Shown piece by piece: positions 1-64,000 of a DNA stretch of 64,000 bases. The notes beneath the pieces were generated by a model. The model was not told the DNA's origin. It searched no databases and was given only the letters and a program-made list of their open reading frames with translations. The position numbers and the translations under genes were made by a program. This DNA is from Actinomycetes bacterium (GTDB taxonomy: Bacteria > Actinomycetota > Acidimicrobiia > Acidimicrobiales > Acidimicrobilacustridaceae), in contig JAKOVH010000016.1 in assembly GCA_029782145.1 (NCBI GenBank), forward strand, positions 620,001 through 684,000. Reading direction: 5' to 3'. The number at the start of each line of letters is the position of its first letter. The stretch's first letter is position 1.

Positions 1-163
1 CCGCGGCCAACGTCGAGAAGGCCTCGGTGCCGGTGGTCTCCGCCACCCAGAACGAGCCGTAACCGAGCTGGGTCGCCCAGCCGGCGGCCGCGACACCCGT
101 GTCGAGGCCGAGCGTGGAGAAGCTGGCGAAGGTCAGACCCAGGTGCGGCGCGGCCGGTGGCAT
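1..163 (-). CDS. LLM-class flavin/F420-dependent oxidoreductase, N-terminal part only
   Basis: Only the first 54 codons are in the window; the gene runs off the left edge. The translated start carries the luciferase-like beta/alpha-barrel opening: a strand reading LGLTFASFSTLG, then GWATQLGYGSFWVAETTG, which is the typical LLM pattern of an exposed aromatic followed by VAE. Known members transfer hydride between F420 or FMN and small substrates in the cytoplasm; the substrate cannot be told from this piece. The ATG was chosen because a TAGGTT hexamer lies 6 nt upstream, fitting a leaderless start. A second, complete LLM gene lies at 12228-13259. Confidence 0.75.
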   Translation of the reverse strand, partial: MPPAAPHLGLTFASFSTLGLDTGVAAAGWATQLGYGSFWVAETTGTEAFSTLAA

Positions 164-169
164 GCGGCG

Positions 170-175
170 AACCTA
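170..175 (-). promoter_or_regulatory. -10 hexamer, leaderless start of LLM gene
   Basis: On the minus strand TAGGTT sits 6 nt before the ATG at 163. This matches the TANNNT-to-start spacing seen at many genes in the window. No clear -35 element. Confidence 0.45.
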
Positions 176-203
176 GTGCCGGGTGCGCCTGCCCTCCACG
201 GGT

Positions 204-1667
204 TCACCACGAGCCTCGGCGTGTGAGCGTGTAGTCGTCGCCGCTGCGGGCGGTGCCGACCCAGCTGACCCGGGCCACGAGGTCGAGGTCGCTGCCGAAG
301 CAGTCGGGCTGGCCGAGCTCGACGGACGCGGCCACGCCGTCGCCGCTGATGGCGGAGCCCAGGACCTTGCCGGAGGAGTCGAGCAGGTCGAGGCGCATGG
401 CGACCCCGAGCGGTGCGGTGAGGGTGACCTCCAGGACGTTGTCGCAGAAGAGGTTGAAGTCGTGCTTCACCCGGAACGGGTAGGTGTCGACCGCGTCGGC
501 GGGCACCAGGTTGGCGGTGATCGGCGCGTTGAACGTGGTGCCGTTGGCTCCGTCGCTGCGCACCTCGCACCCGTTCGCCGCGCTGGCGTCGATGTCGTAG
601 AAGCCGTCGAGGCAGGCCGTGCCGTCGGTGTTGGGCGCCGCCGGTCGGCCGCACGGCTGGAAGGGCAGGTCGCGACAGGCCTGCTCGGTGGTGCTCGGGG
701 CCGGCGGCTCGGGTGACGCGTCGGACGAGGTTCCGCCGCGCGCCGCCAGAGCAGCGGTGGCGAGGACCACCGCCAGGATGGCGACCGCGGCGAAGGCGAC
801 GCCGACCGGGCGGCGAGGGACACGCCGGCGGGAGGCCGGGGCGATCCGGGTGCCGGCCGGGCCCTCGGGTGGTCGACGGCTCGCCAGCGGGACGGGGCCG
901 GCGGCCGCCGCGGCCGCTGCGGTCGGCCGCCGCTGGGGTGATCGGGCCAAGGTCGGCTGGAGCCGGCGTCGCACCGAGCGGTCGAGGGCGGCCGGCAGGG
1001 GAGCGAGACGCCCCCGGGCGGCCCGCTGCAGCACCACCGCGGGCTCGGCGCGCCCGTAGGGCGGGTGGCCGGTGGCGGCGAAGAGCAGGGTGGCGCCCAG
1101 GGAGAACACGTCGCTCGCCGGGGTGGCGTCGTCGCCCCGGGCCTGCTCGGGCGCCATGAACTCGGGGGTCCCGATGACGCTCCCCGTGACGGTGAGCCCG
1201 CCGGTGGCGTCGCGCAGGGACGCCACGCCGAAGTCGGCGAGGAACGGACGACCCTCGCCGTCGAAGATGACGTTGGCCGGCTTGATGTCACGGTGGACGA
1301 CGCCGTGGCGGTGGGCCTCGGCGAGGGCGGCGAACAAGGCGTCGGCGATCACGTGGACCTGCCCCGGCGTGAGCGGGCCGTGGTGGGCGACCTGGTCGGT
1401 GAGCGTGCCCCCCGAGAGGTAGGGCAGCACCAGCACGACGTCGTCGCCGTCGTCGACGACGTCGAGCAGCGGCACCACGTTCGGGTGGCGGAGCTGTTCG
1501 AGGGCGGCGGCCTCCCGGCGGATCCGCTGCCGGGCCCGGTGCATCTCGTCGGCGCTGCCGTGCAGGAGCAGCCGCTTGCAGGCGACGAGGCGGCCCTCGC
1601 GGTCGACGGCGAGGTCGACGACGCCCATCCCACCGCGCCCGAGCCGGCGCTGCACCTGGTAGTCCAC
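204..1667 (-). CDS. Membrane-anchored Ser/Thr protein kinase with cysteine-rich extracellular domain
   Basis: Eukaryotic-type (PknB-like) kinase, 487 aa. Residues 1-250 hold the kinase fold: Gly-rich loop GRGGMG, ATP-binding Lys31, catalytic HRDIKPAN (Asp127), DFG (Asp145) and APE-like FMAPEQ. A proline/arginine-rich linker is followed by one membrane segment near 285-308, so the C-terminal ~175 residues should be outside the cell. That part has no PASTA repeats. It carries six cysteines, a DIDASAANGCE stretch of the NGCE type seen in secreted multidomain proteins, and a terminal beta-sandwich-like region resembling PPC domains (my reading). It likely senses an extracellular ligand and phosphorylates cytoplasmic targets. 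GTG start, with TAGGCT 9 nt upstream. Its neighbours give no substrate clue. Confidence 0.9.
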   Translation of the reverse strand: MDYQVQRRLGRGGMGVVDLAVDREGRLVACKRLLLHGSADEMHRARQRIRREAAALEQLRHPNVVPLLDVVDDGDDVVLVLPYLSGGTLTDQVAHHGPLTPGQVHVIADALFAALAEAHRHGVVHRDIKPANVIFDGEGRPFLADFGVASLRDATGGLTVTGSVIGTPEFMAPEQARGDDATPASDVFSLGATLLFAATGHPPYGRAEPAVVLQRAARGRLAPLPAALDRSVRRRLQPTLARSPQRRPTAAAAAAAGPVPLASRRPPEGPAGTRIAPASRRRVPRRPVGVAFAAVAILAVVLATAALAARGGTSSDASPEPPAPSTTEQACRDLPFQPCGRPAAPNTDGTACLDGFYDIDASAANGCEVRSDGANGTTFNAPITANLVPADAVDTYPFRVKHDFNLFCDNVLEVTLTAPLGVAMRLDLLDSSGKVLGSAISGDGVAASVELGQPDCFGSDLDLVARVSWVGTARSGDDYTLTRRGSW

Positions 1668-1676
1668 GGTGGCGCC

Positions 1677-1682
1677 AGCCTA
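1677..1682 (-). promoter_or_regulatory. -10 hexamer of the Ser/Thr kinase gene
   Basis: TAGGCT on the minus strand, 9 nt before the GTG start at 1667. It belongs to the recurrent leaderless-type set. The rest of the gap 1683-1905 holds a short GTAGG/CCTAC inverted repeat near 1847-1861 but nothing else I can assign. Confidence 0.45.
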
Positions 1683-1905
1683 CGGGTTGCCGGCCGGGCG
1701 CCGGCCTCGGCCCCCGGTGCCCCGGGCGGCGCCCGCTCGGAAATGATCCGCATGAGACGCACGTGTCACACCGCAGCCCCTACCATGCGTTGAGAGGACC
1801 TCGGAGCGACGGATCGAACTCGTTGGGGAGACCGCTGCGCCTCGGGGTAGGAAGTGCCTACGACGTCTGCGAGCGGCCGAGCACCGGGCCACGACAGGAG
1901 ACACC

Positions 1906-2076
1906 ATGACCGAGACCCACGAGCTGGACGCGATCACCGAGGCGCTGTCGATCATCGACCGGGCCCTCGGCGAGATGCTCCACCGCGAGCTCGTGAGCAC
2001 CAACGAGGTGGCCGATCTGCTGCTCGACGTGCGGTCGGCGCTCTCCCACGACGCCGAGGTGCTCGCCAAGAACTGA
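1906..2076 (+). CDS. Small conserved-looking helical protein, 56 aa
   Basis: I do not recognise the family. The reading frame starts at an ATG with a good ribosome binding site (AGGAG, 5 nt spacing) and ends before the convergent DsbA-like gene. The product is predicted almost wholly helical with a heptad-like leucine/isoleucine pattern (ITEALSIIDRALGEM) and a second helix NEVADLLLDVRSAL, and no cysteines or membrane segment. The strong binding site and codon use like the neighbours make it a probable real gene. It could be a small dimerising helix pair; the function is unknown. Confidence 0.55.
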   Translation: MTETHELDAITEALSIIDRALGEMLHRELVSTNEVADLLLDVRSALSHDAEVLAKN

Positions 2077-2085
2077 ACGCCCCGC

Positions 2086-2697
2086 TCAGCGGTCGAGGCT
2101 CGTGTGCTTGAACTCGTTCAGCTCGGGCCAGCCGGTGAGCATGTCGACGATCCGCTCGATGGAGCGGCGGGCGTCGGCGGCGTCGGCGGGAAGCTCCATC
2201 AGCCGCACGAAGGCCGCACGGCCCTCGGCCATGAACGTCGGCACGCCCCACACGTCGAGGTCCTCGGCCGCGGCGGTGTGCTCGTCGCGGACGACGTCGA
2301 GGGGCTTGCCCGTGCCGATCTCGGCGAACACGGCGTCGGCGTCGACGCCCTGGCCGGCGAGCACCGAGCGGATCACCGCCTCGTCGCGCAGGTGCGCCCC
2401 CTCGGCGTGGCGTGCCTCGAACAGGGCACGGTGGACGAGCGGGAACCGCTCGGGGTCGTGATCACGCACCACCACCGCAGCCTGCAGGGCGAGCAGCCCG
2501 GTGTCGTCGCCCGGGCGGTCCCAGATCGGAGCGTCGCCCTCCTCGACGTGGACCTGGCCGAGGCAGAACGGCACGAACGTCACGTTCCAGTCGGCCCCCT
2601 CGAGGAGGGCGTCGACGACGTGGCGGTGGGCGATGCGCGCGAACGGGCACCGGTAGTCCCAGGTGACGGCGAAGGTGAGGGTCATCCCTCGGTCCAA
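2086..2697 (-). CDS. DsbA-family thioredoxin-fold protein, single active-site Cys
   Basis: About 203 aa with the DsbA/FrnE/2-hydroxychromene-2-carboxylate isomerase fold: strand, then WDYRCPFARIAH, a helical insertion, and the cis-proline loop WGVPTFM. The usual CxxC is CPFA, so the second cysteine is missing, which argues against simple disulfide exchange and for an isomerase or glutathione/mycothiol-type role. No signal peptide is seen, so it is cytoplasmic. The start is either TTG at 2697 or ATG at 2685 (MTLTFAVTWD); the fold begins at the latter, so the ATG may be the true start. Substrate unknown. Confidence 0.75.
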   Translation of the reverse strand: MDRGMTLTFAVTWDYRCPFARIAHRHVVDALLEGADWNVTFVPFCLGQVHVEEGDAPIWDRPGDDTGLLALQAAVVVRDHDPERFPLVHRALFEARHAEGAHLRDEAVIRSVLAGQGVDADAVFAEIGTGKPLDVVRDEHTAAAEDLDVWGVPTFMAEGRAAFVRLMELPADAADARRSIERIVDMLTGWPELNEFKHTSLDR

Positions 2698-2736
2698 CCG
2701 CCGGTGGGGAGCCCTGCTTCCGCGCGGTGGCGGTCG

Positions 2737-3387
2737 TCAGTCACGGTAGAGCGGCCACACCCGGCGGGCGATGGCACCGAGGGTGAGGCCGACGGCGACG
2801 CCGCCCACCACGTCGGACGCGTGGTGGATGCGGACGTGCACCCGGCTCGCCGCCACCACCGCCCCGAACCCGAACACCGCCACCTTCGCCGGGCGTGAGG
2901 CTCGTTGGGTCAGCAGCATGGCCGCCAGCATCGCGGTGCTGGAGTGCCCGCTCGGGAAGCTGGTGGTGAGCGGGATGCGCATCTTGTGCGGGCGGGGCTC
3001 CTGGGTGACGGGGCGCTCGCGCTTGAACTGGGTCTTGATGAGGCCGTTGATGAGCACCGACTCGACGTTGAGGGCAGCCGCCAGGCGCCACGCCGCCCGG
3101 GCGTCCTCGTCGGAGCGCAGCCCCTGGGCGAACCCGAGCAGCAGCCAGATGAGCCCGAAGTCGCCGAGCTCGGTGATGGCGTAGAGGATCCGGTCGGCGG
3201 GCTCGGTGCCACGGATGCGGTCGAACCACCGGTCGACCATGTCGTCGAAGCGCTGGACCGGTGTGAGCGCGTGGGGCGGCCCGACCGCGTGGTGCGGCAG
3301 GGGCAGCGACGGGTGCTGCGCCTCGAAGGCCTCGAGCGCAGCGTCGAGCACCCCCTCGGGTGGGAGGGGTTCGGTGGTGTCGGTCAC
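2737..3387 (-). CDS. PAP2-family membrane phosphatase
   Basis: 216 aa type 2 phosphatidic acid phosphatase-like protein. All three family motifs are present: K118-x6-R125-P126 (KTQFKRERP), PSGH with catalytic His148, and SR(182)-x5-H188-x3-D192. Several hydrophobic segments cover residues 66-215, so it should lie in the cell membrane and dephosphorylate lipid phosphates or prenyl diphosphates on the outer face. Start: GTG at 3387, whose GTGA overlaps the TGA of the upstream RecB-like gene by 4 bases, so translation is probably coupled. An in-frame upstream ATG gives an arginine/proline-rich extension overlapping that gene and was rejected. Confidence 0.88.
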   Translation of the reverse strand: MTDTTEPLPPEGVLDAALEAFEAQHPSLPLPHHAVGPPHALTPVQRFDDMVDRWFDRIRGTEPADRILYAITELGDFGLIWLLLGFAQGLRSDEDARAAWRLAAALNVESVLINGLIKTQFKRERPVTQEPRPHKMRIPLTTSFPSGHSSTAMLAAMLLTQRASRPAKVAVFGFGAVVAASRVHVRIHHASDVVGGVAVGLTLGAIARRVWPLYRD

Positions 3388-4289
3388 CCCGCCGATGCTA
3401 GGTGCACGGCGACGGGCGCCCCGTCCGTGGCCTGCGCGGCGCTCTGCGTGCTGGGAGTGCTGGGGGTGGCGCCTCGATCCGGCGCCTGCAGTTGGGCAGC
3501 CACGGCCCGAGCTTCCGAAGGGTCGCCACCGAAGGCGGGGCAGTAGGTCTGGAACGCGCACCAGCCGCACAGCCGGGACTGCTTCGGGCGGAAGTCGTCG
3601 CGGTCGCAGGCCCGCTCGATCGCGCTCCAGATCGCCCGGACCTTGCGCTCGAGCTGCCGGATCGACTGCTCGCTCGGGGTGGTGGTGATGGCGACCGGGT
3701 CGGACAGGTAGAGCAGCTGCACCCGGCTGGGCCGGCGGCCGAGCAGGCGCTCGCACAAGAACGCGTAGAAGTGCACGCCACCGAGGCGGGACTGCTCGAA
3801 CGCCTCCTTCGGCGCCCGGCCCGTCTTGTAGTCGGTGACCACGAGCTCACCGTCGGCGTCGAGCTCCAGGCGGTCGATGATGCCGCGCAGGGTGAGCCCG
3901 TCGAGCTCGACCTCCATCCGCAGCTCCAGGCCGATCGGCGTGACCGCAGAAGGGTCCTCGATGTCGAAGTAGCGCCGCACCAGCACGTCGGCCTCGGCGA
4001 GCAGCTCGGCCTCTCCGGCCTCGTCGAGCGCCAGCTCGACCCACTCCGGGTCGGTGTCGAGCGAGGCCCGGGCGTCGGCCAGGCAGGTGACCGCCGCCTC
4101 GGGGCTGCGCTCGGACGGCGCCAGCAGCATGAGCCGTTCGAGGGCGGCGTGCACGAGCGACCCCTTGACGGTGGCGACCGTGGGCGGGTCGGGGAGCCGG
4201 TCGATGGCCGAGAAGCGGAACGCGAGCGCGCAGTCGGTGAACGACGAGACCTTCGACGGGGAGAGCGAGGTGGGCAGCTCCAGCGGCAT
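3384..4289 (-). CDS. RecB-like PD-(D/E)XK exonuclease with Fe-S cysteines
   Basis: 301 aa stand-alone nuclease domain of the RecB/AddB C-terminal type. Visible features: GSLVHAALE (His47), GIIDRLE (metal ligand Asp139), VVTDYKTGR (Asp153, Lys155), and four cysteines C20 and C241-x2-C244-x5-C250 arranged as in the iron-sulfur staple of AddB and Cas4-like nucleases. The family cuts DNA ends with a divalent metal during repair. The last ~45 residues are low-complexity. It overlaps the PAP2 gene by 4 bases. The start has TAGCCT 6 nt upstream (leaderless). No helicase partner is in the window. Confidence 0.88.
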   Translation of the reverse strand: MPLELPTSLSPSKVSSFTDCALAFRFSAIDRLPDPPTVATVKGSLVHAALERLMLLAPSERSPEAAVTCLADARASLDTDPEWVELALDEAGEAELLAEADVLVRRYFDIEDPSAVTPIGLELRMEVELDGLTLRGIIDRLELDADGELVVTDYKTGRAPKEAFEQSRLGGVHFYAFLCERLLGRRPSRVQLLYLSDPVAITTTPSEQSIRQLERKVRAIWSAIERACDRDDFRPKQSRLCGWCAFQTYCPAFGGDPSEARAVAAQLQAPDRGATPSTPSTQSAAQATDGAPVAVHLASAG

Positions 4290-4295
4290 GCCCCG

Positions 4296-4301
4296 AGGCT
4301 A
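4296..4301 (-). promoter_or_regulatory. -10 hexamer of RecB-like nuclease gene
   Basis: TAGCCT on the minus strand, 6 nt before ATG 4289. It shares an 80-bp divergent promoter gap with the SnoaL-like gene. Confidence 0.45.
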
Positions 4302-4356
4302 CGCCGCCCCTACGACAGCGCCGTGGAACCGGGCTCGCGTCGGGCCAGGCTGCCGC

Positions 4357-4362
4357 TACGGT
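4357..4362 (+). promoter_or_regulatory. -10 hexamer of SnoaL-like gene
   Basis: TACGGT, 7 nt before ATG 4370; it supports the ATG over the GTG at 4361, which overlaps the hexamer. Confidence 0.45.
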
Positions 4363-4369
4363 GCCCCCG

Positions 4370-4801
4370 ATGTCCGACCAGCGCCCCTCCGGCCTGGGCC
4401 GGGAGGCCGATCGGGCCGCGGTCCTGGCGGCCAACCGGGCGTTCTACGACGCCTTCGAGGCCCGCGACCTCGACGCCATGTCAGACCTGTGGGCCCACGA
4501 CGAACGGGTCATCTGCGTGCACCCGGGATGGACCGAGCTGCGGGGCTGGGGCGCGGTGGCGTCGAGCTGGGCCGCCCTGTTCGGCGGCCCCCAGCACCTG
4601 CAGTTCATCGTCACCGACGAGCACGTGGTGCTCGCCGGCGACGTGGCCTGGGTGAGTTGCGACGAGAACCTCCTGGCGGGCGACGGGAGCGCCACGGTGG
4701 CGAGCCTGAACCTGTTCGCGCGCGACGACGCCGGCGCGTGGAAGATGCTCGCCCACCACGGCGCCCCCGTGATGGCCGGCCCCGGCGACGACGAGAGCTG
4801 A
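4370..4801 (+). CDS. SnoaL/NTF2-like (DUF4440-type) protein
   Basis: 143 aa cone-shaped alpha+beta barrel of the NTF2 superfamily: an N-terminal helix ANRAFYDAFEARDLDAMSDL, then WAHDERVICVHPGW, a GWGAVASSWAALF helix and strands ending in WKMLAHHGAP. Relatives range from ketosteroid isomerase-like enzymes to proteins that only bind small ligands; the conserved His/Asp around HDERV and the final HHG are typical of the DUF4440 branch annotated as calcium/calmodulin-like association domain or SnoaL. The substrate is unknown. It ends one base before the convergent glutaryl-CoA dehydrogenase gene, leaving no room for a terminator. Confidence 0.82.
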   Translation: MSDQRPSGLGREADRAAVLAANRAFYDAFEARDLDAMSDLWAHDERVICVHPGWTELRGWGAVASSWAALFGGPQHLQFIVTDEHVVLAGDVAWVSCDENLLAGDGSATVASLNLFARDDAGAWKMLAHHGAPVMAGPGDDES

Positions 4802-5995
4802 TCAGCCGGGCGCGAAGGCGTCGATGCCGGTGAGGGCCTGGCCCAGCACCAGGGTGTGGACCTCGTTGGTGCCCTCGTAGGTCACGACGCTCTCGAGGTT
4901 GTTCATGTGCCGGATCACCGGGTACTCGAGGGTGATGCCGTTGGCGCCGAGCACCGAGCGGGCCTCGCGGGCCACCCACAGCGCCTCGCGGACGTTGTCC
5001 ATCTTCCCGAAGCTCACCTGCGCGGGGGCGAGCAGCCCCTGGTCCTTGAGCCGCCCGAGGTGGAGGGCGACGAGCGTGGCCTTCTGCACCCGGACCATCA
5101 TCTCGACGAGCTTGCGCTGGGTCAGCTGGAACGACGAGATCGGCACGCCGAACTGCACCCGCTCGCCCGCGTAGTCGAGGGCGGCCTCGTAGCAGGCCCG
5201 TGCCGCCCCGGCGGCGCCGAAGAGGATCCCGAACCGGGCCTCGTTGAGGCACGAGAGGGGGCCGCGCAGGGAGCGGACCTCCGGCAGCCGCAGCGACTCG
5301 GGCACCCGCACGTCGGTGAGCACCAGCTCGGAGGTGACCGACGCCCGCAGCGAGACCTTCTTGTGGATGTCGTGGGCCTCGAACCCGCGGGTGCCGGTGG
5401 GCACGATGAAGCCGTGCACGCCGTCGTCGGTGCGGGCCCAGACGACGGCCACGTCGGCGACGCTGCCGTTGGTGATCCACATCTTGGTGCCGTTCAACAC
5501 CCAGTCGCCGCCGTCCCGCACCGCACGGGTGCGCATGGCGCCCGGATCGGACCCCGAGTCGGGCTCGGTCAGCCCGAAGCAGCCGATCACCTCGCCTGCC
5601 GCCATCCGCGGCAGCCACTCGGCCTTCTGCTCCTCGGAGCCGAACCGCCAGATGGGGAACATGGCGAGCGAGCCCTGCACCGAAACGAAGCTGCGCGCGC
5701 CGGAGTCGCCGGCTTCGAGCTCGAGGCACGCCAGGCCGTAGGCCGTCGCCGACGAGCCGGCGCAGCCGTAGCCCTCGAGGTGCATCCCGAGCAGGCCCAG
5801 CCTCCCGAGCTCGGGGGCGAGCTCCCGGGACGGGAAGCGCCCTTCGTCGAACCACGTGCCGACCTCCGGCAGGATGCGGTCGGCCACGAAGCGGCGCACC
5901 GTGTCGCGCAGGAGCTGCTCCTCGTCGGACAGCAGGCCGTCGAGGCGGAGGAAGTCGCGGGGGTCGGGCGCGGGGGCCCCGGTGGGCGTGCTCAT
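4802..5995 (-). CDS. gcdH: Glutaryl-CoA dehydrogenase
   Basis: 397 aa flavoprotein of the acyl-CoA dehydrogenase family. It should oxidise and decarboxylate glutaryl-CoA to crotonyl-CoA (lysine/tryptophan and aromatic breakdown), passing electrons to ETF. The signatures follow mitochondrial GCDH closely: GCFGLTEPDSGSDPGAM, WITNGSVADVAVVWAR, KVSLRASVTSELVL, LGRLKDQG, ANGITLEYPVIRHMNNLE, and the catalytic glutamate in YEGTNEVHTLVLG (Glu374). Other acyl-CoA dehydrogenases lack the EYPVIRH/NLE pattern, which favours this assignment. It is divergent from the alpha/beta hydrolase. The ETF and downstream hydratase are not adjacent. Confidence 0.92.
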   Translation of the reverse strand: MSTPTGAPAPDPRDFLRLDGLLSDEEQLLRDTVRRFVADRILPEVGTWFDEGRFPSRELAPELGRLGLLGMHLEGYGCAGSSATAYGLACLELEAGDSGARSFVSVQGSLAMFPIWRFGSEEQKAEWLPRMAAGEVIGCFGLTEPDSGSDPGAMRTRAVRDGGDWVLNGTKMWITNGSVADVAVVWARTDDGVHGFIVPTGTRGFEAHDIHKKVSLRASVTSELVLTDVRVPESLRLPEVRSLRGPLSCLNEARFGILFGAAGAARACYEAALDYAGERVQFGVPISSFQLTQRKLVEMMVRVQKATLVALHLGRLKDQGLLAPAQVSFGKMDNVREALWVAREARSVLGANGITLEYPVIRHMNNLESVVTYEGTNEVHTLVLGQALTGIDAFAPG

Positions 5996-6108
5996 GGCCC
6001 GGAGTCTCCCATCGCCCGGTGGGCTCGTGGCGCGGGCCGTTCGACTCTCGTCGGCGGCGCGCCACGGCGCGCACCCTGACGGCGAGGGCGCCCTCGTCGG
6101 AGGTGACC

Positions 6109-7323
6109 ATGCGATCGCTCCGCAACTGGCTGGTGCTCGGGGTGGTGGTCGAGGCGGTGGGGGCCGCCGTGGTCGTCGTCGCCGGCGGCAGCGTGGCCGG
6201 CCGGCTGGCGCGGGCGGCTCTGGTGGCGGGCTCGGCCGCGCTCACCGTCGTGGTGCTCCGACGGTGGAGGTCCCGCTGGTGGGCCGCGGCCGCGCTCCCG
6301 GCGGGCCTCGTGGGCCTGGTGGCCGGCGCCGGCGTCGGCCCCCGACACCTGCTCGGCGGCGCCCCGCTCACCGGGCTGGCGGGCACGGTGCTGCTCGCCA
6401 GCGGCCTGCTCGTCACCGGGGCGGCCGCCGTCGGCGTCGTGCGGGCGGCCCACGGATGGGCCCGGCTCCTCGCGGTCCCGGCCACGCTCCTCGCCCTGGT
6501 CGTGCTGGTGCCCTCCGTGTTCGCGGTGGCGGCCAGCGACCCGCCGCCCGCTCCGCTCGAAGGCCGGTCGCCCGCCGACGCCGGCCTCCCCGCCACCGAC
6601 GTGCGCTTCCCGGCGCGCGACGGCACCTCGCTCGCCGGCTGGTGGGTGCCGTCACGCAACGGCGCGGCCGTGGTGGTCGCCCACGGCTCGGGCTCGAACC
6701 GGGAGTCGGTCCTCGACCAGGCTGCGGTGCTGGCCGACGCCGGCTACGGGGTCCTCGCCTTCGACGCCCGCGGCCACGGCGACAGCGAGGGGTCGGGCAT
6801 GGACTTCGGCTGGTGGGCGGAGGACGACCTCGGCGGCGCCCTCGACCACGTCGCGTCGCAGCCAGGGGTCGATCCGGGCCGGATCGGTGTGGTGGGCCTG
6901 TCGATGGGGGGCGAAGGGGCGCTGACGGTGCTCGGCGACCGGCTCGTGGCGGCCGTCGTGGCAGAGGGGGCCACCGCCAGGGTGGCCGCCGACGACGGCT
7001 GGAAGCCCGAGCACGTCGGAGGGCGGCTCCAGCGGCTGATGGACTGGTGGCAGGAGCGGCTGACGCAAGTGCTCACCGATGCGTCGCCTCCGCCGTCGCT
7101 GCGCTCGACGGTCGCCGCCAGCGACACGCCGGTGCTGGTGATCGCCGCCGGCACCGTGCCCGACGAGAGCAGGGCCGGCGAGTGGCTGCGGTCGGCGTCC
7201 CCGGAGAGCGTCGAGCTCTGGGTGGTCCCCGGTGCGGGGCACACGGGCGGGCTGTCGAGCGACCCACGCGGCTGGGAGGACCGGGTCGTCGGCTTCCTCG
7301 ACCGCGCCCTGGCCGGCCGGTAA
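6109..7323 (+). CDS. Membrane-anchored alpha/beta hydrolase
   Basis: 404 aa. The first ~145 residues form about four membrane helices, followed by an alpha/beta-hydrolase domain with oxyanion-loop VVAHGSGSNRES, AFDARGHGDSEG, nucleophile elbow GLSMGG, and a catalytic His in VPGAGHTGG near the end. The family hydrolyses esters or amides; the catalytic domain probably faces one side of the cell membrane. The start at 6109 was chosen because GGAGG lies 5 nt before this ATG and the hydrophobic segment begins at once; a longer frame to 6019 gives an arginine-rich tail without a binding site. A 112-bp gap separates it from the ABC genes, so co-transcription is possible but unproven. Confidence 0.85.
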   Translation: MRSLRNWLVLGVVVEAVGAAVVVVAGGSVAGRLARAALVAGSAALTVVVLRRWRSRWWAAAALPAGLVGLVAGAGVGPRHLLGGAPLTGLAGTVLLASGLLVTGAAAVGVVRAAHGWARLLAVPATLLALVVLVPSVFAVAASDPPPAPLEGRSPADAGLPATDVRFPARDGTSLAGWWVPSRNGAAVVVAHGSGSNRESVLDQAAVLADAGYGVLAFDARGHGDSEGSGMDFGWWAEDDLGGALDHVASQPGVDPGRIGVVGLSMGGEGALTVLGDRLVAAVVAEGATARVAADDGWKPEHVGGRLQRLMDWWQERLTQVLTDASPPPSLRSTVAASDTPVLVIAAGTVPDESRAGEWLRSASPESVELWVVPGAGHTGGLSSDPRGWEDRVVGFLDRALAGR

Positions 7324-7435
7324 TTGGCGCGCGCGGCCCGTGCGGCTGGGGCAGGCTGTCCCCGAGCCCTGACGTCTCGGCGCGCGTGCGCGTCGCCGTG
7401 CGGTCGGGGGAGCGGACACCCCCTTCGGAGACCCC

Positions 7436-8188
7436 ATGACCGCAGCGACCACCACCGCGCCCACCGCGATCGCCGCCCGGGCGGTCGACGCCACCAAGGT
7501 CTACGGCAAGGGCGACACCGAGGTGCGGGCCCTCGACGGCGTCACCGTCGACTTCCCCGCACGCGCCTTCACCGCCATCATGGGTCCGTCGGGCTCGGGC
7601 AAGTCCACCCTGATGCAGTGCGTGGCGGGGCTCGACACGCTGAGCTCCGGTCAGGTGTTCATCGGCAGCGCCGAGCTGAGCCAGCTCTCCGAGAAGCAGC
7701 TGACGCTGCTGCGTCGCGACAAGGTCGGCTTCGTCTTCCAGGCGTTCAACCTGGTGCCGACCCTCACCGCCTACGAGAACATCACCTTGCCCATGGACCT
7801 CGCCGGCCGGAAGCCCGACAGCGAGTGGCTGCAGGAGGTCATCACCACCCTGGGGCTCGCCGACCGCCTCCACCACCGCCCCAGCGAGCTGTCGGGCGGC
7901 CAGCAGCAGCGCGTCGCGGTGGGCCGGGCCCTCGCCAGCCGTCCCGACATCATCTTCGGCGACGAGCCCACGGGGAACCTCGACAGCCGATCCGGCGCCG
8001 AGATCCTGACCTTCTTGCGCGACGCCGTGACCAGGATGGGCCAGACGGTCGTGATGGTCACCCACGACCCGGTGGCCGCCAGCTACGCCGACCAGGTCCT
8101 GTTCCTCGCCGACGGGCGGATCGTCGACCGCATGGACGAGCCCAGCGCCGAGCGGGTGCTCGACCGCATCAAGCAGCTCGGGCGCTGA
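7436..8188 (+). CDS. ABC transporter ATP-binding protein, MacB/LolD type
   Basis: 250 aa ATPase subunit: Walker A GPSGSGKST, Q-loop FVFQAFNLVPTLT, signature LSGGQQQR, Walker B IIFGDEPTGNLDSR, and switch His in VMVTHDP. The EPTGNLDS and FNLVPTLT wording is characteristic of the MacB/LolD/FtsE group, which powers mechanotransmission rather than solute translocation. It works with the permease 10 bp downstream. GGAG precedes the ATG by 6 nt. Confidence 0.95.
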   Translation: MTAATTTAPTAIAARAVDATKVYGKGDTEVRALDGVTVDFPARAFTAIMGPSGSGKSTLMQCVAGLDTLSSGQVFIGSAELSQLSEKQLTLLRRDKVGFVFQAFNLVPTLTAYENITLPMDLAGRKPDSEWLQEVITTLGLADRLHHRPSELSGGQQQRVAVGRALASRPDIIFGDEPTGNLDSRSGAEILTFLRDAVTRMGQTVVMVTHDPVAASYADQVLFLADGRIVDRMDEPSAERVLDRIKQLGR

Positions 8189-8198
8189 GGGAGCGAGC

Positions 8199-10751
8199 GT
8201 GCTCCACGTCACCTGGAAGGGCCTGCTGGCCCACAAGCTCCGACTGGCCACCACCGCCATAGCGGTGCTGATCGGCGTGGCGTTCATGGCGGGCACCCTG
8301 GTGCTCACCGCCACCATCGGCTCGACCTTCGACGGCCTCTACGCCGACATCAACGCCGGCACCGACGTGGTGGTGCGCAGCGCCGAGTCGGTCAGCATCG
8401 GCCAGGGCTTCGGCGACGTGCGGGCCGCTGTCGACGAGTCGATCCTCCCCACCGTCCAGGGCGTCGACGGGGTGCGGGTGGCCGAGGGCAACGTCAGCGG
8501 CTACGCCCAGTTCGTGGGCCGCGACGGCAAGGCGGTCGGCAACCCCAACCGGGGTGCGCCCACCCTCGGGTTCGCATGGAGCCAGGACGAGGCCCTGAAC
8601 CCGCTGCGGCTGGCGGATGGCGCGCCGCCGTCGGGGCCCGGCCAGGTCGTCGTCGACAAGGCGACCGCCGACAAGGAGGGCTTCGCCGTCGGCGACCAGG
8701 TCACCGTGCTCACCGCCACCGGTGCCCGCCAGTTCACCGTGTCGGGCATCACGCGCTTCGGCAAGGTCGACAGCCCGCTGGGCGCGACCCTCGCGGTGTT
8801 CGACACGGCCACCGCCCAGCAGGTGCTCGGCCTGTCCGGGAAGTACACCGACATCGCGGTGGCCGCTGCGCCCGGGACGAGCCAGCAGGAGCTCGCCGAG
8901 CGGGTGCAGGCCGCCCTGTCTCCCAGCTTCGAAGCGGTCACCGGGAAGGCCCTCACCGCCGAGCAGCAGAGCCAGACGCGTGACGCGCTCGGGTTCTTCA
9001 ACACGTTCCTGCTCGTGTTCGCGGTGATCGCCCTGTTCGTGGGCTGCTTCTTGATCTACAACACCTTCTCGATCATCGTCGCCCAGCGCAGCCGCGAGAT
9101 GGCCCTGCTGCGCGCCATCGGTGCCGGCCGCCGCCAGGTGCTCGGCTCCGTGCTGATCGAGGCGGTGGTGACCGGCCTGGTGGCGTCCGTGGTCGGAGTC
9201 GTCGCCGGGCTCGGAGTGGCCGTGGTGTTGCGCAACCTGCTGGCCGCGCTGGGCATCGACATCCCCGCCAGCGGGCTCACCATCGAGCCCAACGCCGTGC
9301 TCGTCCCGATCGTCGTGGGGATGGTGATCACCGTCCTGTCGGCCTACTTCCCCGCCCGCCGGGCGTCGAAGGTGCCGCCCGTGGCCGCGATGCGGGAGGT
9401 CCAGGTCGACGAGTCGGGCCGCTCCGTGATGCGGGTGGTCGCCGGTGGCCTGGTGCTCGGCCTCGGGATCGCGCTGCTCTTCGTCGGCCTGTTCGCCCGG
9501 CCCGACAACGCCGTCGCCGTGGTGGGCGGCGGTGCGGTGCTGACCTTCCTGGGTGTGGCCGTGCTGGGGCCGGTGATCGCCGCGCCGATGGCTCGCGCCA
9601 TCGGCTGGCCGATCCAGAGGCTGAGGGGCACCACCGGAGAGCTCGCCCGAGAGAACGCGGCCCGCAGCCCCAAGCGCACGTCGGCGACGGCCGCTGCGCT
9701 CATGATCGGCGTGGGCCTCGTGTCGTTCATCCTCATCCTCTGGGCGTCGGCCACCGACTCGATCCGCAGCACGGTCGACAAGGGCTTCGTCGGTGACTTC
9801 GTCGTGCAATCCAACGCCGGGTTCCAAGGTGGCCTGCCGCCCGAGGTGGCCGCCTCCCTGCGCGACCTCCCCGAGGTCGGCACGGTCGCCGAGGTCCGGG
9901 TGACGGCGGCGGAGGTCGACGGCACCGGCACGCAGGTGCCCGGCGTCGACCCGCAGGGCTTCGGCACCATCGCCGACCTCGAGGTGCGGGCCGGCTCGCT
10001 GAGCGACCTCTCCCGGCCGAGCACGATCGCCGTCTACGACCAGCACGCCAAGGACAAGGGCTGGCAGCTCGGCGACACGGTCACCGTGGTGTTCCCCGCC
10101 ACCGGGCCGCAACAGCTGCAGATCGTGGCCACGTACCACGACCAGAACATCGGTGGGAACTACCTGATCGGGCTGCCCACCTTCGAAGCCAACACCCAGG
10201 TGCAGCTCGACAACTCCGTCTACCTGAAGCTGGCGCCCGGTGTGTCGGCCGAGCAGGGACGGTCCGCCATCGAGAGCGTCACCGACACGTACCCGAACGC
10301 CGAGGTGCAGGACAAGACCGAGTTCGCCGACTCGATCGTGGGCCAGGTCACCAGCCTGCTCATGCTCGTGATCGTGCTGCTGTTGCTGGCGGTCGTGATC
10401 GCCCTCATCGGCATCGCCAACACCCTGGCCCTGTCGATCTTCGAGCGCACCCACGAGCTCGGGCTGCTGCGGGCCGTCGGCATGACCCGCGCCCAGCTGC
10501 GCTCGGCCGTGCGCTGGGAGTCGGTGATCATCGCGCTGCTGGGCACCGTCCTGGGCCTGCTGATCGGGCTGTTCTTCGGTTGGGCGCTGGTGCGAGCGCT
10601 CTCCGACCAGGGGTTCGGGGGCCTGTCGGTGCCCACCGGGTGGCTGGTCGTCGTGGTGCTCGTCGCGTTCGGGGCGGGGGTGCTGGCGGCGGTGTTCCCC
10701 GCGCGCCGGGCCGCCCGGCTCGACGTGCTCACTGCGATCGCCACGCAGTAG
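8199..10751 (+). CDS. ABC transporter permease, FtsX/MacB-like, duplicated core
   Basis: 850 aa permease with an N-terminal helix, a large extracytoplasmic MacB-type periplasmic-core domain (about 45-245), three helices (about 265-400), a hydrophobic linker, a second membrane/extracytoplasmic unit (about 480-700) and three final helices. Both FtsX cores carry the typical FERTHELGLLRAVGM/RSREMALLRAIGAG pattern just after a helix and end with FPARRA. This duplicated layout is common in actinobacterial exporters of lipids, peptides or drugs. GTG start with AGGGAG upstream. The substrate cannot be inferred. Confidence 0.93.
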   Translation: MLHVTWKGLLAHKLRLATTAIAVLIGVAFMAGTLVLTATIGSTFDGLYADINAGTDVVVRSAESVSIGQGFGDVRAAVDESILPTVQGVDGVRVAEGNVSGYAQFVGRDGKAVGNPNRGAPTLGFAWSQDEALNPLRLADGAPPSGPGQVVVDKATADKEGFAVGDQVTVLTATGARQFTVSGITRFGKVDSPLGATLAVFDTATAQQVLGLSGKYTDIAVAAAPGTSQQELAERVQAALSPSFEAVTGKALTAEQQSQTRDALGFFNTFLLVFAVIALFVGCFLIYNTFSIIVAQRSREMALLRAIGAGRRQVLGSVLIEAVVTGLVASVVGVVAGLGVAVVLRNLLAALGIDIPASGLTIEPNAVLVPIVVGMVITVLSAYFPARRASKVPPVAAMREVQVDESGRSVMRVVAGGLVLGLGIALLFVGLFARPDNAVAVVGGGAVLTFLGVAVLGPVIAAPMARAIGWPIQRLRGTTGELARENAARSPKRTSATAAALMIGVGLVSFILILWASATDSIRSTVDKGFVGDFVVQSNAGFQGGLPPEVAASLRDLPEVGTVAEVRVTAAEVDGTGTQVPGVDPQGFGTIADLEVRAGSLSDLSRPSTIAVYDQHAKDKGWQLGDTVTVVFPATGPQQLQIVATYHDQNIGGNYLIGLPTFEANTQVQLDNSVYLKLAPGVSAEQGRSAIESVTDTYPNAEVQDKTEFADSIVGQVTSLLMLVIVLLLLAVVIALIGIANTLALSIFERTHELGLLRAVGMTRAQLRSAVRWESVIIALLGTVLGLLIGLFFGWALVRALSDQGFGGLSVPTGWLVVVVLVAFGAGVLAAVFPARRAARLDVLTAIATQ

Positions 10752-10767
10752 TCCGTGCCGTTTCGCG

Positions 10768-10798
10768 CACCGGCCCGGGTCGACGACCCGGGCCGGTG
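10768..10798. terminator. Bidirectional hairpin between convergent genes
   Basis: A perfect 15-bp inverted repeat (CACCGGCCCGGGTCG and its complement) around a single central base lies in the 72-bp gap between the ABC permease and the SDR gene, both ending toward it. There is no T-tract, as usual for terminators in very GC-rich DNA. Confidence 0.65.
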
Positions 10799-10823
10799 GC
10801 TCGCGAACCGCGGTGGTGCGGGC

Positions 10824-11729
10824 TCAGTCGCCCTTGTGCAGCACCGTCTTGACGATCTTGGAGATCTCGCCGCTGGAGTCCTCGGGGACGATGTAGCCGC
10901 TCTCGTCGCGGATCTCGTCCCAGTGCTCGGCGATGTCCTCGGCGGTGAGGGCCGGGTTGTAGTAGCCGGGCGTGAGGCCGATGAAGAAGCGGGAGATGAT
11001 GCCGCCGGCGGCGGAGTAGACCTCGCCGCTCACCGGGCACGCCTCCGACGCCAGGTAGGCGACGAGGGGGCTCACCAGCTTGGGGTCGAGGGCGTCGCCC
11101 GCCGCGCCGAACATCTCCTCGGTCATCCGGGTGAGAGCGACCGGGGCGATGGCGTTGGCCTTGATGCCGTTCTTGCGGCCCTCGATGGCGAGCACGCGGG
11201 TGAAGCCGACCAGGCCCATCTTGGCGGCGCCGTAGTTGCTCTGGCCGAAGTTGCCGAGGATGCCCGAGTTCGACGAGGTCGACACGATGCGCCCGTAGCC
11301 CTTCTCCCGCATGATCTGGTAGGCGGGCTGGGTGACGTAGAAGGCGCCGAGCAGGTGCACCTGGATGACGGCCTCGACCATCGACTGGTCGAGGTTGTGG
11401 AACGACTTGTCGCGCAGGATGCCGGCGTTGTTCACGACGATGTCGACGGTGCCGAAGGCGTCGACCGCGCTCTGCACGATGGCCTTGCCGCCCTCGGGGG
11501 TGGCCACCGAGTTGGTGTCGGCCACCGCCTCACCACCGAGGTCGACGATCTCCTGCACGACCTTCTGGGCGGGGCCGACGTCACCGCCCTCGCCGTGGAC
11601 CGAGCCGCCGAGGTCGTTCACCACGATGCGGGCGCCGCGGCGGGCCAGCTCGAGGGCGTGCTGGCGGCCGAGGCCGCCGCCGGCGCCGGTGATGATGGCG
11701 ACCTTGCCGTCGAAGCCGATGTCTGCCAT
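10824..11729 (-). CDS. SDR dehydrogenase, MFE-2/HSD17B4-like (3-hydroxyacyl-CoA type)
   Basis: 301 aa classical-plus short-chain dehydrogenase: cofactor motif TGAGGGLG, DLGGSVHGEG (typical of peroxisomal multifunctional enzyme type 2), NNAG, catalytic Ser in STSSNSG and Y-x3-K in NYGAAK. The DLGG...GG loop and the extended C-terminal tail (~60 residues after the Rossmann fold) point to (3R)-hydroxyacyl-CoA dehydrogenases of fatty-acid or sterol side-chain oxidation rather than small-alcohol enzymes. The start was set at the ATG with AGGAGG upstream; a longer frame overlaps the divergent gene. Oxidoreductases follow on both sides. Confidence 0.9.
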   Translation of the reverse strand: MADIGFDGKVAIITGAGGGLGRQHALELARRGARIVVNDLGGSVHGEGGDVGPAQKVVQEIVDLGGEAVADTNSVATPEGGKAIVQSAVDAFGTVDIVVNNAGILRDKSFHNLDQSMVEAVIQVHLLGAFYVTQPAYQIMREKGYGRIVSTSSNSGILGNFGQSNYGAAKMGLVGFTRVLAIEGRKNGIKANAIAPVALTRMTEEMFGAAGDALDPKLVSPLVAYLASEACPVSGEVYSAAGGIISRFFIGLTPGYYNPALTAEDIAEHWDEIRDESGYIVPEDSSGEISKIVKTVLHKGD

Positions 11730-11839
11730 GGGTGATCCTCCTGGGGCGGCGCACGCCGGGGGCTCGTGGGTCGGGACCGGTCGAGCGTAGCCACGCGCCC
11801 CGGCCCGCCACCGAATCGGACCCCCGTGCGGCTGTTCGG

Positions 11840-11845
11840 TAGCGT
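11840..11845 (+). promoter_or_regulatory. -10 hexamer of small SH3-like protein gene
   Basis: TAGCGT, 8 nt before ATG 11854; no Shine-Dalgarno sequence precedes the start. Confidence 0.45.
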
Positions 11846-11853
11846 GACCGCCC

Positions 11854-12177
11854 ATGACCAAGACGATCACCACCGAGAAGGTCTTCCGCCGCCGCCAGAA
11901 GGTCGTCGCCGCGGTCGACCTGCCCGGGGTCCCGGCCGGCACGTTCGGCAAGGTGTGGTTCGTGTCCGGCGTGACCTGGGTGCGCTACCACGTCCAGTTC
12001 GACAACGGCGTCGAGCTCGCCAACGTCGACGCCAGCGAGCTGCGCGACCGCAAGCAGTTCCTGGCCGAGCAGCAGGCCGCCGAGCAGGCCCGCGTGGCCG
12101 CCGAGCGCGACGCTGAGCAGGCCCGCCGGCGCGAGGAGCTGCTCGCCCGCCTCGGCGACGGCCCCGCCAGCCACTGA
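11854..12177 (+). CDS. Unknown protein: SH3-like N-terminus with charged helical tail, 107 aa
   Basis: I do not recognise a named family. Residues ~15-62 read as a small beta-barrel: KVVAAVDLPGVPAGTFGKVW then VTWVRYHVQFDNGVELANVD, with the turn-rich spacing of SH3/KOW-like or nitrile-hydratase-beta-like folds. Residues ~63-100 are a continuous Ala/Glu/Arg/Gln helix likely to be a coiled coil. No signal peptide or cysteines. It lies 50 bp upstream of the LLM gene, both on the plus strand, so it may be co-transcribed; its role there is unknown. Confidence 0.7.
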   Translation: MTKTITTEKVFRRRQKVVAAVDLPGVPAGTFGKVWFVSGVTWVRYHVQFDNGVELANVDASELRDRKQFLAEQQAAEQARVAAERDAEQARRREELLARLGDGPASH

Positions 12178-12227
12178 CCCGGCCGCCCACGACCCGGTCG
12201 CCGAGGACCACCGAGAGAGGACCGAAC

Positions 12228-13259
12228 ATGAAGCTGGGCATGCAGATCGACTACTCGGGTGGGTTCAAGGAGTCCGCCGCCCGGGTCGCCGCCTACGAGA
12301 AGGCCGGCCTCGACGTCGCCTGGGTCGCGGAGGCCTACGGCTTCGACGGGGCCACGTTCATGGGCTACCTGGCCGCCACCACCGAGCGGGTCACCATCGC
12401 CTCGGGCATCCTGCCCATCTACACCCGCACGCCCACGCTGCTGGCCATGACCGCCGCGGGCATGGACGCGCTCACCGACGGCCGGTTCATCCTCGGCCTC
12501 GGCGCGTCGGGCCCCCAGGTCATCGAGGGGTTCCACGGGGTGAAGTACGACGCCCCCCTCGGCCGCACGCGAGAGATCATCGACATCTGCCGCAAGGTCT
12601 GGACCCGTGAGCGGGTCACCTACGACGGCCGCTACTACCACCTGCCCCTTCCCCCCGAGCAGGGCACCGGCCTGGGCAAGCCGCTCAAGATCATCGCCAA
12701 GCCGGTGCGTGAGCGCATCCCCATCTGGGTCGCGTCGCTCGGCCCGAAGAACGTGGAGATGACCGCCGAGGTCGCCGAGGGCTGGCTGCCGATCTTCTTC
12801 CTGCCCGAGCGGGCGCGCGACGTGTGGGGTGCCGACCTCGACGCCGGTGCCGCCAAGCGCTCGGCCGACCTCGGGCCGCTGGAGATCGCCGCCGGAGGTC
12901 TGGTGGCCATCGGCGACGACAAGGCCGGGGTGGCCGAGATGATGCGGCCCATGGCCGCCCTCTACATCGGCGGCATGGGGGCCAAGGGCAAGAACTTCTA
13001 CAACGACTTGATGTGCCGGTACGGCTTCGAGGCCGAGGCGGCGCAGATCCAGGAGCTCTACCTCGACGGCAAGAAGGACGAGGCGGCCGCGCTGGTGCCC
13101 GAGGAGTTCCTGCGCCTCGTGAACCTCTGCGGGCCGGAGGGCTTCGTCAAGGAGCGCCTCGCCGCCTTCGCCGAGGCCGGCGTCACGGTGCTCAACATCA
13201 CCCCGGTGGGCGGCGACCCCCTGCGCACCATCGAGACCCTCAAGGACTGGACCGCCTGA
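12228..13259 (+). CDS. LLM-class F420-dependent oxidoreductase
   Basis: 343 aa luciferase-like beta/alpha barrel. Visible pattern: MKLGMQIDYSGG, VAEAYGFDG, ATTERVTIASGILPIYTRTP, DGRFILGLGASGPQ, EGFHGVKYD, and a C-terminal half with IPIWVASLGPKNVEMTAEVAEG. These are hallmarks of actinobacterial F420-dependent enzymes of the LLM family, which act on alcohols, hydroxy-acyl or lipid substrates in the cytoplasm. No membrane segments. AGAGAGG lies before the ATG. The substrate is unknown; the neighbouring SDR and nitronate monooxygenase suggest oxidation of lipophilic carbon compounds. Confidence 0.9.
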   Translation: MKLGMQIDYSGGFKESAARVAAYEKAGLDVAWVAEAYGFDGATFMGYLAATTERVTIASGILPIYTRTPTLLAMTAAGMDALTDGRFILGLGASGPQVIEGFHGVKYDAPLGRTREIIDICRKVWTRERVTYDGRYYHLPLPPEQGTGLGKPLKIIAKPVRERIPIWVASLGPKNVEMTAEVAEGWLPIFFLPERARDVWGADLDAGAAKRSADLGPLEIAAGGLVAIGDDKAGVAEMMRPMAALYIGGMGAKGKNFYNDLMCRYGFEAEAAQIQELYLDGKKDEAAALVPEEFLRLVNLCGPEGFVKERLAAFAEAGVTVLNITPVGGDPLRTIETLKDWTA

Positions 13260-13269
13260 CCGCTTCCCA

Positions 13270-13324
13270 CCCGAAGCTGGTTCCCAGCGTCTCGGAGACC
13301 GCAACGCTGGGAACCAGCTTCGGG
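13270..13324. terminator. Perfect 21-bp hairpin carrying the AAGCTGGTTCC core
   Basis: Arms 13270-13290 and 13304-13324 are exact complements with a 13-nt loop. It lies between convergent LLM and nitronate monooxygenase genes and can serve both. The core AAGCTGGTTCC/GGAACCAGCTT reappears in the hairpins at 53029-53142, so it is a repeat family and not only a terminator. Confidence 0.75.
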
Positions 13325-13329
13325 AGGGG

Positions 13330-14292
13330 TCAGCGCAGGGAGGCGACGCGGTCGAGCACCGCCTCGGCCTCGGCCACGAACGCGCGCACGAGCTCACCGG
13401 CGGGCACCAGCTCGTGGATGGCCCCGACGCCCTGGCCGGCGGGCCAGAACTCCCGGTCGGGGTCGACCTCGAGGTCGGGGCCGCCGCCGAGGTGGTTGGC
13501 GCCCGTCTCCATCGACGTCAGCAGCTGGGCAGGGAACGGCTGGAGCTGCTCGGGGTGCTCCTCGAAGTGGCGGGTGTAGTCGTTGCGCACCACCCGGCAC
13601 GTCTTGCCGGTGTAGGCCCGCGACACCACGGTGTCGTCCTCGGCCATGGCGAGCAGGCGCTCCTTGTAGCCGGCGGTGCCCCACGCCTCGGGGGTGGCGA
13701 TGAAGCGGGTGCCCACCCAGATGCCGTCGGCGCCGAGGGTGAGCGCGGCGGCCAGGCCACGTCCGTCGACGATGCCCCCCGCCGCCACCACCGGCACCCG
13801 ATCGCCCACGGCGTCGACCACCTGGGGCACCAGGGCGAGGGTGGCGACGGTGCCGGTGTGGCCCCCGGCCTCGGTGCCCTGGGCCACCACCAGGTCGCAG
13901 CCCGCCCCCACGGCGGCCACCGCGTGGCGCACCTTGCCGCACATGCTCGCCACCAGGACGTTGTTGTCGTGGCAGAGCTCCACCACGTCGCGTGGCACGC
14001 CGAGGCCGGCGACGAACACCCTTGCGCCGTGCTCGATGACCGCCGCCACCTGGGCCGGCAGGTCACCGGGGAGGGCGGTGAGCAGGTCCACGCCGAAGGG
14101 CTTGTCGGTGCGCCGGCGCACGAGCCCCATCTCCTCCACCATGCGCTCGAGGCCCATGGTGGAGGCGCCCATGCAGCCGAAGCCGCCGGCCTCGCTCACC
14201 GCGGCGACGAGCTCGTGGTAGCTCACCCCGCCCATGCCAGCGAGCATCACCGGGTGCTCGATCTCGAGGATGTCGGTCAGTCGTGTGCGCAC
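13330..14292 (-). CDS. Nitronate monooxygenase (2-nitropropane dioxygenase family)
   Basis: 320 aa FMN-binding TIM barrel. Motifs: IEHPVMLAGMGGVS near the N-terminus, GGFGCMGAS, VVAQGTEAGGHTG with the active-site His, VVAAGGIVDGRGLAAALTLGADG (FMN phosphate binding) and GTRFIATPEA. The family oxidises nitronates, but many actinobacterial members act in lipid or unknown pathways. GTG start; TACCGT lies 7 nt upstream inside the last codons of the neighbouring geranylgeranyl reductase gene, 4 bp away, so it may have both read-through and its own transcript. Confidence 0.9.
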   Translation of the reverse strand: MRTRLTDILEIEHPVMLAGMGGVSYHELVAAVSEAGGFGCMGASTMGLERMVEEMGLVRRRTDKPFGVDLLTALPGDLPAQVAAVIEHGARVFVAGLGVPRDVVELCHDNNVLVASMCGKVRHAVAAVGAGCDLVVAQGTEAGGHTGTVATLALVPQVVDAVGDRVPVVAAGGIVDGRGLAAALTLGADGIWVGTRFIATPEAWGTAGYKERLLAMAEDDTVVSRAYTGKTCRVVRNDYTRHFEEHPEQLQPFPAQLLTSMETGANHLGGGPDLEVDPDREFWPAGQGVGAIHELVPAGELVRAFVAEAEAVLDRVASLR

Positions 14293-14296
14293 GGCC

Positions 14297-15511
14297 TCAA
14301 CGGTAGGCGCCGGGCTCGGTGAGCATGTCCCGGTGCCAGCGCGACGGCGTGAGCAGCAGGGCCCGGGGGTAGTCCTCGAACAGCCAGCGGGCGAAGTTGC
14401 GCCGGGTCCACGCCGTCGCCCCCGCCAGCCGCACCGCGCCCCTTGCGCCGAGCGGGTGGCGCAGGACGCCGGCCAGGCGCTCGGCGAGGCGATGGTCGAC
14501 CGTGAGCTCGTGGCGCACGCGGCGCTCGTAGGTGGAGCGCACCAGCTCCGGGTCGTGCGCGGCGAGGATCGCCTCGGCGGCCCAGCGGCCCGTCGCCAGC
14601 GCCTGGCCGATGCCCTCGCCGGTCATGGGGTCGGTGGCCGCCGCGGCGTCGCCGACGAACAACGTGCGCGGTCCGGTGAGGGCCACGCGGTCGACCCGTG
14701 CCGGGATGGGCCACGCCCGGTGCGGCCCCTCGGGCCGAGCGGTGGCGCCGAGGAAGTCGCGGATGTGAGGCCGGACGAGCAGCTCCCGCCACAGCGCGCC
14801 CATGTCGGCGACCTTGTAGCTCGAGCCGCGCAGGATCCCGAAGCCCACGTTGGCCGAGCCCCCCGCGAGGGGGAACGACCACGCGTAGCCCGGCAACAGG
14901 TCGGCCTCGAACCACACGACGAGCTGTCGCGACGCGGCGTCGGAGACGTCGCTGAAGTACTGGCGGAAGGCGTGCCACTCGCCGCGGTAGGTGGGGTCGG
15001 CCAAGCCGAGGGCCCGCCGCAGCGGCGACCACATGCCGTCAGCGCCGACCGCCCAGCCGGCCCGCACCGCCCCCACCCCCTCGACCTGCACCACCACGCC
15101 GTCGGCCGTCGCCTCGGCGCCGCTCAGCGCATGGCCCTCCAGGCAGGTGGCGCCAGCGTGGCGAGCGAGGGCGACGAGGCGCTCGTCGAGGTCACGACGT
15201 CGGGCGACCGCGGCGAAGCGCCCTTCGCCGCTCGGGAGAGGGAAGCTCACCTGCCTGCCCGACGGCGAGCGCACGAGGACGGCGTCGACGTCGACCCACG
15301 ACGCCACGGTGGACGGGTCGAGCCCGAGCCGCTCCAGCTCCCGCAGGGCGGCGGTGGTCAGCCCGTCACCGCAGATCTTGTCCCTCGGGAACGTCGCCTT
15401 GTCGACGACGAGCACCTCGCGGCCGGCGCGAGCGAGCGTCGTGGCCGCCGCCGCGCCCGCAGGCCCGGCGCCCACGACGACGACATCGACGCTGCGATCG
15501 GGGGACGGCAC
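14297..15511 (-). CDS. Geranylgeranyl reductase-family FAD oxidoreductase (MenJ-like)
   Basis: 404 aa flavoprotein: dinucleotide-binding VDVVVVGAGPAGAAAATTLAR, the family signature FPRDKICGDGLT (Cys-Gly-Asp-Gly), WAVGADGMWSPLRRALGL, and FVGDAAAATDPMTGEGIGQAL for FAD. Members saturate isoprenoid double bonds in chlorophyll, archaeal lipids or, in mycobacteria (MenJ), the menaquinone tail. In an actinobacterium a menaquinone-modifying role is most likely. The C-terminal region has a hydrophobic helix for membrane contact. GTG start with TAGCCT 8 nt upstream. Confidence 0.88.
   Translation of the reverse strand: MPSPDRSVDVVVVGAGPAGAAAATTLARAGREVLVVDKATFPRDKICGDGLTTAALRELERLGLDPSTVASWVDVDAVLVRSPSGRQVSFPLPSGEGRFAAVARRRDLDERLVALARHAGATCLEGHALSGAEATADGVVVQVEGVGAVRAGWAVGADGMWSPLRRALGLADPTYRGEWHAFRQYFSDVSDAASRQLVVWFEADLLPGYAWSFPLAGGSANVGFGILRGSSYKVADMGALWRELLVRPHIRDFLGATARPEGPHRAWPIPARVDRVALTGPRTLFVGDAAAATDPMTGEGIGQALATGRWAAEAILAAHDPELVRSTYERRVRHELTVDHRLAERLAGVLRHPLGARGAVRLAGATAWTRRNFARWLFEDYPRALLLTPSRWHRDMLTEPGAYR
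14300..14305 (-). promoter_or_regulatory. Possible internal -10 hexamer of nitronate monooxygenase gene
   Basis: TACCGT on the minus strand, 7 nt before GTG 14292, formed by the last Tyr-Arg codons of the upstream gene. It could be coincidence. Confidence 0.3.
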
Positions 15512-15519
15512 GGCCCGGC

Positions 15520-15525
15520 AGGCTA
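15520..15525 (-). promoter_or_regulatory. -10 hexamer of geranylgeranyl reductase gene
   Basis: TAGCCT on the minus strand, 8 nt before GTG 15511; typical leaderless spacing. Confidence 0.45.
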
Positions 15526-15540
15526 CGGCCCCCGCCGGCG

Positions 15541-16299
15541 TCAGTCGTAGTCGCGCAGGCGGGCCTCGACCTTGGCCAGCAGGCGGGCCAGCTCGCTGCC
15601 ACCAGCGGCGCCGGCAAGGGGCAGCGCCGTGGCCTCGCTGGCACGGAGGATGTCGTCGCTCGTCTGCACCCGCTCGTCGACCCGTCCGCCCTGCCCGGTC
15701 CAGTCGATGGGCGAGGCCCGGTGGGCCTCGGCGCTGGCTCCGACGGCGGCGCTGGACGCCGGGCCGACCCCGGCGAGCGCCGGCGTGCGGTCGGCGGTCT
15801 CGGGGCGGTCGTCGTCGACCTCGGGCTGGACAGCGTTCCCGTCGCCCGGCTCGGGGGAGAACAGGCGGGCGACGATGCTCTCGGTGGCAGCCGGTGCCTC
15901 CTCGGAGCGGATCGGTCGGGACACCGCGACCGACGGATCGGCCGGCTCGGGCACCTCGACGGGGTCGGCCTCGGCGGAGACCGGCGCGGACGGGACCTCG
16001 TGGGTGGCAGTGGCGCCCGCGCCCCCGCCGCGTGCGTCGCGGGGGCTGGTGACGGTCCAGTCACCGAACAGGTCGTCGGCCGCGGCGGCGCTGGCCAGGG
16101 CCTCCTCCTCCCACTCGGCCATGCCGGCGCGCTCCTCGCGCACGGCCACCCGACGGGCGAACAGGGCGATGATCAGCAGGCCGCACAGCACCACCAGCGA
16201 GCCGGTGAGCAGATCGGTCTCGCGGTAGACGACGACGGCTCCGGCGACCACCAGGACGGTGACGACGACGGCGACGACGATCTTCGGGATCCTGGACAC
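15541..16299 (-). CDS. Unknown membrane protein with acidic low-complexity tail
   Basis: 252 aa, family not recognised. Two closely spaced N-terminal helices (IPKIVVAVVVTVLVVAGAVV and LVVLCGLLIIALFA) are followed by a charged, proline/alanine/acid-rich cytoplasmic-type region of ~180 residues and a final leucine-rich helix ELARLLAKVEARLRDYD. Start chosen at the GTG at 16299 because GGAGG lies 10 nt upstream and the helix begins immediately; a longer frame to 16335 adds only a Pro/Arg tail. It lies 60 bp downstream of the DUF983 gene on the same strand and may form one operon with DUF2332-NUDIX-DUF983. Confidence 0.7.
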   Translation of the reverse strand: MSRIPKIVVAVVVTVLVVAGAVVVYRETDLLTGSLVVLCGLLIIALFARRVAVREERAGMAEWEEEALASAAAADDLFGDWTVTSPRDARGGGAGATATHEVPSAPVSAEADPVEVPEPADPSVAVSRPIRSEEAPAATESIVARLFSPEPGDGNAVQPEVDDDRPETADRTPALAGVGPASSAAVGASAEAHRASPIDWTGQGGRVDERVQTSDDILRASEATALPLAGAAGGSELARLLAKVEARLRDYD

Positions 16300-16359
16300 G
16301 GGGTGACGACCTCCACGCGGCTGGGCCGGTTGCACCGGCTACGCCCCATGTCATCGGCG

Positions 16360-16848
16360 TCAAGGGCGTCGAGGTGTAGGGGGATCTCCGCGCTGGGGCC
16401 CGAAACCGGGCTTGACCTCGCCCGGCTCCAGGGGCCGCATGAGCAGGTCGGCGGCCACCCAGACCGTCTTGGAGAACGGCAGGAACACCAGCGGCATCAG
16501 GACCGCCACGGCCACCGAGGCCACGCCGATGGCGACCATCGGCGGGTCGGGCCACATGACCAGCACCCCGCCGAGGAGCACGACGAGCAACGCCCCGAAG
16601 CTGACGATGGTGTTCACCCCGATGTAGCCCGACCACGTGCCCTCGATGCGGTCGAAGCGCAGGTCGCACCGCGGGCACCTCTCGAGCATGGTGAACCACC
16701 GCCGGAACAGGTGGCCCTGGCCGCAGACGGGGCAGTGCTTGATCCAGCCGCGCAGGAACACCCGCCAGGGGTGCTCGGAGGGCACGAGGGCTCCCTTGGC
16801 CCGGGGGACGGGGCCGGTGGCGGCGGGGACGTCGGGGTCGTGGGTCAT
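16360..16848 (-). CDS. DUF983 membrane protein with zinc ribbon
   Basis: 162 aa. A two-part zinc ribbon HCPVCGQGHLFRRW ... RCPRCDLRFDRIEG is followed by two hydrophobic helices (about 82-100 and 106-125), the DUF983 layout. The function of DUF983 is not established. It lies in line with the NUDIX and DUF2332 genes upstream (10-bp gap). A second DUF983 gene at 18665-19114, on the other strand, shares the CPVCGQG.LFR, WPDPPM and LAxDLxMRPL blocks. Confidence 0.9.
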   Translation of the reverse strand: MTHDPDVPAATGPVPRAKGALVPSEHPWRVFLRGWIKHCPVCGQGHLFRRWFTMLERCPRCDLRFDRIEGTWSGYIGVNTIVSFGALLVVLLGGVLVMWPDPPMVAIGVASVAVAVLMPLVFLPFSKTVWVAADLLMRPLEPGEVKPGFGPQRGDPPTPRRP

Positions 16849-16858
16849 CGCCGACCGG

Positions 16859-17377
16859 TCAGAACGGCAGCTCGGGGTCGACGTGGGTGATGTCGATGGG
16901 TGCGTCCGGCAACCGGCCGGCGACGAGGTCGGGGAGGAACTCCCGCAGCCGGCGGGGGAGGACGGCGTCGTCGCAGCCCAGCAGGTCGTCGAGCCCCCAC
17001 CACCGGTTGGCGCCGAAGGCCATGGCCTCGAAGGCCTCCAGACCGCCCGGGCGCAACGTCGTGAGGTCGATTCGGTCGGTCCAGGCCACGTGGACGTGCT
17101 CGTGCTGGTCGAACCGCCAGCCGGCGAAGGTGAACCGGGCGTGCTGGGTCCACACGCACGGGCCGATCTCGGCGTCGCGGATGCCGGTCTCCTCGTACAG
17201 CTCCCGGCGGGCGGCCTCCGAGCTCGACTCCCCGGGCTCCATGCCGCCGCCGGGGATCTCCCACCACTGGCCCTTGGAGGCGTCGGCGGGGTCGCGCGCC
17301 TGCAGCAGCAGGACGTGGCCGTGCTGGTCCAACACCACGACCCGCGCCGCGGTGCGCCGCAGCACCCAGTCGCTCAT
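16859..17377 (-). CDS. NUDIX hydrolase
   Basis: 172 aa. The NUDIX box GGGMEPGESSSEAARRELYE continuing to ETGI fits G-x5-E-x7-REUxEExGU, the magnesium-binding site that cleaves nucleoside diphosphate-X bonds. The N-terminal TAARVVVLDQHGHVLLLQARDP and the GQWWEIPGGG lead-in are typical of MutT-like housekeeping members. The ATG overlaps the TGA of the DUF2332 gene (ATGA), and GGGGAGGAG precedes it, so it is translated in tandem with that gene. Confidence 0.9.
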   Translation of the reverse strand: MSDWVLRRTAARVVVLDQHGHVLLLQARDPADASKGQWWEIPGGGMEPGESSSEAARRELYEETGIRDAEIGPCVWTQHARFTFAGWRFDQHEHVHVAWTDRIDLTTLRPGGLEAFEAMAFGANRWWGLDDLLGCDDAVLPRRLREFLPDLVAGRLPDAPIDITHVDPELPF

Positions 17378-18603
17378 CGCCGCTCCTCCCCGGCCGTCGG
17401 CGATGCCGTCCAGGCCATCCAGCGCACGTGGGGATGGCAGAGGGCCAACACGTCGTCGGTCACCTGGCCGGCGCGCCAGCACCGGGCGCCGAGGACCGTC
17501 GGGGTGCCTTCGCCCCCGGCGCCGCCGGCGTCGCCGGTGACCGCCTCGACGGGCGCCTCGGGGACCCAGGGCGTGATCCGTGGCTCCTCGGCGGTCACGA
17601 GCACCAGGTCGCGGGTGGCGCCGAGCTCGTCGAGGGCGCCGACCAGCGCGGCGCGGCCGTCGCCGCCCAGGTAGGCCAGCGCCCAGGTGGCGATCACGAC
17701 CGGCAGCACGCCGTCGGGGAGCCCGGCGACGAGGGGCGCCAGGTCGGTGACGGCATCTCCGGTGACGAGGCGCGGGGGATTCCGTCTGGCCACCTCGAGG
17801 GCGGCCGCCAGCCGTTCGGGCCGGTCGGGCACCCCGGGCCACACGCACGCCCGCAGCCACCGGCACGCCTCGTCGTCGGTCACGTCCACCGGTGCCACGT
17901 CGAGCCCGACGCGAGCGGCGATCGGGGCGGGGAGGTGGTCGAGGGGCGGGTCGGCGGGCCCGCGCAGCTCGCAGGCCAGGCGCACGGGCGATGCCGGATC
18001 ACCGGCCGTGGCGGTGACCTGCCCGCCGCGGCGGTAGGTCACGGCGTACCGGTCGAGCAGGAGGTTGAGCCCGGCGCTCGGTCCCACCTCGACCAGCGCC
18101 AGCGGGCGGTCGTCGGCGGCGGCCCCACCGTCGGCCCGCACCCACGACAGGGCTGGCAGCAGGGCGGCGCTGCGGCCGACCTCGTTGGTCTGGATCGTGC
18201 GGGTGCGCATGCGCCGCAGGACCGCCGGGGCCTGCCCGTGGAGCAGCCGGCGGAACGCCGGCCAGGGGTCGGCCGCGGACCGCCCGTCGTAGATCGTGGC
18301 GAGGTCGCCGCCAGGGTCGGCGAGCACGAGGTCGTGGACCGCAGCGAGCGCCAGCACCGGGGTGCGCCCCACAGGGGCGGCGTCGAGCAGCAGCGCGAGC
18401 GACGCCTCGTCGTCGGCGATGGCGCGAGCGATGCGGTCGTAGATCGGGCAGTACCCGGCGAAGTCGTCGTCGGCCAGCGTGCGGAACCGCGCCGCCAGGG
18501 CGCTGGTGTCGGCCCGGGCCGAGGGCGGGGCTGGCACCCGGGCGACGGCGCGGCCGGCAACGGGCTCTCGGGCCGAGACCTCGGTGCCGGTCGGGTCGCT
18601 CAC
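17374..18603 (-). CDS. DUF2332-family protein
   Basis: 409 aa. The DUF2332 pattern is clear: FRTLADDDFAGYCPIYDRIA near the N-terminus, then LLLDAAPVGRTPVLALAAVHDLVL, RTIQTNEVGRSAALLPAL, and VEVGPSAGLNLLLDRYAVTY, resembling a Rossmann-type SAM-binding glycine loop (EVGPSAGLN). The biochemical role is not known; a methyltransferase-like fold is my inference. GTG start with TAGCCT 8 nt upstream. It is the first gene of a probable minus-strand operon with NUDIX, DUF983 and the unknown membrane protein. Confidence 0.85.
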   Translation of the reverse strand: MSDPTGTEVSAREPVAGRAVARVPAPPSARADTSALAARFRTLADDDFAGYCPIYDRIARAIADDEASLALLLDAAPVGRTPVLALAAVHDLVLADPGGDLATIYDGRSAADPWPAFRRLLHGQAPAVLRRMRTRTIQTNEVGRSAALLPALSWVRADGGAAADDRPLALVEVGPSAGLNLLLDRYAVTYRRGGQVTATAGDPASPVRLACELRGPADPPLDHLPAPIAARVGLDVAPVDVTDDEACRWLRACVWPGVPDRPERLAAALEVARRNPPRLVTGDAVTDLAPLVAGLPDGVLPVVIATWALAYLGGDGRAALVGALDELGATRDLVLVTAEEPRITPWVPEAPVEAVTGDAGGAGGEGTPTVLGARCWRAGQVTDDVLALCHPHVRWMAWTASPTAGEERR

Positions 18604-18611
18604 GACGCCCC

Positions 18612-18617
18612 AGGCTA
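18612..18617 (-). promoter_or_regulatory. -10 hexamer of DUF2332 gene
   Basis: TAGCCT on the minus strand, 8 nt before GTG 18603. Confidence 0.45.
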
Positions 18618-18652
18618 CCGTCGACGGGCTCGCCGGATCCCGCTGCACCTTG

Positions 18653-18658
18653 CACAAT
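18653..18658 (+). promoter_or_regulatory. -10-like hexamer of second DUF983 gene
   Basis: CACAAT, 6 nt before GTG 18665; it differs from TANNNT in the first base. It was used to choose among three in-frame GTG codons (18662, 18665, 18671). Confidence 0.35.
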
Positions 18659-18664
18659 GGGGTG

Positions 18665-19114
18665 GTGCCGGTGCCCACCTCGACCCTGCTGCGCCGCGGC
18701 GCCATGCGGCGCTGCCCGGTCTGCGGCCAGGGGCGGCTGTTCCGGGCGTGGGTCCGGATGGCCCCGCGCTGCCCGAGGTGCGGGCTGGTGTTCGGCCGGG
18801 TGCCCGGCCAGTGGCTGGGTTCGTGGTTCATCAACATCTGCGTGGCCCAGACCGCGGTGGTGCTGGTGCTGCTGCTGGGCGTGAGCTTCACGTGGCCGGA
18901 CCCGCCGATGCTGGCCGTGTCGGTCGGGGCCGCGGTGGCGGCGGTGGCGGTCCCGTTCGCCTTCTTCCCCTGGTCGCGCACCCTGTGGCTCGCCATCGAC
19001 CTGGCCATGCGGCCGCTCGACTTCCACGACGGCGTCGCACCGGGCTTCGAGCTCGAAGCGGACCTCGATCAGCTGCGCCGGGACTCCGACGGCGGCCACG
19101 GGCGGGCTGCCTGA
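18665..19114 (+). CDS. Second DUF983 membrane protein with zinc ribbon
   Basis: About 149 aa, paralogue of the protein at 16360-16848: RRCPVCGQGRLFRAW ... RCPRCGLVFGRVPGQW, two helices (about 57-78 and 80-105), WPDPPM between them, and LAIDLAMRPL near the end. It is divergent from the DUF2332 gene, with only 61 bp between the starts. Of the possible GTG starts, 18665 best fits the upstream CACAAT. Function unknown. Confidence 0.88.
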   Translation: MPVPTSTLLRRGAMRRCPVCGQGRLFRAWVRMAPRCPRCGLVFGRVPGQWLGSWFINICVAQTAVVLVLLLGVSFTWPDPPMLAVSVGAAVAAVAVPFAFFPWSRTLWLAIDLAMRPLDFHDGVAPGFELEADLDQLRRDSDGGHGRAA

Positions 19115-19185
19115 GCGACCGAGGGGTCCGGCGGGCCCGCAGCAGTCGGGCGAGCGGTGGGGCGGACCGCCGCGCTCGACCGCGC

Positions 19186-19833
19186 TCAGCCCGGCGAGGG
19201 GCCCGCTTGGCCGCTCGGTGGCGCCGCCGTGCCCACCACGACGGTGAACACCGCCCGCTGGGCCGGGGCCGGCTCCTGGTCGGTCGATCCGATGCGTTCG
19301 TAGCGCACGGTGACCGTGGTGGTGCCCTCGGCCCGCCCGGCGAAGGAGATGACCTGGACGAGCGGGCCCGGCGCGGTGGTCGCGGTGGGCGCCTCGGTCG
19401 AGGTGGTCGGCACCTCGGTGGTGGTCGTCGAGCGGCTGGCTCCGGCGAGGGTCGTGGTGGTCGGCGCAGCCTCGGGTGGCGCCGTCGTGGTGCTGGTGGC
19501 CTGCGTCGCCTGCTCGAGCGCCGCCGGGTCGTCGCGGAACTCCGAGCCGAGCGGCAGCAGGTACCGCGTGTCGACCGGCTGCACCACCCACCGCCAGCCG
19601 TGGGCCGGATCGGCCGGCAGCACGATGGCGAAGCGACGGCCGACGGGCACGGTGACCGGCACCGCCGGGTTGCTGTGCGCCGTGAACGGCAGAGCCGGCT
19701 CGACGGCGGTGACCGTGGTGGTCGAGTCGGCCGCGGGGCTCTCGTCGCCGCTGCACGCCACCAGCGCGATCGCGCCGGCGCCGACCACCGCGAGGGCGGC
19801 GAGGGCGCGGCGGGACGGAGGCGGGGCGACCAT
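19186..19833 (-). CDS. Lipoprotein with chagasin (inhibitor I42)-like domain
   Basis: 215 aa. A signal peptide with lipobox ALVACSG places it on the outer face of the cell membrane as a lipoprotein. The domain opens with NPAVPVTVPVGRRFAIVLPA, has DPAHGWRWVV where chagasins carry the NPTTGY-W loop, and ends with VISFAGRAEGTTTVTVRYER, matching the chagasin terminal strand pattern. A Thr/Ala/Pro-rich insert (~110-155) interrupts the domain. The I42 family inhibits papain-like cysteine proteases; with the key loop altered, inhibition is plausible but unproven. TACGCT lies 8 nt before the ATG and there is no Shine-Dalgarno. Confidence 0.72.
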   Translation of the reverse strand: MVAPPPSRRALAALAVVGAGAIALVACSGDESPAADSTTTVTAVEPALPFTAHSNPAVPVTVPVGRRFAIVLPADPAHGWRWVVQPVDTRYLLPLGSEFRDDPAALEQATQATSTTTAPPEAAPTTTTLAGASRSTTTTEVPTTSTEAPTATTAPGPLVQVISFAGRAEGTTTVTVRYERIGSTDQEPAPAQRAVFTVVVGTAAPPSGQAGPSPG

Positions 19834-19841
19834 CGGCGCCG

Positions 19842-19847
19842 AGCGTA
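19842..19847 (-). promoter_or_regulatory. -10 hexamer of chagasin-like lipoprotein gene
   Basis: TACGCT on the minus strand, 8 nt before ATG 19833. Confidence 0.45.
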
Positions 19848-19929
19848 ACGGGCACCGATCGCGGCCCGTGCCGCGCCCGGCACGGCTCGCGGCGCCGCGT
19901 TCGGCTCCTGGCGCGCCACACTGGTCGGC

Positions 19930-20337
19930 GTGCGAGGCACAGGCTTCCGTCTCCGGCTCTCCGCCGTCGGCCGGCTGATCAGGACCGCGGTGCTCGTCGT
20001 CGGCCTCTTGTTGTTCGTCCCGGGGGCGCTGACCGGCGACCTCGACGTCTGGTGGCGGCTGGTCTCGGCGGTGGGCGCCCTGTCGACCATCGCCGGGCTG
20101 CGGATCCTGTGGGGCTCGGTCGTCGTGGTCAGGCCCAAGGGGCTGCGCATCCAGAGGAACTGGCCGTTCCGGCGCGACGTCCCCTGGTACCGCATCCTCG
20201 CCATCGACGTGGTGCCCGGGTTCTGGCACCTCGAGGTCGAGCTGAACTCCGGCGAGCGCCTCACGTTGCCCGCGGTCGACGACCTCGAGCGGCTCTACCA
20301 GCTCATGGAGCACCACCGCCAGGCGCTCGACGCCTGA
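19930..20337 (+). CDS. Small membrane protein with bacterial PH-like domain
   Basis: 135 aa. Two hydrophobic helices (LIRTAVLVVGLLLFVPGAL and a shorter LVSAVGALSTIAGLRILWG) precede a small beta-rich part: GSVVVVRPKGLRIQRNWPFRRDV, PWYRILAIDVV, WHLEVELNSGERLTLPAV. This is the bPH6-type layout of short actinobacterial membrane proteins, whose role is unknown. GTG start with a CACACT hexamer 7 nt upstream. It is followed 51 bp later by the sigma factor gene. Confidence 0.75.
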   Translation: MRGTGFRLRLSAVGRLIRTAVLVVGLLLFVPGALTGDLDVWWRLVSAVGALSTIAGLRILWGSVVVVRPKGLRIQRNWPFRRDVPWYRILAIDVVPGFWHLEVELNSGERLTLPAVDDLERLYQLMEHHRQALDA

Positions 20338-20375
20338 GCCCGGCCTTCGCCCGGGAGCCGGCGGCCCGGTCGGGG

Positions 20376-20381
20376 TACGGT
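20376..20381 (+). promoter_or_regulatory. -10 hexamer of ECF sigma factor gene
   Basis: TACGGT, 7 nt before GTG 20389, the same hexamer as at 4357-4362. No -35 consensus seen. Confidence 0.45.
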
Positions 20382-20388
20382 TCGGTGG

Positions 20389-20943
20389 GTGAGGGCGGAG
20401 GAGTTCCCCGGCGTCCTGCGCGCAGCGCAGTCCGGTGACAACGACGCCCTCGGCCGGCTCTACACCGACGTCGCTCCACGGGTGCTCGGCTACCTGCGCA
20501 GCCAGGGCGTCGCCGACCACGAGGACGTGGCCGCCGAGGTGTTCGTGTCGATGGTGCGCAACCTCGCTCGCTTCTCGGGCGACGAGGACGCCTTCCGGGG
20601 GTGGGTCTTCACCATCGCCCACCGCCGCCTGGTCGACGAGCGGCGCCGCCGCGGCCGCCGGGCCGAGGAGCCGGTCGACCTGGCGAGGTTGAGCGAGCTG
20701 GACAGCGGGGGCACCTCCAGCGAGGTCGAGGCGCTGCAACGGCTGCGCACGACCGGCCTGCTGGCCGCGATCGAGGCGCTGACCCCCGACCAGCGCGCCG
20801 TGCTGTACCTGAGGGCGGTGGCCGACCTGAGCGTGCCCGACATCGCGCGCGCCGTGGGCAAGCCGGAGACGGCCGTGAAGGCCCTGCTGCGGCGCGCCTC
20901 GGCGTCGCTGGGGCGGCGCATGGCCGAGGCAGAGGGGGCATGA
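20389..20943 (+). CDS. ECF-type RNA polymerase sigma factor
   Basis: 184 aa. Region 2: AAQSGDNDALGRLYTDVAPR, DHEDVAAEVFVSMVRNLARF and FRGWVFTIAHRRLVDERRR (core binding and -10 recognition). Region 4: EALTPDQRAVLYLRAVADLS followed by the VPDIARAVGKPETAVKALL helix-turn-helix for -35 recognition. No C-terminal extension. It should direct polymerase to a small stress or envelope regulon. The stop overlaps the start of the next gene (ATGA), so that product is the obvious candidate regulator. Confidence 0.92.
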   Translation: MRAEEFPGVLRAAQSGDNDALGRLYTDVAPRVLGYLRSQGVADHEDVAAEVFVSMVRNLARFSGDEDAFRGWVFTIAHRRLVDERRRRGRRAEEPVDLARLSELDSGGTSSEVEALQRLRTTGLLAAIEALTPDQRAVLYLRAVADLSVPDIARAVGKPETAVKALLRRASASLGRRMAEAEGA

Positions 20944-22118
20944 TGGAGCCACGACGCGGCGGTGACCGCTCACCGCGAGGATTCCGGCCCTGGGTGGTAT
21001 CGGTGGCGCCTCGACGAGCGATGGAACCTGACATGGGCGAGCAAGGCTCCGGCGCGGCCGTCGACGGCATCGACGGCCCCGACCGCATCGACGAGGAGCT
21101 CGGGCTCACCGAGCTCCAGGGCGCGTTCGCCGACCTGCGCACCGTGCTCGTGCGGCCCGCGGCCCCCGAGGTCGCGCTCGTGCACCTCGCCCGCATGGAG
21201 CAGGCGGCCGCCGAGGTGGCGCCGTCCGTGGTGGCGGCGCCGGCCCCGGTCGCCCACCTCCCCGTCCGCCGGTCGTGGCGGCGGCGGGTGGCGGTCGCCG
21301 TGGCCGCCCTGGGCGCGACGGCGGTCGGCACCGGCGGGCTGGGCTTCGCCGGAGCGCTGCCGGGCCCGGTGCAAGACGTCGTGGCCACCATCACCGAGCC
21401 CCTCGGGATCAGCATCCCCCACGCCACCCCGCCCGTCACCGTCCCCGCCCCCGCGTCGCCGGTCGACACCGAACCGCTGGGCCGCCCGGGCCGCACGGGC
21501 GGCGCCGGGGTCCCCGGCTCGGTGGGGCCGTCGGGCCCGTCCGACGAGCAGCCGACCGATCAGCCCGGCAGCGTGGCGCCCGCTCCGCAGGCCACGCCGC
21601 CCGGCGCCGAGGGCTCCAACCCCGACCCGGCCGCGAAGAAGCCGGCGCCGTCGGCCTCGACGCCCAGCACCTCGGGCTCCAAGCCCAGCTCGACCTCGAG
21701 TGGAGGTGCAGGGTCGACCACGCCGAGCCCCGGAACCACGCAGGGCTCCTCGAGTGGCAGCGGCACCGGCTCGACCGGCACGCCGGGCCAGACCGGTGGC
21801 ACCGTGCCGAGCACCGGCACAGGCGGCACGGGCTCCAGCGGCAGCGGCACCTCGGGCACCGTCCCCGGCACGGGCACGTCCACCCCGTCGAGCGCCACCG
21901 GCTCGGCGGCCGGAGCCACCGGCTCGGCAGCCGGCCCGGTGACGGCCGTCCCAGCCAGCGCCGACGGATCGACGACGACGGCCCCGGCGGCGGGTCCGCT
22001 CGAGGTGGCCGCTGCCGCGCCGACGACGACGTCGGCCGGCACCGCCGGGGCCGTCGCCACCACACCGGCGGTGGCGGCCGCCCCCGCTCCGGCCGGCGCC
22101 TCGCTCACGCCAGTCTGA
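20940..22118 (+). CDS. Ser/Thr/Gly-rich membrane protein, putative regulator of the ECF sigma factor
   Basis: 392 aa, family not recognised. The N-terminal ~115 residues are cytoplasmic-type with a helix around ELGLTELQGAFADLRTVLVR and an LVHLARMEQAAAE segment, one membrane helix near 118-142 (VAVAVAALGATAVGTGGLGF), then ~240 residues almost wholly of Ser, Thr, Gly, Pro and Ala with no cysteine. The H-x3-C-x2-C zinc anti-sigma motif is absent. Its position suggests an anti-sigma or sensor, with the low-complexity part spanning the wall; that is inference. Start by ATGA overlap; an in-frame ATG follows directly. Its 3' end overlaps the convergent amidohydrolase by 14 bp. Confidence 0.7.
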   Translation: MMEPRRGGDRSPRGFRPWVVSVAPRRAMEPDMGEQGSGAAVDGIDGPDRIDEELGLTELQGAFADLRTVLVRPAAPEVALVHLARMEQAAAEVAPSVVAAPAPVAHLPVRRSWRRRVAVAVAALGATAVGTGGLGFAGALPGPVQDVVATITEPLGISIPHATPPVTVPAPASPVDTEPLGRPGRTGGAGVPGSVGPSGPSDEQPTDQPGSVAPAPQATPPGAEGSNPDPAAKKPAPSASTPSTSGSKPSSTSSGGAGSTTPSPGTTQGSSSGSGTGSTGTPGQTGGTVPSTGTGGTGSSGSGTSGTVPGTGTSTPSSATGSAAGATGSAAGPVTAVPASADGSTTTAPAAGPLEVAAAAPTTTSAGTAGAVATTPAVAAAPAPAGASLTPV

Positions 22119-22965
22119 GCACCCGGCGGGCGTTCTCCCGCAGGAACTTGGGCCAGACGTCGTCCTTCAACGGCACGTCGGGTAGCTCGGCGAAGATGCG
22201 GTCGTAGCTGAGCCCGGCCGGGAAGTAGCCGGCGTACATGACCTTGTCGGCGCCGCGGCTGTTGGCGTAGTCGAGGATGACCTTGTCGTAGTGCTTCGGG
22301 GCGAAGGCCGAGGTCGAGTAGTAGAGGTTCGGCCACTTGAGCATCAGCTTCATGGCCAGCTCGGTCCAGGGCTGGGCGCCGTGGCGCATCACGAAGGTGA
22401 GCTCGGGGAAGTCGTACATGACCTCGTCGATGAGCTCGACGTGCTGGGGTGCGAACGGGATGCGGGGCCCGGGGATGCCGACGCACACGAAGATCGGCAG
22501 GTCGAGCTCCACGCACAGCGCGTAGAACGGGTACATCTTCTTGTCGTTCAGCGGCACCTTGAAGCCGGCGGGGAAGGTGCTCAGGGCGTTGAGCCCGTAC
22601 TGCTCGTGCAGGCCGCGGATCTTCTCGATGCCGGGCATCACGTCGTTCGGGTCGAACTCGTAGCACGTCAGGAACCGGTCGGGATGCTGCTGCACGGCCC
22701 GCACGCAGTCCTCGCGGTCGGGGTTGAACCCCAGCATCGCCCTCTCGATGTGGTGGCGGTCGAGCTGGTCGACGAGCAGCGCCACCGGGTCGACGCTGTC
22801 GTCGAGGTCGGCCGGCACGTCCTTGAACATGTACTGCGCCGGCATCTTGTAGTCCTGGCTCTCCTCCTTCAGGTGCGGGGCCAGGAACTTGTAGACCTCC
22901 TTGCGGTTGCGGCTGGGCATGCCGACGAAGGTCTCGATGATGCCGATGTCGGTCGGGAAGGCCAT
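22105..22965 (-). CDS. Amidohydrolase-2 family protein
   Basis: 286 aa TIM-barrel hydrolase/decarboxylase of the amidohydrolase-related (ACMS decarboxylase-like) group. Seen: an N-terminal DIGIIETFVGMP in place of the usual HxH, GFNPDREDCVRAVQQHPDRF, PIFVCVGIPGPRIPFAP, FPELTFVMRHGAQPW with the conserved His, and DKVMYAGYFPAG where active enzymes have a metal-binding Asp. The missing HxH metal site makes classical hydrolase chemistry doubtful. Such genes accompany CoA and LLM enzymes in actinobacterial degradation clusters. Start at the ATG preceded by GGAG; the longer frame is Pro/Ala-rich and was rejected. Confidence 0.78.
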   Translation of the reverse strand: MAFPTDIGIIETFVGMPSRNRKEVYKFLAPHLKEESQDYKMPAQYMFKDVPADLDDSVDPVALLVDQLDRHHIERAMLGFNPDREDCVRAVQQHPDRFLTCYEFDPNDVMPGIEKIRGLHEQYGLNALSTFPAGFKVPLNDKKMYPFYALCVELDLPIFVCVGIPGPRIPFAPQHVELIDEVMYDFPELTFVMRHGAQPWTELAMKLMLKWPNLYYSTSAFAPKHYDKVILDYANSRGADKVMYAGYFPAGLSYDRIFAELPDVPLKDDVWPKFLRENARRVLRLA

Positions 22966-23032
22966 CTCCGTCGCACCTCTCTGCTCGCGTGGCGGCGCGG
23001 CATCGTAGGGCACCGCCACTGGCCCGGACGCG

Positions 23033-23067
23033 GCGATGCCCGCCCGGAGGGGAGGGGCGGGCATCGC
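23033..23067 (-). terminator. 13-bp hairpin downstream of the 78-aa gene
   Basis: GCGATGCCCGCCC and its exact complement flank a 9-nt loop, about 80 bp past the stop at 23149. A second, imperfect hairpin (CACGAACCGGG/CCCGGTCGTG) follows at 23072-23104. The gap 22966-23148 shows nothing else. Confidence 0.5.
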
Positions 23068-23148
23068 AGGGACACGAACCGGGCAGGGGGAACCCGGTCG
23101 TGCAGGGTGATCGGTGGCCGGGCTGTCGGCGCCGATCCCGGGGGACGG

Positions 23149-23385
23149 TCAGGCGGCGAAGTGCAGCTCCGAGTCGGGGACGCCGGCCTGGAGCTCGAGC
23201 ACCCACGCCTCCATCTCCAGCTCGCTCGCCCGGCGGCGATACGACGTGGCGAGCACGCGGTCGAGGCCCCGAGCCTGACGCCGCAGCCGCTCGGCCCGGT
23301 GCCGCAGGTGCTCGGCCTCGGCGACCTTCGCACGGTCGACGGCGGTGCTGGACCCGGTGGTGGTGGTGGTGGTGGCGGTGGACAT
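23149..23385 (-). CDS. Unknown small basic helical protein, 78 aa
   Basis: I do not recognise it. It begins MSTATTTTTTGSS, the six threonines being encoded by a (GGT)6 run at 23356-23373 on the plus strand, and continues as one long amphipathic helix of Arg/Ala/Leu/Glu (AEHLRHRAERLRRQARGLD) followed by ELEMEAWVLELQAGV. Likely a coiled-coil dimer. The ATG at 23385 was chosen for the upstream GGGAGGG and removal of a 12-residue extension. The upstream gap is the least GC-rich stretch of the window. The function is unknown. Confidence 0.6.
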   Translation of the reverse strand: MSTATTTTTTGSSTAVDRAKVAEAEHLRHRAERLRRQARGLDRVLATSYRRRASELEMEAWVLELQAGVPDSELHFAA

Positions 23386-23584
23386 CGGTCGTTTCCCTCC
23401 CTGGACGTTCGAGTGCATCAACCGCCTGGGGGGTCGATGTCATCCCGGTGCGGTGAAGACATCGGCCGCAGCCGTGCCATTCCTGAGCATCTGAACGTTG
23501 CGATCACGCGAAATCCGTCAAATGGCGACCACGGAAACGCGCACAATGGAGCAAACGACCGCGCTGCGTAGCCGGCTGAGCTTT
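23386..23584. other. 199-bp gap of lower GC content
   Basis: It holds the upstream region of the 78-aa gene. The part 23500-23560 has runs such as CGCGAAATCCGTCAAATGG and is clearly less GC-rich than anything around it. On the minus strand a TTGACG (-35-like) lies at about 23516-23521 without a clear -10. No open frame with a binding site is visible. Confidence 0.35.
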
Positions 23585-24613
23585 TCAGGACGCGGAGGGT
23601 GCCGCTCCCGAGGCGGGAGGGCGCTCGTAGTTGCGTCCGTAGCGGCGCCGGAACAGCAGGTGCGCCGCCACCCCCGCCGGCAACGGCAGCCAGTACGACA
23701 CCACGCGGTAGGCCAGCGTGGCGAGCAGGGCGTCAGGCGAGGGCACGCCGGCCAGCACCAGCATGGCGGTGAGGCCGGCCTCGACGAAGCCGAGGCCTCC
23801 CGGCGTGATGGGGATCATGCCCAGCACGGCCGCCGCGCCGTAGGCCAGCAGCACCACGCTGAGCCGTGGCTTCACGCCCACCGCCATCAAGGCGGCGACG
23901 AGGGCGAAGTAGTCGAGCAGCCAGTTTCCCACGGCTGCGGCCAGCGCCTTCTCCCAGCGGGCACCGAGCCCGTCGACCATGAGGTCGCGCTGGCGGACGA
24001 GCCCGGCGGCGGTGGGACCGCCCGAGCGGTGCAGGCGTCGCATGACCGGCCGGGCGACGCGCTCGATGGCTCGGCCGAGCAGCGCGATGGGCTTGTCGAA
24101 GCGCACGAGGGTGAAGCCCACGGCGAAGAGCACCACGAACAGCGCCGCGCCACCCCACGCCACCCGGTCGAGGCCGCGGGGCACGGGCGCGCCGAGGATC
24201 GACAGCACCAGCGCCACCATCGGCAGCATGAACAGCACGCCGTTGGAGATGATGGCCGTGGCGGTGAGGGCAGCCCCGGCCGAGCCCTTCTCGACGCCGG
24301 ACACCGACATCATGCGCCAGCCGGTGGCCGCCCCCACCGCTGCGCCCCCGGGGACGGTCTTGGAGACGGCGTTGGAGACCAGCTGGGCGGTGCCCGCCAC
24401 GAACCACGACACCTGCGGCAGCGCCACACGGGTGAGGGCCCACATCGAGACGTAGGAGCCGGCCTCGAGCACCAACATGACGGCGAACCACACCACGCTG
24501 AGGCTGCGCAGGCGGGGCACGGCGCCCCACACGTCGAGCAGCTGCGGCAGCAGCCCGTAGAGGGCGACGGCGGCGATCCCGAGCACGAGGACGCGTCCGA
24601 CGATGCGCAGCAC
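23585..24613 (-). CDS. Lysylphosphatidylglycerol synthetase-type transmembrane protein (YbhN/flippase domain)
   Basis: About 342 aa with some eight membrane helices. The DUF/LPG-synthase TM signature is present: SWFVAGTAQLVSNAVSKTVP followed by GGAAVGAATGWRMM, ATAIISNGVLFMLP, AAVLGMIPITPGGLGFVEAG near the C-terminus, and LAYRVVSYWLPL. MprF-like flippases and the YbhN group share this membrane domain; no aminoacyl-transfer domain follows, so only a lipid-transport role is likely. The start is uncertain: no ATG/GTG lies near the stop of the upstream gene, and GTG 24613 is the first reasonable codon, with GGGGAG 12 nt upstream. Confidence 0.8.
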   Translation of the reverse strand: MLRIVGRVLVLGIAAVALYGLLPQLLDVWGAVPRLRSLSVVWFAVMLVLEAGSYVSMWALTRVALPQVSWFVAGTAQLVSNAVSKTVPGGAAVGAATGWRMMSVSGVEKGSAGAALTATAIISNGVLFMLPMVALVLSILGAPVPRGLDRVAWGGAALFVVLFAVGFTLVRFDKPIALLGRAIERVARPVMRRLHRSGGPTAAGLVRQRDLMVDGLGARWEKALAAAVGNWLLDYFALVAALMAVGVKPRLSVVLLAYGAAAVLGMIPITPGGLGFVEAGLTAMLVLAGVPSPDALLATLAYRVVSYWLPLPAGVAAHLLFRRRYGRNYERPPASGAAPSAS

Positions 24614-24681
24614 CGACGGGGTCCGGCTCCCCGGCGCGACCTGCGGGTCGAGCGGGAGCGGCCCGGGATCGCCGGCGGGGC

Positions 24682-25911
24682 TCAGCCGAAGACGCCCTTG
24701 TCTCGGAGCTCGGCGATCCGGGCGTCGTCGTAGCCGGCGATGCCGCGCAGCACCTCCTCGGTGTGCTGGCCGGTCTCGGGAGCGTGCCCCGGCTCGGGCA
24801 GCTCGGCGCCCACGACCTTGATCGGTGAGGGCAGCATGTCGGCGCCGTGGGTCTGCCAGGGCAGCCACGGGAACCGGTCCTGGAACTGCGGGTCGTCGGC
24901 GAGGGTCTTGGGCGTGTTCACCGGGGCGAGCAGCGCATCGTTCTCGATCGCCCAGTCCATCCACTCCTTGGTCGTCTTCGTCGCGAAGATGTCGCGCAGC
25001 TCGCGCTGCAGCTCCCGGTTGCCACGGGCGTGGTCGGCGTACTTCGACCCCGGCCACCGCTCGAACAGCTCCGGGCGCCCGATCGAGTCGCAGAACTTCT
25101 TCCAGAACGCCTGCTCCGACGCCATGAACAGCACGTGGCCGTCGGCGCTGTCGTACATCTGGTAGCGGACGCCCTCCTTCATGCCGGCGGTGCCGGGGGC
25201 GCGCCGCTCGTAGCCGTCGGCCTTGTTGCCGGTCACCACGTCCTCCGGCCGCTCGTAGGCACGCCACGTCTCGCTGCGCAGCCAGTCGGTGGCGGCGGCG
25301 GCGTCGCTCTGGGCGATCTCCATCTGGCAGCCCTCGCCGGTGGCGCGGGCCTGGATGATGCCGGCGAGGATGCCCATGGCGCCCATGACCGGAGCGGCGT
25401 TGATGCCCACCGAGACGTGCTCGGGGATGTAGCAGAAGCCCTCCTCGTCGTAGGCGGGGGGCACGATGCCGGCCCACGTGTCGTAGGCGATGCCATGGCT
25501 GGGCAGGTCCTTGTAGGGGCCGGTCATGCCGTAGCCGGAGATCGTCATGAACACGATCTTGGGGTTGATGGCCTTGAGGTCCTCGTAGCCGAGCCCGCGC
25601 CGGGCGAGCGCACCGGGGCGCATGGCCTCCACGACCGCGTCGGCGTTGCGCACCAGGTCCTTGAAGGCCTCGACGCCCTCGTCGGTGCGGAGATCGAGCA
25701 CGACGCCCTTCTTCCCCCGGTTGGCGTGGAGGAACAGCAGCGAGTTGCCCTCGACGATCGGCCAGGTCATCTCGCGGCCGTAGTCGCCCTGGGGCGGCTC
25801 GACCTTGATCACCTCGGCACCGAGGTCGACGAGGTTCTGGGTGATGGCCGCAGGACCGAGCATCGAGGCCTCGATGATGCGGACACCCTGGAGGGGGGCG
25901 ATGGTCGTCAT
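24682..25911 (-). CDS. CaiB/BaiF family CoA-transferase (class III)
   Basis: 409 aa. Class III CoA-transferases move CoA between carboxylic acids without a free intermediate. Seen: GVRIIEASMLGPAAITQNLVD, LGAEVIKVEPPQGD, NRGKKGVVLDLRTDEG, NADAVVEAMRPGALARRGLG, FMTISGYGMTGPY and VNTPKTLADDPQF. These are the family's standard blocks and the order and length are normal. The exact acyl donor is unknown; it may activate a carboxylic acid for beta-oxidation with GcdH or the isomerase elsewhere in the window. ATG start with TTGGAG 4 nt upstream. It is divergent from the ferredoxin gene (123 bp). Confidence 0.92.
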   Translation of the reverse strand: MTTIAPLQGVRIIEASMLGPAAITQNLVDLGAEVIKVEPPQGDYGREMTWPIVEGNSLLFLHANRGKKGVVLDLRTDEGVEAFKDLVRNADAVVEAMRPGALARRGLGYEDLKAINPKIVFMTISGYGMTGPYKDLPSHGIAYDTWAGIVPPAYDEEGFCYIPEHVSVGINAAPVMGAMGILAGIIQARATGEGCQMEIAQSDAAAATDWLRSETWRAYERPEDVVTGNKADGYERRAPGTAGMKEGVRYQMYDSADGHVLFMASEQAFWKKFCDSIGRPELFERWPGSKYADHARGNRELQRELRDIFATKTTKEWMDWAIENDALLAPVNTPKTLADDPQFQDRFPWLPWQTHGADMLPSPIKVVGAELPEPGHAPETGQHTEEVLRGIAGYDDARIAELRDKGVFG

Positions 25912-26034
25912 GGGCTCCAATCTCTCACGACGGCACTGCGGCCGGCACCACCGGAGCCACCTTCGCACCGGCAGCGGACGTGAGGCATGATGGCGGCTTC
26001 ACGGCCGTCGGCCGGTACGAGAAGGGGACCCGAG

Positions 26035-26229
26035 ATGCGAGTTGTCGTCGACTACGACCTGTGCGAGAGCAACGCCGTGTGCATGGGCATCGCTCCCGAG
26101 ATCTTCGAGGTGCGCGACGACGACTTCCTCTACGTCCTCGACGAGCACCCGCCGGAGTCCATGCGCGCCAAGGTCGAGGAGGCCGTGCAGCGCTGCCCGA
26201 AGCAGGCCATCTCGATCGCCGAGGACTGA
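26035..26229 (+). CDS. 3Fe-4S ferredoxin
   Basis: 64 aa. Cysteines C10-x5-C16 and C54-P with asparagine in the middle ligand position give the three-Cys [3Fe-4S] ferredoxin pattern that supplies electrons to actinobacterial cytochrome P450s and related oxygenases. The start was set at ATG 26035; a longer frame adds only a Ser/Arg tail. It is followed 45 bp later by a ferredoxin reductase, its natural electron source from NAD(P)H. No P450 gene lies in the window, so the terminal acceptor is elsewhere. Confidence 0.93.
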   Translation: MRVVVDYDLCESNAVCMGIAPEIFEVRDDDFLYVLDEHPPESMRAKVEEAVQRCPKQAISIAED

Positions 26230-26274
26230 TCCGGCCGGCACGCTCGAGCTCCTGCGCGCCGCCATCGGTCATCC

Positions 26275-27513
26275 GTGGATCGTTCCCACACCACCCTCGT
26301 CGTCGGCGCGTCCCTCGCCGGGATGCACGCGGCGCGCACCTTGCGCAACGGCGGCCACACCGGACGGATCGTCGTGCTCGACGCCGACCGCCACACGCCC
26401 TACGACAAACCGCCGCTGTCCAAGCAGGTGCTCGCCCAGGGCTGGGGGCCCGAGCGGCTCACGTTGCCCGCCGTCGACGAAGAGCTCGACCTCGACCTGC
26501 GGCTGAGCACCCGCGCCGTGGGCCTCGACCTCGACGAGCGCACCGTGTCGGTCGAGGCGCTCGCCGGGCCCGAACGGTTCGAGTTCGACACCCTGGTGCT
26601 GGCCACCGGCGCAGCCGCGCGCCGGCTGCCGGGCACCGACGACGTCGACGGCGTGCACGTGGTGCGCACCCTCGACGACGCGCTCGGCCTGCGGGCCGAG
26701 CTCGAGGCGCGGCCCGGTCGGGTGGTCGTGGTGGGCGCCGGCTTCATCGGCGCCGAGGTGGCCGCCTCGTGCCGCGCCCTCGGGCTCGAGGTGACGGTCG
26801 TCGAGGCCCTGCCGGTTCCCCTCGAGCGGGTGCTGGGCGCCGAGATGGGTGCGGTCTGCGGTCGGCTCCACGTCGAGCACGGCGTCGATCTCCGGCTCGG
26901 CACGGGTGTCGACCACTTCGACACGGTGCCGGGCGAGGGTGGTCGGCGTCGGGTGGTGGGCGTCGCCCTCACCGACGGCACGGTCGTGCCGGCCGAGGTC
27001 GTGGTCGTGGGCATCGGGGTGTCGGTCACCACGAGCTGGCTCGAGGGCTCCGGCCTCACCCTCGACGACGGCGTGGTGTGCGACGAGACGCTCCTGGCCG
27101 CGCCCGGCGTGGTCGCGGCCGGCGACGTGGCCCGCTACCCGAGCGCCCGGTTCGGCCAGTCGCTGCGCGTCGAGCACTGGGAGCACGCCGTGCAGGGAGG
27201 CGAGGCCGCCGGGCGGCGCCTGCTGGCCGACCTGCGCGGCGACGAGCCGCAGCGCTTCGACCCGGTGCCGTGGTTCTGGAGCGACCAGTACGACCGCAAG
27301 CTGCAGCTGGCCGGCCGCCCCGCGCCCACCGACCACGTCGAGGTGGTGCACGGCAGCACCGAGGAGTTCCGCTTCGTCGCCCTCTACGGGCGCGAGGGCC
27401 GCCTGGTGGGCGTCCTCGGCATGAACCGGCCGCGCCATGTCATCCAGCTGCGGGCGCTGCTCGACGACGGCGCCTCGTTCGACGAGGCGTGCGCACGGGC
27501 GGCCACCCTCTGA
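26275..27513 (+). CDS. FAD-dependent ferredoxin reductase
   Basis: 412 aa of the putidaredoxin-reductase/BphA4 type: FAD motif VVGASLAGMHAARTLR, PYDKPPLSK, LATGAAARRLPG, NAD(P)H motif VVVVGAGFIGAEVAASCR, VVVVGIGVSVTTSWLEGSG, GDVARYPSARFG and a C-terminal FWSDQYDRKLQLAG. It reduces the adjacent ferredoxin. GTG start. Its last base is shared with the ATG of the downstream NUDIX gene (TGATG). Confidence 0.93.
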   Translation: MDRSHTTLVVGASLAGMHAARTLRNGGHTGRIVVLDADRHTPYDKPPLSKQVLAQGWGPERLTLPAVDEELDLDLRLSTRAVGLDLDERTVSVEALAGPERFEFDTLVLATGAAARRLPGTDDVDGVHVVRTLDDALGLRAELEARPGRVVVVGAGFIGAEVAASCRALGLEVTVVEALPVPLERVLGAEMGAVCGRLHVEHGVDLRLGTGVDHFDTVPGEGGRRRVVGVALTDGTVVPAEVVVVGIGVSVTTSWLEGSGLTLDDGVVCDETLLAAPGVVAAGDVARYPSARFGQSLRVEHWEHAVQGGEAAGRRLLADLRGDEPQRFDPVPWFWSDQYDRKLQLAGRPAPTDHVEVVHGSTEEFRFVALYGREGRLVGVLGMNRPRHVIQLRALLDDGASFDEACARAATL

Positions 27514-28016
27514 TGAGCGTCCCCCCGGAGCAGGAGTTGGTCGACGCCCTCGACGAGGAGGGCAACGTCATCGGCACCGTCAGCCGGGCCGAGATGCGCC
27601 AGGGGAACCTGTGGCACCGGTCGGTGTTCATCGTCGTGGTCAACGACGCCGACGAGATCCTCGTGCACCGGCGGGCATCCTGGAAGGACGTCTGGCCCGA
27701 CCGCTGGGACATCGCCGTGGGCGGTGTCGTCACCGCCGGGGAGGCATGGGAGCTGGCCGCGGCGCGCGAGCTCGCCGAGGAGATCGGCGTGTCGGTCGAG
27801 CTCGGCTACCTGGGGGAGGGCATCTACGCCGACGACGACGTGCGCGAGGTCGCCCGCGTCTACCACGCGCGCTCCGACGGGCCGTTCAGCTTCGACGACG
27901 GTGAGATCACCGAGGCGGCCTGGGTGCCGATGGCCCAGCTGCGCGACTGGTTGGCCACCCGGCCCGTCTGCCCCGACAGCATCGCGCTGGTGCTCCCGCG
28001 CCTCGACGCGCCGTAG
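27513..28016 (+). CDS. NUDIX hydrolase, YfcD/IDI-like
   Basis: 167 aa. The lead-in ELVDALDEEGNVIGTVSRAE and HRSVFIVVVNDADEILVHRR are the pattern of isopentenyl-diphosphate isomerase-like NUDIX proteins (YfcD). NUDIX box GGVVTAGEAWELAAARELAE then EIGV. The true IDI catalytic cysteine block is not seen, so it is likelier a pyrophosphohydrolase. TGATG overlap couples it to the ferredoxin reductase. Confidence 0.85.
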   Translation: MSVPPEQELVDALDEEGNVIGTVSRAEMRQGNLWHRSVFIVVVNDADEILVHRRASWKDVWPDRWDIAVGGVVTAGEAWELAAARELAEEIGVSVELGYLGEGIYADDDVREVARVYHARSDGPFSFDDGEITEAAWVPMAQLRDWLATRPVCPDSIALVLPRLDAP

Positions 28017-28019
28017 CCG

Positions 28020-28655
28020 GTGAACGCCACCGCGTTCTTGCTGCTCGCGCTGGCCGCGGTGGTGGCCGTGGCCGACTGGTTGGCCGTCGCCGGTGGCCAT
28101 CGCCGAGCCGAGTACCTGTTCAAGCCGCTCACCATGGTGGCGCTGGTCGCCGTGGCGCTCGAGCTCGACCCCACGAGCGACGCCGCCAGGGGAGCGCTGG
28201 TGGTCGGCTTGGTCCTGTCGCTGGTCGGTGACGTGCTGCTCATGGTGCCGGCCGACCTGTTCGTGGCCGGCCTGGCCGCCTTCCTGGGCGCGCACGTCGC
28301 CTACGTCGTCGCCCTCTGGCTGCTCGGTGTCGGGGCCGGCGGGCTCGTGGTCGGGCTGGCCGTCGTGGCCGTCGCCACGGCGGTGCTGGGCCGGCGCATC
28401 GTGGCGGGCGCCCGCCGGAGCGACCCCGCCCTGGCCGTGCCGGTGGCCGCCTACGTCGCGGTCATCTCGGCGATGGTGGTGAGCGCCTTCGGCGTCGCCT
28501 CGGTGTGGGCGGTCGGCGGGGCGCTGCTGTTCTACGCCAGCGACGCCCTGCTCGGCTGGACCCGCTTCGTGCGCGACCTGCGGCGGGGCCGGCTGCTGGT
28601 GATGATCACCTACCACCTCGGCCAGGCCGGCCTGGTGCTGGCGCTGCTGTCCTGA
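28020..28655 (+). CDS. YhhN/TMEM86-family membrane protein
   Basis: 211 aa, about seven helices, with the YhhN pattern: YLFKPLTMVALVAVALEL, GLVLSLVGDVLLMVP, FVAGLAAFLGAHVAYVVAL, LFYASDALLGWTRF and MITYHLGQAGLVLAL. Animal TMEM86 members hydrolyse lysoplasmalogen; bacterial members are little studied. The conserved GD, SD and H residues of the family are present. GTG start 3 bp after the NUDIX stop, so it is in the same operon as ferredoxin-reductase-NUDIX. A small ACCCCG/CGGGGT hairpin lies 33 bp past the stop. Confidence 0.85.
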   Translation: MNATAFLLLALAAVVAVADWLAVAGGHRRAEYLFKPLTMVALVAVALELDPTSDAARGALVVGLVLSLVGDVLLMVPADLFVAGLAAFLGAHVAYVVALWLLGVGAGGLVVGLAVVAVATAVLGRRIVAGARRSDPALAVPVAAYVAVISAMVVSAFGVASVWAVGGALLFYASDALLGWTRFVRDLRRGRLLVMITYHLGQAGLVLALLS

Positions 28656-28714
28656 TCGGACCTCTGGCGGCGCGGACGGGACGTCGGACCCCGTTCGGGG
28701 TGAGCGGCCGGCCA

Positions 28715-28720
28715 TAGGCT
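28715..28720 (+). promoter_or_regulatory. -10 hexamer of GltB-like gene
   Basis: TAGGCT, 6 nt before ATG 28727; there is no Shine-Dalgarno in the remaining spacer. Confidence 0.45.
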
Positions 28721-28726
28721 CCGACC

Positions 28727-30256
28727 ATGGTCTGGTGGGTGGTCCTGGCGCTCGTGGTCGTCGTGCTCGCCGCGGTGGCGCTGTACGACGTGGTGCAGAA
28801 GAGGCACTCCATCCTGCGCAACTTCCCGCTCGTCGGGCACCTCCGCTTCATCCTCGAGGCGATCGGGCCCGAGCTGCGCCAGTACATCGTCACCGACAAC
28901 GACGAGGAGCGGCCCTTCAGCCGTGACCAGCGCCGTTGGGTCTACACGTCGGCCAAGGGGGAGAACACCTACTTCGGCTTCGGCACCGACAACGACCTCG
29001 AGCACGCCCGCAACTACACGATCGTCAAGCAGGTGACCTTCCCCGTGGCGGGCCCGCCGGACGAGCCGATGCACCCCGACCCCGCCCGGCCCCTCCCGTG
29101 CGCCAAGGTGCTCGGGGGCTCCCGGGGACGAGCCCGCGCCTTTCGGCCCGACTCGGTGGTGAACGTGTCGGCCATGAGCTTCGGGTCGCTGAGCGGGCGG
29201 GCCATCGAGGCGCTGAACAAGGGCTGCGCCATGGCCGGCGCGCTGCACACGACCGGTGAGGGCGGCATCTCGCCGTACCACCGCAACGGCGGCGAGCTGA
29301 TCTGGCAGGTCGGCACCGGGTACTTCGGGTGCCGCAACCCCGACGGCAGCTTCAGCCTCGACCGGCTGGTGTCGGGGGTGCAGACGGCCCCGGTGCGGGC
29401 CGTGGAGATCAAGCTCAGCCAGGGCGCCAAGCCGGGGCTCGGCGGCATGCTGCCGGGTGCGAAGGTCACCCCGGAGATCGCCGCCATCCGGGGCATCCCG
29501 GTCGGCGTCGACTGCAAGAGCCCGGCGGGCCACACCGCCTTCCACGACATCGACGGCATGCTCGAGCTGATCGAGCGCATCGCCGACGCCACCGGCCTGC
29601 CGGTGGGCATCAAGTCCGCGGTCGGCGAGCGCGGCTTCTGGGACGACCTCACCCGCCGGATGGCGGTCACCGGCACCGGTCCCGACTTCGTCACCATCGA
29701 CGGGGGAGAGGGCGGCACGGGTGCGGCGCCGCTCAGCTTCAGCGACCACGTGTCGCTGCCGTTCCGCTGGGGCTTCACCCGCGTGTACCGGCTGTTCGCC
29801 GAGCGGGGCCTGGCGGACGGCACGGTCTTCGTGGGCTCGGGCAAGCTGGGCCTGCCCGAGACGGCGCTGGCCGCCATGGCGCTGGGCTGCGACATGGTGA
29901 ACGTGGGGCGCACCGCCATGTTCGCCATCGGCTGCATCCAGGCCCAGCGCTGCCACACCGACCGGTGCCCGACCGGCGTCGCCACCCAGAACCGGCGTCT
30001 CGAGCGGGGCCTCGACCCGGCCTCGAAGTCGGTGCGCTGCGCGTACTACCTCGCCTCCCTGCGCTTCGAGCTGCTGCGCCTCTCGCGGGCGTGCGGTGTG
30101 GAGCACCCCGGCCTGGTCAGCGCCGACCAGCTCGAGGTGCTCGAGGAGCGGTGGCGGGCGACGAGCCTGCAGGAGGTGGTCGGCTACGAGCGCGGCTGGG
30201 GCCGTCCGTCGCCCGAGGACCGCGAGACCGTGGTGCGGATCATGACCGGCACGTGA
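28727..30256 (+). CDS. FMN-binding glutamate synthase family protein, membrane-anchored
   Basis: 509 aa. An N-terminal helix (WWVVLALVVVVLAAVALYD) anchors it, then a long TIM barrel of the glutamate-synthase large-subunit central type: VNVSAMSFGSLSGRAIEALN, TGEGGISPYH, EIKLSQGAKPGLGG, GVDCKSPAGHTAF, TIDGGEGGTGAAPL (FMN phosphate) and the Fe-S loop CIQAQRCHTDRCPTGVATQ. No amidotransferase or glutamine-binding domain is present, so this is the archaeal-type stand-alone GltB homologue whose substrate is uncertain. TAGGCT lies 6 nt upstream of the ATG. Confidence 0.9.
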   Translation: MVWWVVLALVVVVLAAVALYDVVQKRHSILRNFPLVGHLRFILEAIGPELRQYIVTDNDEERPFSRDQRRWVYTSAKGENTYFGFGTDNDLEHARNYTIVKQVTFPVAGPPDEPMHPDPARPLPCAKVLGGSRGRARAFRPDSVVNVSAMSFGSLSGRAIEALNKGCAMAGALHTTGEGGISPYHRNGGELIWQVGTGYFGCRNPDGSFSLDRLVSGVQTAPVRAVEIKLSQGAKPGLGGMLPGAKVTPEIAAIRGIPVGVDCKSPAGHTAFHDIDGMLELIERIADATGLPVGIKSAVGERGFWDDLTRRMAVTGTGPDFVTIDGGEGGTGAAPLSFSDHVSLPFRWGFTRVYRLFAERGLADGTVFVGSGKLGLPETALAAMALGCDMVNVGRTAMFAIGCIQAQRCHTDRCPTGVATQNRRLERGLDPASKSVRCAYYLASLRFELLRLSRACGVEHPGLVSADQLEVLEERWRATSLQEVVGYERGWGRPSPEDRETVVRIMTGT

Positions 30257-30330
30257 ACGGCTGACGAACCGGGCTCGGCCATCGGGGTAGGGATGAGGGG
30301 CTGGCGGACCGACGGACTAGAAAGGCGCGC

Positions 30331-32370
<2,040 letters not shown>

Positions 32371-32402
32371 GCGGGCCCGTCCCGACCGCCCCCGGACCTC
32401 CC

Positions 32403-35755
<3,353 letters not shown>

Positions 35756-35759
<4 letters not shown>

Positions 35760-37902
35760 CCGAGCACCGCGGTCCCGGCGAGCTCGGCGAGCTCGGCCAC
35801 CTCGCCGGGCAGCTCGGCGCGCAGAGCTGGTACTGGGACACGAGGGGCAACCGGCGGGAGGCGTCGCCCGAGGCGCTGGTGGCGGTGCTGCGGTCGCTCG
35901 GCGCGCCGGTGGAGTCGCCCGACGACCTCGGTGAGCTGCGCCGCTTCGTCGCGGCCGACCGCGCCCGACCGGTCGAGCCGGTGGTGGTCGGCCACGTCGG
36001 GGAACCGGTCGAGCTGGAGCTGCGGGTCCCGACGGTCGGGACGCCGGATCGCGTCGTCGTGCACCTCCGCACCGAGGAGGGGCAGGAGCTGCGGTTCGAG
36101 GCGCCGGTGGGGGACCTGCCCGAGACCGACCGGCGGGTCACCGACGGGCGCGAGCACGCCGTGCGCCGCCTGCGCCTCGACGTCGGGCGCGAGGTCGGGG
36201 TCGGCTACCACTCCATGACCGTCGAGCTGGGCGGGGGCCTGCACCCGAGCACGCTCGTCACCGCGCCCCGACGGGTGCCCGAGCCGGCCCCGGACGAGCG
36301 GACCTGGGGTGTCTTCGCCGCCCTCTACGGCTGCCGGCCCGACGACACCGCCGGGCCCGCCGGTCCCGACGTGTCGGACCTGGTCCGCATCGGCGGCTGG
36401 ATCGAGGGCCTCGGCGGGCGGGTGGTGGCCACCCTGCCCCTCCTCGCCACCTACCTGTCCGAGCCGTTCGACCCGAGCCCCTACGCGCCGGTGAGCCAGC
36501 GCTACTGGAACGAGCTGTACCTCGACGTCGCGTCGACGCCGGAGCTCGCCGCCAGCGAACGGGCCCGGGCCCTGCTCGACGACCCCGCCACCCGGCGGGC
36601 GGCCGAGGAGCTGCGCACCGCCGACCGATTCGACCACCGGGCCCGCTACGCGCTCCTGCGGCCGGTGCTCGACGAGCTGGCCGCCACCTGCGTCGCCGCG
36701 CCCGCGAGCACCCGCCAGCCCTTCGACGAGTGGGTCGCCGCCCACCCCGACGCCACCCGCTACGCCGCGTTCCGGGGTGCCACCGACGCCACCGGCACCG
36801 GCTGGCACGCGTGGAGCGAGAGGCCGGGCAACCTGCCCCCCGGGACGGCCGACAGCGTCGAGGCCCGCACCCACCTGTGGGCGCAGTGGACCATGGCCCG
36901 CCAGCTGTCCGAGGTGGCCGCCGGGCTCGAGGCTCGCGACCTGCGGCTGTACCTCGACCTCCCCGTCGGCACCCACGGCGACGGCTACGACACGTGGGCC
37001 GACCACGACCTGTTCGCGTGGGGGTGTGGCGTGGGGGCGCCGCCCGACGACTTCTTCAGCGCCGGCCAGAACTGGGGCTTCCCTCCGGTGAGCCCCCTCG
37101 TGTCGCGAGCCCAGGGCCACGCCCACCTGGTGGCCTCGCTGCGCCACCACCTCAGCGCGGCCGGCGTGCTGCGGCTCGACCACGTGATGGGGTTCCACCG
37201 CCTCTACTGGGTGCCCGACGGCATGGCCGCCACCGAGGGCGTCTACCTGCGCTACCCCGCCGACGAGATGTTCGCCGTGCTCGCCGTGGAGGCCAGCCGC
37301 CGGGGTGCCCGCATCGTGGGGGAGGACCTCGGCACGGTGCCCGACGAGGTCCGCCACGCCCTCGACCGCTACGGCATCCTCGGCATGTACGTCAGCCAGT
37401 TCCGCCTGCCCGAGGGGCCGGGTCGGCCGCTGCCGCGGCCCGACCGGCGGCAGGTCGCGAGCCTCGACACCCACGACACGCCGACGTTCGCGGCCTGGTG
37501 GCGCTCCGACGACATCGCCCTGCGCCGCCAGCTCGGCCTGCTCGACGACGACCAGGCCGAGGCCGACCGGGACCGGCGCGGCGCCGACCGGGCGGCCGTC
37601 GAGCAGGCCTTGCGCGACGCCGGGCTGCTGCACGGCGCGGCCGACGAGCGCTCGGTGCTCGCCGCCCTGGTGCAGCTGCTCGGCTCCAGCGAGGCCGCCA
37701 CGGTGCTGGTCGCGGTCGACGACCTGGTGCTGGAGACCGACCCGCAGAACGTGCCGGGGACGGGTCCCGACCGCCCGAACTGGGTACGCAAGCTGCCGTG
37801 CACCCTCCCGGAGCTGTTCGCCGACCCCACGACCGAGGAGCTGCTGCGCGCACTGCAGGGCTCACGACTGGGCGCCCACGCGCGGGCGTCGGAGGAGCCA
37901 CG

Positions 37903-37906
<4 letters not shown>
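35756..37906 (+). CDS. malQ: 4-alpha-glucanotransferase (amylomaltase)
   Basis: 716 aa GH77 enzyme that transfers alpha-1,4-glucan chains between acceptors, releasing glucose. Catalytic residues: Asp475 in [11 protein letters not shown], Glu523 in GEDLGTVP and Asp574 in [22 protein letters not shown] and YLDLPVG are family blocks. The N-terminal ~190 residues are the actinobacterial extra domain of this long MalQ type. The GTG overlaps the treS-mak stop by 4 bases and the end overlaps the glgB ATG. Confidence 0.93.
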
Positions 37907-39825
<1,919 letters not shown>

Positions 39826-39836
39826 CCTGTCGCCCG

Positions 39837-41525
39837 ATGGCCGGGACCCTCGAGCGAGCGCGCGCTGCCGTCGCCGCCTCGCCAGAGCTCCGGCTCTGGG
39901 CGGAGCGGGGGCGGACGTTGCTGTACGGACCTCCCCACGACGCGCCCCTGCGCCACTCGGAGCTCTCCCCGTGGCGGCCGCCCGCCGCGCCCCAGAAGCG
40001 GGTCTGGCAGACCGTGCTCGCCACCCTCTCGGGGATGCTCGGCGGGCTGATCATCGCCGCCTCGGCGCCCGTGTGGCGCCTGGCGCCCGAGTCGTGGCGC
40101 CTCACCCTCCCCGGCGTGCCCCACCCCGGCACCACCCTGCAGTCCACGATCCTGTTCCTGCTCGGCCTGGTGCTGCTCGCCGCCGGTTGGCTGGGGCTGG
40201 TGCACCGCTCCGGGCGCGAGGGCAGCACCAAGAAGCGCCTGGTCATGGTCAGCGTGGTGATCGCCATCTGGGCCGTGCCGGTGTCGCTCGGGCCGCCGCT
40301 GCTGTCGAACGACGTCTACAGCTACGCCGCCCAGGGCGAGATGGCCAGCCGCGGGGTCGACCCCAGCTCCATCGGCCCCGTCGGCATCGGCACCGGGCCC
40401 CTGGGCGGCGCCGGCCGCAACGACTGGGTCACCATGGCCGACCCGGTGTGGCGCGCCTCGCCGGCGCCCTACGGCCCGGTGGCGGTCGTCACCAGCCGCG
40501 CCGTGGTCGAGGTCGCCGGCCACGACCCGGCCACCTCGGTCTGGGTCTACCGCCTGGTCGTCATCAGCGGGGCCGTGATGGCCGGGGCCGGCATCGTGCT
40601 GATCGCCTCGCGCAGCCGGGTGAACCCCGCCGTCGCGCTGGCGCTGGGCCTCGGCAACCCCATCGTGATCCTCCACGTCATCGGTGGCGTCCACAACGAC
40701 GCCCTGATGTTCGGCCTGCTCGCCCTCGGCCTCGCCGCCGCCCAGCGCGACCGCAAGAAGACCGGGCTCGCCCTGTTGGCCGCCGCCACCGCCGTGAAGC
40801 TGCCGGCCGCCGTGGGGCTGGTGTACCTCGGCTGGACCTGGCCCGGGCAGCTCGCCACCTTCCGCAAGCGCATCGTCACCACCACGGCCGTGGTCGGCGT
40901 CGCCGCTGCCGGCATCGCCCTCGCCTGCCTGGCGGTCGGGCTCGGCCCGGGCTGGATCACCGCCCTCAAGAGCACGGGCAAGGTCAACGACACCTACTCG
41001 CCCACGACCAAGATCGGCTTCTCGATCTCCGAGCTGCTCGGAGCGGTCGGCGTCCACGTCGACGGCGCCATGCTCGCCGGGGGCGTCCGGATGCTCGGCC
41101 TCGCCGCCACCGGGCTGCTCGGCCTGGTGATGATGCTGCGCAGCCCCCGCATCGGCGTGGTGCGGGCCACCGCCGTGATGCTGGTGGCCTACGTGCTGCT
41201 CGGTCCGGTCATCTGGCCGTGGTACCTCCCGGCCGGCCTGGCGCTGCTGGCCGCCACCGGCCTCGGGCGCTGGAAGCCGTCGTACATGGTGCTGGTGGTC
41301 GCCGTGAGCTGGGCGGTGTGGCCCACCTCCGTCGTGTCGATCCAGGGCCTCGGCGGGGGCTACCAGCACCTGCGCGGCCTCGGCGTGGTGCTCGTGGTGT
41401 GCGGCCTGATCTGGGCGGCCCAGCGCTTCTCCAGCCGTTGGGAGCGACGCCTGGCCCGCGCCCTCGACGAGCTGCCCGCACCGCCGCCGGCCGCTGCCGA
41501 GCGCAGCTCCGCGCCCGTCGCCTGA
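39837..41525 (+). CDS. MptB-like polyprenol-phosphomannose alpha-1,6-mannosyltransferase
   Basis: 562 aa GT-C membrane enzyme with ~12 helices. The MptA/MptB signature is clear: LSNDVYSYAAQGEMASRGVDP, then TMADPVWRASPAPYGPVAV with the first-loop acidic residues, IGGVHNDALMFGLLALGLA and TYSPTTKIGFSISELL. In mycobacteria and corynebacteria these enzymes build the mannan core of lipomannan from polyprenol-phosphomannose outside the membrane. Here it directly follows glgB. A lipoglycan role is inferred from family; the specific linkage is not provable. Confidence 0.88.
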   Translation: MAGTLERARAAVAASPELRLWAERGRTLLYGPPHDAPLRHSELSPWRPPAAPQKRVWQTVLATLSGMLGGLIIAASAPVWRLAPESWRLTLPGVPHPGTTLQSTILFLLGLVLLAAGWLGLVHRSGREGSTKKRLVMVSVVIAIWAVPVSLGPPLLSNDVYSYAAQGEMASRGVDPSSIGPVGIGTGPLGGAGRNDWVTMADPVWRASPAPYGPVAVVTSRAVVEVAGHDPATSVWVYRLVVISGAVMAGAGIVLIASRSRVNPAVALALGLGNPIVILHVIGGVHNDALMFGLLALGLAAAQRDRKKTGLALLAAATAVKLPAAVGLVYLGWTWPGQLATFRKRIVTTTAVVGVAAAGIALACLAVGLGPGWITALKSTGKVNDTYSPTTKIGFSISELLGAVGVHVDGAMLAGGVRMLGLAATGLLGLVMMLRSPRIGVVRATAVMLVAYVLLGPVIWPWYLPAGLALLAATGLGRWKPSYMVLVVAVSWAVWPTSVVSIQGLGGGYQHLRGLGVVLVVCGLIWAAQRFSSRWERRLARALDELPAPPPAAAERSSAPVA

Positions 41526-41532
41526 GGGTGCC

Positions 41533-42495
41533 GTGCTGACCACCACGGTGCTGCACCCCGACCGTGTCACGCACCACGACGGGCTCGTCGCCGACGCCCT
41601 CCACGACGACGCCTGCCTGATCTGGGTCGACTCCACGGGCCCCGACGACGGCGACCTCGACGCCCTGGCCGCCGCCTTCCCGCTGCACGAGCTGGCCATC
41701 GAGGACGTGTGCAAGCACGGGCAACGGGCCAAGCTCCAGCGCTACCAGCAGCACGAGTTCCTCGTCGCCTACGCCCGCGCCACCGACGGCGACCTCTCCG
41801 AGGTCGACTTCTTCATCGGCCCCAACTGGCTGATCACCGTCCGGGAGCGCAACGAGCACGGCGAGATGTTCGACGTGTCCGAGGTGCGGGAGCGCTACGA
41901 GCGGGTCCGCGACGTCGACCGGCGGGTCGGGTTCCTGGTCTACGTGCTGCTCGACGCCCTCGTCGACGGCTACTTCGACGCCGTCGAGCAGTCCGAGGAC
42001 CTCCTCGAAGCCATCGAGGAGGTGCTCTTCGAGCAGGGGCCGCCGATGGACGGCTCGTTGCAGCACGACCTGCTCGACCTGCGCAAGGGCCTGGTGATGT
42101 TCCGCCGCCGGGTGGTGCCGCTGCGAGACGTCGTCCTGGCGATCCTGCGGCGGGAGGTCCCCTGGATCGAGGACGACGCCATCGTCTACTTCGAGGACGT
42201 GCTCGACCACCTGCTGCGGGTGATCGACCAGATCGACACCCAGCGCGAGCTCATGGGCAACGTGGTCGACGCCAGCCTGGCCCTGGCGTCGAACCGCATG
42301 AACGAGGTCATGAAGAAGATGACCTCCTGGGGCGCCATCCTCATCGTGGCCACCCTCATCGCCGGCATCTACGGCATGAACTTCAAGAACATGCCCGAGC
42401 TGGGTTGGCGCTACGGGTACTTCGGCGCCCTCGCCACGATGCTGGTCTGCACCGGGGCCCTCTACCTCTACTTCAAGCGCAAGGAGTGGCTGTAG
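41533..42495 (+). CDS. corA: CorA-type magnesium/cobalt channel
   Basis: 320 aa. A long cytoplasmic alpha/beta plus helical funnel is followed by two C-terminal helices with the selectivity motif YGMNFKNMPEL (GMN) and a final basic end YFKRKEWL. VDFFIGPNWLITVRER and FDVSEVRERYERV are CorA blocks. It forms a homopentameric Mg2+ channel. GTG start 7 bp after the mannosyltransferase stop. The last 23 bp overlap the convergent GT87 gene. Confidence 0.93.
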   Translation: MLTTTVLHPDRVTHHDGLVADALHDDACLIWVDSTGPDDGDLDALAAAFPLHELAIEDVCKHGQRAKLQRYQQHEFLVAYARATDGDLSEVDFFIGPNWLITVRERNEHGEMFDVSEVRERYERVRDVDRRVGFLVYVLLDALVDGYFDAVEQSEDLLEAIEEVLFEQGPPMDGSLQHDLLDLRKGLVMFRRRVVPLRDVVLAILRREVPWIEDDAIVYFEDVLDHLLRVIDQIDTQRELMGNVVDASLALASNRMNEVMKKMTSWGAILIVATLIAGIYGMNFKNMPELGWRYGYFGALATMLVCTGALYLYFKRKEWL

Positions 42496-43744
42496 CGGCG
42501 CGACCCCGGCGCAGGCGCGCCAACGCCACCACGCCGAGGGCCACGAGCAGGCAGTTGCGCACCATGATCGGCACCGTCGCCCACAGCGCGCCCTCGGTCT
42601 GGGCGTGGATGCTGGCGAGGATGAACGTGGTCAGCACCGTGACGGCCAGGCTCAGCGCGCCCACGGCGCGGTCGCCCGCCGCCGCGGCGATGGCGGCGAA
42701 GGGAAGGAACCACAGCACGTACTGCGGCGACAGGATGGGGGCGAACAGCAAGGTGGCGACGACCGCGGCGACCGGGGCGTAGGCCTCGACGGCCAGCGCA
42801 CGGGTCGGGGCCGCCGACCGAGCCGCCCACCGCCAGGCGCAGGTGACCGCCGCGAGCATGGCCAGGCCCATGACGGCCTTCGCCCAACCGGGGACCTCCA
42901 CCGCCGTGCGCCACGCTCCCTGCTCCACGCGCGACGCCCCGGGGTCGGCCATGTGGATCACGATGCCGGGGAAGCTCTCGATCTGCCAGCCCTTCGAGCC
43001 CCGGAAGGTCGCCACCTGCCGCAGCCCCGCGGTGCCCGTCCACGCCACCCAGGCGGCCAGGCCCGCCAGACCGGTGACCGCCCACGCCGCCGCGCCCCTC
43101 CACTGCCGGCGGGCCAGCAGCACCGGGGCCAGCACGAGCGGCCACACCTTGGCGAAGGCGGCGGCGGCGAGCACCGTGCCGGCGCCCACCTCGTGGCGGC
43201 GCCGGGCCAGCGCCGTGCCCGCCACGGCCAGAGCGACCGAGAGCAGGTCGATGCGCACGTAGGGGAACGGGAAGAGCACCATGGGCGTGCCCAGCACCAG
43301 ATAGGTGATGGCCGTGCGCCGGCCCCACACCCTCGCCAGCACGAGCGCGACGAGCAGCTCGATCACCAGCTGGGAGGCGGCCAGCAGGCCGATGCTGACC
43401 AGCAACGACGAGCGGTGCACCAACGCCACCAGGCCCAACGTGAGCGGCGGGTACTCGACCGGGAAGTCGCGGTAGGGCGTGCCGCCGGCGGTGAAGTACT
43501 CGGCGTAGCGGCGGGCGTCACCGCCCAGGATCGATCCCTCGTGGGCCACCCCGCTGCGCAGCAGCACCACGATGGCCACCACCCGCACGGCGACCAGGCC
43601 CGCCACCAGCGCCCAGGGCGCCCACGCCAGCCAGGCGCGCGAGCCCGGCCGATGACGGCCGTCGGGCGCAGGGGTCGAGGCCCCGCGTGAGGCCGGGGTC
43701 TCGGACGGCTCACCGGGGGCGGTGGCGGTGAGGGCGTCGGCCAT
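42473..43744 (-). CDS. GT87-like polyprenol-phosphate mannosyltransferase (GT-C)
   Basis: 423 aa multi-pass protein of the DUF2029/GT87 family: GGDARRYAEYFTAGGTPYRDFPVEYPP loop (the conserved Asp/Tyr set with EYPPL), RRHEVGAGTVLAAAAFAKVWPL, and SPQYVLWFLPFAAIA near the end, with about ten helices. Family members such as PimE transfer mannose from polyprenol-phosphomannose. The start at ATG 43744 is favoured over GTG 43756 because TAGTGT lies 8 nt upstream. It is the last gene of the pepN-glgX-treY run and overlaps corA tail to tail. Confidence 0.85.
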   Translation of the reverse strand: MADALTATAPGEPSETPASRGASTPAPDGRHRPGSRAWLAWAPWALVAGLVAVRVVAIVVLLRSGVAHEGSILGGDARRYAEYFTAGGTPYRDFPVEYPPLTLGLVALVHRSSLLVSIGLLAASQLVIELLVALVLARVWGRRTAITYLVLGTPMVLFPFPYVRIDLLSVALAVAGTALARRRHEVGAGTVLAAAAFAKVWPLVLAPVLLARRQWRGAAAWAVTGLAGLAAWVAWTGTAGLRQVATFRGSKGWQIESFPGIVIHMADPGASRVEQGAWRTAVEVPGWAKAVMGLAMLAAVTCAWRWAARSAAPTRALAVEAYAPVAAVVATLLFAPILSPQYVLWFLPFAAIAAAAGDRAVGALSLAVTVLTTFILASIHAQTEGALWATVPIMVRNCLLVALGVVALARLRRGRAATATPCA

Positions 43745-43752
43745 CGGGGCCG

Positions 43753-43758
43753 ACACTA
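43753..43758 (-). promoter_or_regulatory. -10 hexamer of GT87-like gene
   Basis: TAGTGT on the minus strand, 8 nt before ATG 43744, in the 21 bp after the treY stop. Confidence 0.4.
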
Positions 43759-43765
43759 GATGGCG

Positions 43766-46291
43766 TCAGAGCCGGGTGAGCACCGCGGCCGGGAACCGGT
43801 CGACCAGCTCGGCGGCGGCCACCCGTCCGCCCGGGTGGCGGGTGCCGGTGAGCACGTCGCACCAGGTGCCCTCGGGCAGCTCGACCCCACATCGGGGTGG
43901 CCCGTCGACCTCTCGCACGGGCACCACCACCGCCACGTCGAGGCCCCGGCGGAAGGCGAGGTGGGCCTCGGCGTCGGGGCCGTCGACCTCGAGGGGCACG
44001 TGGGCCTGCCTGAAGGCGTCGGGCCGCTCGGCTCGCAGGGCGAGCAGGCGGTGCCAGAGGGCCAGCTTCACCGTGCCGTCGTCGTCGGCGTCGCCCGCCG
44101 AGCGGCGCCACTGCTCGGCGAGGTCGACCTCGCCGCCCTCGACCCGGGCCAGGATCTCGGCTCGGCGGTCGAAGTCGACGGGGCGCCGGTTGTCGGGGTC
44201 GACGAGGACCAGGTTCCACAGCTCGTCGCCCTGGTAGAGGTCCGGGGTGCCGACGGCGGTGGCGGCGAGCACGACCTGGGCCAGCGACGCGGCCCGGCCG
44301 GCGGCCATCAGCTCGGCCACGAAGCGCTCGATCGACGCGCACAGGCCGGCGTCGCCGAGCACACCGGCCAGGAAGCGGTGCACGGCCTGCTCGTAGGCGT
44401 CGTCGGGATCGGTCCACGACGTGCGGAGCTTGGCCTCCCGCATGGCCTTGGTGGCGTAGGTCGACATGCGCTCGAGGTCGATGGGCCAGGCTCCCACCAG
44501 GGTGGTCCACAGGAGCCACTCGAGCGCCGGGTCCGGCCCGGCGGGGGAGCAGTGGGCGGCCGCCGCCTGGTGCCAGTCGTCGACGGCGTCGGCGAAGGCG
44601 GCGGGCCGGGCGGCCAGGCGCGACAGCCGGGCCCGGACGTCCGCCCCCCGCTTGGTGTCGTGGGTGGTGAGGGGGCTGAACGTGCCCGGCCAGGCCGCGC
44701 CGAGCCCGGCGAAGGCCCGCTGCAGCTCCGCCGCGGCGGCGCCGGGGCGGCCCGGGTCGCCGCCGACCTCGTTCAGCCAGGGCAGCGCCACGGCCCGGTA
44801 GAACGCGGTGTCCTCCACCGCCTTGGCGGCCAACGGGGCGCTCACCTGGCCGAACCGCGACGCGAACTCGTCGACGGCCGTGCCCACACCACGCTCCCGG
44901 GCGAGCAGCGCCCGGGCCGTCGCGACCAGCCCGGCCGGCAGGTCGGGCCGGTGGCCGACGAGCCGGGCCGCGGCGGCCTCGATCCGGGCCCTGTCGTCGT
45001 CGGAGAGCCCGGTGGTGCCGGGCCGGGCGTAGGTGCGGTACACCGACAGCTCGGCGGCCAGCTCCCGCACGACCTCGAGCGCGACGTCGTGCTCCGGCGG
45101 CACTCCGTCGACCTCCTCGACGGCCGCCACGAAGGAGCGGGTCAAGCGCTCGACCTCCGGCTCGAGCAGGCGGCGGGCCACGATCCGCTTGCACTCGAGC
45201 TCGACGTCGACCCAGGGCGTGGCGTCGCCGGTGAACGCCTCGGCCCGTCGCCGCAGCTCGAGCGCGCCCGCCGGATCGGTGACCGCCTCGTTGATCCGGG
45301 CCGTCACCTCGTAGCCGGTCGTGCCGTCGACCGGCCACGACGCCGGCAGCGCTTCGTCGGCGGCGAGGATCTTCTCGACGACCAGCAGGCGGTCGGGCCC
45401 GACCAGGTGCCGGAGCCGCTCGAGGTACCGCTGGGGGTCGACCAGCCCGTCGACGTGGTCGACCCGGACGCCCTGCACGACCCGGCCGCCGAGCTCGTCG
45501 TCGTGGAGCCACCGGCGCAGCACGGCGTGCACGTCGTCGAACACGGTGGCGCGCTCGACGCGGACCGAGGCGAGGTCGGTGACGTCGAAGAACCTTCGCC
45601 AGTTCAGCAGTCGGGGAGCCAGCCGCCAGTGCACCGCCCGCCAGTGCTGGGCGTCGAGGAAGCGCGCCATGGCCTCGGGGTGGCTGTGCAGCTCGTCGAT
45701 CGCCCCCTGGAAGCGCTCGGCGCAGTCGGTGGCCGACAACCCCAGCACGGCGAGGGACGCCTCCGACGCCGGCCACCGGTCGCCGTGGTGGCAGACCTCG
45801 AGCTCGGGGCTGTCGGCCAGGCGCTCGACGCGGATGGCGCCGTCGCGGAACGCCTGCTCGAGCGGTCGGTCGAGGAACGGGAGCACCACCTTGCCGCCCG
45901 CCTCCGGGTCCGGTGGGTTCCAGTCGATGTCGAAGTAGGTGCTGTACGGGCTCTCGTGCCCATGGCGCAGCACGTCCTGCCACCACCGGTTGGAGACGTC
46001 ACGGATGCCCATGTGGTTGGGCACGATGTCGACCACCATGCCCATGCCGTGCCCGTCGAGCGCCTCCCACAGCCGGCGCAGGGCGGGCTCACCCCCGAGC
46101 TCGGCCCGCACCTTCTGGTGGTCGGTGACGTCGTAGCCGTGCGTGCTGCCCGGGTTCGCCTCGGCGAGGGGAGAGGTGTAGAGGTGGCTGATGCCCAGCC
46201 GGGCCAGGTAGGGCACCAGGGCGGCGGTGCGATCGAGCCCGAAGTCCGGGGTGAGCTGGACGCGGTAGGTCGAGCGGACGGGTGTGCCCAT
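43766..46291 (-). CDS. treY: Maltooligosyltrehalose synthase
   Basis: 841 aa GH13_26 enzyme that turns the reducing-end maltose of a glucan into a terminal trehalosyl unit. Blocks: TYRVQLTPDFGLDRTAALVP, YLARLGISHLYTSP, GSTHGYDVTDH, VVDIVPNHMG, the catalytic VRVDHVDGLVDP and VVEKILA, TGYEVTARINEAV, and THDTKRGADVRARL. The size and order are those of TreY, not of alpha-amylase. Normally TreZ then releases trehalose; no TreZ gene is in the window. The ATG is 10 bp after the glgX stop, in one operon. Confidence 0.94.
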   Translation of the reverse strand: MGTPVRSTYRVQLTPDFGLDRTAALVPYLARLGISHLYTSPLAEANPGSTHGYDVTDHQKVRAELGGEPALRRLWEALDGHGMGMVVDIVPNHMGIRDVSNRWWQDVLRHGHESPYSTYFDIDWNPPDPEAGGKVVLPFLDRPLEQAFRDGAIRVERLADSPELEVCHHGDRWPASEASLAVLGLSATDCAERFQGAIDELHSHPEAMARFLDAQHWRAVHWRLAPRLLNWRRFFDVTDLASVRVERATVFDDVHAVLRRWLHDDELGGRVVQGVRVDHVDGLVDPQRYLERLRHLVGPDRLLVVEKILAADEALPASWPVDGTTGYEVTARINEAVTDPAGALELRRRAEAFTGDATPWVDVELECKRIVARRLLEPEVERLTRSFVAAVEEVDGVPPEHDVALEVVRELAAELSVYRTYARPGTTGLSDDDRARIEAAAARLVGHRPDLPAGLVATARALLARERGVGTAVDEFASRFGQVSAPLAAKAVEDTAFYRAVALPWLNEVGGDPGRPGAAAAELQRAFAGLGAAWPGTFSPLTTHDTKRGADVRARLSRLAARPAAFADAVDDWHQAAAAHCSPAGPDPALEWLLWTTLVGAWPIDLERMSTYATKAMREAKLRTSWTDPDDAYEQAVHRFLAGVLGDAGLCASIERFVAELMAAGRAASLAQVVLAATAVGTPDLYQGDELWNLVLVDPDNRRPVDFDRRAEILARVEGGEVDLAEQWRRSAGDADDDGTVKLALWHRLLALRAERPDAFRQAHVPLEVDGPDAEAHLAFRRGLDVAVVVPVREVDGPPRCGVELPEGTWCDVLTGTRHPGGRVAAAELVDRFPAAVLTRL

Positions 46292-46301
46292 GGGTCCGGA
46301 C

Positions 46302-48440
<2,139 letters not shown>

Positions 48441-48448
48441 GCGGGGAG

Positions 48449-48454
48449 AGCCTA
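48449..48454 (-). promoter_or_regulatory. -10 hexamer of glgX
   Basis: TAGGCT on the minus strand, 8 nt before ATG 48440, in the 31-bp gap after the pepN stop; it would start glgX-treY independently of pepN. Confidence 0.45.
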
Positions 48455-48471
48455 GGGGGTGCCCGGCGCCG

Positions 48472-51126
48472 TCAGTGCCGGCGCAGCAGCTCGGCGGTGA
48501 GGGCGTCGGACTCCCGGGCCCGCAGGGCCACGTTGACCTCGAGGCGTTCGAGGTGCTGGGCCAGGATCTTGTCGCCCTGGGGCACCTCGTGGTCCTCGAA
48601 GAACACGAACACCTCCGGCGCCACCGACGGCTTCGACAGCGACCGGACGCCCTCCAGGAGGCGGGCGATGGAGTTGGACGGGAAGCGGCTGTTGATCGTC
48701 TCCCACTCGTCGGCGACGAAGAACCAGGCGAGCTCGCCGTTGTCGCGGTTGGTGAGGGCCCGGCGCAGCAGCAGCGGCGCGTTCTGGGTGCGCACCTCGT
48801 CGGTGATGCTCATGGCCAGCAGGCGCCGCATCAGCTCGGGGTCGGGGAAGTCGGCCAGGGCGCCGAGGTAGCGCAGCTCCTCCTGGGGCGTGGCGGCGAC
48901 CCGCATGCGCGCCACGAAGTGGTCGAAGTCGTCGGCGGTGCCGGAGGCGGCGACGATGTTGACGGCCGCCGCCACGAGGGCCGGGTCGGGGTCCAGGGCC
49001 CCGGCGTCGAGCAGCACCCGCGCCCGGGCGTGGGCGTCGGGGTCGGCGCCGAGCACGCCCAGGGCCTCGAACAGCACCCCGCGCAGGGCGCGGTCGCGGT
49101 CGCTGTCGTCGTCGGCCGGCTCGTCGCCGAGGCGCTCGAGGGCGGGCCGCACCAGCGCCCGCACCCGGCGGCGCAACGACTCGCGGGCGTCGCCCTCGAC
49201 CAGGCGGTCGAGGGCGGTGAGGCCGGCGAGCATGCGCTGCCAGACCGAGAGGTCGGTCTCGTCGGCGAACTGCTCGACCAGGTGCAGGAAGTCGTGCGCG
49301 GTCATGTCGCCGGCGAGCACCCCCGCCCACACGTCGTCGACGAGGCCGTAGCGCTGGATGGGCGACAGGTCGCTCTGGGCGTGGGCGACGAGCGCGGCGA
49401 GCAGGTCGGGGGCGTAGCGCACCCGGTAGAAGCCGGTGCCCTCGGTGTTGACGAGCAGCCACTCGACGGGCTCGACCAGCCCGACGTCCATCGAGCGCTG
49501 GTCGAGCAGCACCTTCTCGAACGTCACCACGCCGTCGCGGGTGGAGCGCTGGGAGAAGATCACCGGCACCGCCCAGGTGGGCCCGTCCTCCTCGCCCACC
49601 GGCTCCACGCCCTCCGTGGCGCCCTCGCCCATGTCGCCGGCGTAGCCGAAGCGCTGCTGGGACAGCCGCACGGTGCCGCCGTCGCCGACCAGGTCGACGG
49701 TGACGAGGGGGAAGCCGCCCTGGAAGATCCACGAGTCCATGATCCGCCGCACTGGCTCGCCGGTGGCGTCCTCGATGGCGTCCCACAGGTCGGTGGTCTC
49801 GGTGTTGCCGTGGGCGTTGTCGGCCAGGTACTGGCGGATCCCCTCGCGGAACTCGTCCTCGCCCAGGTACTGCTCGAGCATCCGGACGACGGCGGCGCCC
49901 TTCTCGTAGGTGAGGATGTCGAACATGCCCTCTGCGTCGGCGGGCGACACCACCGGGTACTCGACCGGGCGGGTGCTGCTGAGCGCGTCGGTGTCGAACG
50001 CGGCGCTGCGGGCCAGCCCGAAGCTCACCCACCGCTGCCAGTCGGGGCGGAAGGCGTCGGTGGCGTGCATCTCCATGAACGTGGCGAAGGCCTCGTTCAG
50101 CCAGATGCCGTTCCACCACTTCATCGTCACCAGGTCGCCGAACCACATGTGGGCCAGCTCGTGGTTGATGACGTCGGTGACGTTCAGCAGCTCGGCCTGC
50201 GTGGTGCTGGCCGGGTCGACCAGCAGCAGGATCTCCCGGAAGGTGACGCAGCCCAGGTTCTCCATGGCGCCGAAGGCGAAGTCGGGCACGGCCACCAGGT
50301 CGAGCTTGTCGCCCGGGTAGGCGATGCCGTAGTAGTCGGCGAAGTGGCGCAGGCAGAAGGCGCCGACCTCGAGCGCGTAGGCGGTGAGGTGGCCCTTGCC
50401 GCGGGGGTACACGACGCGCAGCGGGGTGCCGTCGACGTCGACCGGCTCGGTGGCCTCGAGCGGCCCCACCACGAACGCCACCAGGTAGGTCGACATGGGC
50501 ATGGTGTCGGCGAAGCGCACCACGTGCCGGCCGGGGTGCTCGGCGCTCGGGGTGCGGGAGAGCTCGGCCGCGTTCGACACCGCGAACAGGTCCTCGTCGA
50601 CGACGAGGGTCACGGCGAACACCGCCTTGTGGGCGGGCTCGTCCCAGCACGGGAACGCCCGGCGGGCGTCGGTGGCCTCGAACTGGGTGGTGGCGATCAC
50701 CTGCTCGACGCCCTCGGTGTCGACGAACGTCGAGCGGTAGAAGCCGCGCAGCTTGTCGTTGAGCACACCGCGGAACTCGGTGTGCAGGGTGACCCGGCCC
50801 GGCGCGAGGGGCGGGTCGAAGCGGAACGTGGCCCGCTCCGCCTCCGCGTCCAGGGCGATGCCGGCGAGCTCGACCCGCTCGCCCGCGGCGGTGGTGGCCC
50901 ACGCCGCGTCGATCTCCAGCTCGAGGGCGTTGCACGACAGCTCCGACACCGGGGCCGCCACCTCGAGCAGGGTGTCGCAGGTGCCGGAGAAGGCGGCGGC
51001 GTCGAGGTCGGGCAGCAGCGTGAGCTCGTAGCGGACCGGCGAGACGCCCTCCGGGAGGCGGTAGGGGTCGACCACCGGAGGGTCCTCGAAGGCGGGCTCG
51101 GGCTGGACAAGTTCACGCTCGGTCAC
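48472..51126 (-). CDS. pepN: Aminopeptidase N (M1 family)
   Basis: 884 aa zinc aminopeptidase. GAMEN exopeptidase motif at 286-290, zinc site H322-E323-LA-H326 with Glu345 in WLNEAF (HEXXH-x18-E), and a C-terminal ERAP1-like helical domain (~550-880). No signal peptide, so it is cytosolic, as in mycobacterial/streptomycete PepN, where it finishes peptide turnover. GTG start with TACGCT 6 nt upstream. A longer minus-strand frame running through to 52113 is antisense to pfkB and was rejected. It is upstream of glgX on the same strand, with no obvious functional link. Confidence 0.95.
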   Translation of the reverse strand: MTERELVQPEPAFEDPPVVDPYRLPEGVSPVRYELTLLPDLDAAAFSGTCDTLLEVAAPVSELSCNALELEIDAAWATTAAGERVELAGIALDAEAERATFRFDPPLAPGRVTLHTEFRGVLNDKLRGFYRSTFVDTEGVEQVIATTQFEATDARRAFPCWDEPAHKAVFAVTLVVDEDLFAVSNAAELSRTPSAEHPGRHVVRFADTMPMSTYLVAFVVGPLEATEPVDVDGTPLRVVYPRGKGHLTAYALEVGAFCLRHFADYYGIAYPGDKLDLVAVPDFAFGAMENLGCVTFREILLLVDPASTTQAELLNVTDVINHELAHMWFGDLVTMKWWNGIWLNEAFATFMEMHATDAFRPDWQRWVSFGLARSAAFDTDALSSTRPVEYPVVSPADAEGMFDILTYEKGAAVVRMLEQYLGEDEFREGIRQYLADNAHGNTETTDLWDAIEDATGEPVRRIMDSWIFQGGFPLVTVDLVGDGGTVRLSQQRFGYAGDMGEGATEGVEPVGEEDGPTWAVPVIFSQRSTRDGVVTFEKVLLDQRSMDVGLVEPVEWLLVNTEGTGFYRVRYAPDLLAALVAHAQSDLSPIQRYGLVDDVWAGVLAGDMTAHDFLHLVEQFADETDLSVWQRMLAGLTALDRLVEGDARESLRRRVRALVRPALERLGDEPADDDSDRDRALRGVLFEALGVLGADPDAHARARVLLDAGALDPDPALVAAAVNIVAASGTADDFDHFVARMRVAATPQEELRYLGALADFPDPELMRRLLAMSITDEVRTQNAPLLLRRALTNRDNGELAWFFVADEWETINSRFPSNSIARLLEGVRSLSKPSVAPEVFVFFEDHEVPQGDKILAQHLERLEVNVALRARESDALTAELLRRH

Positions 51127-51132
51127 CGGTCC

Positions 51133-51138
51133 AGCGTA
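51133..51138 (-). promoter_or_regulatory. -10 hexamer of pepN, overlapping the pfkB -10
   Basis: TACGCT on the minus strand, 6 nt before GTG 51126. Its outer two bases are shared with the plus-strand hexamer at 51137-51142. Confidence 0.45.
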
Positions 51139-51142
51139 GGGT
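51137..51142 (+). promoter_or_regulatory. -10 hexamer of pfkB-family kinase gene
   Basis: TAGGGT, 8 nt before ATG 51151; it overlaps the divergent pepN hexamer by 2 bp, so both cannot be melted as separate sites at once. Confidence 0.45.
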
Positions 51143-51150
51143 CGGCGCCG

Positions 51151-52167
51151 ATGAGCGCGCTCCGACCTCCGGGGGGACGGTCCGTCGACGTGGCCTGCAT
51201 CGGCAACGCCATCGTCGACGTCCTCGCCCACACCGACGACGACTTCCTCGCCCGGCACGGCATGGCCAAGGGCGCCATGCAGCTGATCGACGGCGAGGCG
51301 GCCCACCGCATCTACGGCGACATGCCGCCCGCCATCGAGATCTCCGGCGGGTCGGCGGCCAACACCGCGGCGGGGGTGGCGGCCTTCGGCGCCCGTGCCG
51401 CGTTCGTGGGCAAGGTCGCCGACGACGAGCTCGGCGAGGTGTTCGCCCACGACATCCGGGCCGCGGGCGTGGAGTTCTCCACCTCGCCGGCCGTCGGCGA
51501 GCAGGCCGCCGCCGGCACGGCCCGGTGCCTGGTCCTCGTCACGCCCGACGCCCAGCGCACCATGAACACCTACCTGGGGGTGGCCGCCCTGGTGGGCATC
51601 GACGACGTCGACCCCGACCTGGTCGCCCGTTCGAGCGTCGTGTACTGCGAGGGCTACCTGTGGGACGAGCCGTCGGCCAAGGCCGCCCTGCGCCTCGCCA
51701 TGGACACCGCCCACGACGCCGGCACGCCCGTGTCGTTCACGCTGTCCGACGGCTTCTGCGTCGACCGGCACCGCGCCGAGTTCCTCGAACTGGTGGAGCA
51801 CCGCGTCGACATCCTGTTCGCCAACGAGGTCGAGATCTGCTCGCTCTACGAGGTCGACGACTTCGACGAGGCCGCCCGCCGGGTGAGGAACCACTGCCAG
51901 ATCGCCTGCCTCACCCGGTCGGGCCTGGGCTCGGTCGTGCTCACCGCCGACGGCGAGCGGATCTACGTGCCTGCCGCGCCCACCGAGGTGGTCGACACCA
52001 CCGGAGCCGGCGACCTCTACGCCGCCGGGTTCCTGACGGGGTGGTCCCGTGGCGCCGACCTGCACGTGGCGGGCACCATGGCGGCGGCGGCCGCTGCCGA
52101 GGTGATCTCCCACCTCGGCGCCCGGCCCCAGGCCGACCTGGCCCGGCTGACGGAGGGGATCGCATGA
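51151..52167 (+). CDS. PfkB-family carbohydrate/nucleoside kinase (adenosine kinase-like)
   Basis: 338 aa ribokinase-fold kinase. Blocks: VACIGNAIVDVLAH, ISGGSAANTAAGVAAFGARAAF, VGKVADDELG, CLTRSGLGSVVL and the anion-hole/catalytic VVDTTGAGDLYAAGFL (base Asp). The GNAIVD, NTYLGVA and LFANEVE wording matches the adenosine-kinase-like branch common in bacteria whose substrate is often an unknown nucleoside. Its ATGA junction couples it to the following isomerase. Confidence 0.9.
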   Translation: MSALRPPGGRSVDVACIGNAIVDVLAHTDDDFLARHGMAKGAMQLIDGEAAHRIYGDMPPAIEISGGSAANTAAGVAAFGARAAFVGKVADDELGEVFAHDIRAAGVEFSTSPAVGEQAAAGTARCLVLVTPDAQRTMNTYLGVAALVGIDDVDPDLVARSSVVYCEGYLWDEPSAKAALRLAMDTAHDAGTPVSFTLSDGFCVDRHRAEFLELVEHRVDILFANEVEICSLYEVDDFDEAARRVRNHCQIACLTRSGLGSVVLTADGERIYVPAAPTEVVDTTGAGDLYAAGFLTGWSRGADLHVAGTMAAAAAAEVISHLGARPQADLARLTEGIA

Positions 52168-53012
52168 GCTGGCGCTGTTTCGAGGTGGAGGTGGCCGACA
52201 AGGTCGCCCACGTGCGGCTCTGCCGCCCGGACGAGCTCAACACCATGGTGCGGGAGTTCTGGATGGAGCTGCCCGCCATCGTCCGGGAGCTCGACGCCGG
52301 CGGCGGCGTGCGGGCGATGGTGCTGTCGTCGACCGGCCGGCACTTCTGCGCCGGCATGGACCTGTCGGTGTTCACCTCCGGGTCCAGCCTGGGGGGCGGT
52401 GCCGCCGACGCGGCGGAGACGGGCCGGGTGCGGGCCCAGCTGCGCCAGACGGCGATGATGCTCCAGGACAGCTTCACGTCGTTCGAGAAGGCCCGGTTCC
52501 CCGTGCTGGCCGCGGTGCAGGGCGGGTGCATCGGCGGCGGCGTCGACATGGTGTGCGCCGCCGACATGCGCTACGCCAGCGCCGACGCCTTCTTCGTGAT
52601 CCAGGAGATCAACATCGGCATGACCGCCGACGTGGGCACCCTGCAGCGCCTGCCCAAGCTCGTGCCCGACGGCGTCGCCCGTGAGCTCGCCTACACCGGC
52701 CGGCGCATGCCCGCATGGCGGGCGGCCGAGGTGGGGCTGGTCAACGAGGTCTTCGCCGACCACGACGAGCTGGTGGCCGGGGTGCTCGACATCGCCCGGG
52801 AGATCGCGTCGAAGAGCCCCCTGGCCGTGTGGGGCTCCAAGGAGATGCTGCTGTACGCGAGGGACCACTCGGTGGCCGACGGCCTCGACCACATCGCCAC
52901 CTGGCAGACCGGCATGTTCCAGCCCGCCGACATGCTCGAGTGCTTCGCCGCCAAGGGCGAGGGCCGCGACCCCGAGTTCCCCGACCTGCTCCCCGACCCC
53001 GACCACTTCTGA
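52164..53012 (+). CDS. Enoyl-CoA hydratase/isomerase, delta3,5-delta2,4-dienoyl-CoA isomerase-like
   Basis: 282 aa crotonase-fold protein. Oxyanion-hole blocks STGRHFCAGMDLS and QGGCIGGGVDMVCAADMRY are present. The IQEINIGMTADVGTLQRLPK run carries Glu148 and Asp156, eight apart, as the two acidic catalytic residues of mammalian ECH1 dienoyl-CoA isomerase, while a plain hydratase has a different pair. It would help oxidise unsaturated acyl-CoAs. GGAGGGG precedes the ATG; ATGA overlap with the kinase. Confidence 0.88.
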   Translation: MSWRCFEVEVADKVAHVRLCRPDELNTMVREFWMELPAIVRELDAGGGVRAMVLSSTGRHFCAGMDLSVFTSGSSLGGGAADAAETGRVRAQLRQTAMMLQDSFTSFEKARFPVLAAVQGGCIGGGVDMVCAADMRYASADAFFVIQEINIGMTADVGTLQRLPKLVPDGVARELAYTGRRMPAWRAAEVGLVNEVFADHDELVAGVLDIAREIASKSPLAVWGSKEMLLYARDHSVADGLDHIATWQTGMFQPADMLECFAAKGEGRDPEFPDLLPDPDHF

Positions 53013-53028
53013 CCCTCCCCACCCCACC

Positions 53029-53081
53029 CCCAAGCTGGTTCCACACGTTCCGGAAGCCGGAACGTCCGGAACCACCTTGGG
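53029..53081. repeat. AAGCTGGTTCC hairpin, copy 1 of a tandem pair
   Basis: 25-bp arms (53029-53053, 53057-53081) with three mismatches around a 3-nt loop. The sequence CCCAAGCTGGTTCC opens it. It sits 16 bp past the isomerase stop, so it also works as a terminator. Confidence 0.75.
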
Positions 53082-53090
53082 AACGGCGTC

Positions 53091-53142
53091 GCCAAGCTGG
53101 TTCCACACGTTCCGGAGGCCGGAACGTCCGGAACCAGCTTGG
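53091..53142. repeat. AAGCTGGTTCC hairpin, copy 2 of a tandem pair
   Basis: 24-bp arms (53092-53115, 53119-53142) with two mismatches and a 3-nt loop, repeating copy 1 at a 62-bp period. It shares its outer 11 bases with the hairpin at 13270-13324. It ends 8 bp before the stop of the convergent unknown gene. Confidence 0.75.
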
Positions 53143-53150
53143 GAAGAGCG

Positions 53151-53762
53151 TCAGCGGTCGGCGTCGGGGTCTTCGAGCGGGGGCAGGAAGTCCCACTTGA
53201 GGTCGCCGACGCGCACCAGCACCGAGGAGATCCAGCCGCCCATGGCGCTGAGGTGGTCGTCGAGCTGGGCGCCGTCGGCGAGGGTCGCCTCGTCGACCTC
53301 GTAGCTGCCCTCGTAGCTGACCTCGATGGCGTACTCCGGGCTCGACATGTCGCTCGGGTAGGCGGTCTCGACCGTGGGGCCCGAGCGCTCGAGGCGGTCG
53401 TGCCCGATGGCCGGGCTCATCTCCGGCAGCACCGCCAGCAACTCGGCGGGCTCCGGGGCCGAGGCCAGCCGCTGCACCCGCAGCACGATCTCGATGTCGA
53501 TGCGAGGCGGCTCGTCGAGGCTCTCGCCGATGTACCAGGAGCGATAGGCGGTCTGCGCCCAGGTCGGCCACGTGAGCGTGATGTCGGCCTGCACCCGCGG
53601 CGGGAGGCCTTCGCCGGGCAGCCCGTAGCTCGTCTCCCACGTCATGTCGCCGAGCAGCACGTCGGTGTGGAAGCGTTCCTCGAACGCCTGCCGCTCGAGC
53701 AGCGCACCCTCGAAGGCGTCGCGCAGCGCCCCGATGGCATCGGTGAAGACGTGGTCGAGCAC
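53151..53762 (-). CDS. Unknown conserved-looking protein, 203 aa
   Basis: No family recognised. It is a soluble, acidic protein without signal or membrane segments, mixed alpha/beta by eye: an N-terminal helix DHVFTDAIGALRDAFEGALL, an aromatic stretch TLTWPTWAQTAYRSWYIGES, an isoleucine/valine strand DIEIVLRVQRL, and a C-terminal VRVGDLKWDFLPPLEDPD. GTG 53762 is favoured by TAGGGT 7 nt upstream; a TTG at 53801 would add 13 residues. It follows the queuosine salvage gene on the same strand but behind a hairpin (53838-53881), so it has its own promoter. Confidence 0.65.
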   Translation of the reverse strand: MLDHVFTDAIGALRDAFEGALLERQAFEERFHTDVLLGDMTWETSYGLPGEGLPPRVQADITLTWPTWAQTAYRSWYIGESLDEPPRIDIEIVLRVQRLASAPEPAELLAVLPEMSPAIGHDRLERSGPTVETAYPSDMSSPEYAIEVSYEGSYEVDEATLADGAQLDDHLSAMGGWISSVLVRVGDLKWDFLPPLEDPDADR

Positions 53763-53769
53763 GACGGCG

Positions 53770-53775
53770 ACCCTA
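53770..53775 (-). promoter_or_regulatory. -10 hexamer of the 203-aa gene
   Basis: TAGGGT on the minus strand, 7 nt before GTG 53762. Confidence 0.45.
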
Positions 53776-53837
53776 CCGGCCGGCGGCCGACCGGAACGCA
53801 AGGCCCACCGAGCGGCGACTTCCGCCGCGCCCCCGAA

Positions 53838-53881
53838 CCTGTGCCCGGATCTGTCCCCAGAGGGACCGATCTGGGCACAGG
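53838..53881 (-). terminator. 20-bp hairpin after the queuosine salvage gene
   Basis: Arms 53838-53857 and 53862-53881 (CCTGTGCCCGGATCTGTCCC type) pair with two mismatches around a 4-nt loop, 6 bp beyond the stop at 53888. Confidence 0.6.
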
Positions 53882-53887
53882 AACGGG

Positions 53888-54877
53888 TCAGTAGAAGACC
53901 GAGCGGGTGCGGTGGCGGGGGACGGCCTTGTAGCGCGGCCCGCCGCCGCGGGTCCACAGCACCTGGTCGAGGTGCCAGGAGGGCACCTCGCGGCCCAGGT
54001 CGGACAGCGCGGCGCGCAGGCCCTCGACGGCGTGCACGCCGAGAGCGCGGATCTCGATCTCCTCGGCCGAGCCGGCCGCCAGCAGCTCCCCGTGGTCGAT
54101 GCGCTCGACGAGCTCGTCGTCGTAGGCGAGCACCCCGTCGAGGCGCAGCACGTGGGGAACCAGGTTGTCGGCGAAGGCGGTGAGCCGGGAGAGGTCGGCG
54201 AACCGTCCGAGGCCCTCCCCGCCGAAGGCTCGGTGCAGGTCGGCCGCCGCCAGCTGGGCCCGCTTGTAGAGCGGCACGTCGAAGCCGTCGTAGGTCGACA
54301 CGTCGCGGAAGAACGGCATCTCGGCGACCAGCTCGACCAGCGTCGCCGCTGATCCGTCCGCCGCCTCCACCAGGGCGGTGAACGAGCCGTCGTGGCGGTC
54401 GAGCACCAGATGGCCGAGGTCGTTCAGTGCGACCGTGAACAGCGCCATCAGCTCGTCGACGGGTCCGCCGTCGCGGGGCTGGTCGAAGATCTGGTGGGCG
54501 AGGTCGGTGTCGAGGCGGGCGAGCCGTTCGGGTCGCACCACGCTGTCGGTGGCCATCCATCGCCGGAGGCCGTTGGCCATGGTGCTGGCGCCCGACACTC
54601 CCGGGCGCTTGCGCACGACCGGGTGCCACCCCGAGCCGAAGTTGATGGTGGCCAGGGCCAGGACCCGGCCGGCGACGACCTCCGGATGAGCCGGCGGCTG
54701 GTCCCATGGGCCCGTCGCGCCCGGCCGTGACGGGTCGAGGGCGCCGTCGGCCAGCAGCTGGGCGGCGTAGGAGCCCACCCGCTCGGTGACGAGGTGCACG
54801 GACCGGGCCCGGCGGGCGACTTCGGCGGCGCCGGTGCGCACCGCGTCGAGCGGGTCGGTGCCGGCGGGCTCGTTCAA
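53888..54877 (-). CDS. DUF2419/Qng1-like queuosine salvage protein
   Basis: 329 aa. The queuosine salvage (DUF2419, C9orf64/Qng1) pattern is visible: LALATINFGSGWHPVVRKR, LHRAFGGEGLGRFADLSRLT, LTAFADNLVPHVLRLDGVLAY, EEIEIRALGVHAVEGLR and the C-terminal WHLDQVLWTRGGGP ... HRTRSVFY. Family enzymes release the base queuine from queuosine-5'-monophosphate, letting cells reuse it in tRNA. A QueF gene (59427-59777) in the same window supports queuosine metabolism. TTG start is uncertain; downstream GTG is possible. Divergent from the hexomutase gene. Confidence 0.82.
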   Translation of the reverse strand: MNEPAGTDPLDAVRTGAAEVARRARSVHLVTERVGSYAAQLLADGALDPSRPGATGPWDQPPAHPEVVAGRVLALATINFGSGWHPVVRKRPGVSGASTMANGLRRWMATDSVVRPERLARLDTDLAHQIFDQPRDGGPVDELMALFTVALNDLGHLVLDRHDGSFTALVEAADGSAATLVELVAEMPFFRDVSTYDGFDVPLYKRAQLAAADLHRAFGGEGLGRFADLSRLTAFADNLVPHVLRLDGVLAYDDELVERIDHGELLAAGSAEEIEIRALGVHAVEGLRAALSDLGREVPSWHLDQVLWTRGGGPRYKAVPRHRTRSVFY

Positions 54878-54938
54878 CCGGGTGGGTTCAACCGCGGGCG
54901 GGCGGCGGCACCGTGCTCACGGGCCACACTGTAGGGCC

Positions 54939-56708
54939 GTGGCCGCCCCCGAGCCCCCCGTACCGGACGCCGCAGCCGTGCCCGACGCCGCAGCCGTGCT
55001 CGACGACGCCGCTCTGCTCGCCGCCGCCGGCCGCTGGCGGGACCTCGACCCCGATCCGGCGGGCCGGACCGAGCTCGACGCGCTCGTGGCCGGATTCGAG
55101 GAGGGCGAGCGCGAGGGCCTGGTCGCAGCCTTCGCCGGGCGGGTGCGGCTGGGCACCGCCGGGCTGCGCGCCCCGATGGGCCCCGGCCCCGCCCGCATGA
55201 ACCGCCTGGTGGTGCGTCGAGCCACCGCCGCGCTGGTGTCGCTGCTGCCCGAGGACGCCACGGTGGTGGTCGGCCACGACGCCCGCCGCGGCTCCGAGCA
55301 GTTCGCCGCCGACGCCGCCGGGGTGGTGGCGGGCAGCGGGCGCCGACCGGTGCTGCTCGCCGGGTCGGTGCCCACGCCGGTGCTGGCGTTCGCCGTGCGC
55401 CGCCTCGGCGCGGCCGCCGGCGTGATGGTCACCGCCTCCCACAACCCGGCGTCGGACAACGGCTTCAAGGTGTACCTGGCCGACGGTGCCCAGATCGGAC
55501 CGCCCGACGAGGAGCGCCTGGCGTCCGCGCTGGTGGAGGTGGCCGATCGCCATGACACCGGCGACCCCTCGGTGGTGCCCTGGGGGAGCTCCCCGGTGGC
55601 GCCCGATCCGGCGGCCACGGCCGAGCTGGCCGGGGCCTACGTCTCGGTGCTGGCCGGACACCTGGCGCCCGGACCCCGTGACGCCACGCTGGCCTACACG
55701 GCGCTGCACGGCGTGGGTCGGGCGCTCACCGAGCGGGCCTTCGCCGCCGCCGGCTTCGCGCCGCTGGCCGAGGTGGCCGAGCAGTGCGAGCCCGACGGCT
55801 CGTTCCCCACCGTCGAGCTGCCCAACCCCGAGGAGCCCGGCGCCCTCGACCGCCTGGTCGCCCGGGCGGCCGACGTGGGCGCCGACGTCGGCATCGCCCA
55901 CGACCCCGACGCCGACCGGCTCGGCGTGGTCGTGCCACGGGGCGGCACCTGGCGGCGGCTCACCGGCGACGAGGTCGGCGTCCTGCTCGCCGACCACCTG
56001 CTCCGGCAGGGGCAGGGCGTGGACCGCCTGGTGGTGCGCACCATCGTCTCGTCCCGCCTGCTCGACGCGGTGGCGGCCCACCACGGCGTCACGTCGGTCG
56101 CCACCCTCACCGGCTTCAAGCACGTGATGGCGGCCGCTCGGGCCCGGCCCGAGCTGCGGTTCGTCTTCGGCTACGAGGAGGCCCTCGGCTTCGCCGTGGG
56201 TGACGAGGTCCGTGACAAGGACGGCATCGCCGCCGCGCTGGTGATGGCCGACCTGGTGGCTCGGCTCCGAGCCGAGGGCCGTACCCTCGACGACCGCCTC
56301 GACGAGCTGGCCCTGCGCCATGGCGTGCACGTCTCGCAGAGCCGGTCGTCGCGCTTCGAGGGCCTCGACGGCGAGGCTCGGCGGGCCGACGCCGTCGCCC
56401 GGCTGCGGTCGGACCCGCCCGCCGAGCTGGCCGGTCGCCCGGTGCTCGCGGTGGTCGACCACCTGCGCGCGGCGGCGCCGGCGGCCCGCTCCGACGTGGT
56501 GGTCCTGGAGCTCGGGTCGGGGGCGTGGATGGCCGTGCGACCGAGCGGCACCGAGCCCAAGCTGAAGGTCTACGCCGAGGTCGTGGAGCCCCTCACGGAG
56601 GGTGACCTCCAGGCGGCGCGGCGGGCGGGCGTGGAGCGCCTCTCGGTCCTCCACGACGCCCTCGCGGCCCGCCTCGGGTTCCCCGGTGGGGGTCAGGGCC
56701 TCGGCTAG
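54939..56708 (+). CDS. Phosphohexomutase (phosphoglucomutase/phosphomannomutase, PGM2-like)
   Basis: 589 aa alpha-D-phosphohexomutase. Order of sites: substrate loop GTAGLRAPMGPGPARMNRLV, phosphoserine loop MVTASHNPASDNGFKVY, metal loop IAHDPDADRLGVVV, sugar loop YEEALGFAVGDEVRDKDG, and phosphate-binding VRPSGTEPKLKVY. The early GTAGLR and the long C-terminal part match the PGM2-like/PgcA branch, which works on glucose- or mannose-1-phosphate or pentose phosphates. GTG start with CACACT 8 nt upstream. Residues 9-20 are a PDAAAV duplication from an 18-bp repeat. Confidence 0.9.
   Translation: MAAPEPPVPDAAAVPDAAAVLDDAALLAAAGRWRDLDPDPAGRTELDALVAGFEEGEREGLVAAFAGRVRLGTAGLRAPMGPGPARMNRLVVRRATAALVSLLPEDATVVVGHDARRGSEQFAADAAGVVAGSGRRPVLLAGSVPTPVLAFAVRRLGAAAGVMVTASHNPASDNGFKVYLADGAQIGPPDEERLASALVEVADRHDTGDPSVVPWGSSPVAPDPAATAELAGAYVSVLAGHLAPGPRDATLAYTALHGVGRALTERAFAAAGFAPLAEVAEQCEPDGSFPTVELPNPEEPGALDRLVARAADVGADVGIAHDPDADRLGVVVPRGGTWRRLTGDEVGVLLADHLLRQGQGVDRLVVRTIVSSRLLDAVAAHHGVTSVATLTGFKHVMAAARARPELRFVFGYEEALGFAVGDEVRDKDGIAAALVMADLVARLRAEGRTLDDRLDELALRHGVHVSQSRSSRFEGLDGEARRADAVARLRSDPPAELAGRPVLAVVDHLRAAAPAARSDVVVLELGSGAWMAVRPSGTEPKLKVYAEVVEPLTEGDLQAARRAGVERLSVLHDALAARLGFPGGGQGLG
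54963..54998 (+). repeat. 18-bp tandem duplication inside the hexomutase gene
   Basis: Two copies, differing by one base, of CCGGACGCCGCAGCCGTG encode PDAAAV twice near the N-terminus, before the conserved domain. It is a length-variable, probably neutral repeat. Confidence 0.7.
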
Positions 56709-56797
56709 CGTCGCTCCAGGCGCTGCGCCGGGGGACCCGAGCCGCCGAGCGCCCGCTGCGCCACCGCTCTCTCGCCACCTGGAAGTGCCCACCGCCC

Positions 56798-58234
56798 ATG
56801 CTGTTCCCCACCGTCGACTTCGCGGTCTTCTTCGTGGTGGTCTTCACGGTCAGCTGGCTCACCCGCCCCTACAAGCGGCTGTGGCGATGGGTCATCCTCA
56901 GCGCCAGCTGCGTGTTCTACGGCTGGTGGGACTGGCACTACCTGTTCCTGCTGCTCGGCAGCGCGGCGATCAACTGGGCGTTCGGCCGGGCGGTCTACCG
57001 GGCGCTCACGCCCGACGGGCAGCGCACCGAGGCCAGCAAGTGGCTGGTGCGGGCCGCGGTGGTCGTGAACCTCGGGGTGCTCGGCTACTTCAAGTACTTC
57101 GAGTTCTTCGCCACCACCATCGCGGACCGGCTGCGCAGCCTCGGCATGTCGGTCGACCCGCCGGTGCTGAACATCGTGCTGCCCGTGGGCATCTCGTTCT
57201 TCACCTTCCAGGCCATCAGCTACGTCATCGACATCGGGCGGGGGGAGTGGCGCCGCCCCCTGCCGCTGCTCGACTTCGCCGTCTACCTCTCGTTCTTCGC
57301 CCACCTGGTGGCCGGCCCCATCGTGCGGGCCAGCGAGTTCGCGCCCCAGCTCGACCACGACCCCGACCCCCGCTACGTGCGGTCGTCCGAGGCGTTCATG
57401 CTCATCTTCCGGGGCATGTTCAAGAAGGTCGTGATCTCGAGCTTCCTCGCCTCGCAGATCGTCGACCCCGTCTTCGCCCTGCCCGGCGCCTACGGCCGCT
57501 GGGAGGTGCTGTGGGCGATCTACGCCTACGCCATCCAGATCTACGCCGACTTCAGCGGCTACACCGACATCGCCATCGGGGTGGCCCTGCTGCTCGGCGT
57601 GCGGTTCCCACAGAACTTCGACGCCCCCTACCGGTCGCTGTCGCTGCAGGACTTCTGGCGCCGATGGCACATGACGCTGTCGAGGTGGCTGCGCGACTAC
57701 CTCTACATCCCCCTCGGCGGCAACCGGGGCTCGAAGCTGTTCACCTACCGGAACCTCTTCCTGGTGATGCTCATCGGCGGCCTGTGGCACGGCGCCAACT
57801 GGACCTTCGTGGTGTGGGGTGCCATCCACGGCGGCTACCTGGTGGGCGAGCGGGTCGTGAAGGAGAAGTGGAAGGGCCGCGAGCTCGGCCTGCCGCCCCA
57901 GGTGGTCAAGGTCCTCCAGTGGGTCCTGACCTTCAACGTGGTGTGCCTGGCGTGGGTGTTCTTCCGGGCCCAGTCGGTGGACGGCGCCTTCGACGTGCTG
58001 GGGCGGCTCTTCAGCGGCGGGGGCAAGACCTCCGACGTCACCCTGCTGTTGATGCTCGTGGTGGTGCTGAGCATCGCCTCGCAGTTCGTCCCGTCCCGGG
58101 TGCCCGAGCAGGCCGAGGCCTGGTTCGGCAAGCTGGCCCCGGCGCTGCAGATGGCGGCGCTGGCCGGCGGCCTCGTCCTGGTCGACGCCCTCGGCCCCGA
58201 GGGCATCGCCCCGTTCATCTACTTCCAGTTCTGA
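56798..58234 (+). CDS. MBOAT-family O-acyltransferase (AlgI-like)
   Basis: 478 aa, ~10 membrane helices. AlgI/DltB-like signature: FYGWWDWHYLFLL, VLPVGISFFTFQAISYVID, FFAHLVAGPIVRASEF, YADFSGYTDIAIGVALLLG, FWRRWHMTLSRWLRDYLYIP and LWHGANWTFVVWGAIHG with the catalytic His331 and His344. It should carry acyl groups across the membrane to a polysaccharide or wall polymer. Only a weak binding site lies before the ATG. The SGNH protein 49 bp downstream is its natural secreted partner, like AlgJ/AlgX or PatB. Confidence 0.92.
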   Translation: MLFPTVDFAVFFVVVFTVSWLTRPYKRLWRWVILSASCVFYGWWDWHYLFLLLGSAAINWAFGRAVYRALTPDGQRTEASKWLVRAAVVVNLGVLGYFKYFEFFATTIADRLRSLGMSVDPPVLNIVLPVGISFFTFQAISYVIDIGRGEWRRPLPLLDFAVYLSFFAHLVAGPIVRASEFAPQLDHDPDPRYVRSSEAFMLIFRGMFKKVVISSFLASQIVDPVFALPGAYGRWEVLWAIYAYAIQIYADFSGYTDIAIGVALLLGVRFPQNFDAPYRSLSLQDFWRRWHMTLSRWLRDYLYIPLGGNRGSKLFTYRNLFLVMLIGGLWHGANWTFVVWGAIHGGYLVGERVVKEKWKGRELGLPPQVVKVLQWVLTFNVVCLAWVFFRAQSVDGAFDVLGRLFSGGGKTSDVTLLLMLVVVLSIASQFVPSRVPEQAEAWFGKLAPALQMAALAGGLVLVDALGPEGIAPFIYFQF

Positions 58235-58270
58235 CAGCCTGCGTGACCTGCCCGCCTGTGACCCCACCGG

Positions 58271-58276
58271 TACCCT
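58271..58276 (+). promoter_or_regulatory. -10 hexamer of SGNH gene
   Basis: TACCCT, 7 nt before ATG 58284. Confidence 0.4.
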
Positions 58277-58283
58277 CGCCCCG

Positions 58284-59420
58284 ATGACCGCCCCCCGCCC
58301 CATGGCTCCCGTGCCCCGCAAGCCGCGGTCGAGCTTCAGCTGGCGGTCGCTGTTCCGGCCGTTCAGGGCCCGGCAGGAGGGCACCATGCCGGCGGGCCTG
58401 GTGCTGGTCCTCGTGCTCGGCGCCCTGCTGATCGCCATGTTCCTCAACGCCGACGCCACCCTGCGCAAGAGCGAGGCCAAGGGCGACGGGTGGCGCAACG
58501 AGGTGGCCCAGGGCGTGGCCGACGTGAGCGACGCCCTGCGCCTGAACCTGCTGCGCAAGGGCGTCGACGACGCCCTCGGCAAGAACCAGGGCACCGACGT
58601 CGACGTGCAGGAGCTGCTCGCCCAGCAGGAGGCGGCCTCGGCCGAGGCGCCGCCGGCACCGGTGCTGCCGGAGATCCCCGCGCCGACGCCGGAGGCCAAG
58701 CTGCGCTTCTGGGTCGGCGGCGACTCCATCACCGAGACCTTCGGCACGTCCATGCAGCGCGTCGCCGCCTCCACCGGCGTGATCGACCCCACACTCGACT
58801 ACCACGTCTCCACCGGCCTGGCCCGCCCCGACTACTTCAACTGGCCCGAGTACCTCGTCAAGAGCGTCCTGCCCAACGACCCGCAGGTCATGGTGATCAT
58901 GTTCGGGGCCAACGACGGGCAGAACATGACCGTCGACGGCAAGGCCCTGCAGCGCGGTTCGCCGGAGTGGCTCGAGGAGTACCGGCGACGGGTCGGGGCC
59001 ACCATGGACCTGCTCAAGGACCCGGAGAACGACCGGCTCGTCGTCTGGGTCGGCGCCCCGGTCATGCGGCCGGGCTCGGGCGTCCACGAGATGGACCAGC
59101 TCGACTACATCTACTGGTCCGAGGCCAGGAGTCGACCCTGGATCCAGTACTTCGACTCCTGGCCGTTCTTCTCCGACGCCGACCTGCAGTACGTCAGCGA
59201 GGCGCCCAACGCCGACGGCGTGGCCCGGGGACTGCGCCAGAAGGACGGCGTGCACCTCTCGACCGTCGGCGGCAATCGTCTGTCGTGGGCCGTGCTGGGG
59301 CGCATGGGGGAGTACGTCGACCTGTCCGCCGGCAAGGTCGCCCCGCCGGCCGACCAGGCCCCGCCGCCGGGCATCGTGGAGCGCACCGAGATCCCGCCCG
59401 AGGTGCCGGGGGCCGAGTAG
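58284..59420 (+). CDS. Membrane-anchored SGNH hydrolase-type protein (DUF459-like)
   Basis: 378 aa. A basic N-terminus and one membrane helix (about 36-55, MPAGLVLVLVLGALLIAMF) put the rest outside. SGNH blocks: FWVGGDSITETFG (nucleophile Ser), VMVIMFGANDGQNM, and the DGVHLSTVGGNRL His end block. The family cleaves or transfers O-acyl groups on sugars. Together with MBOAT it forms a probable O-acetylation pair. Its stop is 6 bp from the convergent queF stop. Confidence 0.87.
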   Translation: MTAPRPMAPVPRKPRSSFSWRSLFRPFRARQEGTMPAGLVLVLVLGALLIAMFLNADATLRKSEAKGDGWRNEVAQGVADVSDALRLNLLRKGVDDALGKNQGTDVDVQELLAQQEAASAEAPPAPVLPEIPAPTPEAKLRFWVGGDSITETFGTSMQRVAASTGVIDPTLDYHVSTGLARPDYFNWPEYLVKSVLPNDPQVMVIMFGANDGQNMTVDGKALQRGSPEWLEEYRRRVGATMDLLKDPENDRLVVWVGAPVMRPGSGVHEMDQLDYIYWSEARSRPWIQYFDSWPFFSDADLQYVSEAPNADGVARGLRQKDGVHLSTVGGNRLSWAVLGRMGEYVDLSAGKVAPPADQAPPPGIVERTEIPPEVPGAE

Positions 59421-59426
59421 CGGGCC

Positions 59427-59777
59427 TCAGGGGTGCGACGCGGTGACGGTGGTGGTGATGCCGCCCCGGACCTTCCAGACGGTCTCCACCGTCATGCGCC
59501 GGGGCAGGGTGGCTCGGACCAGGTCGTCGAGGATCTGGTTGGTGACGGCCTCGTGGAAGGCGCCCTCGTCGCGGTAGCTCCAGAGGTACATCTTCAGGCT
59601 CTTCAGCTCCACCAGCAGCTCGTCGGGCACGTAGGTGATGCGCACCGTGGCGAAGTCGGGCTGGCCGGTGACCGGGCACAGGCAGGTCAGCTCGTCGGTC
59701 TCGCAGCGGACCTCGTAGTCGCGCCCCGGCTCGGGGTTGGCGACGGTGACGAGCTCCTTGGACGGTTGGCTGGGCAC
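59427..59777 (-). CDS. queF: NADPH-dependent 7-cyano-7-deazaguanine reductase
   Basis: 116 aa unimodular T-fold QueF that reduces preQ0 to preQ1 in queuosine biosynthesis. Catalytic Cys34 in [14 protein letters not shown] with Asp41, the QueF motif [13 protein letters not shown] (57-69) for NADPH binding, and His75-Glu76 in [13 protein letters not shown] for substrate. It is shorter than B. subtilis QueF (165 aa), mainly at the N-terminus. GTG start with TAGGAT 7 nt upstream. QueC/D/E and Tgt are not in the window. Confidence 0.93.
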
Positions 59778-59784
59778 GCGTCCG

Positions 59785-59790
59785 ATCCTA
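59785..59790 (-). promoter_or_regulatory. -10 hexamer of queF
   Basis: TAGGAT on the minus strand, 7 nt before GTG 59777; close to the TANNAT consensus. No preQ1 riboswitch fits in this 24-bp gap. Confidence 0.45.
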
Positions 59791-59801
59791 CCGAGCGCCG
59801 G

Positions 59802-61793
<1,992 letters not shown>

Positions 61794-61837
61794 GATGTCG
61801 CCCCGGGGCGTGCCGGGCGGGGCGGGGAGGTCGGCGC

Positions 61838-61921
61838 TCAGCGACCCGCGTTCGGCTTGCGGCCGTGGTTGGCCGGCTTGCGCCGTGCGTTGGTCCTGCG
61901 CTTCGAGGTCTTCTTCGACAT
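61838..61921 (-). CDS. bL37-like small ribosomal protein, 27 aa
   Basis: A 27-codon frame too short for normal gene finders encodes MSKKTSKRRTNARRKPANHG then RKPNAGR. It is almost all Lys/Arg/Asn with the ANHG-(K/R)-x-PN end that I recall from the actinobacterial 50S protein bL37, seen in mycobacterial ribosomes. The ATG has TAGGCT 9 nt upstream and the gene fits exactly between PHP and S9 genes, 12 bp after the PHP stop. A ribosomal role is inferred from the match; the sequence itself is direct. Confidence 0.75.
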   Translation of the reverse strand: MSKKTSKRRTNARRKPANHGRKPNAGR

Positions 61922-61930
61922 AGGGGCGAG

Positions 61931-61936
61931 AGCCTA
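61931..61936 (-). promoter_or_regulatory. -10 hexamer of bL37-like gene
   Basis: TAGGCT on the minus strand, 9 nt before ATG 61921; its first three bases are the TAG stop of the PHP gene. Confidence 0.4.
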
Positions 61937-63001
61937 CCCGGCAGGGTGGCTGGCGGCCCACTCGACGAGCTCGTCGGCGCCGAGGGTGTTGACGATGCGG
62001 TCGGGCTCGATGCCGTGCCGGGCGGCCTTGTCGGCGCCGTACACCAGCCACTCCAGCTGACCGGTGGCGTGGGCGTCGGTGTCGATGGCGACCCGGCAGC
62101 CCCACTCGAGGGCCAGCGCCAGCAGCTCGTCGGGCGGGTCCTGGCGCTCCGGGCGGCAGTTGATCTCCACGGCGGTGTCGAACCGGGCGCACGCGCTGAA
62201 CACCAGGTCAGGGTCGAAGCGCGAGGGAGGACGGGCCACCTCCGGCTCGTCACCCGGCCGCGGCACCCGCGCCCTCAGGGTGCGGCCGGTGACGTGCCCG
62301 AGCACGTCGACCATCGGGTTGGCCGCCGCGAGCACCATCCGGCGGGTCATCGACGCCTCGTCCATGCGGAGCTTGGAGTGCACGCTCGCCACCACGAGGT
62401 CGAGCCGCTCGAGCATGTCGTCGTCGCCGTCGAGGGAGCCGTCCTCGAGGATGTCGACCTCCATGCCGGTGAGCACCCGGAACGGGGCCAGCTCGGCGTT
62501 GAGGCGGCCGATCTCCTCGAGCTGGCGCTCGAGTCGCTCCCGGTTCAGGCCGTGGGCGATGGTGAGCCGGGGCGAGTGGTCGGTCACCACCATGTACTCG
62601 TGGCCCAGGGCCATGGCCGCGTGGGCCATCTCCTCGATCGACGCCCCGCCGTCGCTCCAGGTGGAGTGGGTGTGGCAGTCGCCGCGCAACGCCTGCCGGT
62701 AGGGACGTCCCTCCTCGCTGAGCGGCAGCACGGAGCTGCGCTCCAGGTCGGCCAGCTTGGCGGGCACCTCGCCGCGCACGGCCGCGGCGATGACCGCGCT
62801 GGTGGACGGGCCGATGCCCGCCAGCTCCTGGAGGGTGCCCTCCGAGACGCGGACCTCGAGCTCGCCCGGCGCCAGGCCGGCCACGACCTCGGCAGCGTTC
62901 CGGTACGCCCGCACCTTCGAGCCCGGCGCCAGCGTGCGGTCGAGCAGGTAGGCCATGCGCTCCAGCGCCTCCACGGCGAGCTCGGTGGCGGTCCCGGTCA
63001 C
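61934..63001 (-). CDS. PolX-like PHP-domain phosphoesterase with helix-hairpin-helix region
   Basis: 355 aa. The N-terminal ~90 residues (RMAYLLDRTLAPGSKVRAYR, LQELAGIGPSTSAVIAAAV) are the helix-hairpin-helix region seen at the start of bacterial PolX, without the polymerase domain. Residues ~105-350 are a PHP domain: GDCHTHSTWSDG, VVTDHSPRL, GMEVDILEDGSLD, VVASVHSKLR, DVLGHVTGR, EINCRPER and AIDTDAHAT, giving the full set of metal-binding His/Asp residues. It is probably a nuclease or phosphatase in DNA repair. GTG start with TAGAGT 6 nt upstream. First of PHP-bL37-S9. Confidence 0.9.
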   Translation of the reverse strand: MTGTATELAVEALERMAYLLDRTLAPGSKVRAYRNAAEVVAGLAPGELEVRVSEGTLQELAGIGPSTSAVIAAAVRGEVPAKLADLERSSVLPLSEEGRPYRQALRGDCHTHSTWSDGGASIEEMAHAAMALGHEYMVVTDHSPRLTIAHGLNRERLERQLEEIGRLNAELAPFRVLTGMEVDILEDGSLDGDDDMLERLDLVVASVHSKLRMDEASMTRRMVLAAANPMVDVLGHVTGRTLRARVPRPGDEPEVARPPSRFDPDLVFSACARFDTAVEINCRPERQDPPDELLALALEWGCRVAIDTDAHATGQLEWLVYGADKAARHGIEPDRIVNTLGADELVEWAASHPAG

Positions 63002-63007
63002 GGCTCG

Positions 63008-63013
63008 ACTCTA
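63008..63013 (-). promoter_or_regulatory. -10 hexamer of PHP gene
   Basis: TAGAGT on the minus strand, 6 nt before GTG 63001. Confidence 0.45.
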
Positions 63014-63042
63014 CGGGCGCCCCGCCGACGACCGATGCCCGC

Positions 63043-63108
63043 GGGCGAACCCTTCCCCCGGCGACCCGTTCCCGGGCGACCCCTTCTCCCCGGGCGACCC
63101 CTTTCTCC
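63043..63108 (+). repeat. Imperfect tandem repeat, four units of 14-18 bp
   Basis: Units begin GGGCGAACCCTTCCCCC and continue with GGCGACCCGTTCCC, GGGCGACCCCTTCTCCCC and GGGCGACCCCTTTCTCC. It lies in the 253-bp gap between the PHP gene and ychF, ending 2 bp before the long hairpin. It is not in a supported coding frame. Confidence 0.7.
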
Positions 63109-63110
63109 GC

Positions 63111-63159
63111 TTCTGGTGGAGGTTCCGCCCCCGGATCGGGGGCGGAACCTCCACCAGAA
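63111..63159. repeat. Perfect 23-bp stem hairpin with 3-nt loop
   Basis: Arms 63111-63133 and 63137-63159 are exact complements (TTCTGGTGGAGGTTCCGCCC at the left). Lying between divergent genes, it is not a classical terminator position; it may insulate the two promoters or be a mobile palindrome. After it, two TGTGGACG boxes lie at 63164-63171 and 63174-63181. Confidence 0.8.
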
Positions 63160-63239
63160 CGGCTGTGGACGGGTGTGGACGTGTGTGAGCGCGTCTGTGT
63201 CTGTTCTCGGGTCCGGACCGGGCGGCTGCCGGTGACAGC

Positions 63240-63245
63240 TACCCT
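63240..63245 (+). promoter_or_regulatory. -10 hexamer of ychF
   Basis: TACCCT, 9 nt before ATG 63255; no binding site in the spacer. Confidence 0.4.
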
Positions 63246-63254
63246 GCCCGGCCG

Positions 63255-64000
63255 ATGGAACGGTTCGGCTTCGTGGGCCTGCCCAACGCGGGCAAGTCCT
63301 CTCTCTACAACGCCCTGTCCGGCGGCAGCGCCCTGGCCGCGCCGTACGCCTTCGCCACCAAGGACCCCAACGTCGGCGTGGCCAAGGTCCTCGACCCCCG
63401 CCTCGACCAGCTGGCCGAGATGAGCCGCTCCAAGAACGTGGTGCCGGCCAGCGTGCAGTTCGTCGACATCGGCGGCCTGGTCGAGGGTGCGAGCGCAGGG
63501 GAGGGGCTGGGCAACAAGTTCCTGGCCAACATCCGTGAGGCCGACGCCATCGTGTTCGTGCTGCGGGCCTTCGTCGACGACGACGTGCCCGGGCCGTCCG
63601 ACCCGCTCGAGCACCTCCGCATCGTCGAGACCGAGATCGCCCTCGCCGACCTCGAGACCGTCGAGACCCAGATCCAGAAGCGGCGCAAGGCGGCCAAGCA
63701 GGACCGCTCCATCGCCGACGAGGTCGCCGCCCTCGAGAAGGCCCTCGCCGTGCTCGCCGAGGGCACGCCCATCTACCGCAGCGGCCTCGACGACGGGTCC
63801 CGGGGGCTGCTGCGTGGCTACTTCCTGCTCACCAACAAGCCGGTCCTGGCCATCGTCAACGTCGGCGAGGACGACCTCGAGCGCATCGACGAGGTCACCG
63901 CGCCCGTGCGGGCCGAGCTCGGCGACCACGGCGAGGTCATCGGCATGTGCGTGCAGCTCGAGGCCGAGGCCGCTCAGCTCGATCCTGAGGAGCGCACCGA
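63255..64000 (+). CDS. ychF: YchF/Ola1-family ATPase, N-terminal 248 residues
   Basis: The gene runs off the right edge. P-loop GLPNAGKSSLYNAL, switch I region PYAFATKDPNVGVAKV, VQFVDIGGLVEGASAGEGLG (G3), a helical coiled-coil insertion (ADLETVETQIQKRRKAAKQD) and NVGE at the nucleotide-specificity site, where true GTPases have NKxD; this NxxE change is why YchF prefers ATP. The family binds ribosomes and responds to oxidative stress. TACCCT 9 nt upstream suggests a leaderless mRNA. Confidence 0.95.
   Translation, partial: MERFGFVGLPNAGKSSLYNALSGGSALAAPYAFATKDPNVGVAKVLDPRLDQLAEMSRSKNVVPASVQFVDIGGLVEGASAGEGLGNKFLANIREADAIVFVLRAFVDDDVPGPSDPLEHLRIVETEIALADLETVETQIQKRRKAAKQDRSIADEVAALEKALAVLAEGTPIYRSGLDDGSRGLLRGYFLLTNKPVLAIVNVGEDDLERIDEVTAPVRAELGDHGEVIGMCVQLEAEAAQLDPEERT

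Follow-up and report, generated by a model that had tools for sequence, protein, structure and literature searches.

A gene for a probable Qng1-type N-glycosidase in an acidimicrobial bacterium with a predicted complete queuosine pathway and a preQ1-type TGT

Enzymes of the Qng1 family (DUF2419) cleave queuosine-5'-monophosphate (Q-5'-MP) to queuine and ribose-5-phosphate, and they are usually described as salvage enzymes of organisms that depend on queuosine from outside. The solved structures used here for comparison (PDB 7u07, 7u91, 7ulc, 7u5a and 7ugk) are those of human QNG1 and of a bacterial enzyme, which we take to be that of Sphaerobacter thermophilus. Other ways of handling queuine are described in the cited sections of two papers. 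In the Chlamydia trachomatis-type system, queuine is inserted directly, and in the Clostridioides difficile-type system, QueK frees queuine, QueL takes part in its salvage and the TGT uses preQ1 (PMC11570991). According to the same sections, queuine-using TGTs typically carry the pocket GG[LS][AS]G and the E. coli-type enzymes GGLAVG, the valine of which may exclude queuine. In Acidobacteriota, qng1 has a ureide permease gene as its neighbour (PMC11130926).

The locus studied here lies in a stretch of 64,000 nucleotides (the window) from an acidimicrobial genome. The product of its qng1 gene resembles the solved bacterial and human enzymes in Pfam family, fold, catalytic Lys and Asp and a near full-length alignment, but its setting is not the usual one of a salvage enzyme, as the host is predicted to make queuosine itself. 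As in the Chlamydia trachomatis-type system, queuine would be present in the cell; however, the window genome encodes a V-type TGT (GGLSVG) together with all steps of the de novo route. The likeness to the Clostridioides difficile-type system is that a hydrolase would free queuine while the TGT uses preQ1, but here the hydrolase is Qng1, whose family is unrelated to QueK according to the cited part of PMC11130926. As in the Acidobacteriota, genome context ties qng1 to a transporter, although in several of the relatives this neighbour is a PnrA/Bmp-type ABC importer and not a ureide permease.

The qng1 gene occupies positions 53888..54877 on the minus strand and encodes a protein of 329 aa from a TTG start. 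The protein matched the Q_salvage family PF10343 with an E value of 2.8e-55, scoring 188 bits where the gathering cut-off is 25. This was the single match to the family in the entire genome, and a search of 14 control genomes with the same model gave no match. The phmmer search of the PDB with the protein found five distinct sequences, all of them Qng1/DUF2419 proteins (best E 5.3e-37). AlphaFold was run on a nine-row alignment in which the window protein was joined by eight acidimicrobial relatives, and the resulting model had a mean pLDDT of 87.5. At E <= 0.001, Foldseek returned 11 matches for this model, including 7uk3 and 7u91; all were Qng1/DUF2419 structures, and the TM scores by query length were 0.83–0.86. 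According to its PDB title, 7u91 is a Qng1 complex with Q-5'-MP. The first-pass annotation had read this gene as a DUF2419 hydrolase, and both the Pfam match and the Qng1 fold bear this out.

The PDB titles also name two mutants, K199C (7u5a) and D231N (7ulc). In the phmmer alignments, the letter changed in K199C stands opposite K205 of the window protein and the one changed in D231N opposite D237. Thus, the catalytic Asp, on which the first-pass annotation had made its identification depend, is present. The catalytic Lys and Asp were kept in all 107 aligned Qng1 rows (102 of them different), most of which had been collected by the motifs of the subfamily described below.

Three blocks of letters set the window protein apart from the solved enzymes. 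The nine aligned acidimicrobial Qng1 proteins share NFGSG[WY] (AFGSG in two), DNLVPH starting from the catalytic Asp and RHR near the C-terminus, and the window protein itself reads NFGSGW and ADNLVPHVL. At these sites, NFCFW, ADYKVPQ and PYHR are found in the solved bacterial enzyme and NFSFW, ADYRLPQ and PFHR in human QNG1, so that NFGSG[WY], DNLVPH and RHR stand against NF[CS]FW, DY[KR][VL]PQ and [YF]HR. The motifs of the two solved enzymes, NF[CS]FW and ADY[KR][VL]PQVL, are absent from the window protein. By these letters, the FGSG/DNLVPH proteins form a clearly marked bacterial Qng1 subfamily apart from the solved enzymes, and this subfamily seems to be new.

A genome collection described as covering 84,980 species was scanned with the subfamily patterns. 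The scan yielded 417 encoded relatives, and the 80 that were retained come from Chloroflexota, Desulfobacterales, Myxococcota, Acidobacteriota, Planctomycetota and others. It should be noted that these 80 named loci were collected with F[AP]DNLVPH and [VIL][NA]FGSG, so motif counts among them are biased, while the sets collected by Pfam alone (10 and 17 qng1 genomes) are free of this bias. The distribution of qng1 is patchy: it was found in 10 of the 61 genomes of the relatives search, and PF10343 was matched in 27 of 396 actinobacterial genomes (25 above the cut-off), the genome of the window being included in both counts. Twenty of the 25 proteins above the cut-off belong to the FGSG/DNLVPH subfamily and five to a third form, and the motif of the solved enzymes was found in none of the 25.

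The third form carries FAFTDF, [HY]KL[AP]Q and ADYIVPV (L161–L165, from genomes G423, G103, G435, G287 and G332). Four of these genomes have a V-type TGT with queA adjacent to it, and G287 gave no TGT match at all, so the third form may not serve queuosine there. A further genome, G353, has two copies of the subfamily gene (L181 and L185); the second keeps FGSG but deviates in the letters surrounding it (QRPGGFG), and its RHR is replaced by AHR.

Since neither solved Qng1 enzyme shares the signature letters that follow the catalytic Asp or those of the N-terminal half and the C-terminal region, the substrate could differ as well. The subfamily might, for example, act on a preQ1 or preQ0 nucleotide and feed preQ1 or preQ0 to TGT and QueF. 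The three subfamily-specific blocks, one of them directly following the catalytic Asp, would fit such a change, as would the TGT of the window genome, which is of the preQ1 type. A similar hint comes from a qng1 of the Acidobacteriota, whose neighbouring ureide permease imports preQ0/preQ1 and not Q, a result that the authors had not expected (PMC11130926, cited sections).

The evidence on the other side comes from further actinobacterial lineages. Seventeen of the 20 subfamily-bearing genomes are from f73, f94 and f65, which are other actinobacterial families, and the TGT of every one of them is without V, its pocket being GGSLG in 16 and GGTLG in one (G388). Of the five letters of GG[LS][AS]G, the first of these pockets matches four and has G in the place of the V of the preQ1 enzymes, and the second matches three. 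When about 1.5 kb on either side of tgt in these genomes was searched with the QueA of the window genome as a query, queA was found in none of the 17; one flank was ended by a contig end and 8 of the 17 loci were read to about 5 kb. In the same comparison, all seven V-type tgt loci, four of them from third-form genomes, had a flanking queA. As tgt and queA are separated by about 2.4 kb in the window genome, flanks of 1.5 kb can miss it and the test is a partial one. By these pocket letters and flanks, the 17 genomes look like queuine salvagers that would need qng1, which supports the view that the FGSG/DNLVPH subfamily would free queuine. The finding of these genomes lowered the weight of the altered motifs as the sole sign of a different substrate, and we now regard another substrate as quite improbable.

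The first-pass annotation had pointed to queC, queD, queE, tgt, queA and queG as the genes that bear on the role of qng1. All of them, as well as queF, were found in the window genome above the NCBIfam equivalog cut-offs (QueE, TIGR04508; QueC, TIGR00364; QueD, TIGR03367; QueF, TIGR03139; QueA, NF001140 and TIGR00113; Tgt, TIGR00430; QueG, TIGR00276). In the genome searches, tgt and queA were each found once, along with a strong match for queC, with queF, queD and a queG; queE adjoins queC. With this full de novo gene set, the organism is a predicted queuosine prototroph. It does not have the profile of a queuine-salvaging, tgt-only organism, as the synthesis genes are present and the TGT pocket is GGLSVG.

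The comparison was extended to 20 genomes, namely all 10 qng1-bearing ones and 10 picked by hand from 51 relatives lacking qng1. Among the 10 qng1-bearing genomes (the window genome included), tgt and queA were found in all, queF and queD in nine each and a strong queC in eight. The queC match of G008 was weak only, and G054 gave no queC, queD or queF match and has the QPTR transporter (PF02592). QueG was matched by PF08331, a short model of 77 positions, in 5 of the 10 genomes, above the cut-off in four; the second QueG model, TIGR00276, was applied to the window genome only. No queH match was obtained in any of the 20 genomes, the window genome included, and QPTR was found in 2 of the 20. 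In four small genomes of one genus (g12; G012, G016, G018 and G026), queC, queF, tgt and queA were found and queD gave no match, so a different enzyme may perform the QueD step there.

The closeness of qng1 to queF had suggested in the first-pass annotation that QueF might serve preQ0 salvage. The distance itself was confirmed: queF lies at 59427..59777 on the minus strand, encodes a protein of 116 aa and passes the QueF-II model TIGR03139 with 156.9 bits (cut-off, 86.9), leaving a gap of about 4.55 kb between the two genes. That a cell unable to make preQ0 would use QueF to salvage it has this proximity of 4.5 kb in its favour, but it is contradicted by the gene content, since queD, queE and queC are all above the cut-offs and QPTR was not found in the window genome. 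With the route to preQ0 complete, we rejected QueF as a preQ0-salvage enzyme here and consider such a role extremely improbable.

The gap between qng1 and queF is occupied by three genes on the plus strand. These are a phosphoglucomutase/phosphomannomutase-like gene divergent from qng1 (54786..56708), an MBOAT acyltransferase gene (56798..58234) and a DUF459 gene (58284..59420). The mutase-like open reading frame overlaps qng1 as listed, so its true start is probably further in. Because these three genes of the opposite strand intervene, qng1 and queF do not form an operon. On the other side, 3' of qng1, lies a highly conserved gene on the minus strand (53151..53762, the start at about 53762 being taken from relatives), which has no Pfam or NCBIfam match; it is found 3' of qng1 in several relatives too and is kept where qng1 is absent.

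In family f1, qng1 and queF stand on one strand about 3.3–6.5 kb apart (distances between the ends of tblastn matches) in six of the eight qng1-bearing genomes (G000, G003, G005, G007, G008 and G010). In G001, the two genes are on two contigs whose ends would suit the same order, and in G006, qng1 is on a different contig from queF and has other neighbours. Two genomes without qng1 (G004 and G016) retain the conserved downstream gene, MBOAT, DUF459 and queF, with genes in between, and a third (G014) retains the conserved downstream gene and queF with no genes between them. In other families, qng1 adjoins the conserved gene while queF is on another contig (G048), or it is divergent from a sugar mutase gene in a genome without a queF match (G054). 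As the block is kept in relatives, in part without qng1, and qng1 also occurs elsewhere without queF, the two genes seem to be close through an inherited gene order and not as an operon, and a functional cluster of qng1 and queF was rejected. No preQ1 riboswitch was found at Rfam gathering scores in the window or at L057, L073 and L077; the sole match was a tRNA in L077.

The fate of the freed base was considered from the pocket of TGT. The TGT of the window genome has GGLSVG, and the same pocket was read in all 10 qng1-bearing acidimicrobial genomes. Together with five relatives lacking qng1, of which four have GGLSVG and one (G049) GGFSVG, 15 acidimicrobial TGTs were read, 14 of them with GGLSVG and all with the V. 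By the pocket rule, the window TGT is of the preQ1 type, and freed queuine is thus without a known easy way back. Since the preQ1-type pocket is kept, little or none of the queuine would probably be re-inserted into tRNA.

True recycling would require that queuine return to tRNA by one of two routes, either through a TGT that accepts queuine at its intracellular concentrations or through a QueL-like lyase that converts it to preQ1. Both have a precedent in the cited sections of PMC11570991: with raised concentrations of queuine, the V-type TGT of B. henselae, expressed together with its transporter, was able to use it, so re-insertion could still take place, and the QueL route has been described. 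An intact qng1 in a predicted prototroph, with the catalytic K and D in every aligned row, also fits recycling, but the V kept in the pocket of all the acidimicrobial TGTs read argues against it. We consider recycling rather unlikely. The first-pass annotation had proposed that the cell both makes and recycles the base; the genes for making it and for freeing it are there, and it is the recycling that the preQ1-like pocket GGLSVG speaks against.

Thus, we think it fairly probable that qng1 encodes a working Qng1-type N-glycosidase in a queuosine prototroph, where it would convert Q-5'-MP to queuine for turnover or clearance with little re-insertion. This reading builds on the computed family, fold, catalytic residues, complete pathway and TGT pocket letters, from which we infer what reaction takes place and on which substrate and, most of all, what becomes of queuine. 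As the cell is a predicted prototroph (queDECF, tgt, queA and queG), Qng1 would not be needed to obtain queuosine. Q-5'-MP would arise from tRNA breakdown or from an imported nucleoside after phosphorylation, and Qng1 would cleave it to queuine and ribose-5-phosphate. Its role would be the turnover or clearance of Q nucleotides, in which the ribose phosphate is recovered and queuine is released. Queuine would then be cleared or exported; its re-insertion by TGT or its conversion to preQ1 by a lyase would be less likely.

The import of a nucleoside was considered from the neighbours of qng1 at the 80 named loci. Neighbouring open reading frames were called by a base-composition rule, at most two per side, those of at least 700 aa being left out. 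Among the 138 downstream reading frames, the two commonest families were PF02608 (Bmp/PnrA-like) and SBP_bac_3 with eight each, and ABC_tran was found seven times. Bmp and ABC-transporter genes stand beside qng1 at 9 of the 80 loci, one of which is doubtful. At eight of them (L090, L109, L119, L124, L126, L144, L146 and L157), the Bmp gene follows qng1 directly in the same orientation, and at L133, the Bmp/ABC set is on the opposite strand, facing qng1. The doubtful locus is L126, where two overlapping Bmp reading frames of opposite strands lie near a contig end, perhaps by an assembly fault, and no ATPase reading frame was seen. The permease genes at the Bmp loci were recognised from sequence cluster and position only. 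For the Bmp proteins encoded at L146 and L119, the structural matches include lipoproteins such as TmpC (2fqw), which we take to be of the PnrA type.

A quick IQ-TREE tree of the 107 Qng1 rows, with SH-aLRT supports only, was used to follow this pairing. The Bmp neighbour required three changes on the tree, all three forced by starred branches, and the mean for shuffled labels was 8.7. Seven of the Bmp loci form one clade. Since L090 and L146 stand outside it, three gains are the simplest reading of how the pairing arose in this tree, although one gain and two losses would also fit. The window qng1 belongs to a clade of 11 rows (support 99) inside a group of 24 rows (support 91) that holds eight of the nine Bmp loci; beside the window gene itself, there is no Bmp/ABC importer. 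Tentatively, the subfamily and its PnrA/Bmp ABC importers may serve the uptake of queuosine or other 7-deazaguanine nucleosides followed by release of the base, even in queuosine makers, a role that we regard as possible but somewhat doubtful. Queuosine transporters in most organisms have yet to be identified according to the cited sections of PMC11130926; an ABC transporter (PF00005) appears in Table 1 there as a candidate, and the term "Bmp" is absent from the main text. Our limited literature search found no report that links queuosine to a PnrA/Bmp importer.

Two kinds of upstream neighbour were also seen. At six Myxococcota-type loci (L129, L137, L102, L104, L132 and L147), a DAG-kinase-like gene (PF00781 and YegS_C; six upstream reading frames in the tally) lies directly 5' of qng1 at a distance of 3–24 bases, and it could encode a kinase partner of Qng1. 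At L109, L119, L124 and L144, a reading frame of 103–110 aa ends a few bases from the start of qng1 or overlaps it. Four upstream reading frames match the ABM monooxygenase family, and they are probably these short ones.

The Qng1 family and its function are already known. What seems to be new is the presence of the FGSG/DNLVPH subfamily in a predicted queuosine maker that has the complete pathway and a preQ1-type TGT, in contrast to the lineages with GG[ST]LG TGTs, as well as the repeated pairing of this subfamily with PnrA-like importers. The pairing with a nucleoside-type ABC importer provides a named candidate for queuosine uptake. The contrast between the TGT types raises the question of what bacteria do with the queuine from their own tRNA and, further, whether such bacteria are a source of the queuine needed by eukaryotes.
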